From Acidobacteriota bacterium (lineage in GTDB: Bacteria > Acidobacteriota > Terriglobia > Acidiferrales > UBA7541): a stretch of 50,644 nt of DNA. Both the position numbers and the translations under genes were made by a program. The notes beneath the pieces are model-generated. The model saw only the letters and a list, made by a program, of their open reading frames with translations. It was not told the origin of the DNA and made no database searches. The DNA lies in NCBI GenBank assembly GCA_003166795.1, contig PMUS01000093.1, forward strand, positions 1,891 to 52,534, written 5' to 3'. Positions 1-50,644 of the stretch are shown here, piece by piece. Positions within the stretch are counted from its first letter, which is position 1; the number at the start of each line of letters is the position of its first letter.

Positions 1-1941
1 AACTCGCGGACGGCATTCGCGGGCCTTCGCGGCAAACCCTACCCGATTTATCAGATTCCGTTGCGCGCGGGCATGAGCATCGGAATGATGCTCATCAGCG
101 TTGAATTGCTGATGATGCTCATCATTTTGCTCTTCGTTCCGGGCGACTACGCCGGGCCCTGCTTCATCGGTTTCGCGATCGGCGAATCGCTCGGCGCCGC
201 GGCTCTGCGCATCGCCGGCGGCATCTTCACAAAAATCGCCGACATCGGCGCGGACCTGATGAAAATCGTATTCAAGATCAAAGAGGACGACGCGCGCAAC
301 CCCGGCGTGATCGCGGACTGCACAGGCGACAACGCAGGCGATTCGGTGGGCCCAAGCGCCGATGGTTTCGAAACCTACGGCGTCACCGGCGTGGCGTTGA
401 TCACGTTCATCCTGCTCGGCGTGTCGAACCCGGTGGTGCAGGTACAGTTGCTGGTATGGATCTTCGTGATGCGCATCGCCATGCTCGTGGCCAGCGCGGC
501 GGCATATTTCCTCAATACCGCCATCGCCAGCGCGCGATTCAAGAATGTTGACAAAATGAACTTCGAATCCCCGCTCACGTCCCTGGTATGGATCACGTCG
601 CTGGTTTCGATTGCCATGACCTTCCTGATTTCCTACTTCATGATCCCGGACCTGGCAGGCGATACCACGCAGTGGTGGAAGCTCGCGACGATCATTTCCT
701 GCGGAACCCTGGCGGGCGCGGTCATTCCGGAACTCGTTAAGGCATTCACTTCGACCGCATCGCGGCACGTCCGCGAAGTGGTCTCCTCGGCGCAAGAGGG
801 CGGCGCATCGCTGGGAATTCTATCTGGCTTCGTGGCGGGCAATTTTTCGGCCTATTACCTCGGCTTGACCATGGTGGTACTGATGTCGATTGGATACATG
901 GTCAGCCTCGGCGGCCTCAGTGCCATGATGATCGCAGCCCCGGTATTCGCGTTCGGGCTGGTAGCGTTCGGCTTCCTGGGAATGGGCCCCGTAACGATTG
1001 CGGTTGACTCGTACGGTCCGGTCACGGACAACGCGCAGTCGGTCTACGAGCTATCCCTGATCGAAAAAATCCCTAACATCAAGCAGGAGCTCAAGACAGA
1101 CTACAACATTGACGTGAACTTCCAGCGCGCCAAGGACATGCTGGAAGAAAACGACGGCGCCGGGAACACCTTTAAGGCCACAGCCAAGCCCGTGCTGATC
1201 GGCACGGCGGTCGTCGGCGCGACCACGATGATTTTCTCAATCATCATGGCGCTGACGAACGGCCTCACCGAGAATGTCGCCAAGCTCTCGCTGCTGCATG
1301 CCCCCTTTGTCCTCGGCTTGATCACTGGCGGGGCCATGATTTTCTGGTTCGTCGGCGCGTCCACGCAGGCGGTAACAACCGGCGCCTACCGCGCGGTCGA
1401 GTTCATCAAGGCAAATATCAAACTGGAGGGCATCGAAAAAGCCTCTGTGGAAGACAGCAAGAAGGTGGTCGCCATCTGCACGAAGTACGCGCAGATGGGC
1501 ATGTTGAACATTTTCATCGCCGTGTTCTTTGCCGCGCTGTCATTCGCGTTCGTCGAACCCTTCTTCTTCATCGGCTACCTGATTTCCATCGCGATTTTCG
1601 GTCTGTACGAAGCCATCTTCATGGCCAACGCCGGCGGCGCATGGGACAACGCGAAGAAAATCGTCGAAGTCGAGTTCAAGCAAAAAAATACTCCGCTGCA
1701 TGACGCGATGGTTATTGGGGACACGGTAGGCGATCCGTTCAAGGACACGTCTTCCGTCGCGCTCAATCCGGTGATCAAGTTCACCACGCTGTTCGGCTTG
1801 CTGGCTGTGGAGCTGGCGGTCGATCTCGCGTCGAAGAATCCGGAACTGACGCACATCCTTGCGTTGGTGTTCTTCCTGATCTCGTTCTTCTTCGTCTACC
1901 GGTCGTTCTACGGGATGCGAATCAAGGCGGGAGCCGGGTAG
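1..1941 (+). CDS. hppA: Membrane-bound proton-translocating pyrophosphatase, 5' end cut by window
   Basis: Integral membrane pyrophosphatase that couples PPi hydrolysis to ion pumping. The frame is open from base 1, so the N-terminus lies outside the window; about 646 residues of the usual 700-800 are present. The substrate-site signature GADLMK followed by EDDARNPGVIADCTGDNAGDS is near the start, and the second acidic motif GDTVGDPFKDTSS is near the C-terminus, with many hydrophobic segments between. In the motif GNTFKA a lysine stands where potassium-dependent enzymes have alanine (GNTTAA), which in this family predicts a potassium-independent proton pump. No gene partner is visible: a repeat-rich gap follows and the next genes face the other way. 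Confidence 0.96.
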   Translation, partial: NSRTAFAGLRGKPYPIYQIPLRAGMSIGMMLISVELLMMLIILLFVPGDYAGPCFIGFAIGESLGAAALRIAGGIFTKIADIGADLMKIVFKIKEDDARNPGVIADCTGDNAGDSVGPSADGFETYGVTGVALITFILLGVSNPVVQVQLLVWIFVMRIAMLVASAAAYFLNTAIASARFKNVDKMNFESPLTSLVWITSLVSIAMTFLISYFMIPDLAGDTTQWWKLATIISCGTLAGAVIPELVKAFTSTASRHVREVVSSAQEGGASLGILSGFVAGNFSAYYLGLTMVVLMSIGYMVSLGGLSAMMIAAPVFAFGLVAFGFLGMGPVTIAVDSYGPVTDNAQSVYELSLIEKIPNIKQELKTDYNIDVNFQRAKDMLEENDGAGNTFKATAKPVLIGTAVVGATTMIFSIIMALTNGLTENVAKLSLLHAPFVLGLITGGAMIFWFVGASTQAVTTGAYRAVEFIKANIKLEGIEKASVEDSKKVVAICTKYAQMGMLNIFIAVFFAALSFAFVEPFFFIGYLISIAIFGLYEAIFMANAGGAWDNAKKIVEVEFKQKNTPLHDAMVIGDTVGDPFKDTSSVALNPVIKFTTLFGLLAVELAVDLASKNPELTHILALVFFLISFFFVYRSFYGMRIKAGAG

Positions 1942-2138
1942 AAGCTTGCGTTACACGGGACGTGCGCCCAATTCGCGGACGAATCAGGCGCCGTCCCGGG
2001 AGTCTCGCGTCCATCTCCTGCTGAAATTAGGATTGAAGTTCGCGTAACACTTTCCATCAAAGGCCAGAAATTCGCCACCTGTACTTCCTCTAAACCTTCG
2101 ACCAGCATACTTGCTCGATCAATCCTGCTAGCTTGATT

Positions 2139-2158
2139 CGAAGCCGTTTTCGGCTTCG
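2139..2158. other. Short perfect hairpin downstream of hppA
   Basis: The arms CGAAGCCG and CGGCTTCG (8 bp) enclose a TTTT loop, and an outer GCTTG/CAAGC pair lengthens the structure. It lies about 200 bp after the hppA stop. No T-run follows on either side, so a rho-independent terminator is not well supported; it may be a processing or repeat-derived structure. Confidence 0.4.
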
Positions 2159-2188
2159 CTGCAAGCTACCCTCCTGGCGAGGGCGTGA

Positions 2189-2210
2189 TAGCTCTTTGAA
2201 AACTGAATAG
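2189..2210 (+). promoter_or_regulatory. boxA-like antitermination motif outside an rRNA operon
   Basis: The stretch TAGCTCTTTGAAAACTGAAT closely resembles the boxA-like sequences found in leaders and spacers of bacterial rRNA operons (CTCTTTGAAAAC core). No rRNA gene is near. It stands immediately upstream of the tandem repeats at 2221-2367. Whether it works as a NusB/S10 site or is a relic of an rRNA spacer cannot be decided from the sequence. Confidence 0.35.
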
Positions 2211-2220
2211 CAATTCCGAT

Positions 2221-2367
2221 GAAAGCGCGAAGGGGCGCCCCGCTGAATGCGTGTGTCGCAGTTCGGTGAACGCGTGAAGGGGGTCGCTGAAGGCGTGTGT
2301 CGCAGTCGGGTGAAAGCGTGAAGGGCCGCGTCGCTGAAGACGTGTGTCGCAGTTCGGTGAAAGCGTG
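2221..2367 (+). repeat. Degenerate tandem repeat, about 44-47 bp unit
   Basis: Three units begin at 2241, 2285 and 2332 with the pattern CGCTGAA-N-GCGTGTGTCGCAG, then TCGGTGAANGCGTGAAG. A partial unit precedes them at 2221-2240. Units differ by a few substitutions and by 3 bp in length. The unequal and non-unique spacing argues against CRISPR. It leads directly into two palindromes at 2364-2422, so it may be one composite intergenic repeat family. Confidence 0.75.
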
Positions 2368-2422
2368 GGGCCTTCAGCCCCACGAAACGCGCTCCCATAG
2401 CCCGTGGCTTCAGCCATGGGCT
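2364..2422. repeat. Pair of REP-like palindromes
   Basis: The first hairpin is CGTGGGGC-CTTCA-GCCCCACG at 2364-2384 with a perfect 8-bp stem. The second is AGCCCGTGGC-TTCA-GCCATGGGCT at 2399-2422 with a 10-bp stem and one G/T-type mismatch. Both share the CTTCAGCC loop-arm motif, which suggests two copies of one repetitive extragenic palindrome. No RAYT-type transposase gene lies in the window. Confidence 0.65.
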
Positions 2423-2556
2423 CTTAAATTGCCGCGCTACTCTCCAACTGCGAAGTAAGTTCGGTCCCGTTCGCCCTGCAAAATCTGCCGAGGAACTACC
2501 AAACAGGGTGACACACCATGCCGAGCAATTTCTCGCCTAAGTCATTGAAAACAAAG

Positions 2557-2587
2557 AAAAGTGGCACCCGCAGGGTGACACACTTTT
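2557..2587 (-). terminator. Probable terminator of the DUF1800-DUF1501 operon, possibly bidirectional
   Basis: The hairpin arms AAAAGTGGCACCC and GGGTGACACACTTTT surround a GCA loop, with a bulge in the right arm. The structure starts 16 bp past the minus-strand DUF1501 stop codon. On the minus strand the stem is followed by TTTTCTTTGTTTTC, and on the plus strand by a CTTTTTC run, so it could stop transcription from both sides. The 13-mer CAGGGTGACACAC is repeated at 2504-2516. Confidence 0.55.
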
Positions 2588-2602
2588 TCAATGGCCTGGC
2601 CG

Positions 2603-3853
2603 CTACGATTTTGTCACGCCAAGGAACTGGCGCGGATCGTTCGCGAAGCCGGGGAAGACTGCGCTGAGATTGTTGCCGCCGAGATGCTTCGTCATGATTT
2701 CGCCGAGGACGCTGCGATAATCCGTGGTAACTGCGAGGTCGCGTCCCTCGTAAAGCTGGCCATCGCTCATTCCCGGCCAGCGCGTATAAACCTTTCCGCC
2801 CTTGATATCGCCTCCCATCAGCAACATGCAATTCGCATGGCCATGATCGGTGCCGCGGTTGCCGTTCTCATGAGCCGTGCGGCCGAATTCAGACATGCTG
2901 ACGAACACGACATCGCCCATACGGTCGCCCATATCCTGATGGAACGCCGCGATTCCCTGCCCCAGGTCGCGGAGCAGATTCGAAAGCTGCCCCTGCACTC
3001 CGCCTTCGTTGACGTGATGGTCCCAGCCGCCGCTATCGAGAAAAGCGACCTCAAGCCCAAGGTCAGACTTGAATAACTCGGCGATCTCCATCAGGCTTTT
3101 GCCGAAGCGGCTATTGGGATAGTTCGCCCCATTTTCAGGCGCGTACGAATCGGGATTAATCTTCTTGAGCTGGTCAATCGCTTCGAAGGTTTCCGCGCCG
3201 ACGCCGCGCATCGCCTGGTCAACCGTCTGTGCGTACATCGCCTCAAAACCCCCTTCGACGGTCTGTTGCGGGCCGTACATCTTGAACTGTTTTAAGTCCG
3301 GGATGGCGACAGCCGGCGCGCTGCCTGCAAGCGTCCGCGGAAGGTATGGGCCGAACGCTACCGCACGGAAAGGCGACGCCTGCTCTTCGGGCATTGATTG
3401 CAGCGCGCGGTTGAGCCACCCATCGTCGGTGGATTTCACGCCGGGGGTGCCCGATTCCATGAAGTCCTGCGCGTCGAAATGCGAGCGCGAAGGGTCGGGC
3501 GAGCCAACCGCCTGCACGATCGCAAGCTGGCCGTTCTGAAACAGCGGTTGCAGCGGCTGCAGGCTCGGGTGCAAGCCGAAGAATCCGTCGAGGTCGATCG
3601 CCGCATCCGTGCCGCCGCTGCGCGGCTGAGGGATCGCAATCGTCGGACGCAGCTTGTAATAATTTGGCTCGCCGAACGGGACGACCACGTTCAAGCCGTC
3701 CATCGCACCGCGCTGGAATAGCACGACCATTTTCTTTTTGCCCTGGCCGCCAGTCGTAGCCGCAACCGCCCGCTGCAGGAACGACGGCAAGGACGCCATC
3801 CCCAACATCGCGATGCCGCCATTCTTCAGGAAGTATCGCCGGGAAATCGTCAT
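2603..3853 (-). CDS. DUF1501 family secreted protein with Tat signal
   Basis: A 416-residue protein of the DUF1501 family (alkaline-phosphatase-like fold, sulfatase-related in some members), whose function is not established. The N-terminus carries the twin-arginine motif SRRYFLK followed by a hydrophobic stretch, so export in folded form by the Tat system is likely. Recognisable family blocks are LFQRGAMDGLNVVVP near residue 45, DAQDFMESGTPG near 125, and SEFGRTAHENGNRGTDHGHA near 315, where histidines and aspartates could bind metal. It is 11 bp downstream of the DUF1800 gene on the same strand, the usual pairing of these two families, and ends just before a terminator-like hairpin. Confidence 0.92.
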   Translation of the reverse strand: MTISRRYFLKNGGIAMLGMASLPSFLQRAVAATTGGQGKKKMVVLFQRGAMDGLNVVVPFGEPNYYKLRPTIAIPQPRSGGTDAAIDLDGFFGLHPSLQPLQPLFQNGQLAIVQAVGSPDPSRSHFDAQDFMESGTPGVKSTDDGWLNRALQSMPEEQASPFRAVAFGPYLPRTLAGSAPAVAIPDLKQFKMYGPQQTVEGGFEAMYAQTVDQAMRGVGAETFEAIDQLKKINPDSYAPENGANYPNSRFGKSLMEIAELFKSDLGLEVAFLDSGGWDHHVNEGGVQGQLSNLLRDLGQGIAAFHQDMGDRMGDVVFVSMSEFGRTAHENGNRGTDHGHANCMLLMGGDIKGGKVYTRWPGMSDGQLYEGRDLAVTTDYRSVLGEIMTKHLGGNNLSAVFPGFANDPRQFLGVTKS

Positions 3854-3864
3854 CTTAATTCTCC

Positions 3865-5796
3865 CTATCGGCGCTGAAATTCCGGCGTGCCGAGTACCAG
3901 ACCGGAAAGCAATCCTTCGTTCACTTGTTTCACCGGATCATCCAGCTTCGCCTGCAAAACTTGCGGATCGTTCAGCCGGCTCTCAAGCGTCTGGCGCGTC
4001 GCCTCATCCACCTGCCCGCCCAGAAATAGATCCACAGCGCGCGCGAGCGCCATCTCAGGATCCTTGGATGCGTCGTCGCCGAACATCGTTCCCAAATCCA
4101 CGTTGGTTCCCGCGAGGCGCCCGTTCGAGAACGCGAGTGCAAAGTTCAGGCGGTTCAGAAGCGCACCCGTATTCACCCACGTTTCAGATTTGTCCGAATA
4201 ACCGGTGGGCGGCTGGCACAAAAAGAGCGGTTCGCCCATTCGTCCAACCCACTGCGCCAGCGGCAACGAAATAGTCACGTCGGCATTCAACGCGCGCGCC
4301 GTGCTGGAAACCAGCTCGAACGGCGTCTTCACCTTCGCGCGGTAGGTTTGCTTCGACCAGAACTCCGGCGAGTAAATCATGGCCTTCATCACGCTGCGAA
4401 TGTCGCCGCCGCTTGATTCATATTCCTTCGTCATGCGATCGACAAGCGCGGGCGGTGGAGTATCGGACACGAAATGGCGCGCGAGTTCGATGGAAATAAA
4501 TCTCGCCGTGTGCGCGTCGTTCGCAAGCATTTTCAACGCTTCCTCGCCGTCCTTCTCGCCGCCGTAGTTGAACGTGTGACCCATCACCACTTTCTTGCCC
4601 TCGGCATGGAACTCGGGCTTGAACACGAAATCCGGGTCGCGGCGCGGCTCACGCACCGTCCAGCCGGTCAAGCATCGCGCCATTTGAATCACGTCGTCCT
4701 GTGTGTAGCCTGTATCCACCCCGACGGTGTGCAGCTCCATCACTTCGCGGCCGTAGTTCTCGTTCAAACCGCGGTCCTGCTGTTGCGGACGCGCGCCGCC
4801 CTGCGGCCCCTGAATTTGTCCATTCGGGTCGGGAAATGTTCCCGGGCCTGGCGGAAATCCTCCGCCGAACGCGCCTTGATAGCGAGCGCGCCGCATCGCG
4901 ATTTCCTGTTGGTGCTCCTTGAACGCCACCGGATCGACGCTCTGCCAATTGTCGAGGAAGAAAAGCATGGCAGGGCTCTTCGCGGTGGCCGTCAGCAAGT
5001 CTTCGAACTTGCCCATCGTGTGCGGACGAATCGTATCCCGCACATACGCCGTCAGCATCCACTTGTCCGCGCCCTTGTTGGCGAACACGTTGAAATGGTT
5101 GAACCAGAAATCTTCCATCACGGCTTCGAGCTGGCGCTGGCTGTAAACCGCCCGATCCAGCTTGGCCATGGATAGCTCGGCAATAATTCGATTCGGACCC
5201 TGTATTTTCGCAAGCTGCTCCTGCGCCTTGTCCGTGTTGTCGTCGCCCGAGTCCGTCATCTGCGCCATCGCGGCGCGGCGTTTCCCCACAATTTCCTGTT
5301 TGTACTCTTCCTTTGTCTCACCCGCCTGCTTGGCGGCCTGATTGGGAGGCGGAAACTCCTCCAGAAGCTTCCTGGCGGGCATGTCCAGCGTCGGATAATT
5401 TTCCAGGCGCTTGTCGAGGGCGGAATCATCAATGGATTCAGGATGGAGTTGCTGGTCAATCCATTTTTCGAGGCCCATCTGCCGGACGCGTTCCACGTCC
5501 CCCGGACGCGGGCCATATGCTAGGCGATTGAGCGCGTGCAGGATGGCTTGGTCTTCCGTTAGCTCGGTGATGGGAAGGTGGCCTTTGAACTTTTTGTCGA
5601 GCGGCGTCGAATCGGAAGCGGAGTCGACAGCCTTATTGCGCTTATCGGCGTCGGCGTTCGGCGTAGCGATCGCAAACAGCACCGCCAACAGCGCGGCTAT
5701 CGCGATCCCCAGAAACGCAGCTCCCGACACGTCGAGATGCCGGATCGGCTTACGAACCGCACACACGGGTTTTCTTGTCCGCGCCATGGCCTTCAT
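3865..5796 (-). CDS. DUF1800 family protein, membrane-anchored or secreted
   Basis: A 643-residue protein of the DUF1800 family, function unknown. A basic N-terminus is followed by one hydrophobic segment at about residues 25-47, which could be a signal anchor. The family body starts at ILHALNRLAYGPRPGD near residue 80, with later blocks WFNHFNVFANKG, LNENYGREVMELHTVGVD, and LTGWTVREP. An insertion rich in Gly, Pro and Gln lies near residues 310-345. It is the first gene of a two-gene operon with DUF1501, a pairing common in Planctomycetota, Acidobacteriota and Pseudomonadota and usually read as two parts of one envelope function. Confidence 0.92.
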   Translation of the reverse strand: MKAMARTRKPVCAVRKPIRHLDVSGAAFLGIAIAALLAVLFAIATPNADADKRNKAVDSASDSTPLDKKFKGHLPITELTEDQAILHALNRLAYGPRPGDVERVRQMGLEKWIDQQLHPESIDDSALDKRLENYPTLDMPARKLLEEFPPPNQAAKQAGETKEEYKQEIVGKRRAAMAQMTDSGDDNTDKAQEQLAKIQGPNRIIAELSMAKLDRAVYSQRQLEAVMEDFWFNHFNVFANKGADKWMLTAYVRDTIRPHTMGKFEDLLTATAKSPAMLFFLDNWQSVDPVAFKEHQQEIAMRRARYQGAFGGGFPPGPGTFPDPNGQIQGPQGGARPQQQDRGLNENYGREVMELHTVGVDTGYTQDDVIQMARCLTGWTVREPRRDPDFVFKPEFHAEGKKVVMGHTFNYGGEKDGEEALKMLANDAHTARFISIELARHFVSDTPPPALVDRMTKEYESSGGDIRSVMKAMIYSPEFWSKQTYRAKVKTPFELVSSTARALNADVTISLPLAQWVGRMGEPLFLCQPPTGYSDKSETWVNTGALLNRLNFALAFSNGRLAGTNVDLGTMFGDDASKDPEMALARAVDLFLGGQVDEATRQTLESRLNDPQVLQAKLDDPVKQVNEGLLSGLVLGTPEFQRR

Positions 5797-5933
5797 TACA
5801 GTTTAACCCCGCACCCAGGCAATAGTTGCGCTGGAGCGCTAGGAGTTAACGAAACAGACATCGTTCATTGACGGTGCGGGGGGCGAAGAGCGCCGCAGTC
5901 GGGTGGGCCCTAAGTTGAGGCATTAGAGCCCAT

Positions 5934-6794
5934 TCACGGCACTATCAGGCTAAACTTGCTGGGCCGGGCGGCAGCTTCGCGCTCTTCTCGCGCCTCGGCA
6001 TTGTAGGCAGCCCCCAGAAGGACAATCATCGCGGCCAGAAACATCCACAAAAGTAAGCCGATTGCTGAAGCCAATCCACGGTACAGCACGTCGTACGGCA
6101 TCTTCCGAACATACCAGCCGAAGGAAATGTCGGCGGTCCACCACAGCACCGTCGCAACTGCAGCACCCGGCAGCAAGTTTCGATATCCGGCGTGACCGGG
6201 ACGCCCAACACGATACAGCAGGACCAGTACGGCCATCGCCAAGACAAAAACGCCCACCGCATAGCCGATCCATTCGACATAGTGCGTAAAATGGGGTGAG
6301 GCAGTGTGCTGGATCAGCCACGCGCGCAATTGCTTGCCGAACACGGTTAGGACCACGACGGCCAGCATTGGCACGATCGTGAGGCAAAGAAGACCCAGTG
6401 CTCGCGCTTGCCGCCGCCAATAGCTCGGCTCCATCAAATCACCCTCGATTACGCGGAAACCCTCCATCAATCCGACCATGGTCTGCGTGCCTGCTAAGAG
6501 GGTTCCCCCCAAACCCAGCACGATCCACCGCCCGGGATGTATCGTCCGGCGCACAAAATATCCGGCCACCACTCGCGCGCTTCCGGGGGGAAGAATTTGC
6601 ATCAGGCGATTGGGGATCTCCCGAATGGCTTCTGGAAATAGCGATGTGCCGCCAAGAATGCCGAGGGCCAGCAGCAGCAGCGGGAAAAACGCCAGAAACA
6701 TATTGAAGGCAACGGCCTGGCTGAGCGTCACGCAATCCGGGAAAATCCGCCCGAAAGCGCGAATCAGGGTCCGCAATATCCTGTCCATCGCCAT
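5934..6794 (-). CDS. YihY/BrkB family inner-membrane protein
   Basis: A 286-residue polytopic protein of the YihY/virulence factor BrkB family, once misnamed ribonuclease BN. It opens with SQAVAFNMFLAFFPLLLLALG, the typical first membrane segment, and contains about six hydrophobic segments up to LLLWMFLAAMIVLLGAAYNAE near the C-terminus, which is the family hallmark. The biochemical role is not established; transport has been proposed. It stands alone, divergent from the aminotransferase gene with about 123 bp between them. Confidence 0.9.
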   Translation of the reverse strand: MAMDRILRTLIRAFGRIFPDCVTLSQAVAFNMFLAFFPLLLLALGILGGTSLFPEAIREIPNRLMQILPPGSARVVAGYFVRRTIHPGRWIVLGLGGTLLAGTQTMVGLMEGFRVIEGDLMEPSYWRRQARALGLLCLTIVPMLAVVVLTVFGKQLRAWLIQHTASPHFTHYVEWIGYAVGVFVLAMAVLVLLYRVGRPGHAGYRNLLPGAAVATVLWWTADISFGWYVRKMPYDVLYRGLASAIGLLLWMFLAAMIVLLGAAYNAEAREEREAAARPSKFSLIVP

Positions 6795-6917
6795 TGGCCG
6801 GAATTATACGGGAACCTCGGGAATTCACGCTCACTGTTTCGCGCGACTGCCGTGCCCTCCCGCCGCCGGCGGAGCGCCCTTGCCCGAGCATCAAACCACG
6901 GGTAAACTGCAGACGAA

Positions 6918-8237
6918 ATGACCACCCCGCCCAAGATGACGACAACTCGCAGCGAAGAGATTGTCCGCAAGCACAAGCAGTTTATCTGGCCGGCGGTCAC
7001 GAACTACTACCGCGAACCACTCGTGGCCGACCACGCATCCATGCAATACCTCTGGGATATCGAAGGCAATAAATACCTCGATTTCTTCGGCGGGATACTC
7101 ACCATCGGCGTCGGACATTGCAATCCAGAGGTGACGTCGAAGATCAAGACGCAGATCGACAAGCTGCAGCATACCTCGACGCTTTTCCCCAACGAAGCGA
7201 TCGTGGCGCTGGCCGAAAAGCTTGCCCAAATCACGCCGGGAAAGCTCCAGAAGAGTTTTTTTACGAGTTCAGGCACAGAGGCAAACGAAGCCGCCATTCT
7301 GCTCGCACGCATGGCCGGGCCAAGCTACGACGTGGTTGCGCTGCGCCACGCATACGCAGGCTCGTCCGCGCTGGCCAAAGCCGTTACAGGCCAGGCCCCG
7401 TGGCGCAAAGCCGGCGTCATCAGCGTGGGCGTCTCGCATGCGGTGAATCCGTACTGCTATCGCTGCCCGCTGCACTTGAAATACCCGGAGTGCGGCGTGG
7501 CGTGCGCGAACGACGTCGAGAATTTGATCCAGACCGGCACGAGCGGCTCGATTGCGGCGTTCATTGCAGAGCCGATCCAGGGCGTCGGCGGCTTCATCAC
7601 TCCCCCGCCGGAATACTTCAAGATCGTCTATCGCATCGTGAAGAACTACGGCGGCCTTTTCATTTCCGATGAAGTCCAGACCGGTTTCGGGCGCACCGGA
7701 AAGAAATGGTTCGGCATCGAGCAGTGGGAAGTCACGCCCGATATCATCACCTGCGCGAAGAGCATGGCGAATGGAACGCCCGTCGGCGCGACGATCACGA
7801 CAGCAGAACTGGCCGACAAGTTTCAGGGCCTCACGATTTCGACATTCGGCGGCAATCCGGTAACCTCCGTTGCCGCGCGCGCCGTGATTGAAGTGATCGA
7901 GGAAGAAAATCTGCTGGAGAATACGCACGTGGTCGGCGGCTACTTGCGGATGAAGCTCGACGAGATGAAGGAAAAGTACCCCCTGATCGGCGATGTTCGC
8001 GGCATGGGAATGATGCAGGGGCTCGAACTCGTCCGCGACCGCCAGACCAAAGAACCTGCGCCCGCGGAAACGACCGAATTGATGGAGCGGGCGCGGGCAA
8101 ACGGCCTACTTGTCGGAAAGGGCGGCCTCTACGGCAATGTTGTCCGCATGGCGCCGCCGATGAATATTTCGAAGAGCGACGTGGATGAAGGCATTCGCCT
8201 GCTCGACAAATCGTTCGGCGAGATTTCCGCCAGGTAA
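6918..8237 (+). CDS. Class-III PLP-dependent aminotransferase
   Basis: A 439-residue fold-type I aminotransferase of the class-III (omega) group, cytoplasmic. It shows the glycine-rich phosphate-binding region TSSGTEANEAAILLAR, the aspartate block LFISDEVQTGFGRTG, and CAKSMANG in which Lys281 should form the Schiff base with PLP. The pattern with a Cys-rich insert YCYRCPLHLKYPECGVAC near residues 178-195 resembles AGXT2-like alanine-glyoxylate and related 4-aminobutyrate or beta-amino acid aminotransferases, but substrate cannot be fixed from sequence. A second in-frame ATG at 6936 is possible. The stop overlaps the open frame of the following exonuclease. Confidence 0.93.
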   Translation: MTTPPKMTTTRSEEIVRKHKQFIWPAVTNYYREPLVADHASMQYLWDIEGNKYLDFFGGILTIGVGHCNPEVTSKIKTQIDKLQHTSTLFPNEAIVALAEKLAQITPGKLQKSFFTSSGTEANEAAILLARMAGPSYDVVALRHAYAGSSALAKAVTGQAPWRKAGVISVGVSHAVNPYCYRCPLHLKYPECGVACANDVENLIQTGTSGSIAAFIAEPIQGVGGFITPPPEYFKIVYRIVKNYGGLFISDEVQTGFGRTGKKWFGIEQWEVTPDIITCAKSMANGTPVGATITTAELADKFQGLTISTFGGNPVTSVAARAVIEVIEEENLLENTHVVGGYLRMKLDEMKEKYPLIGDVRGMGMMQGLELVRDRQTKEPAPAETTELMERARANGLLVGKGGLYGNVVRMAPPMNISKSDVDEGIRLLDKSFGEISAR

Positions 8238-8272
8238 CTCGCTCGCGCAATTGCCTTCCAGAGGAGCGCTAT

Positions 8273-8806
8273 ACGGCCGGACTTTTCGATCGCGAAATTT
8301 ACCTGGATATTGAAACGCTGCGCCTGTCTCACGAAGTGCAAGGCGGCTGGTCGAACATCCCGGGATTCGGCGTAGCTGTCGCCGTGACCTGGGACAAAGA
8401 AAGTCAATTCCGGCGCTGGTTTGAGCCGGACGCAAAGAATCTCGTCGCGGAGCTCGAGACCTTCACGCACGTCGTCACGTTCAATGGCAACCGCTTCGAT
8501 CTCGAAGTGCTTCGCGCCTATGCTCCGGTGGATGGTTTGCGCCGGCGCTCGTTCGACGTGCATGAGGAGCTGCACAAACTTCTGGGGCATCGCGTCAAAC
8601 TCGACCAGCTCGCCAAAGACACCCTCGGCACCGCGAAAAGCGGCGACGGAATCGAAGCCGTGGGATGGTGGCGTGCGGGAGAGAGAGACCGCGTGGCCGC
8701 ATACTGCGAGCAGGACGTCGCAATCCTGCGCGATGTCGTCGAACACGGGCGCGCGAAGGGTTACGTGATCGTGAAATCGCGCCAGGTGTCCGTGAAGTGG
8801 GATTAG
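8273..8806 (+). CDS. DEDD-type 3'-5' exonuclease (YprB RNase H-like), unusual start
   Basis: About 177 residues of an RNase H-fold exonuclease-like protein. The first acidic motif is YLDIETLRLSHEVQGGW, followed by VVTFNGNRFDLEVLRAY (second motif) and YCEQDVAILRDVVEHG (third motif with the final Asp), matching YprB-type RNase H-like domains. The frame is open from 8189 but has no ATG, GTG or TTG before the essential first motif; the GTG at 8336 would remove DIET. A good ribosome-binding site GAGGAG at 8261-8266 precedes ACG at 8273, which is used here as the nominal start. A single-base error or a non-canonical start are both possible. Confidence 0.75.
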   Translation, partial: TAGLFDREIYLDIETLRLSHEVQGGWSNIPGFGVAVAVTWDKESQFRRWFEPDAKNLVAELETFTHVVTFNGNRFDLEVLRAYAPVDGLRRRSFDVHEELHKLLGHRVKLDQLAKDTLGTAKSGDGIEAVGWWRAGERDRVAAYCEQDVAILRDVVEHGRAKGYVIVKSRQVSVKWD

Positions 8807-8855
8807 ATTTCGGCCAGCCGACGGAATGCCCTCCGCTGATGTATTCTTTTAATTG

Positions 8856-9389
8856 ATGAGATTCTCACGACGAAGCTTTCACCGCCATAAAGCGGTTCAT
8901 CGAGCGATCCGGTTGATTGCGCCCGTGCTGGTCGCGATGATTTCGCTTGCGGCGCAGTCATCCACGGCAGGACAGACGGGAGCGCCAACCGATTCGGTGC
9001 GTGTGCACTGGAAGGTGCTCGAGATGGCGCAAGTGAGGCTCGACGACAAAGCACCGCTGAAGTGGAACGTCTACCAGCCGGACAAAAAGGACAACAAAAA
9101 GGACAAGAAGAAGGACTCTGACTTGGTACTCGTACTGCTCGGGCACCGCTACCTGATGCTCGACACCAAAGCGCGGCTCGTTTACCTTGTCCCGATTTCC
9201 GATCTTCTGGCGCAAGGAACGGATTTTGAAAGCGGCGACCTCGCCCAGCAGGCTCGCCTGGTCCCCAGCACGGACTGGACTCAGCGCGACGTCGGTCCCG
9301 CCGAGTTGTACCGCCTCACGCTCGGCGACTACGGCAGCGTACTCGAAGTATCGCTGCCCCACATGCCGGACCTTCGGCCGTTCTACTGA
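8856..9389 (+). CDS. Small secreted protein of unknown function
   Basis: A 177-residue protein I do not recognise. The N-terminus has many basic residues (RFSRRSFHRHK) and then a hydrophobic stretch LIAPVLVAMISLAA, consistent with a Sec signal peptide or anchor. The middle holds a lysine/aspartate-rich linker, PDKKDNKKDKKKDSD, and the second half is predicted by eye as beta-rich (LVLVLLGHRYLMLDTKARLVYLVP). ATG at 8856 is preferred over the in-frame TTG at 8853. Its 3' end overlaps the convergent gene at 9383 by 7 bp. Confidence 0.75.
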   Translation: MRFSRRSFHRHKAVHRAIRLIAPVLVAMISLAAQSSTAGQTGAPTDSVRVHWKVLEMAQVRLDDKAPLKWNVYQPDKKDNKKDKKKDSDLVLVLLGHRYLMLDTKARLVYLVPISDLLAQGTDFESGDLAQQARLVPSTDWTQRDVGPAELYRLTLGDYGSVLEVSLPHMPDLRPFY

Positions 9390-9976
9390 GAGCCGCCTCT
9401 GCCCTTGCCAGCTTTAATCTGCAAGCTGCGCCAAATCATCCACGCGACGGTGGCTACCATGCCGAGCCATCCCAGCACCCGCACGGCGTGGGCGATCTGC
9501 GTGTCATGATCCAGGACGCCGAGCTTGCCGAACAGATATGCCCAATCGTGAATGACGTCGTCGCCATCGCCGATGGTGAGCAACGGCAACTCCTGCGCGC
9601 GGGCGTCGGCCATGTACGTCGCCACGGGTAGGAGTTGCTCGAAAAAGAAAAACATGCAAAATGCTGTTCCCAGAATCTGGCGCTGAAAAATGAAGAATGT
9701 GGCCAGCATCAGCGGAACGCTCAACTGCAAGATCGTGCCCCCGGCAACGGCGAGAAACTCGCCGAAAAACCGGAAAAGTAGATGGCCGCCCTCATGAATG
9801 GGAACGAAGACAAGGTCCATCATGAGGAGCGCGCCCGTGCCGCGCGCCGCTTGAAATAAGAACAACAGGTAAAACGTGGCCGCTATGATAAGGGCCGCTC
9901 GATGCACCGGCTGCCATTCGTCTTCCAGCGGTTGCAGGAACGGCAATCGCTCCGTCCATGATTCAGGCAGGCGCAT
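9383..9976 (-). CDS. Membrane protein with HEGGH zinc motif
   Basis: A 197-residue polytopic membrane protein with about four to five hydrophobic segments. The segment LVFVPIHEGGHLLFRFFGEF contains HExxH, the zinc-binding and catalytic motif of membrane-embedded M50-like metallopeptidases. A possible third ligand is within DGDDVIHDW, about 70 residues on. It may be a small site-2-protease relative or a non-peptidase member; activity is not shown. It is the last gene of a minus-strand operon beginning with the BadF-type kinase. Confidence 0.7.
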   Translation of the reverse strand: MRLPESWTERLPFLQPLEDEWQPVHRAALIIAATFYLLFLFQAARGTGALLMMDLVFVPIHEGGHLLFRFFGEFLAVAGGTILQLSVPLMLATFFIFQRQILGTAFCMFFFFEQLLPVATYMADARAQELPLLTIGDGDDVIHDWAYLFGKLGVLDHDTQIAHAVRVLGWLGMVATVAWMIWRSLQIKAGKGRGGSQ

Positions 9977-9987
9977 GGCGGATAACC

Positions 9988-10575
9988 TCAGCGATGAAAC
10001 ACGTCAACGACCCAGGGAATGCCCACCAACCCATCCTCTACCTTCACCTCGACGACATCGCCGCGGCTGAAGTTGTCGAAGTTTACGCGGTCCACCGGGA
10101 CGCGCTCGATGCGATGACCTTCGCGCCAGGAGGTCACTACCAGGCGCCGGCTTGGCAGCGCTCCGCCCATCGAGAATTTCCCCACCACACGCGCCTCTTC
10201 GACCTGCGGCGGGGCGCGGTCGAACGCCCCATTTGCCAGCATCAAAGCTGCGAAAATCCACGGCAGAGGGATCAGTCCGTAGTAAACGCGTTTGAGCGCC
10301 TCGAGTTCCAGGTGGCGCAGCGCGCGGCGCTCCAGCCCTATCGCCAGCCCCAGCGTTAGAAAGAAAAGCAAGCCGATGAAAATCAGGATGCCGTCGAGCT
10401 CCAGTGGCGGATAGCGGTTGCTCGCGGCCACAAACGCGAGAGCGCCGAGGACAAAAAACGCGGTGCGGTTCAGCAATTTCTTGCGGAGCGCGAACTCCGC
10501 CTCCGAGGAATTGAGTCCGCAAAAATCGCAAACGTCCGCGCCGCGTTCCGCTCCGCAATTCAGGCAGTGCGTCAT
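9988..10575 (-). CDS. Zinc-ribbon membrane protein of unknown function
   Basis: A 195-residue protein starting MTHCLNCGAERGADVCDFCG, a double CxxC zinc ribbon at the N-terminus. Two hydrophobic segments follow (FFVLGALAFVAAS and ILIFIGLLFFLTLGLAIG), then a third, LIPLPWIFAALMLANGAF, and a soluble C-terminal beta-rich domain of about 80 residues. The ATG at 10575 overlaps the TGA of the preceding small gene (ATGA), which decides the start against a longer open frame. I do not recognise the family beyond the zinc ribbon. Confidence 0.78.
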   Translation of the reverse strand: MTHCLNCGAERGADVCDFCGLNSSEAEFALRKKLLNRTAFFVLGALAFVAASNRYPPLELDGILIFIGLLFFLTLGLAIGLERRALRHLELEALKRVYYGLIPLPWIFAALMLANGAFDRAPPQVEEARVVGKFSMGGALPSRRLVVTSWREGHRIERVPVDRVNFDNFSRGDVVEVKVEDGLVGIPWVVDVFHR

Positions 10576-10850
10576 TTCACCGTGCGGACGCTCGACGGAG
10601 GATTCGCGAGGCAGACCATGTTCTCGTCGCGGCCATTTGAGAGGAGCTGGCAATCAATCTCCTGGGCGCTGCGGACTGCCTGATCGTAGCTCGACCCGGC
10701 GGCGGTCGCGCAGTGCATCGCGCCCTTGAACGCCACGCAGACTTCGTATCGCTCGCGCGTCTGCTGGAGCGTCGAGTAAGCGAGTATGCCGATCAGTGCA
10801 ATCGCTCCCAGTGCGACGATCCATCGAATCTTGTTTGATTTCTGCGCCAT
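10572..10850 (-). CDS. Small single-pass membrane protein, unknown
   Basis: A 92-residue protein with a short basic start (MAQKSNKIRW), one transmembrane segment (IVALGAIALIGILAYS) and a small outer domain with three cysteines (YEVCVAF, MHCATAAG, DCQLL). It starts 6 bp after the stop of the HEAT-like gene and overlaps the zinc-ribbon gene by 4 bp, so it is translated within the same operon. Not recognised. Confidence 0.72.
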   Translation of the reverse strand: MAQKSNKIRWIVALGAIALIGILAYSTLQQTRERYEVCVAFKGAMHCATAAGSSYDQAVRSAQEIDCQLLSNGRDENMVCLANPPSSVRTVK

Positions 10851-10856
10851 TGTAAT

Positions 10857-11681
10857 TTAGTCGATTTCCGTGACCGGACGCCCGCGCGCTTTCCCTTCTC
10901 CGTCATTCGCGCGGCGCACCAGTTCCTCCCGCATATGCTTTTTCAGATGCGGCGCGAGCCCTTCGAGTTTGGATATCTGCCTCAAATCGCCCAGGGGCAG
11001 CTGGGGCAAGAATGCCTGCACGGACGCGGCAGGCGTATGAGCGTTGCGGACCAGCGCGACCCGCACATTGTACTGGCAAGACCATTTTGGGTGGTGGGCG
11101 ATCGCCACGACAACACGCTCGGGCACGCCCGGCTTTGCCAGCACTTTCAACACCTGTGCCTCGGTGAGGAACGGATTCACGAGCGCCAGCTTGATTGCCT
11201 GAGCGTGTCCCTCCGCAAGTATCGCGCCGGCAACTCGCGACGGGCCGCGGCGCGCGAGCGTTAGCTTTTCTCCGACCGGGAGGTGCGGCACGCGCGTCAG
11301 GATGACTTCTTCGGCCACACGACGGATATCCGCCGGTGCGGACGGCAACAGGCTCAATCGCACCAGATCGAAAAGAAAAAGCTGCCGAACCGCCGCGAGG
11401 GCGAATCGCTTCGGGGTGCGCGGATGCCGCGCCAGTCGGAGCCGCACGCCTTCGCTCGACGTCCACTTCCCCTCTCCGGCAACAGCACTGAGAACGCTCG
11501 ACGGCAGATCGAGCCGTTCGAGCATCATCACCACGTGCGGTTCGTCGAGATTGGGATTTGCAAGCAGCGCCAGCAAAGCTTCCTCACCCGCTTCGTGCAG
11601 GAGCGATTTCAATTCGTCCCCGGCAGCCGATCGGGCGCGCTCGATCCGTGCGTCGGGTTCAGGCGGCATTGCCCTTTGCAT
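10857..11681 (-). CDS. Alpha-helical repeat protein, DUF2336-like or HEAT-like, unknown role
   Basis: A 274-residue, almost wholly helical cytoplasmic protein. It shows repeated helix pairs of the type LLALLANPNLDEPHVVMML, GVRLRLARHPRTPKRFALAAVR and AIKLALVNPFLTEAQVLKVLAKPG, where the sequence pattern N/H-P followed by a hydrophobic helix recurs about every 35-40 residues. This is how leucine-rich-variant or HEAT-type scaffolds look. Its start overlaps the end of the BadF kinase gene by 23 bp, so the two are likely coupled. Function is unknown. Confidence 0.7.
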   Translation of the reverse strand: MQRAMPPEPDARIERARSAAGDELKSLLHEAGEEALLALLANPNLDEPHVVMMLERLDLPSSVLSAVAGEGKWTSSEGVRLRLARHPRTPKRFALAAVRQLFLFDLVRLSLLPSAPADIRRVAEEVILTRVPHLPVGEKLTLARRGPSRVAGAILAEGHAQAIKLALVNPFLTEAQVLKVLAKPGVPERVVVAIAHHPKWSCQYNVRVALVRNAHTPAASVQAFLPQLPLGDLRQISKLEGLAPHLKKHMREELVRRANDGEGKARGRPVTEID

Positions 11682-12618
11682 TGCCCAGCCGCACGGCCAT
11701 CCGGACCGCAGCCTCGGCTGGAGACATTTCCACGGGAACGCTGACCACTCGCGGAACTGACGTCCTCAGCTCCGCATCAATCGCAGCATCGAAATATTTC
11801 GATCGCCCATTCGCGCCGCCCACCTTCGCAACTGGGACTTCTCGATCGCGCCAACCAAGTTCGCTCGCGACACACTCCACGAGTCCGGCGAGTGATACAG
11901 CGGCACCCGCGAGAATCCCGCGAGCGACCGCGTCGCCCTCGTCGGCTAGCGTTGCGACCAGCGAAAATGTCCTTGGAAAAACCGAGTCCGGATTCTTGGT
12001 GATCTGTTCGCCAAGCTGATCCCAATTGCGGCACTGATGAAACTCCAAAATCCGGCCAGAAAGCGCGGTCTCCGGTCCTCGACGCTCTTCCGCCAGCGTC
12101 ACCGCATGCGCGGCGCGTCGCCCGATATCAAAAGCGCTGCCTTCATCGCTGAACCATGGACCGCGCCCGCCCGCACGCGCCGTTCGGCCGCTGGCATCGC
12201 GGCCGAACGCGGCGGATCCCGTGCCGGCGAGAAGAATGATTCCTTCGCCCGAGCCGAAGGCCGCTTCGAGCGCGATTTCGAGGTCTGTCGTCACGCGGAC
12301 GCGCGCATTCGGATAGCCGTGCTCGAAGAAAGTCGTCGCGCGGCGCGCGACTTCCGACCGGCCGGCGCCTCCCAGCCCGGCGCAAATCCCGCGAATGTGC
12401 CCGGAATGAATCTTCTCCTGTTTCAAAACCGAGTCGGCCGCGTCGCTCAGTGAGAACCATGCCCGCGCGTAACCCGTTCGCACCGGGTTTGAGGGCCCCG
12501 CGGACGCGCGGGCGACTACGCGTCCCTCGGCGTCCGCCAGCACGCAATCCGTCTTGGTGCCGCCGCCATCGAGTCCAAGAAAATAAGAAGCTTCAGCAGC
12601 GGAAACTTTCTCTGGCAT
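11659..12618 (-). CDS. BadF/BadG-type sugar kinase, candidate MurNAc or GlcNAc kinase
   Basis: A 319-residue ASKHA-fold ATPase of the BadF/BadG/BcrA/BcrD family, which contains N-acetylglucosamine kinases and the MurK kinases for MurNAc and GlcNAc. The phosphate-1 motif GLDGGGTKTDCVLAD is at residues 14-28, the phosphate-2 block LLAGTGSAAFGRD is in the middle and an adenosine-type GGANG block near residue 268. The nearby NamZ, NagZ-AmiE, MurQ and SSS transporter genes suggest it phosphorylates MurNAc or GlcNAc after import; this is a context inference. It opens a minus-strand operon of five genes and is divergent from the symporter gene, 73 bp away. Confidence 0.88.
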   Translation of the reverse strand: MPEKVSAAEASYFLGLDGGGTKTDCVLADAEGRVVARASAGPSNPVRTGYARAWFSLSDAADSVLKQEKIHSGHIRGICAGLGGAGRSEVARRATTFFEHGYPNARVRVTTDLEIALEAAFGSGEGIILLAGTGSAAFGRDASGRTARAGGRGPWFSDEGSAFDIGRRAAHAVTLAEERRGPETALSGRILEFHQCRNWDQLGEQITKNPDSVFPRTFSLVATLADEGDAVARGILAGAAVSLAGLVECVASELGWRDREVPVAKVGGANGRSKYFDAAIDAELRTSVPRVVSVPVEMSPAEAAVRMAVRLGNAKGNAA

Positions 12619-12691
12619 GGACCTCTTTCAGTCTGCTTGACAGCCTCGGAAGCGGGCGGTTAGCATCGCGCGACCTGCCGGGCACGGCTCG

Positions 12692-14137
12692 ATGCGAATC
12701 AGCCCATTCGACTTCGCGATCATCGTTGCGTATCTCGTGGGCATCACCCTTTTCGGCGCGCACTTCCGCCGCGGCCAGCAAACCCTGCGCGATTACTTCC
12801 TTGGCGGCCGCACCGCGCCTTGGTGGGCAATCGCCTGCTCGATTGTCGCCACGGAAACTTCAACGCTGACGATCATCGGCACACCCGCAATCGCCTACGC
12901 GGGCAATCTCGGGTTTCTACAACTCGTATTGGGGTATATGGTCGCGCGGGTCATCTTGTGCGTGGTGCTCATCCCGCAGTATTTCCAGGGTGAATTTTAC
13001 ACGGCTTACCAGCTTCTCGAGAAGCGTTTTGGCAATCGGATGAAATCGGCGGCGGCGATCGTTTTCATGGGAACTCGCGCGTTGGCCGAGGGCGTGCGAA
13101 TTTCAGCGATCGGCAAAGTCGTAAGCGTCGCGTTCGGGACTGGCGAGCGGTGGTCCATCGCCATCGTGGCAGGGCTCACGATCGCGTACACGTTCGAGGG
13201 TGGGATGAGCGCCGTAATCTGGACCGATGTCGCGCAGTTCGCGCTGTATTTGACCGGCTCCGTCGCTGCTTTCTTTCTCCTCCTGCACAAAATCCCCGGC
13301 GGATGGCATCAGGTGACGTATTCAGCCGCGGCGGCCGGCGGAAAGCTTCGTGTGTTCGATTTCGCGTTCAGCCTGACCAGGAGCTACACCTTCTGGTCGG
13401 GCCTGCTCGGCGGAACTTTCCTCACCATGGCCAGCCACGGGACCGATCAGACAATGGTCCAGCGGCTTCTGGCGGCGCGGAATGAACGCGACAGCAAGAA
13501 AGCGCTGCTGGCAAGCGGCGTCGTTGTGTTCGTGCAATTCGCGCTTTTCCTCGTCCTCGGCGTGATGCTTTTCGTTTTCGCGCAACATGCGTCGCTGCCT
13601 GTGCAGGGTGACACGGATCGAATTTTCCCGGAGTTCATCGTGCGCGACATGCCCGTCGGCATGGCTGGCCTGGTGCTGGCGTCCATCTTCGCGATGGCCA
13701 TGTCGAACGCCAGCGGTTCGCTGAACTCGCTGGCCTCTTCGAGCGTGATTGATCTTGGCGCGCGCGGGGCAGGAACATCGCCGGCGCAGCAGCTCGTCCG
13801 CTCGCGGCGCCTGACGCTCGTCTGGGGTGTGGTTCTAGGGCTGCTGGGATTGATCCGCTGGGGCGGTGTGCTCGAGGCGGGACTCACGATCGCTTCGATC
13901 ACTTATGGCGCCATGCTCGGAGTTTTCCTGCTCGGCACCTGGAATCGTCGGGCAAATGAGAACGGCGCGCTCGTCGGATTTGCGGCTGGAATCGCGGCGA
14001 TGATCGCGGTGAGATTCTGGACGCCGCTGGCGTTCACCTGGTACGTGTTCGCCGGGACGATCGTAACGTTCGCCGTCGGTTCGGTCGCGAGCTTCGCGAG
14101 CGGCGCCGCGATCAAGCCCAGGGTCGTTCCAGAATAA
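12692..14137 (+). CDS. Sodium/solute symporter (SSS) family transporter, candidate MurNAc importer
   Basis: A 481-residue transporter of the sodium:solute symporter family with roughly 13 membrane segments. The first helix is FAIIVAYLVGITLFGAHF, followed by the family region DYFLGGRTAPWWAIACSIVATETSTLT. It begins 73 bp from the divergent BadF kinase gene. In Tannerella an SSS-type permease (MurT), as I recall it, works with a BadF-type kinase (MurK) and MurQ to take up MurNAc without a PTS. The same set is found here, so MurNAc is the leading substrate guess, though sialic acid, sugars and amino acids are all within the family range. Confidence 0.88.
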   Translation: MRISPFDFAIIVAYLVGITLFGAHFRRGQQTLRDYFLGGRTAPWWAIACSIVATETSTLTIIGTPAIAYAGNLGFLQLVLGYMVARVILCVVLIPQYFQGEFYTAYQLLEKRFGNRMKSAAAIVFMGTRALAEGVRISAIGKVVSVAFGTGERWSIAIVAGLTIAYTFEGGMSAVIWTDVAQFALYLTGSVAAFFLLLHKIPGGWHQVTYSAAAAGGKLRVFDFAFSLTRSYTFWSGLLGGTFLTMASHGTDQTMVQRLLAARNERDSKKALLASGVVVFVQFALFLVLGVMLFVFAQHASLPVQGDTDRIFPEFIVRDMPVGMAGLVLASIFAMAMSNASGSLNSLASSSVIDLGARGAGTSPAQQLVRSRRLTLVWGVVLGLLGLIRWGGVLEAGLTIASITYGAMLGVFLLGTWNRRANENGALVGFAAGIAAMIAVRFWTPLAFTWYVFAGTIVTFAVGSVASFASGAAIKPRVVPE

Positions 14138-14145
14138 TCGCAGAA

Positions 14146-15069
14146 TTAGAGCCGACGAAATCTGTCGGCTAGCGCGCCCGCCACAAACAGATCGGGATGG
14201 AGAAGGTGCGCAAGGAGCGCGACTCCATCGGCAAGACGCGGTCCCGGCCGGGAGAAGTAGGCGTTCGCATCAACCGCGAAGATACGACCCTCGCGCATGG
14301 CTGGCAATTGGTTCCAGCTCTCGGGAAACCGCGACACGTAGCATTCCTCGGCCGCGCGTGCGGAATTATATCCGCATGGCATGACGATAATCACGTCTGC
14401 GCGCGACTCCGCAATTTGCTCCGTTGTCACTTTGAACGAGGGCTCTCGCAAGCGCCCGAGCACGTCTTCCCCGCCGGCGCGGGAGACCATCTCCGGAATC
14501 CAGTGGCCGCCCACGTAATACGGGTCCAGCCACTCAAGACACAAAACGCGCGGGCGGGACCGAGCGCCGGCAGCCGTAGCGGCGATCGAGGCGACCTGCC
14601 GCGCCAGCGCCGCTGCGAGCGCGTCGGCTTCATTCTGGCGGCCGGTCGCTGCGCCAACGCGGCGGATATCGTTCCAAACTTCACCGAGTGAGCGCGGGGT
14701 CAACGAAAGAACCTGCGGCTGCTGCGGAAATCGCGCCAGCGCCGTCGCCAGATCGTCCGGAGAAGCAGCGCACACGTGGCACAAATCCTGCGTCAGGATC
14801 AGTTCGGGCGCGAGCGAGCGAAGGAGCTCGGCATCCACCGCGTAGATGCTCTCGCCGCGCGCGATAATTTCGCCGACCTGGCGGTCAATCTCCGCGGGCG
14901 GCGCGTGCGGGTCAATGCGCGTTCGAAGCAGCGAAGGTTTCGTCGCCGCGTCCGCGGGAAAATCGCATTCATGGCTGACGCCGAGAACCGAGTCACCCAG
15001 GCCGATGGCGTAAGCGATTTCGGTCGCGGACGGCAATAATGAACAGATGCGCATCGCGGGCTCAGTCAT
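14146..15069 (-). CDS. BtuF-like corrinoid/metal-chelate-binding protein, no signal peptide
   Basis: A 307-residue member of the periplasmic-binding-protein-like cobalamin-binding family. Diagnostic blocks are RICSLLPSATEIAYAIGLGD and GVSHECDFP at the N-terminus, APELILTQDLCHVC, LCLEWLDPYYVGGHWIPEMV and VIIVMPCGYN. No signal peptide precedes them. The ATG at 15069 overlaps the namZ stop by 8 bp, suggesting coupled translation; an internal ATG at 15054 would start with MRICSLLP directly. The upstream part of the open frame is read-through of namZ. Signal-less members of this family are widespread and their role is not settled. Confidence 0.87.
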   Translation of the reverse strand: MTEPAMRICSLLPSATEIAYAIGLGDSVLGVSHECDFPADAATKPSLLRTRIDPHAPPAEIDRQVGEIIARGESIYAVDAELLRSLAPELILTQDLCHVCAASPDDLATALARFPQQPQVLSLTPRSLGEVWNDIRRVGAATGRQNEADALAAALARQVASIAATAAGARSRPRVLCLEWLDPYYVGGHWIPEMVSRAGGEDVLGRLREPSFKVTTEQIAESRADVIIVMPCGYNSARAAEECYVSRFPESWNQLPAMREGRIFAVDANAYFSRPGPRLADGVALLAHLLHPDLFVAGALADRFRRL

Positions 15070-16309
15070 ACAGTAGATACTTTGCGCGCGTCCTACGGAA
15101 CTTGTCGAGGTCGGCGGACCAGCCGGACACGATCTCGGCGGGTGCGTCACCCCGTTTCAAGCGATCGACAGTGGATTGCGAGCCGAGAAGCTCGATGGTC
15201 TTCTCGATCTGAAACTTGTCCGGGTACATGCGATGCAGCACCTCGGCAATTTCAAGCCCCATGCGCATGGATTGAAGCTCGCTGCGATTCGTAATGCTCA
15301 CCGTCACGCCCTGGCATGGCTCGCCGCGATAGAGATCGTCGCTCGGAGTGAATTGCGCAGCCACAAAGCTCACGCCCGGGATCTTGCGACGGGTGAGCTC
15401 CGCGGCAAATTCGTCCGCGCGAACCCAGGGCGCGCCAATCTTTTCAAACGGCGCATCCGTGCCGCGCCCAACGGAAACGCCGCCCGCTTGCAGAATCTCG
15501 ATGCCGGGATAAAGGAATTCGGCGTTCAGCGTACGCAGGTTCGGCGAAGGAGGAATCCATGTGAGTCCCGTCTGATCGTAGGTTTCGCTGCGGCGCCAAT
15601 TGCTCATGGTTACAACGTGCAAATCCGCGCCGATTTTGTTCTCGGCATTGAACATCTGCGCGAGCTCGCCCGGCGTCATGCCGTAACGCACGGGCATCGG
15701 GAAATATCCGGTGAAGGACGTGCGGTCGGGGTCGAGCATCGGCCCCTCGACCACTTCTCCGCCCAGCGGGTCGGGGCGGTCGAAAACAACGAAAGGAATG
15801 TGGTGCTTCGCGGCCGCTTCCATGCAATACGCCATGGTCGTGACGTAAGTGTAGAAGCGGACTCCGGCGTCCTGTATGTCGAAGATCAAAATGTCGATGC
15901 CTTTCAACATCTCATCCGTCGGACGGCGCGTCTTGCCGTATAGGCTGTAGATTCGAACGCCGGTCGCAGGGTCGGTGCTATTTGCGATGGCCGCGTCGGC
16001 CTTCCCGTTGATGCCATGCTCGGGGCTGAACATCGCAACGAGCTTGAAACTCTCCCTCCCAGCGAAATAGTCGATTGTGGGCCGTCCCTGGAAATCCACG
16101 CCCGTCTGGTTTGTGATCAGGCCAATGTGTTTGCCCGCGAACGGTTCGGAGTTCATGGATTCGTAAATGTCGACGGCTGTGAGCGTGTGGCTCACTCCGG
16201 CGAATTGCCCGGAACGCATTGGTGCGCAAAACAACCATGCGATTGTGACCACAGCGAAAATGGCTTGAGAACGGTAACGAAACATGGTCGAGACGCTCGA
16301 TTGTGCCAC
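15062..16309 (-). CDS. namZ: Exo-beta-N-acetylmuramidase NamZ (GH171, DUF1343)
   Basis: A 415-residue secreted glycosidase of family GH171 (formerly DUF1343, YbbC of Bacillus), which removes MurNAc from the non-reducing end of peptide-free murein chains. The signature SPEHG with its catalytic-type glutamate appears in KLVAMFSPEHGINGKAD, followed by YSLYGKTRRPT, IFDIQDAGVRFYTYVTTM and VFDRPDPLGG, all typical of the family. A signal peptide is seen in FRYRSQAIFAVVTIAWLFCAP. GTG at 16309 or ATG at 16285 may be the start. It is divergent from the NagZ-AmiE fusion 64 bp away and overlaps the BtuF-like gene. Confidence 0.93.
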   Translation of the reverse strand: MAQSSVSTMFRYRSQAIFAVVTIAWLFCAPMRSGQFAGVSHTLTAVDIYESMNSEPFAGKHIGLITNQTGVDFQGRPTIDYFAGRESFKLVAMFSPEHGINGKADAAIANSTDPATGVRIYSLYGKTRRPTDEMLKGIDILIFDIQDAGVRFYTYVTTMAYCMEAAAKHHIPFVVFDRPDPLGGEVVEGPMLDPDRTSFTGYFPMPVRYGMTPGELAQMFNAENKIGADLHVVTMSNWRRSETYDQTGLTWIPPSPNLRTLNAEFLYPGIEILQAGGVSVGRGTDAPFEKIGAPWVRADEFAAELTRRKIPGVSFVAAQFTPSDDLYRGEPCQGVTVSITNRSELQSMRMGLEIAEVLHRMYPDKFQIEKTIELLGSQSTVDRLKRGDAPAEIVSGWSADLDKFRRTRAKYLLYD

Positions 16310-16373
16310 ATGAAATCGCGTGCTATATACAGCTACGGGATGCAGGCGTCAACAAAGAAGGCCCACGGTGGAA

Positions 16374-19295
16374 ATGATGCGTAAATGGGGGCTTTCAACG
16401 GCGGCGCTGGTCCTCGCGGCAATATTCTCGCTCATGACACCTCCCGCCCGCTCGCAAAAAAAATCCCCGGCGAACTCAACGCCAACTGCCTCGAATGCCT
16501 GGGTCGAGCAGACGCTCAAGAAGATGACACTGCGCGAGAAGCTCGGGCAGATGCTGATGGTGACATTTTTCGGCGTGTTCGATTCGGCCGAAAGCCCCGA
16601 GTATCGTGAGGTGCTTCACGAGGTCGAGGACAATCACGTCGGCGGCCTAATCATTGTCACCGATCGCGGGCCGCTCGGACTTGAGCGAAGCCAGGTGTAC
16701 CCCACCGCCGTGATGACAAACGAACTCCAGCGCCGCGCGAAAATTCCGCTCCTGGTTGGCGCGGATTTCGAAGCCGGCACTGGGATGCGACTCGACGAGG
16801 GCACGTCGTTTCCTTCCGCGATGGCGATTGCCGCGACGGGCGACCCGAAACTCGCGTACGCCGCTGGCAAATACACGGCGCTCGAAGCGCGGGCGGCCGG
16901 TGTGCAATGGATCTTCGCTCCGGATGCGGACGTTAACAACAACCCCGACAATCCAATCATCAACATACGATCTTTCGGCGAGGACCCGGCGAGCGTCGCG
17001 GAATACGTGAAGGAGTTCGTGCGCGGCGTTGAAGACAACGGCGCGCTGGCGACGGCGAAGCATTTCCCGGGACACGGCAACGTCGGCGTGGATTCGCATA
17101 TCTCGCTGCCCACAGTGCCGGGCGACCGCAATGAGCTCGAAGGAACCGAACTCGTTCCCTTCCGCGCAGCGATCGCCGCCGGCGTGAGTTCCATCATGCC
17201 GGGCCATCTGGCTGTGCCGGCATTCGAGCCCGATCCCGCGATTCCGGCGACACTTTCGCGAAATATTCTGAGTGGCCTGCTGCGCGACGACATGAAATTC
17301 CGGGGCCTGATCATTACCGACGCTCTCGACATGGGCGGCGTTGCGTCGAACTATCCTCCGGGCGAGGCTGCTGTGCGGGCAATCGACGCCGGTACGGACG
17401 TGCTTCTAATGTCGCCCTCGCCCGACGCAGCGATCGCCGGGCTCGAGGAAGCAGTGAAATCCGGCCGCATCTCCGAGAAACGAATTGACGCTTCCGTGCG
17501 AAGAATTCTGGCAGCCAAAGCCCGGCTGGGACTCAACAAGAACCGCACGGTTGACGTCGCGCGGCTGAACGAGAAATTCGCGCGCCCGGAATATGAAACA
17601 GAAGCGCAAAACATCGCCGATCGCGGCGTCACCCTGCTGCGCGATGCACCTTGGCTCCTGCCGCTGGACGCCACCAAGCCGCTGCGCGTGTTGCTGGTCG
17701 CGCTTTCCTCCGATGCCGATCCGAACCCGGGCGAGACGATCGAGCCGGAAATTCGCCCGCGCGTTGACTCGCTCAAAGTCCTGCGCGCGGATACGCAATA
17801 TTCGCCCGTCAGCACGCTGAAGCTCCCGCCGCCGGACACGTACGATGTGGCAATAGCAGCCCTTTTTGTGCGCGTTGCAGACCGCAAGGGCGACGTCGGC
17901 TTTCCGGACGACCAGCTTGCGTTCGTGAACCAATTGCTGGCCGCGGGTAAGCCGACCGTGGTCGCTTCTTTCGGCAGCCCGTACCTGATCGAGCGATTTC
18001 CGAACGCGAAGACGTGGCTCGCTGAGTTCTCAACCAACGATGTCTCGCAGCGCGCCGCAGCTCGCGCGATATTCGGGCAGATCACGATCAGCGGCAGGAT
18101 TCCGGTGACCGTGCCCGGAACCGTGCAGCGCGGTGACGGCATGCGGGTAGCCGAAAATCCGATGACGCTGCAGCCCGCGCCCGCGGCGTGGACGGAGCGC
18201 CTGAAGCCGGCCTTCACTTTACTCGACCGCGCGGTTGCCGACGGTGCTTTCCCCGGGGGTGTACTCGCTGTCGGGTGGAACGGCCAGCTTGCGGTGCACC
18301 CGTTCGGGAAACTCGAACTGGATGGCGAGGAATACGAGGTAGATGAAGACTCGATGTACGACGTCGCCTCGCTGACGAAGCCAATCGTCACGACCACGGC
18401 GGTGATGATGCTCGTGCAGCAGGGCCGGCTCGATCTAAATCGCCCGGTCGAGAACTATTTGCCCGATTTCGCGGCTGCCGCAAAGTCCGACCCGGACCCG
18501 GCGTGGCGCGCTCGCGTCACTCTCCGCATGCTGCTTCTGCACGATTCCGGGCTTCCCGATCATCGCGACTTTTACAAGCAAGCGAAGGGTCACGACGCGA
18601 TTCTGGCGCGCGTTCTCGCTGAGCCGCTCGTTCGCGAGCCCGGAACGCAGGTGGAATATTCCGACCTGGGATTCATTCTGCTCGGCGAGATCGTCGAGCG
18701 GCTGACCGGCGAAACTCTTGATACCTTTGCAAAGCGCGAAATCTTTCAGCCGCTCGGGATGGACCGTTCCATGTTTAATCCGCCGCGCAAGCTGCGCGAA
18801 GACATCGCGCCCACGGAAATGGACTCGACCTTCCGCAAGCGGCTCGTCTGGGGCGAAGTACACGACGAAAACGCCTGGGCCATGGGCGGAGTTGCAGGGA
18901 ACGCAGGCCTCTTTTCGACCGCTGGCGACATCGCTGCATTCGCCCAGATGATTCTCAACGGAGGCATCTACGGCCACGAGCGCCTCCTCGCATATTCCAC
19001 GATCCGGCAGTTCACGGCGCGCCAAACGATTGGCGGTTCGGCGCGCACTCTCGGCTGGGATGTGCCCGAGGAGCCGTCCTCGTCGGGCCGCTATTTTTCA
19101 GCCACAAGCTTCGGGCACACCGGCTTTACGGGCACGTCCCTGTGGATCGATCCCGAGCGGAAGCTGTTCGTCGTTCTCCTGACAAACCGCGTGAATCCCA
19201 CGCGGGCCAACGAGAAGATCCGGCAAGTGCGCCCTGCGCTGCACGACGCGATCTTCGAAGGTCTGGGGCTGGCTTCCGGCCAGGCCGCCCGATAA
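16374..19295 (+). CDS. Secreted NagZ (GH3) and AmiE-like serine hydrolase fusion
   Basis: A 973-residue two-enzyme protein. Residues 1-28 form a signal peptide (MMRKWGLSTAALVLAAIF). The GH3 beta-N-acetylglucosaminidase part has KHFPGHGNVGVDSH at 229-242, the NagZ hallmark, and the candidate nucleophile Asp316 in ITDALDMGG; a GH3 C-terminal alpha/beta domain follows to about 590. The last 360 residues are a serine beta-lactamase-like hydrolase: Ser666-x-x-Lys669 in ASLTKP, YSD, and HTGFTG replacing KTG. In Bacillus NagZ and the beta-lactamase-like amidase AmiE are separate neighbours of YbbC/NamZ; here they are fused. ATG at 16374 gives the signal peptide and is preferred over upstream starts. 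Confidence 0.92.
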   Translation: MMRKWGLSTAALVLAAIFSLMTPPARSQKKSPANSTPTASNAWVEQTLKKMTLREKLGQMLMVTFFGVFDSAESPEYREVLHEVEDNHVGGLIIVTDRGPLGLERSQVYPTAVMTNELQRRAKIPLLVGADFEAGTGMRLDEGTSFPSAMAIAATGDPKLAYAAGKYTALEARAAGVQWIFAPDADVNNNPDNPIINIRSFGEDPASVAEYVKEFVRGVEDNGALATAKHFPGHGNVGVDSHISLPTVPGDRNELEGTELVPFRAAIAAGVSSIMPGHLAVPAFEPDPAIPATLSRNILSGLLRDDMKFRGLIITDALDMGGVASNYPPGEAAVRAIDAGTDVLLMSPSPDAAIAGLEEAVKSGRISEKRIDASVRRILAAKARLGLNKNRTVDVARLNEKFARPEYETEAQNIADRGVTLLRDAPWLLPLDATKPLRVLLVALSSDADPNPGETIEPEIRPRVDSLKVLRADTQYSPVSTLKLPPPDTYDVAIAALFVRVADRKGDVGFPDDQLAFVNQLLAAGKPTVVASFGSPYLIERFPNAKTWLAEFSTNDVSQRAAARAIFGQITISGRIPVTVPGTVQRGDGMRVAENPMTLQPAPAAWTERLKPAFTLLDRAVADGAFPGGVLAVGWNGQLAVHPFGKLELDGEEYEVDEDSMYDVASLTKPIVTTTAVMMLVQQGRLDLNRPVENYLPDFAAAAKSDPDPAWRARVTLRMLLLHDSGLPDHRDFYKQAKGHDAILARVLAEPLVREPGTQVEYSDLGFILLGEIVERLTGETLDTFAKREIFQPLGMDRSMFNPPRKLREDIAPTEMDSTFRKRLVWGEVHDENAWAMGGVAGNAGLFSTAGDIAAFAQMILNGGIYGHERLLAYSTIRQFTARQTIGGSARTLGWDVPEEPSSSGRYFSATSFGHTGFTGTSLWIDPERKLFVVLLTNRVNPTRANEKIRQVRPALHDAIFEGLGLASGQAAR

Positions 19296-19385
19296 CTCCC
19301 TCGGCACAATCTCTACCAGAATCCTGCGAGGAGCCGCCACTGAGGCTTCGCTGCCGCTATAATTATTCAGGGTCTGGGGCGCTCC

Positions 19386-20306
19386 TTGAAGGCATCGAGG
19401 ACAGAACAACGGAACCCGCGTTCGCGCGGGCTTGACAGGAAGTCAACTCTCGATATTTTGCGCGCGCTCAGCCGGGAAGATGCAACCGTTGCGCTGGCCG
19501 TGCGCCGGGAGCTGCCGCAGATTGCGCTCGCGGTGGACGCCATCGCGAAATCGCTGCGGGGCGGCGGAACGCTTTTCTACATTGGCGCGGGAACGAGTGG
19601 CCGGCTCGCGGTGCTGGACGCGGCAGAATGCCCGCCGACATTCGGAACTCCACCTGGAATGGTGCGGGCGATCATCGCCGGTGGCGAACGGGCGCTGCGG
19701 CACGCGGTCGAAGGCGCGGAGGATTCCGCGGCAGATGGCGCGCGCGATTTGCGGCGAGCAGGCGTATCGCGCGGCGATGTGGTCGTGGGGATCGCTGCGA
19801 GTGGCGCGACCGCTTACGTGCTCGGCGCGCTTGCGTGTGCGCGGCGGCGGGGCGCCGTCACCGTCGGGGTGACTTCGAATTCACGCTCGCCGGTGGCGCG
19901 CAAGGCGCGCATCTCCATCTCGCCCGACACCGGGCCGGAGGTGATCGCCGGTTCCACGCGAATGAAGGCCGGGACGGCGCAGAAGATGGTCCTGAATATG
20001 CTTTCTACTGCCGCGATGGTGCGGCTCGGTCGAGTCTACGAGAACTGGATGGTTCACGTGGCGCTGACAAATCAGAAGTTGCGGCGACGCGGCGCGCGGA
20101 TTCTGGAGGAAGCGGCGGGCGTAAGCCTGTCCACTGCGGAACACGCTCTGCGTCAGGCGGGCCACAATCTGCCGTCTGCGCTGGTCATGCTCAAGACCGG
20201 AGTCAGCGCGCGCGATGCGCGGCAACGGCTGGCGGCAGCAGGCGGCAGCGTCCGGCAGGCGCTGGAAGCAGCAAAGAAACATCAAACTAATCTCAGGGGC
20301 CGGTAA
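19386..20306 (+). CDS. murQ: N-acetylmuramic acid 6-phosphate etherase
   Basis: A 306-residue cytoplasmic SIS-domain enzyme that cleaves the lactyl ether of MurNAc-6-P to GlcNAc-6-P and D-lactate. Family blocks are TEQRNPRSRGLD at the start, FYIGAGTSGRLAVLDAAECPPTFG with the catalytic-type glutamate, HAVEGAEDS, VVGIAASG and GSTRMKAGTAQKMVLNMLSTAAM. Length is normal. The start is a TTG at 19386; there is no in-frame ATG upstream before the stop at 19341, and a TATAAT at 19358-19363 fits a short leader. It sits 90 bp after the NagZ-AmiE gene and 6 bp before murA. Confidence 0.95.
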   Translation: MKASRTEQRNPRSRGLDRKSTLDILRALSREDATVALAVRRELPQIALAVDAIAKSLRGGGTLFYIGAGTSGRLAVLDAAECPPTFGTPPGMVRAIIAGGERALRHAVEGAEDSAADGARDLRRAGVSRGDVVVGIAASGATAYVLGALACARRRGAVTVGVTSNSRSPVARKARISISPDTGPEVIAGSTRMKAGTAQKMVLNMLSTAAMVRLGRVYENWMVHVALTNQKLRRRGARILEEAAGVSLSTAEHALRQAGHNLPSALVMLKTGVSARDARQRLAAAGGSVRQALEAAKKHQTNLRGR

Positions 20307-20312
20307 CAGGAC

Positions 20313-21584
20313 ATGGACCGATTCAAGATTCAAGGCGGGCGCAGGCTCGAAGGCGAAGTCCGAATCAGCGGAGCGAAGAACGCCGCGCTGCCGGCCATGG
20401 CGGCGTCGCTGTTGACGGCCGAAGCCGTGCACCTCAAGAATATTCCCCACGTGCGCGACATTATCACGATGGCAAAGCTGCTCGCGCACATGCGTTGCAA
20501 GGTGGAAAGCCCCGACATCCCGCCGAGCGAATTCGTCATTCGCGCCGAGAGCGTCTCGCACGCGGAAGCGCCGTACGAACTGGTGAAGACCATGCGCGCC
20601 TCGGTCCTGACGCTCGGCCCTCTGGTCGCGCGATTCGGCTATGCGCGCGTTTCCCTTCCCGGAGGCTGCTCGATCGGCGCGCGTCCGATTGATATGCACA
20701 TCCAGGCGCTGGAAAAGCTAGGCGCGACGATTTCGGTGGATCATGGCTACGTCGAAGCGCGAGCGACGCGCCTTCACGGCGCTGTGTTCCGCTTTCCGAA
20801 GATCACGGTCACGGGGACGGAAAATATCCTCACGGCCGCCGTGCTGGCCGAAGGCGAAACCGTTCTCGAAAATTGCGCGCTCGAACCCGAAATTCCCGAT
20901 CTCGCCGCCCTGCTCGTCAAAATGGGAGCGAAGATCGAGGGCGCTGGGACGCCCACGATTCGCGTGCAGGGTGTTGATAGACTCCACGCCGCGACGCACA
21001 CCATCATTCCCGATCGGATCGAAGCGGGCACATTCCTCGTGGCCGGAGCCATCACCGGTGGCGAGCTGCTACTGAAGCACTGCGAACCCCAGCACTTGAC
21101 CGCCGTCATCGAAAAACTCAAGGAGTGCGGTGTCGAAATCAAGTGCGAGGGGAAGGGCGGGCTGCGCGTGCGCGCCGCGAAAAAACTCGTAGCAGCCGAC
21201 GTCAACACCGAGGAATATCCCGGCTTTGCGACCGATATGCAGGCGCAGTTCATGGCTCTGGCCACGCAAGCGCACGGCATTTCGCATATCCGCGAAACAA
21301 TCTTTGAGAATCGCTACCTCCACGCAAGCGAGATGGTGCGCATGGGCGCAAACATCTTGGTTGACGGGAATACGGCGGTGATTACCGGACCGGCACAGCT
21401 CAGCGGGGCTCCTGTCACGGCCTCGGATCTGCGCGCCAGCGCGGGACTCGTCCTCGCGGCGCTCGTCGCCAGCAACACCACGTGGATTGACCGCGTTTAC
21501 CACATTGACCGCGGCTACGAACAGATCGAGCTGAAACTCACCGCGCTCGGCGCGAGCATCGAGCGCGTCACCCAACAGTCCTGA
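20313..21584 (+). CDS. murA: UDP-N-acetylglucosamine 1-carboxyvinyltransferase
   Basis: A 423-residue EPSP-synthase-fold enzyme that transfers enolpyruvate from PEP to UDP-GlcNAc, the first committed step of peptidoglycan synthesis. The N-terminal substrate block ISGAKNAALPAMAASLL and the active-site loop PGGCSIGARPID with Cys119 are both present; that cysteine is the residue fosfomycin alkylates, so the enzyme should be of the sensitive type. The start is 6 bp after the murQ stop, so the two genes are almost certainly cotranscribed, linking recovery of GlcNAc-6-P with re-entry into UDP-MurNAc synthesis. Confidence 0.97.
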   Translation: MDRFKIQGGRRLEGEVRISGAKNAALPAMAASLLTAEAVHLKNIPHVRDIITMAKLLAHMRCKVESPDIPPSEFVIRAESVSHAEAPYELVKTMRASVLTLGPLVARFGYARVSLPGGCSIGARPIDMHIQALEKLGATISVDHGYVEARATRLHGAVFRFPKITVTGTENILTAAVLAEGETVLENCALEPEIPDLAALLVKMGAKIEGAGTPTIRVQGVDRLHAATHTIIPDRIEAGTFLVAGAITGGELLLKHCEPQHLTAVIEKLKECGVEIKCEGKGGLRVRAAKKLVAADVNTEEYPGFATDMQAQFMALATQAHGISHIRETIFENRYLHASEMVRMGANILVDGNTAVITGPAQLSGAPVTASDLRASAGLVLAALVASNTTWIDRVYHIDRGYEQIELKLTALGASIERVTQQS

Positions 21585-21705
21585 GACGACCGTTTGTCCC
21601 AGCCGCAAATGATCGGCGGACAAAAAAAGGGAGGCGATCACTCGCCTCCCTTCGAACACCCGTTCATCGGACGCCGCGACGTCCAATTAACGCCGAAACC
21701 AGCTG

Positions 21706-23823
21706 CTAGCCCGCCGCTTCCGTCTTCGGTTGCTTATCGCGCTGGTCGCGCAACACAGCCTTGCGGCTCAGCCGGACTTTGTTTCCTTCGATGGCCAGCA
21801 CCTTCACGAGCACCTGGTCGCCTTCCTTGAGCTCGTCTCGAACGGCGCGGATGCGCGCCTCCGCGATTTCGCTGATGTGAAGGAGGCCGTCCGTGCCGGG
21901 GAATATTTCGACGAACGCGCCGAACTCCGCTATTCGCACGACCGTGCCGAGATATGTCTTGCCGATCTCGGCGGTCGCGGTGATGTCGCGGATCATCTTT
22001 AGCGCATTTTCCGCGGCGAGTCCGCTGCTCGCGAACACATGAACCTTGCCATCGTCCATCACGTCAATCTTCACGCCCGTGGCCTCAACGATCGAGCGGA
22101 TTTTCTTTCCGCCCGGCCCGATCAGGTCACGAATCTTGTCCGTGGGAATCTGTAGCATGTGCAGGTGGGGCGCATACGCCGAAATTTCCGGCCGCCCGTT
22201 CGAGATCGTCTTCTCCATGATGTCGAGAATTTCAAGACGCGCCTTCCGCGCTTGAGCCAGTGCCTCTCGCATCATGGCGACGCTGACACCCGCGACCTTG
22301 ATGTCCATCTGCAAAGCCGTAATTCCCTGCCGTGTTCCGGCGACCTTGAAATCCATGTCACCGTAATGATCTTCGGCGCCTGCGATGTCGGTGAGGATCG
22401 CGTATTTCTCGTTCTCCACAACGAGGCCCATTGCGATTCCAGCGCACGGAGACTTCAACGGCACGCCCGCGTCCATCATTGCAAGTGAGCCGCCGCAAAC
22501 CGTCGCCATGGACGACGATCCGTTCGATTCGAGGATATCCGAAACCACGCGCATCGCGTATGGAAAGTCGGCTTCGGAAGGAAGCAGGTTGCCGAGCGCC
22601 CGCTCGGCCAATGCGCCGTGCCCGATTTCGCGCCGGCCCGCCCCGCGCAGGAATTTCACTTCGCCCACCGAAAAAGGCGGGAAGTTGTAGTGCAGCATGA
22701 ATCGTTTGAACACGTCCTGCTCGAACAGCAGATCGAGCCGCTGCTTATCTTCCTTCGTGCCGAGCGTGGTGGTCGCGAGCGCCTGGGTTTCGCCTCGGGT
22801 GAAGAGAGCCGAGCCGTGCGCGCGGGGCAGCACGCCCACTTCGCATGTGATCTGTCGGACCTGGTCGAACGCGCGGCCGTCCGGGCGCCGGCGGCGAACA
22901 AGCATATCGTCACGGAAGATGCGCTCGCGAAGCCGCTCAAATGCGCGATAGGCCAGCTTGCGCTTCTCCAGGTCCTTTTCATCAATGCTTCCCATGATCT
23001 CGGCCTTGACCTCGTCTACCAGGCCGTAGCTTTCGAGCTTGGGGTGCTTCTGGGTGTCCACCGCGTCGCGCAACCGCTCGCCGTATTTCTGCGTGATGTC
23101 TTTGTAGAGCGATTCGTCGAACGCGGGAGGCTTTACCGTCACTTTCTTGGGGTTCACGCGGCTACCCAGGTCGCGAATCGCCGCGACGATCTTGCGAATT
23201 TCCGCGTGGCCGAATTCCAGCGCGTCGGCGACGGTGTCCTCGGAAACCTCGAACGCTCCCGATTCAACCATCACGATCGCGTCGGCCGAGCCTGCGATGA
23301 TCAGGTTCATCTGGCTTGTCTTCTGCTCCGCGATCGTCGGGTTCACCACGAGCCTGCCTTCGAGCATTCCCACGCGAACGCACGCGATCGGGTTGTCGAA
23401 TGGAATCTTGGAAATGTAGAGCGCCGCCGAAGCCGCGGTGACGGCGACTACGTCGGGGTCATTGTCGCTATCGGCTGACAGCACCATGGCGATGATCTGT
23501 GTTTCGGTGGCCCAGCCCTCCGGAAAGAGCGGCCGCAGCGGCCGGTCCGTCAGCCGCGAAGTCAGAATTTCGCGTTCCGAGGGGCGCCCTTCACGCTTGA
23601 AAAATCCGCCCGGAATTTTTCCGGCGGCGTAGGTGTATTCACGGTAATCCACCGTGAGGGGGAGAAAATCTTTTTCGGTCGCCTTGTTGTCCATGCAGGC
23701 GGTGGCGAGCACAACTGAATCGCCGTATCGCGCCACTATCGCGCCGTGGGCCTGTCGGGCCATCTTGCCTGTTTCCAGCGTCAGCTTGCGTCCGCCGAGA
23801 TCCAAACTCACTTGTTCAAACAT
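21706..23823 (-). CDS. pnp: Polyribonucleotide nucleotidyltransferase (PNPase)
   Basis: A 705-residue phosphorolytic 3'-5' exoribonuclease of the RNA degradosome. Two RNase PH domains occupy the first 550 residues (for example GGFFKREGRPSEREILTSRL and HYNFPPFSVGE), followed by the KH domain with the loop IGPGGKKIRSI and the S1 domain KTYLGTVVRIAEFGAFVEI. Length and order are standard. It lies downstream of rpsO, the conserved arrangement in bacteria, with a 234-bp leader containing hairpins that may serve autoregulation. Confidence 0.98.
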   Translation of the reverse strand: MFEQVSLDLGGRKLTLETGKMARQAHGAIVARYGDSVVLATACMDNKATEKDFLPLTVDYREYTYAAGKIPGGFFKREGRPSEREILTSRLTDRPLRPLFPEGWATETQIIAMVLSADSDNDPDVVAVTAASAALYISKIPFDNPIACVRVGMLEGRLVVNPTIAEQKTSQMNLIIAGSADAIVMVESGAFEVSEDTVADALEFGHAEIRKIVAAIRDLGSRVNPKKVTVKPPAFDESLYKDITQKYGERLRDAVDTQKHPKLESYGLVDEVKAEIMGSIDEKDLEKRKLAYRAFERLRERIFRDDMLVRRRRPDGRAFDQVRQITCEVGVLPRAHGSALFTRGETQALATTTLGTKEDKQRLDLLFEQDVFKRFMLHYNFPPFSVGEVKFLRGAGRREIGHGALAERALGNLLPSEADFPYAMRVVSDILESNGSSSMATVCGGSLAMMDAGVPLKSPCAGIAMGLVVENEKYAILTDIAGAEDHYGDMDFKVAGTRQGITALQMDIKVAGVSVAMMREALAQARKARLEILDIMEKTISNGRPEISAYAPHLHMLQIPTDKIRDLIGPGGKKIRSIVEATGVKIDVMDDGKVHVFASSGLAAENALKMIRDITATAEIGKTYLGTVVRIAEFGAFVEIFPGTDGLLHISEIAEARIRAVRDELKEGDQVLVKVLAIEGNKVRLSRKAVLRDQRDKQPKTEAAG

Positions 23824-23840
23824 CCATCACATCCTTCTGT

Positions 23841-23886
23841 CCCGGCTCACCGGGAACGGTCATCAGATACGAGAGAAATACTCTCG
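23841..23886 (-). promoter_or_regulatory. Hairpins in the pnp leader
   Basis: Two small perfect stems lie just upstream of the pnp start on the minus strand: CCCGG-CTCA-CCGGG at 23841-23854 and CGAGAG-AAATA-CTCTCG at 23870-23886. In enteric bacteria the pnp leader folds into a stem cut by RNase III, through which PNPase represses its own synthesis. The position here fits such a role, but sequence equivalence is not shown. Confidence 0.4.
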
Positions 23887-24026
23887 GGAAATAACTTGAA
23901 GAGGGAAAAGCGCATACAGCGGGGCGCCGGAAGGCAAAATGATTAGCTGGCAAATGACCTCGCGCACCGCGCCGCTTGCGGCCCGCCTGCAGGCCGACAG
24001 TTCAAGTTTGTGCGGTGGAGGAACTT

Positions 24027-24043
24027 GCGGCCGGAGCGGCCGC
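24027..24043 (-). other. GC-rich stem-loop after rpsO
   Basis: GCGGCC-GGAGC-GGCCGC forms a 6-bp perfect stem 15 bp beyond the rpsO stop. No T-run follows on the minus strand, so it is more likely an mRNA processing or stabilising stem between rpsO and pnp than a full terminator. Confidence 0.4.
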
Positions 24044-24057
24044 TCGGGGGTTCCGCG

Positions 24058-24315
24058 CTACTTGCGCAAGCTAAGTCGTGCCACAATCTCGCGATACCGA
24101 TCCGGGTCGCGCCGATTCAGATAGTCCAGCAGCCGGCGACGCTTGTTGACCATCATGATCAACCCGCGGCGCGAAGCATGATCTTTTGCGTGGGACTGTA
24201 GGTGCGTCGTGAGGTAGTTGATGCGCTCGCTCAATAGCGCTATTTGCACTTCTGGCGATCCGGTGTCTTTCGTATGAACTCTGTACTGCTCGATTACACC
24301 GGCTTTGGCTTCCAT
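24058..24315 (-). CDS. rpsO: 30S ribosomal protein S15
   Basis: An 85-residue small-subunit protein that binds 16S rRNA helices 20-22. The family signature [23 protein letters not shown] is at residues 17-40, and [19 protein letters not shown] follows, with the usual basic C-terminus. ATG at 24315 is preferred over the TTG at 24318 because GGGAGGA lies 7 bp upstream. The gene precedes pnp, as in most bacteria. Confidence 0.97.
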
Positions 24316-24442
24316 CAACTGATCCTCCCTCTGAAACGTCGTGCCCCTGCTCTATGTTCTTCGCCTCTTCAACTCGAAAATGCTAGCACAGAGCCTCTAG
24401 CCCGCAAAGGGAATTTACCGCTGCCGCCAGCTGCCAGCTGCG

Positions 24443-25042
24443 CTATTTCCCGTTTCGGACCAGCGACAGGAACTCGTCCCGCGTCTGTTTGTTCTCCCGG
24501 AACACGCCGAGCATCGCGCTGGTGACCGCTTCCGAGTGCTGCTTTTCCACTCCGCGCATCACCATGCACAGATGCCGCGCTTCGATGATCACGCCGACGC
24601 CCTGCGGGCTGAGCTGCTCCTCGATTGTCTGCGCGATCTGGCTCGTCAGCCGCTCCTGGATCTGCAATCGCCGCGCGTACATGTTTACCAGGCGCGCGAT
24701 CTTGCTCAACCCCACCACTTTCTTGTTCGGGATATAGGCCACGTGGCATTTGCCGAAAAATGGAAGCAGGTGGTGCTCGCAAAGGCTGTAGACCTCGATG
24801 TCCTTAACGACCACCATCTCGTCGTAGCACACGCTGAACATCGCCCCGTTCAACAGTTTCTCCGCGTCCTGCCCGTATCCGCTGGTCAAGTAGCGGAGCG
24901 CTTTCTCAAAGCGCTCGGGGGTGCGCTGCAGCCCTTCGCGATTGGGATCCTCTCCCAGATGCACCAGCATCTGGCGGACCAGTTCGGCAATCCCGGCTGA
25001 ACCTGTCGCTTCTGAAACGGCGATATCTGTTGTCTCGCTCAT
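24443..25042 (-). CDS. folE: GTP cyclohydrolase I (FolE)
   Basis: A 199-residue enzyme that converts GTP to 7,8-dihydroneopterin triphosphate, the entry to folate, tetrahydropterin and queuosine pathways. Zinc ligands are in [12 protein letters not shown] and in [12 protein letters not shown]; the substrate block [18 protein letters not shown] and QERLT are also present. An SD-like AGGA lies 10 bp upstream of ATG 25042, but an in-frame ATG at 25060 overlaps the preceding stop (ATGA), so either could be used. It ends a four-gene operon with two PTPS paralogues and a glycosyltransferase. Confidence 0.96.
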
Positions 25043-25056
25043 GGTCGTTTTGTTCC

Positions 25057-25503
25057 TCATGGCGCGCGTTGCTCGCGGTCGCCAATTTCCCCGTCGAATT
25101 CAAAGCTGTTCTTGCTCGTCTCCTCGAGTCGCACGCGCTCGAGGCGCGCCGCCGGAAATCCTTTCAGGCGGCGATAGATTTCCCGGCAGATGTTTTCGGC
25201 TGTCGGCACTTCTTTGTTGAATTCGGGAACTTCCTCGTTCAAATATTTGTGGTCGAACGCTTCGACGACTTCGCGCTCGACAAACGGATCGAGCTCGCCG
25301 AGATTCGCGACCATCCCCGTCTCCGGATCCACCGCGCCGGAAATCGTCACCTCGAGCGAATAGTTGTGCCCGTGGCCGTGGGGATTGCTGCACTTCCCGT
25401 AGATGCGCTGATTGTCGGTCTCGCTGAAATTCGGCCGGTGCAACCGATGCGAAGCCGCGAAGCGATAACGGCGCGTCAGCGAAAGCTTTAGCGCTCGGCT
25501 CAC
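25057..25503 (-). CDS. 6-pyruvoyl-tetrahydropterin synthase family protein, copy B
   Basis: A 148-residue T-fold enzyme. Zinc ligands are His19 (AASHRL) and His44/His46 in HGHGH, and the catalytic-type cysteine is Cys38 in [14 protein letters not shown]. The spacing Cys-x5-HGH is the PTPS-II (tetrahydropterin-forming, animal-like) pattern rather than the Cys-x3-HGH of QueD. GTG at 25503 is chosen because it overlaps the stop of copy A as GTGA; the longer open frame upstream is a read of copy A in another frame. It overlaps folE at its 3' side. Substrate and product are not certain: some members act as 6-carboxytetrahydropterin synthase. Confidence 0.9.
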
Positions 25504-25925
25504 GCGCGGCTCCCGCTGGATTCCGCCGTGCAATCCGCAAAGAGATCGGGCGACTCGTAGAGCCGCACGCGATCGAGCTTTCCCTTCGCGATCTTCGGCT
25601 CCAACAGCCGCCAGATCGCCGCCGCGATGTTTTCGCACGTGGGAATCTGGCCGGCGAGCTCCGGCACTTCATAATTCAGATGGCGGTGATCCATGCGCTC
25701 GCCCACTTCGCGCTGCAGAATATCTTTCAATTCCTTCAGATCGAGCACCATTCCCGTCGCCGGGTCGGGCTCGCCCGCCACCGTCACTTCCAGGACGTAG
25801 TTGTGCCCGTGGCCATGCGGATTATTGCACTTGCCGAAGACGCGGCGATTTTCCTCCGCCGAGAAATTCGGATTGTGGTAGAAATGCGCCGCGGAAAACT
25901 CGATTTTGCGTGTCACTCGAATCAT
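25500..25925 (-). CDS. 6-pyruvoyl-tetrahydropterin synthase family protein, copy A
   Basis: A 141-residue paralogue of copy B. It begins MIRVTRKIEFSAAHF with His14 as first zinc ligand; Cys33, His39 and His41 are in [14 protein letters not shown], which is nearly the same as the animal PTPS motif. Asp and His near MDHRHLNYEVPE should complete the catalytic triad. The ATG at 25925 overlaps the glycosyltransferase stop as ATGA, which decides the start. Two adjacent and clearly diverged copies suggest two steps or two substrates rather than recent duplication. Confidence 0.9.
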   Translation of the reverse strand: MIRVTRKIEFSAAHFYHNPNFSAEENRRVFGKCNNPHGHGHNYVLEVTVAGEPDPATGMVLDLKELKDILQREVGERMDHRHLNYEVPELAGQIPTCENIAAAIWRLLEPKIAKGKLDRVRLYESPDLFADCTAESSGSRA

Positions 25926-26968
25926 GGCGTTCTCGCCGCATATTCTCGGCCCTTCCAGACGACTTTTCCCCTCGTGCTCTTCCACCACGATTCAACCAGC
26001 GCTGCGCTGTAAAGCGTGGAACCCACCACGTGATATTTGATGTAAGACGTCGGGTAGAGATTCCGGTACAGCGCTGCCGCATAGGCCAGGTGCCTTCCCA
26101 GCAGAACGCCGGCGAACACGCCAGCCACAGCCACCAATAGCGAAGTCCTGACACCCGCAAAGTGCAGCAGCGCGACAATCAAAAGTCCGGCTTCCGAAAT
26201 CGGAAGAGTCTCGATGAATTCGAAAAACATTGGCTTGGAATCTCCTCCCATCAGCGGATAGAGATTCTTCGTCCAGCCTTGCCACATCGCTGCAAACGAC
26301 CGGTACATTCGCGTGCGCACCACTCCCATGGGAGCCGTGAAATAAATACCGTAGCCATTCCGCTTCACCAGCCGCGCCAGCATCACATCATCCAATATCT
26401 CGCGTGCGACGGCCGCGTGCCCTCCCACCGCGTCATACGCGTCCCGCAGCACGAGCAGAAACTGGCCGTTTGCGGCTGCATCGGGCCTCGCCGGATCGTT
26501 TACGCGCGCAAATGAAAATCTTGCCGCCAGCCTGCAATAGACGAAAGGAATCAGCGCGCGCTCCCACCAGGTCTCCATTTCCTGTTCTGGTGAATACGAA
26601 ACAAATACGGCATCGTGATCCACCGCATCGCTCAGAGCGCGGCGCGTTGCACCCGGGTAGTGGTACGTGTCTGCGTCCGTGAATAGCAGCCAGTCGCCTT
26701 GTGCGGCGGCAGCGCCAATCGAAATCGCATGGTTCTTGCCGACCCACTCGGCTGGCAGCGGACCTGCCTCGATCACCTTCAGCTTCGGAATCCGTTTTGC
26801 CAGCTCCGCCAGAATCGCGCCGGTGCCATCCGTGGATTGGTCGTTGACCACAATGACCTCTCCGACTTCAAGCTGCATTGCCACTGATTCGACTGCGCGA
26901 GCGATTGACGCTTCTTCGTTTCTGGCGGGAATGATGGCGGAAACCAAGGTTTTTACGATCCCATCCAC
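25922..26968 (-). CDS. Membrane GT2 family glycosyltransferase
   Basis: A 348-residue GT-A enzyme with C-terminal membrane segments. Seen are VSAIIPARNEEASI at the start, VVNDQSTDGTG, PAEWVGKNHAI, the DxD-type block FTDADTYH, the acidic EILDDVMLARLVKRNG and RSFAAMWQGWTKN, then three hydrophobic segments from ISEAGLLIVALLHFAG. The GWxGK-like motif and layout resemble carotenoid or hopanoid-associated glycosyltransferases (CruC, HpnB type). GTG at 26968 is chosen because a TATAAT box at 27011-27016 lies about 43 bp upstream; TTG at 26947 is possible. The open frame continues to 27415 but would run antisense through the tlpA-like gene. Confidence 0.85.
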   Translation of the reverse strand: MDGIVKTLVSAIIPARNEEASIARAVESVAMQLEVGEVIVVNDQSTDGTGAILAELAKRIPKLKVIEAGPLPAEWVGKNHAISIGAAAAQGDWLLFTDADTYHYPGATRRALSDAVDHDAVFVSYSPEQEMETWWERALIPFVYCRLAARFSFARVNDPARPDAAANGQFLLVLRDAYDAVGGHAAVAREILDDVMLARLVKRNGYGIYFTAPMGVVRTRMYRSFAAMWQGWTKNLYPLMGGDSKPMFFEFIETLPISEAGLLIVALLHFAGVRTSLLVAVAGVFAGVLLGRHLAYAAALYRNLYPTSYIKYHVVGSTLYSAALVESWWKSTRGKVVWKGREYAARTP

Positions 26969-27010
26969 AGGGGCTGCTAAACTGTTCGTTATCTCTTCGG
27001 CGATGCTTCT

Positions 27011-27016
27011 ATTATA
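27011..27016 (-). promoter_or_regulatory. -10 box of the GT2-PTPS-folE operon
   Basis: A perfect TATAAT reads on the minus strand at 27016-27011, about 43 bp before the GTG start. The -35 position holds TTCAAT at 17 bp spacing, a weak match. It lies in the 54-bp gap between divergent genes and supports the short form of the glycosyltransferase. Confidence 0.5.
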
Positions 27017-27022
27017 GGGCGC

Positions 27023-27562
27023 TTGGATGGCGGATTGAAACGGAAACTGAAAACTGGGCTCGTTCTGGCTTTCATCGCGGGACTTCTCGTGCTGTTTGCG
27101 CGTCCGGATTACAGGCAGGGTGAACCGAGCCTGCGCGGAAGCACGCCAAAAGATTTTACGCTCACGCTGGATGGCAAGCCGGCGCATCTTTCCGACCTGC
27201 GCGGCAAAGTCGTTCTGCTGAACTTCTGGGCCTCGTGGTGCCAGCCGTGCATTGACGAGGCGCCTTCGCTGAATCTGCTGCAGCAGCGCATCGCGCCGCT
27301 CGGTGGCACCGTGCTGGGAATCAACATCGGTATCGACGACGACGAAGCGGCGTACGAAAAGTTTCTGGCGACGTACAACATTGACTTTCCCACCTACCGC
27401 GACGCCACCAAGCAACTCGCGGCGTCCTACGGCACTGCCGCCTATCCCGAGACCTACGTCATCGACCGCAAAGGGCGCCTCGACCGCAAAATTGTCGGCC
27501 CGCAGGATTGGACCAGCCCCGAAATGATGACTTACCTCGATTCCCTTCTAAACGAAAAATAA
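27023..27562 (+). CDS. TlpA/ResA-like thiol-disulfide oxidoreductase
   Basis: A 179-residue membrane-anchored thioredoxin-fold protein. One hydrophobic segment (TGLVLAFIAGLLVLFA) near the N-terminus anchors it, and the active site WCQPC holds Cys73 and Cys76 after VVLLNFWAS. The cis-proline loop is in TAAYPETYVIDRKG. Such proteins reduce or oxidise disulfides outside the cytoplasm, often in cytochrome c maturation, but no cytochrome gene is near. Start is TTG at 27023 or TTG at 27035; no ATG is available in frame. Confidence 0.9.
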   Translation: MDGGLKRKLKTGLVLAFIAGLLVLFARPDYRQGEPSLRGSTPKDFTLTLDGKPAHLSDLRGKVVLLNFWASWCQPCIDEAPSLNLLQQRIAPLGGTVLGINIGIDDDEAAYEKFLATYNIDFPTYRDATKQLAASYGTAAYPETYVIDRKGRLDRKIVGPQDWTSPEMMTYLDSLLNEK

Positions 27563-27579
27563 TCACGCCGGGGCATTCG

Positions 27580-28833
27580 TCACTCGTACCGCAAAGCCTC
27601 AACCGGATCGAGTTTCGCCGCGCGCATCGCAGGCACGAAGCCGCTCAAAATGCCCACCACTACAAGCACCACTACCGAAGCCGCGAGAATTTCCCAGGAC
27701 ACGTGCATCTGAATATCCACTCTGCCGGACGTGTCCTCGTACGCTGGCCCGAGGAACGGCAGCGTCCCGATGGCTGCACCGATACCCACCGAAATCAGCA
27801 CGCCGATCGCGCCCCCGGCCATGGTAATCGCCAGCGCCTCAGTCAAGAACTGCACGCGGATATGTCTGCGCCGCGCGCCCAGCGCCCTTCGCAGCCCGAT
27901 CTCGCGAATGCGCTCGTTCACCGTTACCAGCATGATATTCATCACGCCCACTCCGCCAATCCCCAGCGTCAGCAAACCGACAAACAGCAGCAGAAACTCC
28001 AGCCCGTAGGAAATCCCCATGATGATCGGCCGAAATTCTGCCATGCTGTCAAACAGGATTGCGCGCTTGTCCGTCGGAGAAAAATGCTGCCTTTGCGCGA
28101 GTATCGAAAGCACCTGTGCCTTCGTTTGCGCGTCGAATTCACCCGACACCGGTTCAACCACCAGTACGCTCGCGGACTTGATGTCCCACAGATCACCCGC
28201 GGTCGAATACGGAATCCACGCCGAGCGGTCATCGTCGGTGAAATAGCTGCTCTGCTCGAATTTACGGTCCATCACGCCTACCACGGTAAATCGCTCGCCT
28301 TGAATCGTGACCGGCTCGCCCACCGCAGGCAAGCCCGCAAACAGTTTCTTCTTGAGCTGCGCCCCTAAGAACACCACGCGCCGCCGGTTAATTTCGTCGT
28401 CCGAATCCAGCCACCGCCCAGCGAATGCCACCTCGTTCCGCATTTCGCCGTATTGCTCGCACACTCCGCGCACCGCCGTGCTCGTCGAGCGCTCCTCGTG
28501 GGCGAGATTCGTGAATTTCACCGATTCAGGGCATACCTGCTTCGCCAGCGTCGCCGTGGCGCGCAGTTCATCCAGGTCCGGCTGCTCGAATTTCACTTTC
28601 TGCCCCGCGCGCTCGCCGCCGGCCTGCTCGCCCGTCGTTCCCGGCCAGCAGATGATCACATCGTGCCCGAATGAATCGAACGTGTACATCAGCACCCGGC
28701 GGAATCCCGAGCCGTAGGCCAGCAGCATCGTCACCGCGACAATGCCCCACACGACTCCTGTCATCGTCAGGCAGCTGCGCAATGGCTGCCGGCGCAGCGA
28801 ACCCCACGCTTGCCGTACGATTTCCTCGAACAC
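27580..28833 (-). CDS. MacB-like ABC transporter permease, second copy
   Basis: A 417-residue permease with MacB topology: one N-terminal helix (LRSCLTMTGVVWGIVAVTMLLAYG), a periplasmic MacB_PCD core domain of about 230 residues, then an FtsX-type three-helix end with GIGGVGVMNIMLVTVNERIREIGLRRALGA and a C-terminal RAAKLDPVEALRYE. No ATPase domain is fused. It begins 5 bp after the upstream permease gene and is the last gene of a three-gene operon with a MacA-like adaptor. Confidence 0.93.
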   Translation of the reverse strand: MFEEIVRQAWGSLRRQPLRSCLTMTGVVWGIVAVTMLLAYGSGFRRVLMYTFDSFGHDVIICWPGTTGEQAGGERAGQKVKFEQPDLDELRATATLAKQVCPESVKFTNLAHEERSTSTAVRGVCEQYGEMRNEVAFAGRWLDSDDEINRRRVVFLGAQLKKKLFAGLPAVGEPVTIQGERFTVVGVMDRKFEQSSYFTDDDRSAWIPYSTAGDLWDIKSASVLVVEPVSGEFDAQTKAQVLSILAQRQHFSPTDKRAILFDSMAEFRPIIMGISYGLEFLLLFVGLLTLGIGGVGVMNIMLVTVNERIREIGLRRALGARRRHIRVQFLTEALAITMAGGAIGVLISVGIGAAIGTLPFLGPAYEDTSGRVDIQMHVSWEILAASVVVLVVVGILSGFVPAMRAAKLDPVEALRYE

Positions 28834-28838
28834 GCGCG

Positions 28839-30095
28839 CTAGCCTCCCGCCTCGTACCGCAGCGCTTCAATCGGATCGACGGCCGCCGCACGGCTCGCTG
28901 GATACAGCGCAGACGTCACCGCAATGGCCGACAGCAATACCAGCGCCAGCACGCCGGACTGCCACGTCGGCAGCAGCCCGGCAAACACCTGGGGCATCGG
29001 CAGCAAGTCCACCAGCGCGCAAAATCCGTATGCGATTCCCATTCCGATCCCTCCGCTCAGGAACGCGATGATCATCGTTTCCGCGAAAAACTGACTCAGG
29101 ATCGACTGCCGCGTCGCGCCCAGCGCCTTTCGCACGCCGATTTCTCGCGTCCGCTCGCGCACCGCCACCAGCATCACATTCATCACTCCCAGCCCGCCCA
29201 GAAACAGCGTCACAATACCCACCGCGCCGGTGAAATATTCGATTCCGTCCATGATAAGCGCGTTCGCTTGCGCGTTCTTGATCGTGTCCCACACGAAAAT
29301 CGCGTCTTCATCCTCTGGATCGAACGAGTGCATCACCGCGAGTGCAGCCAGGGCTTCACGCTTGCAGTCCTTGTGCAGCGCCAGCGATTTCGGCACGACC
29401 AGCAGATGTTCGATCGTGTGCGGCGGCGCCGGCGGCTGATTTGGGAAATCGCGCACCACGGCGCTATAGGGAACAAAAATCTTTCGAATATCCGGGCCGT
29501 CATACGACGAATTCTGGTCCTTCGGTTTCATCACGCCGATCACGGTGTACGGAATGTCGCTTAGCCATACCGTTTCCCCGAGCGCCTCCCGGCTGCCGAA
29601 CAGCTGCTTCTTCGTGTCGCTGCCGAGAAATGCTACCCGGTTGACGTTCGCCACGTCCGCATCGTCGTAGAATTTCCCCTCCCCCACGTCGAGGCTGCGC
29701 ACTTCGGCAAAGGGCGGCAGCGATCCCGAAACCTCCAGGTTGCCGCTGTTGTATCGGCTCCGCAGTTGCACGTGATTGTCTATTTCTGGCAGTGCGAATC
29801 GGCACGCCGGCGACTGGTCGTCGATCTCCTGATAGTCGTTTTCGCCGATGTGGACGTCGCGCCCGGCGCGCATCCCGCCCGCTTGAACCGTGGTGCGCCC
29901 GGCAAAGAAAATCATGATGTCCTTGCCAAAGCTTTCGTTATTGCGCTTTAGCCCCACGCGCAAGCCTTCCGTCGCCGCCACCATCAGCGTGATCGAAATA
30001 ATTCCCCAGGTGATTCCGAACATGGTAAGAAACGTGCGCAGCTTATGTGCCCAGAGGGTATGGATCGTGTCTTTAAAGAGGTCGCTGAGATTCAT
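28839..30095 (-). CDS. MacB-like ABC transporter permease, first copy
   Basis: A 418-residue paralogue of the next gene with the same plan: KLRTFLTMFGITWGIISITLMVAATEG, a periplasmic core domain, FLGGLGVMNVMLVAVRERTREIGVRKALGA, and the end RAAAVDPIEALRYEAGG. The two copies could form a heterodimer. The ATP-binding subunit is missing from the operon and from this window. The gene starts 71 bp after the adaptor stop. Confidence 0.93.
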   Translation of the reverse strand: MNLSDLFKDTIHTLWAHKLRTFLTMFGITWGIISITLMVAATEGLRVGLKRNNESFGKDIMIFFAGRTTVQAGGMRAGRDVHIGENDYQEIDDQSPACRFALPEIDNHVQLRSRYNSGNLEVSGSLPPFAEVRSLDVGEGKFYDDADVANVNRVAFLGSDTKKQLFGSREALGETVWLSDIPYTVIGVMKPKDQNSSYDGPDIRKIFVPYSAVVRDFPNQPPAPPHTIEHLLVVPKSLALHKDCKREALAALAVMHSFDPEDEDAIFVWDTIKNAQANALIMDGIEYFTGAVGIVTLFLGGLGVMNVMLVAVRERTREIGVRKALGATRQSILSQFFAETMIIAFLSGGIGMGIAYGFCALVDLLPMPQVFAGLLPTWQSGVLALVLLSAIAVTSALYPASRAAAVDPIEALRYEAGG

Positions 30096-30166
30096 GGTCG
30101 CTGTTGCTGTTGAAATGTCATCCCAAGCGAAGCGAGGGCTCTCTCTTACAGCTCATCCCAAGACCA

Positions 30167-31390
30167 CTACTGCAAAATCACCTTCTGCCCTTCGTTCAAG
30201 CCGGAGAGCACCTCGGCCTTCACACCGTTCGTGATTCCCAGCTTCACCGCAAGCTTCTTGCGGCCATCCTCGCCCTTGGGGTCCGCGACTTCCACCGACG
30301 CATTTTTATCCTTGTCGAAAATCACGGCGCCTTCCGGAACTAGCAGGACACTTTTCTTTTCTTCCAGAATAATCTCGGCATTCGCGCTCATATTTGCGCG
30401 GAGCTCGCCTCCCGCGTTCTGTATGGAGACGCGCACCTCAAACGTTGTCACGTTGTCTTTTTCCTGCCCGAGCGGCGCGATCTTGGTCACCCTTCCTTCA
30501 AATTTCCTGTCCTTGAATGACTCGACCACAATTCGCGCGTCCTGGCCCAGATAGACTTTGCCGACGTCGGCCTCGTCCACCTTGCCCAGTACATACACTT
30601 CGCTCGTGTCGCCAAGCGTCATCACCAGCGTAGCCTGCGAGCCGAGAACCAGAATCGAGCTGACCGCGTCGCCAACCTCGACGTCCTTCGAGAGCACCAC
30701 TCCATTCATCGGGCTGGTGATCGTTGCATATCGTAGATTTTCCTCGGCGTCGTCGAGCGCGGCCTTGGCCTGCGCCACTTGCGCTTTCGATTGCGCCACC
30801 TGCGCCTTGCTCATCTGTGCGGCGCGCACCGCGGACGATTGCCGGTTCAATCCCATTTGGTAGTTCTTTTCGGCATCCTGCATCACGTTGAGCGCAATTA
30901 GCCCCTGCTTGAAGAGATCGTGCGCGCGATCCACGTCGTTTTTCAGGAAAGGCACGTCGGGCCCTTCGGCATCCACCAAATTCTTTTGGTACGAAGCCTC
31001 GGCAGCTAGTTGCGCGGCCTGCGCGGCTTCCAGGTTGGCCTGCGATTCCGCGACGCTGGCGCGTAGTTGCTCCTTGTCCAGATCGGCGAGGACCTGGCCG
31101 GTCTTCACTTTGTCGCCCGCATCAAGATAGATTTTTTCGACGATTCCACTGGCCTTCGATTTCACTTCCACTTTTGTGAGCGGCTCGATCTTGCCGGTGG
31201 CGACCACGGACCGCGCAATATCGCCGCGCTCCGTCGTCGCGAGTTTGTCGGGTTCGATTGTGTGCGTCGGCCGCAAGGCAGCCGTTGCGATCACGATCAC
31301 CGCGACGAGTACCACCGTGACGCTTCCCAGCACAATCCAGCGCTTTCGCTTTTTCCGGCCGTTCTTGCCGTTACCGCCATTCGATTCCAC
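30167..31390 (-). CDS. MacA-like periplasmic adaptor (membrane fusion protein)
   Basis: A 407-residue HlyD/RND-type adaptor. A basic linker (KNGRKKRKRW) precedes one inner-membrane helix, VLGSVTVVLVAVIVIATAAL; then come a barrel/lipoyl half (VVATGKIEPLTKVEVKSKASG), a long alpha-hairpin rich in Ala and Gln at about residues 110-210 (AESQANLEAAQAAQLAAEASY and KAQVAQSKAQVAQAKAAL), and beta-barrel domains with ATITSPMNGVVLSKDVEVGD. GTG at 31390 is preferred; an ATG at 31513 would overlap the divergent copA start. It links the permeases to an outer-membrane channel not present here. Confidence 0.9.
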   Translation of the reverse strand: MESNGGNGKNGRKKRKRWIVLGSVTVVLVAVIVIATAALRPTHTIEPDKLATTERGDIARSVVATGKIEPLTKVEVKSKASGIVEKIYLDAGDKVKTGQVLADLDKEQLRASVAESQANLEAAQAAQLAAEASYQKNLVDAEGPDVPFLKNDVDRAHDLFKQGLIALNVMQDAEKNYQMGLNRQSSAVRAAQMSKAQVAQSKAQVAQAKAALDDAEENLRYATITSPMNGVVLSKDVEVGDAVSSILVLGSQATLVMTLGDTSEVYVLGKVDEADVGKVYLGQDARIVVESFKDRKFEGRVTKIAPLGQEKDNVTTFEVRVSIQNAGGELRANMSANAEIILEEKKSVLLVPEGAVIFDKDKNASVEVADPKGEDGRKKLAVKLGITNGVKAEVLSGLNEGQKVILQ

Positions 31391-31511
31391 GGACGCCCCC
31401 GTCTGCCACTGTTCGACGTTCCACCTGTAGATACGTAAGCCCCGTCGGGAATGTTCCCTGTTCAATCTCGACTGGGCGAAGGCTTTGACAAACAGGCGAT
31501 AATGGACGTTC

Positions 31512-33965
31512 ATGGAACGAGATCCAGTCTGCGGGATGACGGTTGAACCCGAGCGCGCTGCGGCCAAGGCCGAACACGCCGGAAAAACCTACTACTTCTG
31601 CTCCGCCGGGTGTGCCGGCAGGTTCCGAACGGAGCCCGAGAGATATCTCGTCGCTAAACCGCCCGCCCCAATCACCGGGCAAGCCGATCTCGTTCAGCTT
31701 GACGGTATCAAGCCCGCAGCCGTTCCTCTCGCGAAACCATCGGTGTACACCTGCCCAATGGATCCCGAGGTGCGCCAGAGTCACCAGGGCCCATGTCCCA
31801 AGTGCGGTATGGCGCTCGAGCCGGATGTTCCCAGCGCGCCCGCCACTCGGACCGAGTACACCTGCCCGATGCACCCGCAAATTGTGCGCCCGGGACCGGG
31901 TTCATGCCCAATTTGCGGCATGGCGCTCGAACCCAGGACCGTTTCGCTGGGCGATGAGGAAAACCCCGAGCTGCGCGACATGCGTCGGAGATTTTGGATC
32001 AGCTCCGCGCTGGCGATTCCGGTTCTCATCCTCACCATGGCCGATTCCCTTCCGGGGCATCCTCTCGAATCCTTCGCCTCCAACCGGACCCAGGCATGGT
32101 TGGAGTTCGCGCTTGCGACTCCAGTCGTGCTCTGGGGCGCGTCGCCCTTCTTTGTCCGCGCATGGAACTCGCTCGTCCATCGCAGCCTCAATATGTTCAC
32201 GCTCATCGGGCTCGGCGTCGGCGTCGCCTACTCTTACAGCGTGGTCGCGACGCTGTTTCCCGGCATCTTTCCCGATTCGTTTCGAGGCCCGGGCGGCGTG
32301 GTCGCGCCTTACTTTGAGGCCGCCGCCGTCATCGTTGCATTGGTGCTACTGGGGCAGGTCCTCGAGCTCAAGGCGCGCGGCCAAACGGGTGCGGCGATCA
32401 AGGCGCTCCTCGGCCTTGCTCCCAAGACCGCGCGCCTCCTTCGCAAGGACGGCACTGAACTCGACATTCCACTTGAACAGGTCGCGCCCGGCGATAGCCT
32501 CCGCGTTCGTCCGGGAGAAAAGATTCCGGTGGACGGCGTCGTTCTCGATGGTTCGAGCAGCGTGGACGAATCAATGATCAGCGGCGAGCCGATCCCTGTC
32601 GAAAAGCAATCGGGCGCCCGCGTCACGGGTGCAACCGTCAACGGAACGGGGACTCTGGTTATGCGCGCCGAGCGCGTCGGCTCCGAGACTCTACTCGCGC
32701 AGATCGTGCGCATGGTGAGTGAAGCGCAGCGCAGCCGCGCGCCCATCCAAAAGCTCGCGGACGTCGTCGCAGGCTATTTTGTGCCCATCGTCGTTGGAGC
32801 AGCCGCGCTTGCTTTCCTGATTTGGGCGTTGTGGGGACCCGCTCCGCGCATGGCGCACGCGGTCGTCAACGCCGTCGCCGTGCTGATCATCGCGTGCCCG
32901 TGCGCCCTCGGCCTCGCGACTCCCATATCCATAATGGTGGCAACCGGAAAAGGGGCGACGCTCGGCGTCCTTTTCAAGAACGCTGAAGCGATCGAGCTGC
33001 TCAGAAAAGTGGACACGCTCGTCGTGGACAAAACCGGAACGCTCACGGAAGGCAAACCAAAACTGGTTTCCGTCGAAGCATTTGACGGCTTCGACTCGAC
33101 TCGGCTGTTGCGCCTCGCCGCGTCGCTCGAGCGCGCGAGCGAGCATCCGCTGGCAGCGGCGATTGTCAAAGGCGCGGAAGAGCGCGGAATCCCGCTCGCG
33201 CCAACCGAGTCTTTCGAATCTCTCACCGGCCGTGGCGTCCGCGGACGCGTGGACAACACCCGGATCGCACTCGGTAATCGCAAGCTGCTTGACGAGCTCG
33301 GTGTGGACCCCGGCGCAGCCGCGCAGCACGCGGAAACGACGCGCGCCGACGGCCAGACCGTGATGTTCGTCGTCGCGGAAAAACAATTGATCGGCCTGCT
33401 CGGCGTCGCCGATCCAATTAAGACAACAACTCCAGAGGCCCTCCGCCAGCTCCATGATGACGGCATCCGCGTCGTGATGCTCACAGGCGACAGCAACACA
33501 ACGGCTCAGTCCGTTGCCCGCAAGCTTCAGATTGACGACGTGGTTGCGGAAGTCTTGCCACAAGACAAGGCGGCGGTAGTTAAGCGGCTGCAGAGCGAAG
33601 GCCGCTTTGTTGCCATGGCCGGCGACGGCATTAACGACGCTCCAGCGCTCGCCCAGGCGCAAGTCGGAATCGCGATGGGCACCGGAACCGACGTGGCCAT
33701 GCAGAGCGCCGGAGTCACGCTCGTAAAGGGCGATCTGCGCGGGATCGTCCGGGCGCGGTCCTTGAGCCGCGCCACCATGAGCAACATCCGTCAAAATCTT
33801 TTCTTCGCATTCGTTTACAACTCCATCGGTATTCCGATTGCGGCAGGAGTTCTTTATCCGTTCTTCGGGTTGCTGCTCAGCCCGATGATCGCTGCAGCGG
33901 CGATGAGCTTCAGTTCCGTGTCGGTGATCGCCAATGCCCTGCGTCTCCGCAGCGTCAAATTGTGA
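31512..33965 (+). CDS. copA: Copper-type P1B ATPase with YHS and two HMBD zinc-ribbon-like modules
   Basis: An 817-residue metal-exporting P-type ATPase. The first 45 residues form a YHS domain (DPVCGMTV...YYFCSAGC). Two heavy-metal-binding modules follow, YTCPMDPEV...[10 protein letters not shown] and YTCPMHPQI...[10 protein letters not shown]. The transport core has the metal site [12 protein letters not shown], phosphorylation motif [10 protein letters not shown], and [14 protein letters not shown]. The last helices contain YNSIGIP and [12 protein letters not shown], the asparagine, tyrosine and Met-Ser-Ser pattern of Cu(I) pumps (P1B-1). There is no classical GMTCxxC HMA domain. It is followed 54 bp later by a small protein gene. 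Confidence 0.92.
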
Positions 33966-34019
33966 AGGTCCACCGCTCCGCGTGTGAATCCCGCGCGATG
34001 CCGATGCTATACTGCGGGC

Positions 34020-34247
34020 ATGACATTCATGACCGTAACGTACGAATTGCAGAACCCGCTCAAGGCCGAACAGTTCCGGGCGCTCGGCCAATTCGCGAAC
34101 ACCTACGGGCTGCAGCGGTTTCGCTTCGACGAAAAGACCAATCGGCTGCACTTCGATTACGACGCTTCGCGCCTGCGCGAGAACGTGGTCGAACACGTGC
34201 TGCGCGAAGCGAGAATCCCGGTGCTTCGGCGGGTTACGCCGGCCTAG
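34020..34247 (+). CDS. Small protein downstream of copA, HMA-size
   Basis: A 75-residue protein (MTFMTVTYEL to RRVTPA) of unknown function. Its size and alternation of strands and helices would fit a ferredoxin-like fold as in heavy-metal-associated domains, but it has no CxxC and no cysteine after the chosen start. ATG at 34020 follows closely on copA, so cotranscription is likely. The longer frame from 33984 is less likely. Confidence 0.65.
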   Translation: MTFMTVTYELQNPLKAEQFRALGQFANTYGLQRFRFDEKTNRLHFDYDASRLRENVVEHVLREARIPVLRRVTPA

Positions 34248-34289
34248 CTCGACGTACACACCAGATTTAGACACGAGAGGAGCTTTCCG

Positions 34290-34673
34290 TTGCCGTTGTA
34301 CGAATACAAGTGCGTGAAGTGCGGCCATCGCTTCGAGAAGATCGAAAGCGTCACAGCGTCGGAAACGAAGAAGTGCCCGAAATGCGGCGCGCGCGCGCCA
34401 CGCATGGCCTCCGCGCCCGCGATTCAGTTCAAGGGTTCGGGTTGGTACGTCACCGATTACGGCGGAAAGAAGTCCGCGCCGGCTGCGAGCGAAGGATCGG
34501 GCGATTCGGCGCAGGCGAAGACTGGCGATAAGTCGTCGGAAAAATCCTCGGAGAAATCTTCGGAGAAATCGTCCGACAAATCCTCGGAATCAAAATCGGA
34601 GTCGAAGACTGAGTCGAAGCCCGCGGCCTCCGATAATTCCAACAAAGGCGCCGCGAACCGCAAGAAGAAGTAA
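34290..34673 (+). CDS. FmdB-type zinc ribbon protein with low-complexity tail
   Basis: A 127-residue protein. Residues 1-45 are an FmdB/CxxC regulatory-type zinc ribbon: PLYEYKCVKCGHRFEKIE and KKCPKCGARAPRM. Then IQFKGSGWYVTDYG, a common family continuation, and a tail made of repeated KSSE/KSES units rich in Lys, Ser, Glu, ending in KKK. The start is a TTG at 34290 with GAGAGGAGC upstream. Role unknown; a regulatory function is only suggested by the family name. Confidence 0.9.
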   Translation: MPLYEYKCVKCGHRFEKIESVTASETKKCPKCGARAPRMASAPAIQFKGSGWYVTDYGGKKSAPAASEGSGDSAQAKTGDKSSEKSSEKSSEKSSDKSSESKSESKTESKPAASDNSNKGAANRKKK

Positions 34674-34676
34674 ACG

Positions 34677-35570
34677 CTAAAGCTTGAGTCCCTGCAAGTA
34701 GGCGCGAAAGGCCTTGCCGAGCTTTGGATCCTTCAGCCCGAAATCAACCGTTGCCTGCAGAAATCCCAGCTTGTCGCCCGCGTCGTGCGTCTTCCCATCG
34801 TAAATGCACGCGAGCAGTTTGTTATCTTCGGCTAATCTGCAAAGCCCGTCGGTCAATTGAATTTCGCCGCCCGTGCCGGGCTTCGTCTTCGCCAGGTAGC
34901 CGAAGATTTCGGGCGGCAGCACGTAGCGTCCCGTGACGCCAAGATTCGACGGCGCCTTTTCGGCGCTCGGTTTCTCCACCAGATTCGTGATGCGCAGCAC
35001 CTTTTCGCCCCAGCGTGATTCCTTTTCAGGCTTTGCGTCCACAATCCCGTAAAGATGTACGCGCTCACGCGGCACGCGCTCCACGTGAATTGCTCCCGAG
35101 CCGGTGGCCTCATAAATTTCGACAAGCTCGCGCGTCGCGGGAACAGCGCCTTCCATGATCACGTCGCCCAGCAGCACCGCGAACGGCTCGTCGCCTACCA
35201 GATCCGCCGCGCAGAGCACCGCGTGGCCAAGTCCCAGCGCTTCGCTCTGGCGCGTGTAGCTGAATTGCACTCCCCTGCCGATATCGTGGACCAGTCGCGC
35301 CAGATCCGCCTTACCGCGCTGCTCCAGAAAACTTTCCAGCTCCGGCGAGAGGTCGAAGTGATCCTCGATGGCGTTCTTGTGCCGCCCGGTGACGAAGATC
35401 ACGTGCTCGATGCCCGACGCGATGCACTCCTCGACCGCATACTGGATCAGCGGCTTGTCCACCACCGTCAGCATTTCCTTGGGAATGGCCTTCGTCGCTG
35501 GAAGAAATCGCGTTCCCAGACCCGCCACAGGGAGGACAGCCTTGCGCACCTTCTTCGTTTTCGTCGTCAT
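34677..35570 (-). CDS. galU: UTP-glucose-1-phosphate uridylyltransferase
   Basis: A 297-residue nucleotidyltransferase making UDP-glucose for envelope glycans. The N-terminal KAVLPVAGLGTRFLPATKAIPKE is the nucleotide-binding signature; further blocks are VDKPLIQYAVEECIASG, FVTGRHKNAIEDHFD, and VEKPSAEKAPSNLGVTGRYVL. Length is normal. It is convergent with the FmdB gene (3 bp gap) and divergent from tsaD. Confidence 0.96.
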   Translation of the reverse strand: MTTKTKKVRKAVLPVAGLGTRFLPATKAIPKEMLTVVDKPLIQYAVEECIASGIEHVIFVTGRHKNAIEDHFDLSPELESFLEQRGKADLARLVHDIGRGVQFSYTRQSEALGLGHAVLCAADLVGDEPFAVLLGDVIMEGAVPATRELVEIYEATGSGAIHVERVPRERVHLYGIVDAKPEKESRWGEKVLRITNLVEKPSAEKAPSNLGVTGRYVLPPEIFGYLAKTKPGTGGEIQLTDGLCRLAEDNKLLACIYDGKTHDAGDKLGFLQATVDFGLKDPKLGKAFRAYLQGLKL

Positions 35571-35656
35571 GTTTTTTGGGGATGCCTGGCCACAACCGGG
35601 CGAGCCATCTTGCCTATGCTAACATAGCGATTTTGAGCGACCGTGAAGATTGAGGC

Positions 35657-36796
35657 GTGCGTGTGAGCACAAACGAACATCTGAACGAGTGTTTGATCCT
35701 GGGCATTGAGTCGTCGTGCGACGAGACGGCGGCGGCGATCGTGGCCGGCGGCCGCCGAATCCTTTCGAGCGTGGTAGCGTCGCAGACCGAGATTCATCGC
35801 AAATACGGCGGCGTGGTGCCGGAGCTCGCGTCCCGCGAACACCTGCGGCAGATCGTTCCCGTGGTGCGGGAAGCTGTCGAGCAGGCGCGTGTAACGATGA
35901 AGGATTTGGACGCCGTGGCCGTCACGCACGGACCGGGGCTGGTTGGCGCGCTGCTCGTCGGCGTGACCTACGGCAAGGTGCTGGCGCTGGCGCTCGGCAA
36001 GCCGCTGATTGGCGTAAATCATCTGGAGGGCCATGTCCACGCGGTGTTTCTGGAGGCGCACGCGGCCGGGCGCGCACCGAAGCTGCCTGCGGTCTGCCTG
36101 ATTGTTTCCGGCGGGCATACGATTCTCTACCACGTGAAGCAAGAGCGCGCGAACGGCGGCGCACAATTTACCTACGCCCGGATTGGCGGCACGCGCGATG
36201 ATGCGGCCGGCGAAGCCTACGACAAAGTCGCACGCATGCTCGCGCTGGGCTATCCCGGCGGCCCGATCATTGACCGTCTGGCGGCGCATGGGAACGCTCA
36301 AGCCGTCCGCTTCAACGAGCCGAAGATGAGCGGAAATGTCTTCGACTTCAGTTTCAGCGGGATCAAGACCGCGGTGCTCTATCACCTGCGCCGCAATCCG
36401 CAGCTCGAACCCGAAATCGAAGCGCGAAGGCAGGCGCTGGCGCGCGGCGATCGCAGCGCGGACGCATTGCGCGCGCTTTCGAGCCCCGCGACGCTCGACC
36501 TGATCGCCAGTTTCCAACGCGCCGTAGTGGATAACCTGCTCTCGCGCACGCTCGCAGCAGCTGAAAAATACTCGGCACGCACCGTGCTCGTTTCGGGCGG
36601 CGTCGCGGCCAATAGCGAGCTTCGCCGCGCATTTGAGGCGGAAGCACTGCGCCGCGGAATCGAAGTTTATTTCCCGAGCCGTGCGCTTTCGACCGACAAC
36701 GCCGCCATGATTGCGGCTGCCGGGTACGCGCGCTTTGTGGCAGGCGAACGCGCCGATTCGACGCTCAACGCCGAAGCAAATTTGCCTCTCGCCTAG
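35657..36796 (+). CDS. tsaD: tRNA N6-adenosine threonylcarbamoyltransferase TsaD
   Basis: A 379-residue ASKHA-fold enzyme that transfers threonylcarbamoyl to A37 of ANN-decoding tRNAs. Seen are [31 protein letters not shown], the metal ligands [32 protein letters not shown] and [12 protein letters not shown]. An insertion near residues 250-275 ([20 protein letters not shown]) makes it slightly longer than usual. Start is GTG at 35657 or the in-frame GTG at 35663, which has better spacing from TGAGG. Confidence 0.97.
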
Positions 36797-37161
36797 CGAT
36801 TTTCCGGATCTGTACACCCCTCGTTTCTGTGTCGGGTAACCGTGTGCGCTTTTGTTTGTTTTCAATGAGTTACGGATGATTCTACTCGGCACCGTGTGTC
36901 GAGTAATCGGGCGAGGTAGACGAGGCACAGGAAGCGGAGGAGGCGAGGAATGCCACGCAAGTCGAGGAGCGGAATCCTGGCAGATGATGCCCGTGGAAAA
37001 CCCGCGCTCGGGCAGACACACTTCGGCAGCACGCTGGAGCCTTCGTTCGCGTTGGCGCATTTCTTTCATTCCAAAACCACGCTAACATGCGGCGCGAAAA
37101 GCAAGTGGATTTACGCCTGTGGACTTTGGAAGAGAGGTGAGGGGCAGGGGCGAGGGACGCG
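36797..37161. other. 365-bp gap without a recognisable gene
   Basis: Between tsaD and the SDR gene no frame with family resemblance was seen. The related stretches GTGTCGGGTAACCGTGTG at 36831 and GTGTCGAGTAATCGGGCG at 36897 are an imperfect direct repeat of unknown meaning. The long minus-strand open frame through this region is the shadow of tsaD. Confidence 0.5.
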
Positions 37162-38031
37162 ATGAACGAACACGCGAACATGAACGGGAAAATATGCGTC
37201 GTGACGGGCGCGAACAGCGGAATTGGGAAAGAAACCGCGCTGGGGCTGGCGCAGATGGACGCGCACGTTGTAATGGTCTGCCGGAACGCTGAAAAGGGCA
37301 AAGCGGCGCTCGAAGATGTACGCCGGGAGTCGGGAAATTCGCAGGTTGATCTGCTGATTGCGGACATGTCCTCTCAGGCTTCCGTGCGCGCGCTGGCAAA
37401 ACAGATAATCGCGAAATACCCGCGGCTCGACGTGCTGATCAACAACGCGGGCGGAGCCGCGCGTGAACGAAAACTGTCCGCGGACGGCATCGAAATGACA
37501 CTGGCCGCGAACCACCTGGGACCCGCTCTGCTTACGCTATTAGTCCTCGACCTGCTGAGGGCCAGCACGCCCTCCCGGATCATCAATGTCTCGTCGGAGG
37601 CTCAGCGCCGCGCGCGTCCCGACATGAACGATCTTCAATTCGAGCGCCGCAAATTCAATACATTCGCCGCCTACGGACAATCAAAGCTGCTGATGAACGC
37701 GTTTACGTTCGAGCTGGCCCGCAGGCTAGAGGGAACCGGCGTGACGGCAAACTGCCTGCATCCCGGGGTGGTCGCGACCAACATCTGGGGCGCCGATCCG
37801 CCGTTCATCTTCAAGATGATCATCGCCGTGGTGAAGCCTTTCATGCTCAGTTCGAAGCAGGGCGCCGAAGCCTCTCTGTATCTCGCCACCTCTCCTGACG
37901 TGGCGCAAACCTCCGGACAATATTTCGTCAAGTCGAAACCCGCGCAGTCCAGTCCCCTCTCACGCGATCCAAGAATAGCGGCCGAAATCTGGGGGTGGAC
38001 CGAGACAATGATCGGCCAGCGCTTAGCGTAA
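37162..38031 (+). CDS. Short-chain dehydrogenase/reductase
   Basis: A 289-residue NAD(P)-dependent oxidoreductase, Rossmann fold. The cofactor motif TGANSGIGKETA is at residues 16-27, LINNAGG follows, the catalytic serine is in IINVSSEAQ and the Tyr-x3-Lys pair in AYGQSKLLM. The layout resembles retinol-dehydrogenase-like (RDH/WWOX-type) SDRs. Substrate unknown. ATG at 37162 is preceded by GAGGGA. No close operon partner; the next gene is 111 bp downstream. Confidence 0.92.
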   Translation: MNEHANMNGKICVVTGANSGIGKETALGLAQMDAHVVMVCRNAEKGKAALEDVRRESGNSQVDLLIADMSSQASVRALAKQIIAKYPRLDVLINNAGGAARERKLSADGIEMTLAANHLGPALLTLLVLDLLRASTPSRIINVSSEAQRRARPDMNDLQFERRKFNTFAAYGQSKLLMNAFTFELARRLEGTGVTANCLHPGVVATNIWGADPPFIFKMIIAVVKPFMLSSKQGAEASLYLATSPDVAQTSGQYFVKSKPAQSSPLSRDPRIAAEIWGWTETMIGQRLA

Positions 38032-38142
38032 GGCCGCGAAGGCTTGGCTATCGAAACCAGTCAACGATCGAATATTGACTCGTCGAGCATCCGCTGGCAC
38101 AGTTGCACTGTTTTCAGACGATTACACAGGAGTTGCAAAACC

Positions 38143-39753
38143 GTGCATATTCCCCGCCGGATTATTCTGCTCTTCCTGGGTTTAATTTTCGTTGCAGGCG
38201 CGCCGGAAGTCCGGTCACAAAACCGAGCTTCTGACAGCGCGCCTGTCCCGACCGCCAGTCCCGAGGTTTCTCTGCAAGATGCACAACACTTTTTCCGCAC
38301 CGGCAAGTTCGACGCCGCCATTCAGGCTTACACGCAGCTCGAAACGGGGCCGCAGGCGGTGTTCGCCTACACCGGGTTAACGCGCGCGTACCTGCGGAAG
38401 AAGGATCCGAACGACGCGTACGCGGCGGCGGCCAAAGCAGTCGAAATCGCGCCGAATGTCCCCGACGCAAAAGTGGCGATGGGTGAAGCCTACTTCCGGC
38501 AAGGCAAGATCCCCGAGGCGGAAGCTCAGTTCGTCTCGGTGATCAATAGCGGCGCGGAGAACGCACGCGCCTATCTGGGCCTAGCGAGGGTCTCGCAGAC
38601 TATTTCGCTTTATCACCGGGAAAAACAGATGATTGATAAGGCCCGCGAGCTCGATCCCGCCGATCCGGATATCACGCGATTCTGGATGGGAACCCTTACG
38701 CTCGCCGAACGCATCAAGGCCTTGCAAAGTTATCTCGCGCAGGAAACGGACGATGACGACGAAGCGCGCACGGCGCTCCAACGTCAACTCATAATTCTAC
38801 AGGGCGAGCCGACAGTGCCTGCTCATCAGTGCCGGATGGTCTCGAAAATCAGCTCCACGACGACGGACTTAATTGAGCTTCTTGACAGCCCCACCCGTCT
38901 GCGAGGCTACGGGCTGAACGTGAAATTCAATGGAACGTCCGCGCGCCTACTACTCGACACAGGCGCCGGAGGAATCCTGATTGACCACAAGCTCGCGGAG
39001 AAAGCCGGGGTCGAGCACGTCGTTGAATCCAGTATCCGTGGAATTGGTGACAAGGGCGCCGCGGGCAGCTATGTGGGACACGTTGACAAAATCCAGATCG
39101 GCGACATCGAATTCGCGGACTGCAACATACAGGTGGCGGATCAAAGCTCCGTGATCGGCGGCGACGGACTCATCGGCGGCATGGTCTTCTCCCGATTCCT
39201 GGTTGACATCAACATGCCCGATCGAAAACTCCTGCTGAGCGAGCTGCCGCGGAGGCCGGATGAGACCGCGACGGAGGTGTCGCTTGAATCAGGCCAGGAG
39301 CGCACCCCGCACTTCAGCGACCGATACATCGCCCCGGAGATGAAAGCCTACACGCCGATCTTTCGAATCAATCACATGCTTTTGATTCCGACGAAGCTAA
39401 ATGGTTCGGTGACGAAACTCTTCCTGATTGATACCGGCGCTTTCAACAACATTATCTCGCCGGACGCGGCGCGCGAGGTAACCAAAGTCTCGGACGATCC
39501 GCGGATGCACGTCAAAGGGATCAGCGGCAGCGTGAAGAACGTTTATACCGGAGACGAACTGACTCTGGCGTTTGCGGGGCTGCGGCAGAGGAATCAGGAC
39601 ATCGTCGCGATTGATATGAAAGGCATCAGCGACGGGGCGGGCACGGAGGTTTCCGGAACGCTGGGTTTCGCCATGCTGCGGTTCCTGGATCTCAAGATTG
39701 ACTATCGCGACGACCTGGTTTCATTCTTCTACGATTCAAAGCGGGCCCACTAA
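38143..39753 (+). CDS. Secreted protein with TPR region and two retropepsin-like aspartyl protease domains
   Basis: A 536-residue exported protein. GTG at 38143 with AGGAG ten bases upstream gives a signal peptide HIPRRIILLFLGLIFVAGAP. Residues about 40-200 contain TPR helices (AQHFFRTGKFDAAIQAYTQL and MGEAYFRQGKIPEAEAQF). Two aspartyl-protease-like domains follow: LLLDTGAGGILID with Asp272, and FLIDTGAFNNIIS with Asp430; each has its own glycine-rich flap-like and hydrophobic end blocks. Retropepsins normally work as dimers, so the two halves may fold into one pepsin-like unit. Longer in-frame start at 38044 lacks a ribosome-binding site and would spoil the signal peptide. Confidence 0.85.
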   Translation: MHIPRRIILLFLGLIFVAGAPEVRSQNRASDSAPVPTASPEVSLQDAQHFFRTGKFDAAIQAYTQLETGPQAVFAYTGLTRAYLRKKDPNDAYAAAAKAVEIAPNVPDAKVAMGEAYFRQGKIPEAEAQFVSVINSGAENARAYLGLARVSQTISLYHREKQMIDKARELDPADPDITRFWMGTLTLAERIKALQSYLAQETDDDDEARTALQRQLIILQGEPTVPAHQCRMVSKISSTTTDLIELLDSPTRLRGYGLNVKFNGTSARLLLDTGAGGILIDHKLAEKAGVEHVVESSIRGIGDKGAAGSYVGHVDKIQIGDIEFADCNIQVADQSSVIGGDGLIGGMVFSRFLVDINMPDRKLLLSELPRRPDETATEVSLESGQERTPHFSDRYIAPEMKAYTPIFRINHMLLIPTKLNGSVTKLFLIDTGAFNNIISPDAAREVTKVSDDPRMHVKGISGSVKNVYTGDELTLAFAGLRQRNQDIVAIDMKGISDGAGTEVSGTLGFAMLRFLDLKIDYRDDLVSFFYDSKRAH

Positions 39754-39798
39754 GCGCGGGCGAGAGAACCGGGGCAAGCCGTCTTCGGCGTTCTTCCC

Positions 39799-40962
39799 CT
39801 ACAGCAGCGGTGGGTCGTAGATGTAGGCGAGGCCGTCAGCGGTGACGGCGTAGGCTTTCGAACCGTCGAGCGACCAGCGAAGGTTGACCACTCCTTCCGC
39901 AGCGTACTCGTCGAACACCACCAGCCGATTTAAATCCACGAGAAACAAGCGGCCCTTGGCGGAGTTCTTGAGCCACGAACTGAAGCACAGGCACAGCGGC
40001 AATTGCGGGTGGCACGCGCATAGTTCAGCGCCAAATGGCAGGACTTGTGGCTCCGCAGGCGGCTCGCTGGATTGCGCGGCCGGCACGCGATACGCCTGGC
40101 CGCCCGAGCAATAGATCAGCTGGCGGCTGTCCGGCGTCCACGCGATGTCCGTGATGTGCCCTTGCGCCGGAATCACCTGTTGTCGCCGCAAGGTCGGAAC
40201 GTCCAGCAGGACGATCGAGTCGTCCGCCCACTCACCCTCGATTTCAACGACGCTCGCAAGCGTGCTTTCGTCCGGGCTGAACGCGGTGCGGCCGAAACCG
40301 GAGAACGCGCCTCCGTCGCTCGCGTCCGCATCCAGCGTTTGAGCCTCGACCCAATTTTCGGCCCAGCCGGCCGCGCCAAATTCGGCGACCGGATCCGCGT
40401 CGAACGGCATGGCACCGGGCGATTGATTCGAGGCCGGCCACAATCGCAGCCGCGCTTCCGCGCCGCCGCGCGAGGCTGCGGCGAAGTAATTTCCGGTGTC
40501 CGACCATGTCACGCACGAGGGAAAACTCTTGAAATCGCCAAAGCCGCCGAGAAAAACTTTGCCGTGGAGATCGAAGGCATGCAGTTCGGGCAGCCAGCCG
40601 CCCCATGCCGCGACCAGGTTTCGCGCCGTCGGCGACCACGCAAACGCGGCGGGAAGGCCTGGCGGGCACACGTCCGGCTCGCCCGGAACCACCAGAGCCA
40701 GCGTCGGAACGCCGCGCTCGATGTCGTAGAGTGCGATTCGCTCCGTTCCCTGCCGCACCATCGGCGAGAGCGCGCACAATTCGCCTGCCGGCGAAATCAC
40801 GAGCTGCGGCGATCTCCCGGTGAACACCTTCTTGATGAGCCAGTTTGAATCGCGCGCGAGGTCGCGCAAGCCGCGCGTCACCAGGGCTGCCGACCGCACC
40901 GCCAGAGCCTGAGCGGGCGCGCGGACAATCTGTTTCGCCGGAGATTTTTCCTGAGTTTCCAT
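39799..40962 (-). CDS. WD40-like beta-propeller protein
   Basis: A 387-residue soluble protein without signal peptide. It is made of repeated four-stranded blades ending in W-S/W-T type turns: AFAWSPTARNLVAAWGG, CVTWSDTGNYFAAASRGG, DIAWTPDSRQLIYCSGG, NLRWSLDGSKAYAVTADG. Six or seven blades are likely. Its start overlaps the stop of the J-domain gene by one base (TGATG), so the two are translationally coupled and may act together, for example as a substrate adaptor for a DnaK system. No enzyme residues are recognised. Confidence 0.82.
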   Translation of the reverse strand: METQEKSPAKQIVRAPAQALAVRSAALVTRGLRDLARDSNWLIKKVFTGRSPQLVISPAGELCALSPMVRQGTERIALYDIERGVPTLALVVPGEPDVCPPGLPAAFAWSPTARNLVAAWGGWLPELHAFDLHGKVFLGGFGDFKSFPSCVTWSDTGNYFAAASRGGAEARLRLWPASNQSPGAMPFDADPVAEFGAAGWAENWVEAQTLDADASDGGAFSGFGRTAFSPDESTLASVVEIEGEWADDSIVLLDVPTLRRQQVIPAQGHITDIAWTPDSRQLIYCSGGQAYRVPAAQSSEPPAEPQVLPFGAELCACHPQLPLCLCFSSWLKNSAKGRLFLVDLNRLVVFDEYAAEGVVNLRWSLDGSKAYAVTADGLAYIYDPPLL

Positions 40963-41744
40963 CAGCGGGGGTGCGGAGCAGATGTCTCGAGGCGCTGCTT
41001 CGCAAGCGCGATCTGTTCGTCTACTTTGGCGATCATGTCTTTCAGGACATCGTGGCCGTTCTGCCCTGCTTCATCCACTCGCGCCTTGAGCTGGTGCAGA
41101 TCGGAACGCAGCAAGCCCTGGAGCTCCGCTTCGATTTCAGCGAGCCTGCCGCGCGCCTGGCTGACGCGACGAATCACGCGAATCAGCTCCGCGCCCGGGC
41201 CTTCGCCCTCCACTGCCTCAGGGCTGTGCTCGTAGGCCGTAAGGATTTTTTCGAGGCGCGCCTGGTCTCCGCGCTCATACGCCTGATTCGCTTCCGCCAT
41301 CAATTGCTGGCGCTTGGCACGGTCGTCGCGGTCCGAAGTGAGATCAGGATGGACGCGCCGCGCCACCTCGCGATAAAGGCTTTTCATTTCAGGAGACGCA
41401 TGGAAAGAGCGCGGTTCGTGGGCGGATTTTTCTCCGGCGACGGATTTCGTCTCGCCGGCGCGGGCGCGGGCTTCCGACGCCGCTTGCCGGGCGCGTTCGT
41501 TGCCCGGCTGCTCGGCGACAAGCCGCTCGGCAATCTGGGCCTTCCATTCATCAAGTTCGGCGTAGCGCGAGCCTACAAAATGCAGGTAGCGGCGCTCGAA
41601 CGCGGCGAGTTCGGCGCGCAGATTCGCCGAGCGCAGCTCGCGATCGGCAAGCTCGGCTTCGAGCGCGGCTTGCTCTTCGAGCTTAAGAGCAAGCTCCTGT
41701 TCTTCTGGTTTGGCCGGACGAGTGTCCGCCGTCTTCAAGGCCAC
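40962..41744 (-). CDS. J-domain protein with coiled coils
   Basis: A 260-residue cytoplasmic protein. Residues 10-75 form a long Glu/Ala/Leu-rich coiled coil (EEQELALKLEEQAALEAELADRE in part). A short J domain follows at about residues 115-160: MKSLYREVARRVHPDLTSD with the diagnostic His-Pro-Asp needed to stimulate DnaK ATPase, and QQLMAEANQAYERGD. A second coiled coil fills the C-terminus. No Gly/Phe or zinc region of DnaJ is present, so it is a specialised J protein. GTG at 41744 with GAGG eight bases upstream. Confidence 0.85.
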   Translation of the reverse strand: MALKTADTRPAKPEEQELALKLEEQAALEAELADRELRSANLRAELAAFERRYLHFVGSRYAELDEWKAQIAERLVAEQPGNERARQAASEARARAGETKSVAGEKSAHEPRSFHASPEMKSLYREVARRVHPDLTSDRDDRAKRQQLMAEANQAYERGDQARLEKILTAYEHSPEAVEGEGPGAELIRVIRRVSQARGRLAEIEAELQGLLRSDLHQLKARVDEAGQNGHDVLKDMIAKVDEQIALAKQRLETSAPHPR

Positions 41745-42034
41745 GGTCTTCGCCTCTGCGTGTCACCTGCAACGAGCGCGGCAACGGATTACATCCCGAT
41801 ACGCCGCACTACTCCGGAAACACACTTAAATTGTACGATGCGGGCGCAGCCGCCCCGGACCGGTTGGCAAGCGCAGTTTCCAGAAGTGGAAATACCCGCG
41901 ATCTCGCGGGGCTGCGAGGCCATGCGCGCCAATTTGTCTCTGTGAAGCGGCGCGAAGTCACGGGACATTCATGGTCGGCCGCCCGACAGTGTCTTACAAT
42001 TGAGCCATTCTTCCATTCAGGAGGTAGCAGAACC

Positions 42035-42544
42035 ATGCAGGAAACTGCGGAGCAATATAAGAAGCGCATGTTCGATTTCATGGAAGGGCACGACCCGCTG
42101 AAGCTGCAAGCGGCTGCACCCGCAAGGCTCGCGAAGCTGCTGAAGGGTGTCAGCCCGGCAAAGGCGCGAAAGCGCCCCTCGCCGGACAAGTGGTCTATTT
42201 CAGAAATCGTGGCGCACATCGCGGACACGGAGCTCGTCGGCGGTTATCGCATCCGCGCCGTACTGGGACAACCTGGGACGCCCATCATCGGCTTCGATCA
42301 GGATGTTTGGGTGAAGGCTCTGCACTATGACAAGCGGAACGTGAAAAATTCGTTCGCGCAGTACCGCGCGTTGCGGGAAGCTAATCTCGCGCTGCTGAAG
42401 TCACTGACGCCGGAGCAGTGGAAACATGCAGGGATGCACAACGAACGCGGCGAGGAAAGCGTGGAAATGATCGTGCGCATGTTCTCGGGCCACGACATCA
42501 ACCACATCGAGCAGATCGAGCGTATCCTGGCGAAAAAGAAGTAG
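42035..42544 (+). CDS. DinB family protein
   Basis: A 169-residue four-helix-bundle protein of the DinB/YfiT group, often metal-binding thiol transferases or of unknown function. The blocks KWSISEIVAHIADTELVGGYR and FSGHDINHIEQIERILAKK carry three histidines at the positions that bind metal in the family. ATG at 42035 has a strong GGAGG 12 bases upstream. The 290 bp before it show no gene. Confidence 0.9.
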   Translation: MQETAEQYKKRMFDFMEGHDPLKLQAAAPARLAKLLKGVSPAKARKRPSPDKWSISEIVAHIADTELVGGYRIRAVLGQPGTPIIGFDQDVWVKALHYDKRNVKNSFAQYRALREANLALLKSLTPEQWKHAGMHNERGEESVEMIVRMFSGHDINHIEQIERILAKKK

Positions 42545-42615
42545 AGGAACGCGATTCGTTCATCATTCGACGGACACGTTGCGCCCGTCCCGAGTTGATG
42601 ATCCCAATGGGATCG

Positions 42616-44772
42616 TCACCAGATGCGGCAGCGAATTGCTTCGGGGCGCACCATTTTCGAATCCGCGGCGCAGCCCCAGGCCTTTGCGAATATCGGCATG
42701 TTCGAAAGAGGGCCGTCCACCCGAAAAGAATTCAGCGGGTGCGGGTCCGTCTTGGCGCGGAGACGCGCGGCCTCCGGGCGGAAGTTCGCGGGCCAATGAG
42801 CGGCATAGCCAAGGAAGAAGCGCTGGTCGGACGTGAAACCGTTGACGTCTGGGGGCGCGGGCTTTCCGGCCAGCGTCTTTTGATATGCGGCGTAGGCAAT
42901 CACGAGCCCGCCCAGGTCGGCGATGCTTTCGCCTTCCTCTAGCTTGCCGTTGCCGTGCAAACCGGGCTCGACCTCAAACGCCTCGAACTGCTTCGCGATG
43001 CAATCGCCGCGCTCCTGGAAATTCTTCAGGTCCTCCGGCGTCCACCAGCTTTTCAGATTGCCGTCGGCGTCGAACTGCGCGCCCTGATCGTCGAAACCGT
43101 GCGTCATTTCATGGCCGATAACGGAGCCGATGCTGCCGTAGTTAAACGCGTCATCCGCCTTGGCATCGAAGAATGGCGGTTGCAGTATCCCCGCTGGAAA
43201 AACAATTTCGTTGTGCAGAGGCGTGTAGTACGCGTTGACCGTCGGCGGCGTCATCCTCCATTCACCGCGGTCCACGGGCTTGCCGATCTTCGCCAGGTCG
43301 CGCGCTTGTTCGAACGTGTCGCCGCGAGTGACGTTCTCCACATACGAGCCGCGATCCACATGAAATGCCGAATAGTCGCGCCATTTATCGGGATAGCCGA
43401 TCTTGAGGTTCATGGCGTCGAGCTTGTGGATGGCTTGCTCGCGCGTGGCGGGGCTCATCCAATCGAGCGTCGCGAGATCCTCGCGCAACGCGGCCATCAG
43501 ATTGTGGACGAGCTCGAGCGCGCGAGCCTTGGCTTCCGGCGGGAAATAGCGCTCGGCGTAAATTTGACCGAGGGCCTCGCCGAGTTCCCCGTCGGTGGCC
43601 TGCACGCAACGACGCCAGCGCGGGAGGTTTTCCTTCGCACCAGTGATCTGCTTCCCGTAAAAATCGAAATTCTCGTCAACGAACTTCGCGGACAGCGTCG
43701 GCGCGGCGTTGTGAATCAGATGCCAGCGAAGATAGGTCTTCCAATCCGCGATTGAAACGGAAGCGAGGGCTGCGTCCACGGCCTTCATCGCATCGGGCTG
43801 AGCGACATCAACTTGGGAAACGCTGGGCGCGCCGACCTGCTTGAAATATTCGGGCCACGAAAAATGCGGAGTCAGGCCGGCAACTTCCACAAGCGTCATC
43901 ATATGGTAATTCATCTGAGGGTTGCGCAAGTCTTCACGCTTCGTGGCGGCCTTTGCGAAGGTCGTCTCGAAATCCAGGACGGCTTTGGCTTCCGCGGCGG
44001 AAGTGGCGGCGTCATCGCCCAGCAGCATGAACATGTTGGCGACGTGCTTGACGTAGCCGGCGCGAAGCTGTTTGGAGCGGTCGTCGTCATCGAGGTAATA
44101 CTGGCGGTCGGGCATCCCCAAGCCGCCCTGACCGGCCGCGAAAATCACCTGCTTGCTGTCCTTGAAATCCTGGAGCGAGCCGAAGCCAAAAACGACGTCT
44201 ACGCCGACGCGCTGCAAATGCGCAATTTCCGCTTGCAGGCTGGGAACGTCCTTGACCGCCGCGATGCGCGCGAACTCCGGATCAAGCGGCTTCGTGCCTG
44301 TCGCCTCGATCAGAGTTTCGTCCATGCAGCTGGCGTAGAAGTCGCCGATCTTCTGGCGGTTCGATCCAACCGCGGCGGACTTGTCCTTGGAAGTTTCCTC
44401 CAGGATTTGATGCAGAGCATCTTCGTTCGCGGCGTTGAGCACGCTGAAAACCGCCCAGGTGGAGCGGTCGGCAGGGATTGGGTTGTTCTTCAGCCATCCG
44501 CCGGACGAAAATTTGTAGAAATCATCGCAAGGGGCGACCGAGCGGTCGAGATTCGTGAAGTCGAACCCCGGAGCCGCTTTAGCGGTATCGTCCGGCGCGA
44601 CCGAATCGGATCCGCCGGCACCAGGGGAATTCGCGACGAAACCGGCGCAACCACGGGACATCGGAGCTTTACCCGCCGCGGCGCGGTCTGGACTCGCAGA
44701 CTGTGCGGCAAGCAACATCGGGAACGCCATCAATACCAGGGCTGTAAGCGCAAAGCTCGCACGTCGAATCAT
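42616..44772 (-). CDS. M13 family (neprilysin-like) metallopeptidase
   Basis: A 718-residue secreted zinc peptidase cutting small peptides. A signal peptide (IRRASFALTALVLMAFPMLLAAQ) starts at ATG 44772. The M13 N-terminal domain begins with DDFYKFSSGGWLKNNPIPADRS. The zinc site is HEMTH at residues 554-558 in SVIGHEMTHGFDDQGAQFD, and the third ligand glutamate is in ESIADLGGL. The conserved NAYY block and the C-terminal ending with an RC-x-W motif (RCRIW) are normal. The open frame upstream of 44772 has no signal peptide and is rejected. Confidence 0.95.
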   Translation of the reverse strand: MIRRASFALTALVLMAFPMLLAAQSASPDRAAAGKAPMSRGCAGFVANSPGAGGSDSVAPDDTAKAAPGFDFTNLDRSVAPCDDFYKFSSGGWLKNNPIPADRSTWAVFSVLNAANEDALHQILEETSKDKSAAVGSNRQKIGDFYASCMDETLIEATGTKPLDPEFARIAAVKDVPSLQAEIAHLQRVGVDVVFGFGSLQDFKDSKQVIFAAGQGGLGMPDRQYYLDDDDRSKQLRAGYVKHVANMFMLLGDDAATSAAEAKAVLDFETTFAKAATKREDLRNPQMNYHMMTLVEVAGLTPHFSWPEYFKQVGAPSVSQVDVAQPDAMKAVDAALASVSIADWKTYLRWHLIHNAAPTLSAKFVDENFDFYGKQITGAKENLPRWRRCVQATDGELGEALGQIYAERYFPPEAKARALELVHNLMAALREDLATLDWMSPATREQAIHKLDAMNLKIGYPDKWRDYSAFHVDRGSYVENVTRGDTFEQARDLAKIGKPVDRGEWRMTPPTVNAYYTPLHNEIVFPAGILQPPFFDAKADDAFNYGSIGSVIGHEMTHGFDDQGAQFDADGNLKSWWTPEDLKNFQERGDCIAKQFEAFEVEPGLHGNGKLEEGESIADLGGLVIAYAAYQKTLAGKPAPPDVNGFTSDQRFFLGYAAHWPANFRPEAARLRAKTDPHPLNSFRVDGPLSNMPIFAKAWGCAADSKMVRPEAIRCRIW

Positions 44773-44942
44773 TGGAGATATCCTCGCACGAATGGAATCA
44801 CTGGGCACACACGTGTTCCAGTCGAATAAAATTGCGATTGGAAAGCTGCCCCAGGGCAAGAGTTCTCTGCCCGCCACCCACCGCACCGATATTCTGCGTT
44901 CGCGCCAATCAACTGTCAATGCCGCGAACTAGCGAGTCTCAG

Positions 44943-46442
44943 CTAGTTGTCGATCTGCGCGCGCTGCAGCTTGTCGGAATAATCCACGTACACGGTCTTC
45001 CACTCGGAGTAGAAATCGAGCGCGGCGAGTCCGGCCTCGCGGTGGCCATTGCCCGTGTTTTTTGTGCCGCCGAACGGTAGGTGCGTTTCGGCGCCGATGG
45101 TCGGCGCATTCACATAGACGATGCCGGTCTCCAGGTCGCGCTGCGCGCGGAAAGCCTGGTTCACGTTGCGCGTGTAGATTGCCGCCGAAAGGCCGTACTT
45201 CACGCCGTTGGCGATGGAAATCGCATCGTCAAACGAATCGAACGGAATCACGGAGACGACTGGACCAAAAATTTCTTCCTGGCAGACGCGCATCTCGGGG
45301 TCGCAATCCGTGAACACCGTCGGCTCGTGGAACCACCCGCGGGCGTGGACCCCGGTCTCGAGCCGGTGGCCTCCCGCGGAGAGCTTCGCGCCTTCGGCGC
45401 TGCCGATGTCGACATATTTAATCACCGTCTGCAGCTGCTGCTCGTTGATGCACGGACCCATGTGCGTTGCCGGGTCGAGCCCGTCGCCAACTTTCAGGGC
45501 CTTCACGCGCGCGACGAACTTCTCGACGAATTGACGGTAAACGCCCTTCTGCACCGCGACGCGGCTTGCGGCCGTGCAGCGCTGACCGCTGGTGCCGAAG
45601 CCGCCCCAGACCGCTCCTTCGATCGCAAGATCGAGGTTGGCATCGTCCATCACGATGATGATGTTCTTTCCGCCCATTTCCAGATGGCACTTCTTGAAAG
45701 TCGGCGCGCACGCCTGGCTCACAATGCGGCCCACTTCGGTGGAACCGGTAAAGCTGACGAGACCCACATCGGGATTATTGAGCATTGGCGCGCCCGCATC
45801 CGGGCCGTATCCGAACACCACGTTCAGCACGCCCGGAGGAAGGCCCGCTTCCGCAAGAACCTGCGTGAGATTGTATGTGGAAAGCGGAGTGTCTTCGGCG
45901 GGCTTGAGCACGACCGTGTTACCGCAAATCAGGGCCGGCATCGCCTTCCACGACGGGATCGCCATCGGAAAATTCCACGGCGTGATCAGTCCTGCGACGC
46001 CGATAGGTGACCGAACCGCCATCGCGAATTTGTCGGGCAGCTCGGACGGCGTCGTATGACCGAACTGGCGCCGGCCCTCGCCTGCCATCAGATAAGTCAT
46101 GTCAATCGCTTCCTGCACATCGCCGCGCGTCTCGGCCAGAACTTTGCCCATCTCGCGAGTCATGTCGCGGGAGTAGTCCTCTTTGCGCGCGACCAGAATC
46201 TCGGCAGCGTGAAACAGGATCTCGGCGCGCTTGGGCGCAGGCGTCAGCCGCCACTTGTTGTACGCAGCCTTCGCCGCCTCGACAGCCCGTTCAACGTCCT
46301 CGGCCCCGGACGCCGGAAACATCCCGACCAGCTCATCGGTGTTCGCTGGATTGCGGTCCTCGATAACCTTGCCGCCGCGGGCTTCGACCCATTCACCGTT
46401 GATATAGTTCCTGAAAATTTTCGGGGCAGATGCAGTCGCCAT
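44943..46442 (-). CDS. NAD(P)-dependent aldehyde dehydrogenase
   Basis: A 499-residue ALDH-superfamily enzyme. NAD-binding residues lie in [24 protein letters not shown] and FTGSTEVG; the general base is Glu in LEMGGKN and the nucleophile Cys289 in [10 protein letters not shown]. The ending [17 protein letters not shown] is typical of a group around semialdehyde dehydrogenases (for example aminoadipate or ketoglutarate semialdehyde), but the substrate is not fixed by sequence. ATG at 46442 has AGGA seven bases upstream, so the longer start at 46481 is rejected. Confidence 0.94.
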
Positions 46443-46638
46443 CCTAGTTCCTCCCAGCGGTTGTTGTGCGAGCGCGCGCATGTAAGTTCGGCACTATCAT
46501 TCGATGATGCAGAAATACCGAAGACTCAGGGTAACAATCGCGAGGCACACACGTCAACGCGGGGACACCAGCGTCCGTGACCAGGCATGAGGGAGCCTCA
46601 AATCAGGGGCGAAAGCGGCGCTAACTGCGCGACGACAC

Positions 46639-47175
46639 TTACTGTTGTGGCGACTTAGGGGCTGGACTAGAACCATTCGAAGAGGAGTTTGTTGATGCGA
46701 TCTGCCCGACAGGCGGCGTTGAAGTCTGACTGGATGGCGGAGTAGCAGGCGCCGTGGAGCAACAGCTTGGCCGAGCGGCCGCCTTGGGCGCCGAAACTCC
46801 CGCAATATCCGAGCCAAGCCCAAGTTTCTGCAGCGTCGGGGCGTCCAGTTTGCCGTTAGCCTCTATCCCGTTGGCCGACTGAAACTTCTGCACCGCGGAG
46901 ACAGTGTTCGAATCCCATTTGCCGTTCGGATCGCCCTGATAATAGCCACCCCGCGCGAGCGCGGACTGGATTTCAGTAACTCGATCGGCCGTGGGCGCCT
47001 TTTGCGTCGGCTCCCGCTTGGCGTGATGCTTTTTCTTGTGACTTACGGGCTTGGAAGGCGCGGAAGAGGGACTCGTCTGTGAGGCGGTCGTCTGCGGCAA
47101 AGGCCGCGGCGCGGCCGCGCGCACGGAAGGAGCGCACGCGAGCGCCAGAGACGCGATGATCGAAAGCCATCTCAC
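46639..47175 (-). CDS. Secreted protein with one peptidoglycan-binding domain
   Basis: A 178-residue exported protein. GTG at 47175 with GAGGGA upstream gives the signal peptide RWLSIIASLALACAPSVRA. A Pro/Ser/Lys-rich linker (SHKKKHHAKRE) leads to a single PG_binding_1 domain: VTEIQSALARGGYYQGDPNG, WDSNTVSAVQKFQSANGI, GKLDAPTLQKLGLG. The Ser/Pro/Thr-rich tail has no catalytic domain, so it would bind cell wall without cutting it. Residues CC near 150 could form a disulfide. Confidence 0.88.
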   Translation of the reverse strand: MRWLSIIASLALACAPSVRAAAPRPLPQTTASQTSPSSAPSKPVSHKKKHHAKREPTQKAPTADRVTEIQSALARGGYYQGDPNGKWDSNTVSAVQKFQSANGIEANGKLDAPTLQKLGLGSDIAGVSAPKAAARPSCCSTAPATPPSSQTSTPPVGQIASTNSSSNGSSPAPKSPQQ

Positions 47176-47330
47176 CAGATTTGTCCCTCTTATTTGAAGC
47201 CTGCCAGCCGGATTTTGCTGCCCCCACCCGGCCACTCTGCTTCAATTATGGCAACTTGGCCGGGCGACTCAAGCCGCAGGGCCCGGCGAGGGACCTATCA
47301 GGTAACGGTCAGATGCGGCCAACGGGCGAC

Positions 47331-48203
47331 TCAGCGCAGATCGCCCGGGGGAACGGCCAGGGCTTGCGCCGCATTATCGGCATCGCTGACTTCAGCTTGG
47401 AGCGCGCTCGCGCGGCTATCGAGCCGGTCGAGAAGATCGGTGGTCATGTTGCCGCCTTCTCCCGGCGTGGGCTGGATCAGAGTGATTCCCTGCGCGGAGA
47501 GCTGGTCCTGCATCCCATCAACCACTCCCTGCACTTGCGCCAGCTCTTCGGACGCGTCACGGGCTTCGCGTGCCGCAGCGGCCCTTTGTTCCTCGGGGGA
47601 CGCCTGGCTCGCAACCAGCTCAAGGCCGCGGCCTTCCACCAGAATTCCCGGCGGCAAATCGTTCTGCCGGGCCAGATCGCCGAGCGCGTCAATCTGCTGC
47701 GCGATCTCCTGCCGGCGAGCCTCCAGCTGAGCGATTAGGTTGTCGGTGGTTATCCCCTCGCACGGCGCGTTCAGCACCAGCCCCGTTGGCAATCCCGCGC
47801 TCGTGGCACGGAACTCGCGCAATTCCGCTTCGCGGCTGTCAATCGCTGCTAGGTCGGCATCCAGCGCCGTCACCTGCTGCGCATACCATCGAGGATCCTG
47901 CTGCGGATCGAGCGGCATTCTCGGCGCCGCGGACTTCGGCGTAGTCCGCACAGGCAGTTCGCCGACCACGCGCACAGCTGCGGCGGAGTTCGTGCTGGTC
48001 TGAGACGCGCGAACGGCCACGAAGTCAGGATTGAGCCGCTCTACATCATCGTTCGTCCAGACTCTTTTCTGGGTGTCCGGCTTCGGCGTGCCTGTCGGCT
48101 GGGCAGGCCCTCCGCCCGCGAAGGTCGCCGCCGGAATTGCCAGGCCGATGCACAACGCTACCGCCGCAGTTAGAGACAACGAGAAACGTACGGGATTTCG
48201 CAT
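47331..48203 (-). CDS. Secreted coiled-coil protein of unknown function
   Basis: A 290-residue exported protein I do not recognise. ATG at 48203 follows GGAGG and gives a signal peptide RFSLSLTAAVALCIGLAIPAA. The motif VWTNDDVERLNPDFVAVR near residue 50 is the only striking block. The rest is mainly helical: AQQVTALDADLAAIDSREAEL and NLIAQLEARRQEIAQQID look like a coiled coil, as does the C-terminal half with SPEEQRAAAAREARDASEEL. The IS element is inserted 88 bp upstream of this start and may have cut off its promoter. Confidence 0.8.
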   Translation of the reverse strand: MRNPVRFSLSLTAAVALCIGLAIPAATFAGGGPAQPTGTPKPDTQKRVWTNDDVERLNPDFVAVRASQTSTNSAAAVRVVGELPVRTTPKSAAPRMPLDPQQDPRWYAQQVTALDADLAAIDSREAELREFRATSAGLPTGLVLNAPCEGITTDNLIAQLEARRQEIAQQIDALGDLARQNDLPPGILVEGRGLELVASQASPEEQRAAAAREARDASEELAQVQGVVDGMQDQLSAQGITLIQPTPGEGGNMTTDLLDRLDSRASALQAEVSDADNAAQALAVPPGDLR

Positions 48204-48282
48204 GGCTAAACCTCCATATGACGCGCCTGCCTGCGGGGGAACCGAAGTATGCCACGAGCGGCCCGTTATCGGCAAGCTAGGC

Positions 48283-48290
48283 TGGCGCGC
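48283..48290. repeat. Left target-site duplication of the IS1-family transposon
   Basis: TGGCGCGC directly precedes the left inverted repeat and is repeated at 50593-50600 after the right one. Because the preceding base C and the right-end base C also match, a 9-bp reading (CTGGCGCGC) is possible; 8 bp fits the symmetric 22-bp ends. Confidence 0.9.
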
Positions 48291-48312
48291 GGTAGTGACT
48301 CATTTTGAATCG
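48291..48312 (+). repeat. Left terminal inverted repeat
   Basis: A 22-bp repeat starting GGTAGTGACTC and ending GAATCG. Its reverse complement is at 50571-50592 without mismatch. The transposase stop codon (48300-48302) and its last codons lie inside it. Confidence 0.93.
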
Positions 48313-49130
48313 AGCAGCGCCGCGATGTCCGAAATATCCCAAACGCGATCCGTGACTCCTGCCGCCATTGCGGGAGTAATACGCAATGTCTTATGAATCC
48401 GGCAAAAATTGTAGTGCATATAATGAAGAGCAATTGCGGCCAAATGATTATCCACTTTCTTTGAAAAGGCGTTGGTTAAGCGAGTAAAGCGGCGCATATT
48501 CATTCGCATCGTTAAATTCTGACGCTCCACAAAGCTAGTTGAAATGTGTGCAGGATCAGGGGTTCCAGTGATAGCTACCGTTTGGCAATCAATACATTCC
48601 GGTGGGCTGTATTTCGTATCATACCCAGATTCGTTGCCGTAAATTTTAACCAGCATTGCGTAGTCAATCTCTGAGCCGAAGGCGCTTTCAACTGCCTGAA
48701 GATAGGCGCGATGTCCATCAGTAGTCAGTTGCACGCGGTCTGCGAGCCGTGATGCCAGATCATCCATAAAAACCTTCGCAGCTTTGGCTCCTCGATTTCC
48801 AACCATGAATGACGGTACCAATTTCGTATCCGCGTCAATCGCTACCCACGTCCAAACATCCCCGAATCCAAATTGCCCCGCTTTATCGCTCGGAATATTC
48901 TTTTCCTTCGCGTAACAAAAACTCCAAATCTCGTCGCACTGAATTCGTTTGCACCGTAGATTGCGAAAAGCCTTGTCTTGGTACTCCAAACAGGCTTGTC
49001 CGATCTGCGGCGACAGCTTCAGAACGGTATTAAAAGCCACGTCGCACATACGTGCCGTCGCTCGCAAAGAGTTTCCTTCCACTAATGCTGCGATAATTTT
49101 CGCTCGTTGATTTGCATCCAATCGATTCAT
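48300..49130 (-). CDS. IS1-family DDE transposase, single frame
   Basis: A 276-residue transposase. The N-terminal 50 residues hold a helix-turn-helix (AKIIAALVEGNSLRATARMC). The catalytic acids are Asp66 in QCDEIWSF, Asp138 in LTTDGHRAY and Glu202 in SFVERQNLTMRM. The frame is intact and needs no frameshift. ATG at 49130 is used; ATG at 49139 and further starts up to 49262 are also open, but a TATAAT at 49176-49181 (minus) supports a start at 49139 or 49130. No clear ribosome-binding site precedes these. Confidence 0.9.
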   Translation of the reverse strand: MNRLDANQRAKIIAALVEGNSLRATARMCDVAFNTVLKLSPQIGQACLEYQDKAFRNLRCKRIQCDEIWSFCYAKEKNIPSDKAGQFGFGDVWTWVAIDADTKLVPSFMVGNRGAKAAKVFMDDLASRLADRVQLTTDGHRAYLQAVESAFGSEIDYAMLVKIYGNESGYDTKYSPPECIDCQTVAITGTPDPAHISTSFVERQNLTMRMNMRRFTRLTNAFSKKVDNHLAAIALHYMHYNFCRIHKTLRITPAMAAGVTDRVWDISDIAALLDSK

Positions 49131-49145
49131 AATAATCATATTGTA

Positions 49146-49160
49146 CTTGAGCGGCTCAAG
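49146..49160. promoter_or_regulatory. Perfect palindrome in transposase leader
   Basis: CTTGAGC-G-GCTCAAG is a perfect 15-bp palindrome lying between the putative -10 box (TATAAT at 49176-49181, minus strand) and the transposase ATG. Its place fits an operator or a translation-blocking hairpin that limits transposition. No regulator is known. Confidence 0.4.
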
Positions 49161-49320
49161 CATATCAATGGGAAAATTATATCTTTTAAGAGGTTTGGTC
49201 GCAGCCACCGCCCTACCAGTACTAATATATTGTCTATAGTATAACCTCCCTATTATCAGCATGTTACGGTTCGTTTTGCTTAGTTTTTAGTATAGTATTT
49301 GGTAAACCGCGTGATTCCAG

Positions 49321-49350
49321 TTGACTCTAAATTATAAAGCGACGTAAAAT
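49321..49350 (+). promoter_or_regulatory. Promoter of the DUF5343 passenger gene
   Basis: TTGACT at 49321-49326 and TAAAAT at 49345-49350 with an 18-bp spacer are each one base from consensus. The start codon at 49381 would be about 24 bases from the expected transcription start, with an AGAGGA ribosome-binding site between. Confidence 0.6.
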
Positions 49351-49380
49351 TATCGAGCATCACATTTGAGAGGAAAGACC

Positions 49381-50085
49381 ATGATGACTACCGAATCTGA
49401 CAAAAAGCCGACAGTGGCCTACGTTCCGTTCAAGACGTTTTTGTCTGCTATCGACGGACTGAAGCCGCGCGTTCCAGTAAATATCAATCGAACGGTATTA
49501 GACAACCAGTCTGGGGCGATGATTAGCCAAATCCTAGGCGCGTTTCGATTTCTCGGATTGATAGGGCCGAAAGGCGAACCGACTACTGATCTTCATTTGC
49601 TGGTTGAAAATGAAGCAAATCGAAAAGATACGGTGCGCAAAATAATCCAGAGAAGTTACATTCCTGCGATAACCCAGGATTTAGCAAAAATGGACTTACG
49701 AACCCTTCAAGGCGCGATGCAATACTATGAAATAACAGGCGCGACTTTGCAGAAAGCGATCACTTTCTTCTTACAGGCTGCTCGATTTGCGGAAATGCCT
49801 CTGTCTCCGTATCTAACCAAAAAGACAAGGGGTCCAAACACCCGAAAGAAACGGGGCTTATCCCCTCGCGCAAATCAAGAAGAAATGGGGCAACCGAATT
49901 TCGTTAATCCGCTGACAGGCGGCCCTCACAAGACAATTAAATTGAGCAATGGTGGTTCGTTAACGCTACAAGCCAATGTGGATACATTTCAAATGACTTC
50001 GGAAGATCGCGGATTTGTTCTCAAGCTGCTCGATTCAATTGAGGAATATGAGGCGCAACTTAAAGCCAAGCGAGAGAGCTTCTAG
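49381..50085 (+). CDS. DUF5343 family passenger protein
   Basis: A 234-residue protein resembling DUF5343. Typical blocks are VAYVPFKTFLSAIDGL, VPVNINRTVLDNQSGAMISQIL and GAFRFLGLIGPKGEPT, which suggest a winged-helix-like N-terminal part, then a helical middle. A basic stretch TKKTRGPNTRKKRG near residue 155 and a more variable C-terminus, ending in a short coiled helix (LLDSIEEYEAQLKAKRE), follow. Start ATG 49381 has AGAGGA seven bases upstream. DUF5343 genes are often found on mobile elements; their function is unknown. AT-rich codon use unlike the flanks. Confidence 0.85.
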   Translation: MMTTESDKKPTVAYVPFKTFLSAIDGLKPRVPVNINRTVLDNQSGAMISQILGAFRFLGLIGPKGEPTTDLHLLVENEANRKDTVRKIIQRSYIPAITQDLAKMDLRTLQGAMQYYEITGATLQKAITFFLQAARFAEMPLSPYLTKKTRGPNTRKKRGLSPRANQEEMGQPNFVNPLTGGPHKTIKLSNGGSLTLQANVDTFQMTSEDRGFVLKLLDSIEEYEAQLKAKRESF

Positions 50086-50105
50086 TTTAAAAGGAGGCAA
50101 CACCG

Positions 50106-50195
50106 ATGAGGAGGGTAACGGCCCGCGCCATAATTGCACGGCCTATCGATGGCGAACGGGACAAGAAGAGCAAAAGCAAGGCCCGTTTCCGATAA
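50106..50195 (+). CDS. Possible 29-residue small basic ORF
   Basis: ATG at 50106 follows a near-perfect ribosome-binding site AAAAGGAGG at spacing 8, just 20 bp after the DUF5343 stop. The frame encodes MRRVTARAIIARP then IDGERDKKSKSKARFR, very basic, and ends in TAA within a hairpin. The strong ribosome-binding site argues for translation; shortness and no known family argue for caution. Confidence 0.5.
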   Translation: MRRVTARAIIARPIDGERDKKSKSKARFR

Positions 50196-50228
50196 CTCTT
50201 TGCAGGAGGGTCGGAAACGGGCCGCTTT
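50173..50228. terminator. Strong hairpin at the end of the DUF5343 transcript
   Basis: GGCCCGTTTCCGA at 50180-50192 pairs perfectly with TCGGAAACGGGCC at 50211-50223 across an 18-base loop containing GCAGGAGGG; AAAGC and GCTTT add five more pairs beyond a two-base bulge. It overlaps the stop of the 29-residue ORF. No long T-run follows, so it may be an intrinsic terminator of weak type, an RNA stabiliser, or a small structured RNA. Confidence 0.5.
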
Positions 50229-50282
50229 CATGATAGGTGCTGTACCAGACAGGCTGGAAGGCTTGCGACTTCCGGCCCCATC

Positions 50283-50516
50283 TTACTTCTTTTTTGACCA
50301 CCGTGCCTTAGCTGCTTTAACAGCTATGGCCTTTCGCTTACTGGCGGAAAGCGCCTTTGATCTGGCCTTTCCGCCCTTAAGTCCTCCCTTTCGACCAATG
50401 GACGAAAGATAATCCCGAATTGATTCCGTTGCATCCTGCTCTTCCAAAGACATAGCTACAATTGCCGCCCCTAGTTGATTGGCGTCATTCGGTAATGTTG
50501 TGCTTGAGCGCCTCAT
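50283..50516 (-). CDS. Small basic protein with GGLKGGKAR motif
   Basis: A 77-residue protein whose C-terminal half reads SSIGRKGGLKGGKARSK then LSASKRKAIAVKAAKARW, a motif found in many small bacterial proteins, often with mobile or stress-related genes; it looks like a nucleic-acid-binding tail. The N-terminal half resembles a short amphipathic segment (AAIVAMSLEEQDATESIRDYL). It faces the DUF5343 gene and lies inside the transposon. Function unknown. Confidence 0.75.
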   Translation of the reverse strand: MRRSSTTLPNDANQLGAAIVAMSLEEQDATESIRDYLSSIGRKGGLKGGKARSKALSASKRKAIAVKAAKARWSKKK

Positions 50517-50570
50517 GCATTTACTGTCTCAGAACAGCATTCTCCTTGTCTACAAAAATTTGAAAAAGGC

Positions 50571-50592
50571 CGATTCAAAATGAGTCACTACC
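50571..50592 (-). repeat. Right terminal inverted repeat
   Basis: The exact reverse complement of 48291-48312, starting CGATTC and ending CACTACC. It closes the transposon and is followed at once by the duplicated target TGGCGCGC. Confidence 0.93.
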
Positions 50593-50600
50593 TGGCGCGC
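50593..50600. repeat. Right target-site duplication
   Basis: TGGCGCGC, identical to 48283-48290. The last 44 bases of the window beyond it belong to the host chromosome; a gene cannot be assigned from so little. Confidence 0.9.
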
Positions 50601-50644
50601 CGTAACCGATCCGCCTTCGATAATACGAATGGGAGTCCGGTCGG

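Follow-up and report, generated by a model that had tools for sequence, protein, structure and literature searches.

Known routes of cell-wall sugar salvage

PTS-free transport of MurNAc has so far been linked mainly to the Bacteroidota. In Tannerella forsythia, ampG-ybbC-murT-murK-murQ form a transcription unit (PMC5388701, PMC5790795), in which the genes for NamZ (YbbC), a sodium symporter, a BadF-type kinase and MurQ adjoin one another and no PTS is present. This organism lacks MurA/MurB and AnmK, possesses AmpG, and its MurK strongly prefers MurNAc. The murQRP-amiE-nagZ-ybbC cluster of Bacillus subtilis encodes NamZ, NagZ, AmiE and MurQ together, the exolytic hydrolases being exported (PMC5061867); here the PTS protein MurP both imports and phosphorylates the sugar, and MurR is present. 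Recycling without AmpG is also known for Agrobacterium with its YejBEF-YepA system, YepA having been reported only from Alphaproteobacteria (PMC9790009).

The locus described here shares features with the first two of these systems. It lies in a window (the whole stretch of DNA analysed, 50,644 nucleotides) of a 3.92 Mb assembly that is 92.9% complete and that we searched family by family. As in Tannerella, NamZ, a sodium symporter, a BadF-type kinase and MurQ are neighbours, whereas the kinase resembles MurK of Clostridium acetobutylicum (CaMurK), the cluster also comprises NagZ-AmiE and MurA, AnmK is encoded elsewhere and AmpG is absent. As in Bacillus, the exolytic hydrolases stand together with MurQ, but an SSS-family symporter and a kinase are found instead of MurP, the cluster contains neither a PTS nor MurR, and NagZ and AmiE are fused. 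The two halves are established by the Tannerella unit and the Bacillus cluster; new, as far as the available literature shows, are their combination, the Clostridium-type kinase, a symporter clade that crosses phyla and carries a residue signature, and the low frequency of AmpG in the class. We propose that the cluster probably serves the salvage of cell-wall sugars without a PTS and without AmpG.

Gene content of the locus

All six genes named in the first-pass annotation were confirmed by Pfam and NCBIfam profiles with scores far above chance. The BadF/BcrAD-type amino-sugar kinase (positions 11659-12618, minus strand; PF01869, 1e-27) is transcribed away from the SSS-family Na+/solute symporter (12692-14137, plus strand; PF00474, 1e-37; TIGR00813 over its cut-off), upstream of which we noted a promoter-like site, TTGACA-18-TAGCAT (12637-12666, plus strand), as a consensus match only. 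The exo-beta-N-acetylmuramidase NamZ (15062-16309, minus strand; PF07075, 3e-85; PF20732, 2e-42; PDB 4k05, 4e-81) is likewise divergent from the NagZ (GH3)-AmiE (serine beta-lactamase-fold amidase) fusion (about 16374-19295, plus strand; PF00933, 2.5e-90; PF01915; PF00144, 1.8e-67). With at least these two divergent pairs, the cluster is not a single operon. The MurNAc-6-phosphate etherase MurQ (19386-20306, plus strand; TIGR00274, 380 bits against a cut-off of 302) is followed by MurA, a UDP-GlcNAc 1-carboxyvinyltransferase of the Cys type (20313-21584, plus strand; TIGR01072, 564 bits), whose start indeed lies 6 bp past murQ.

The active sites are intact throughout: KHFPGHG-NVGVDSH and ITDALDM in the NagZ part of the fusion protein, SLTK and HTG in AmiE, SPEHG in NamZ, AAECPP in MurQ and PGGC in MurA. 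With these motifs in NamZ, NagZ and AmiE and with murQ nearby, the match to the exolytic Bacillus set that had been suggested for the locus is borne out. The fusion protein comprises 973 residues, its NagZ part matches B. subtilis NagZ at 1e-68, and its C-terminal AmiE domain is closest to PBP4B among the NCBIfam models; PBP4B is encoded within the murQ operon of E. coli. Both NamZ and NagZ-AmiE start with N-termini that, judged by eye, are hydrophobic, a putative export signal in NamZ; the fusion is likewise predicted to be secreted. In many relatives NamZ carries an added N-terminal AmiE-like domain, giving proteins of about 810-910 residues. Among the three GH3 genes of the genome, the NagZ His-Asp motif occurs, in the stretches examined, only in the fusion.

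PTS, AmpG, AnmK and NagA in the genome and its relatives

The PTS EIIC domain (PF02378) is missing from the whole genome, and none of 20 relatives has a match above the cut-off; the search was positive in the controls, E. coli and B. subtilis. The statement that no PTS is present, made for the neighbourhood, thus extends to the genome, and the term PTS-independent holds. For AnmK the situation is different: no gene was seen in the neighbourhood, which is correct, yet AnmK is encoded on another contig (C71:15033-16187), so that its absence is only local. It is present in 53 of the 61 genomes searched. From there AnmK can supply MurQ without the kinase or the symporter, an observation that counts against the salvage reading. 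Among the 33 order-level genomes that offer enough sequence to judge, anmK overlaps a gene for an ABC-type (family-5) solute-binding protein in 24. This would recall the AmpG-free recycling of Agrobacterium if the binding protein bound muropeptides, and it weakens the idea that the symporter imports anhydroMurNAc for AnmK. Occurrence of this binding protein showed no significant association with the kinase cluster (20/5 vs 4/4, p 0.17).

AmpG was not found in the assembly (93% complete). Of the components of E. coli-type recycling, AnmK is encoded here, and AmpG and a cytosolic NagZ were not found, the sole NagZ-type GH3 being the fusion. AmpG scored above the cut-off in 7 of the 61 genomes and in 26 of 250 Terriglobia genomes, 219 of which encode NamZ. 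The two tend to exclude each other (AmpG in 14 of 219 NamZ-positive vs 12 of 31 NamZ-negative genomes; Fisher 5e-6), but this anticorrelation is not strong evidence because genomes with AmpG and without NamZ are confined to a few lineages (family f5, genus g7).

NagA did not exceed the cut-off in this assembly either, which may be a gap because 7% of the genome is missing. It occurs in 45 of the 61 genomes, including most congeners, and outside the order it often lies beside murQ. The first-pass annotation took the position of murA to tie recovery to reuse. This is unproven: MurA is present in a single copy and, as the only MurA of the genome, is a housekeeping gene, and NagA, which is needed on the way from GlcNAc-6-P to UDP-GlcNAc, was not found in the assembly.

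Conservation of the gene set

Conservation of the set among relatives had been named as a check, and the outcome was in favour of the set. In a tally made by hand, kinase, NamZ and MurQ were encoded within 16 kb on a single contig in 21 of the 26 order-level (Acidiferrales) genomes that have all three. In the five others a contig end separates the genes, so that co-location holds for 21/21 genomes in which none intervenes. Identical gene order was seen across 13 genera of the family as well as in two other families, f2 and f3, of the order. This recurrence across genera and families is more than chance. Beyond the order the set is broken into pairs, with the kinase 3-4 kb from murQ-nagA in family f10, a proximity that favours the salvage reading, and NamZ together with murQ in families f6 and f11. 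Two relatives have incomplete sets: a 96% complete genome (G017) encodes NamZ and gave no kinase match, and in another (G008) kinase, NagZ-AmiE and MurQ are present and NamZ was not found. These two genomes and the splitting of the set beyond the order, like the missing NagA, are observations that speak against the salvage reading.

A probable MurK-type kinase

The kinase is the only BadF-type match in the genome. A study on C. acetobutylicum MurK was reportedly published by Reith in 2011. When a profile of 28 kinase orthologues was compared with the PDB, CaMurK (8zo3) matched over the full length at 1.1e-64, followed by the hexokinase of S. tokodaii (1e-40), the human and C. violaceum GlcNAc kinases (about 1e-28 each) and Tannerella MurK (2e-8). 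A single-sequence search against CaMurK gave an E-value of 3e-30, and in the tree the kinase groups with CaMurK apart from the hexokinase and C. violaceum NagK (85/85), on long branches. The expectation of a Tannerella-type kinase was therefore not confirmed; the enzyme is CaMurK-like (1e-64 vs 2e-8) and lacks the Ser-Pro-Leu signature.

With regard to substrate, small residues replacing the Glu/His of other kinases have been argued to make room for the lactyl group, bulky Glu/His excluding MurNAc (PMC10465942). In the window kinase this position, mapped via the Asp seven residues further, is Gly150-Gly151-Arg152. The motif GGRG/GGWG thus presents small Gly residues at the lactyl pocket, as in CaMurK, with which it shares GG-x-G, and in human NagK (Gly-Gly-Trp), which takes muramyl substrates. 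CaMurK, although the nearest characterised kinase, is distant in sequence and differs in that the genus of the window has Arg for the Trp of GGWG; in addition, the Asn preceding the catalytic Asp is replaced by Thr. A rule by which Thr at the latter position confers MurNAc specificity was dropped, since CaMurK has Asn there and still uses MurNAc. Because of the Gly-Gly-Arg at the lactyl pocket and the activity of human NagK, MurNAc may fit the kinase, and a dual MurNAc/GlcNAc 6-kinase is the likeliest reading of the sequence. On the other hand, GlcNAc is no poorer a substrate of CaMurK than MurNAc (PMC5790795), so that the kinase could serve GlcNAc only.

A symporter clade linked to murein genes

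Clustering of the symporter with carriers of unrelated substrates such as proline or pantothenate had been considered; no such clustering was observed, the PutP and PanF models scoring 60 bits (cut-off 515) and 57 bits (cut-off 328), respectively. In a tree of 84 SSS proteins, the window symporter falls into a clade of 29 (SH-aLRT 99), 28 of which are encoded no more than 10 kb from a gene for NamZ, NagZ, MurQ or the kinase; the sole unlinked member belongs to Opitutia. Relatives at 78-90% identity come from Candidatus Acidiferrales and Acidobacteria metagenome-assembled genomes, and the clade as a whole spans Acidobacteriota, Planctomycetota and Wallbacteria. Members from Isosphaeraceae and Kuenenia adjoin AmiE-NamZ genes, and in Wallbacteria the symporter, a MurQ-like etherase and NagZ are consecutive. 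SSS relatives beyond the clade, at no more than 35% identity, are nearly all unlinked.

The murein-linked clade has six invariant residues, E55, T56, Q77, R86, R136 and H249. None of the 47 unlinked SSS proteins has E55, Q77, R86, R136 or H249, and T56 occurs in 15% of them. By alignment, the helices that hold E55, Q77, R86, R136 and H249 correspond to those forming the substrate site in SiaT from Proteus mirabilis (PDB 5nv9/5nva), the nearest solved structure in sequence (E 6e-53) and fold (TM 0.89, 30% identity; Z 46.6, close to the 45.5 of the iodide symporter). The positions lining the pocket were presumed from this alignment and from the SiaT site, not from coordinates. On this assumption, T58 of SiaT would correspond to E55 and R135 to A132, with S60 and T63 kept. 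As the SiaT site is only partly kept, and another set with R86, R136 and H249 is conserved instead, the substrate should differ from that of SiaT. An acidic N-acetyl sugar would be a natural guess, and we propose the symporter as a candidate importer of MurNAc, perhaps also of GlcNAc. Linkage alone does not settle which protein carries MurNAc, because a second, distant SSS group (SSS2) without the signature residues lies at murQ in families f3, f6 and f10.

Proposed route and alternative readings

PTS-independent salvage, as the first-pass annotation read the locus, is backed by the absence of EIIC, the conserved set, the linkage of symporter and NamZ across phyla and the intact active sites, which like the gene identities are read directly from the sequence. 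For the route itself we infer the substrates of symporter and kinase, the export of the hydrolases and the direction of flux. Beyond the cytoplasmic membrane, AmiE would cut the stem peptide from MurNAc, and NagZ and NamZ would take GlcNAc and MurNAc, respectively, off the non-reducing ends of glycan fragments, yielding free sugars. MurNAc, possibly GlcNAc too, would enter with sodium through the SSS symporter, and the single BadF-type kinase would phosphorylate both sugars at C6. MurQ would then convert MurNAc-6-P to GlcNAc-6-P and D-lactate, and GlcNAc-6-P could be catabolized (NagA) or pass via UDP-GlcNAc to MurA, encoded by the adjacent gene. Anhydro-sugars would be handled separately by AnmK and also converge on MurQ.

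A different division of labour, in which symporter and kinase form an uptake pair for GlcNAc from chitin or murein and MurQ serves the AnmK route alone, appears unlikely to us. It could draw on the presence of AnmK in this genome and in most relatives, on the overlap of anmK with the binding-protein gene as a possible separate entry route, and on the top NCBIfam model for the kinase, which is a GlcNAc kinase but reaches 124 bits where the cut-off is 370. It would, however, leave the MurNAc freed by NamZ without an importer, and the symporter orthologues of Planctomycetota directly adjoin AmiE-NamZ genes. Moreover, the invariant Arg86, Arg136 and His249 suit an anionic sugar, and sialic acid, the substrate of the closest solved relative, is likewise an acidic N-acetyl sugar.

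Salvage of murein sugars, our preferred reading, could also have another purpose with the same chemistry, namely the scavenging of foreign peptidoglycan from soil necromass as food. We consider it quite possible, if somewhat short of probable, that this is the main use: exolytic exported enzymes and a symporter fit external substrates, and the placement of nagA beside murQ in other families of the Terriglobia points to catabolism. The kept adjacency of murQ and murA as well as AnmK rather fit recycling; both uses may coexist, and sequence cannot separate them. Very improbable, finally, is that these genes are functionally unconnected neighbours through inherited synteny around murA-pnp. Although murA and pnp have housekeeping roles and the block is kept within a single order, subsets (SSS with NamZ, kinase with murQ, NamZ with murQ, SSS with MurQ-like and NagZ) recur in other contexts and phyla, and linkages that cross phyla contradict such an origin.

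More tentatively, the murein-linked clade with E55/Q77/R86/R136/H249 might represent cross-phylum MurNAc symporters, and Terriglobia might generally recycle without AmpG, by exolytic hydrolysis outside the cell and a symporter for free sugars, with a separate ABC route for anhydro-fragments via the binding protein co-transcribed with AnmK. If so, Acidobacteriota, a dominant soil phylum, would run a parallel route that is PTS-free and mostly AmpG-free. The signature residues would then offer a simple means to recognize MurNAc carriers in uncultured genomes and would allow testing what binds the MurNAc carboxylate.

Additional genes at the locus

The first-pass annotation did not include two genes of the locus. 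A BtuF-like binding protein (about 14146-15068, minus strand; PF01497) is encoded between the symporter and NamZ in many genomes of the family (f1), and in the window its ATG overlaps the NamZ stop codon. ORF274 (10857-11681, minus strand) overlaps the 3' end of the kinase gene. A structure search with its product gave no match at E <= 0.001; the AlphaFold model (pLDDT 90) is an alpha-solenoid that is LRV-like, and 12 of 23 homologues weakly match PF01816 (LRV). With 39-82% identity between genera, ORF274 is kept with the kinase across the order.

Partner gene of anmK

On another contig of the same genome, C71, the anmK gene overlaps by 4 bp with a gene for a family-5 solute-binding protein (SBP_bac_5; pair at L130:10019-12972). 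Among the 33 Acidiferrales genomes that leave enough room to judge, 24 keep this pair; it is also conserved in families f10 and f11. The SBP_bac_5 protein is a candidate muropeptide-binding protein in a lineage mostly without AmpG, for which the YejBEF-YepA system of Agrobacterium (PMC9790009) offers a comparison.

Genes at the NamZ and murQ loci

The ATG of a BtuF-like PF01497 gene (14146-15068) overlaps the NamZ stop codon, and the two genes are apparently translationally coupled, judging from this overlap. Many genomes of the family retain the BtuF-like gene between symporter and NamZ. One genome (G008; L031:5456-11149) retains kinase, BtuF-like gene, NagZ-AmiE, MurQ and MurA, but the NamZ gene is absent from among them. 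In nearly all relatives the kinase gene is overlapped at its 3' end by ORF274 (10857-11681), a conserved alpha-solenoid with weak LRV matches and no clear structural match.

In many Terriglobia, and in Planctomycetota, there are AmiE-NamZ fusions, with an additional serine beta-lactamase-fold domain N-terminal to NamZ (L040:13781-16279, L044:11984-14548, L154:11361-13877 and L153:6838-9558). The murQ loci of three other families encode a second, distant SSS group of ~600 residues (L112:5289-7112, L113:10688-12445, L114:10387-12189, L117:11706-13616 and L118:8782-10563); symporters from two unrelated lineages of the SSS family appear to have been co-opted at murQ loci.
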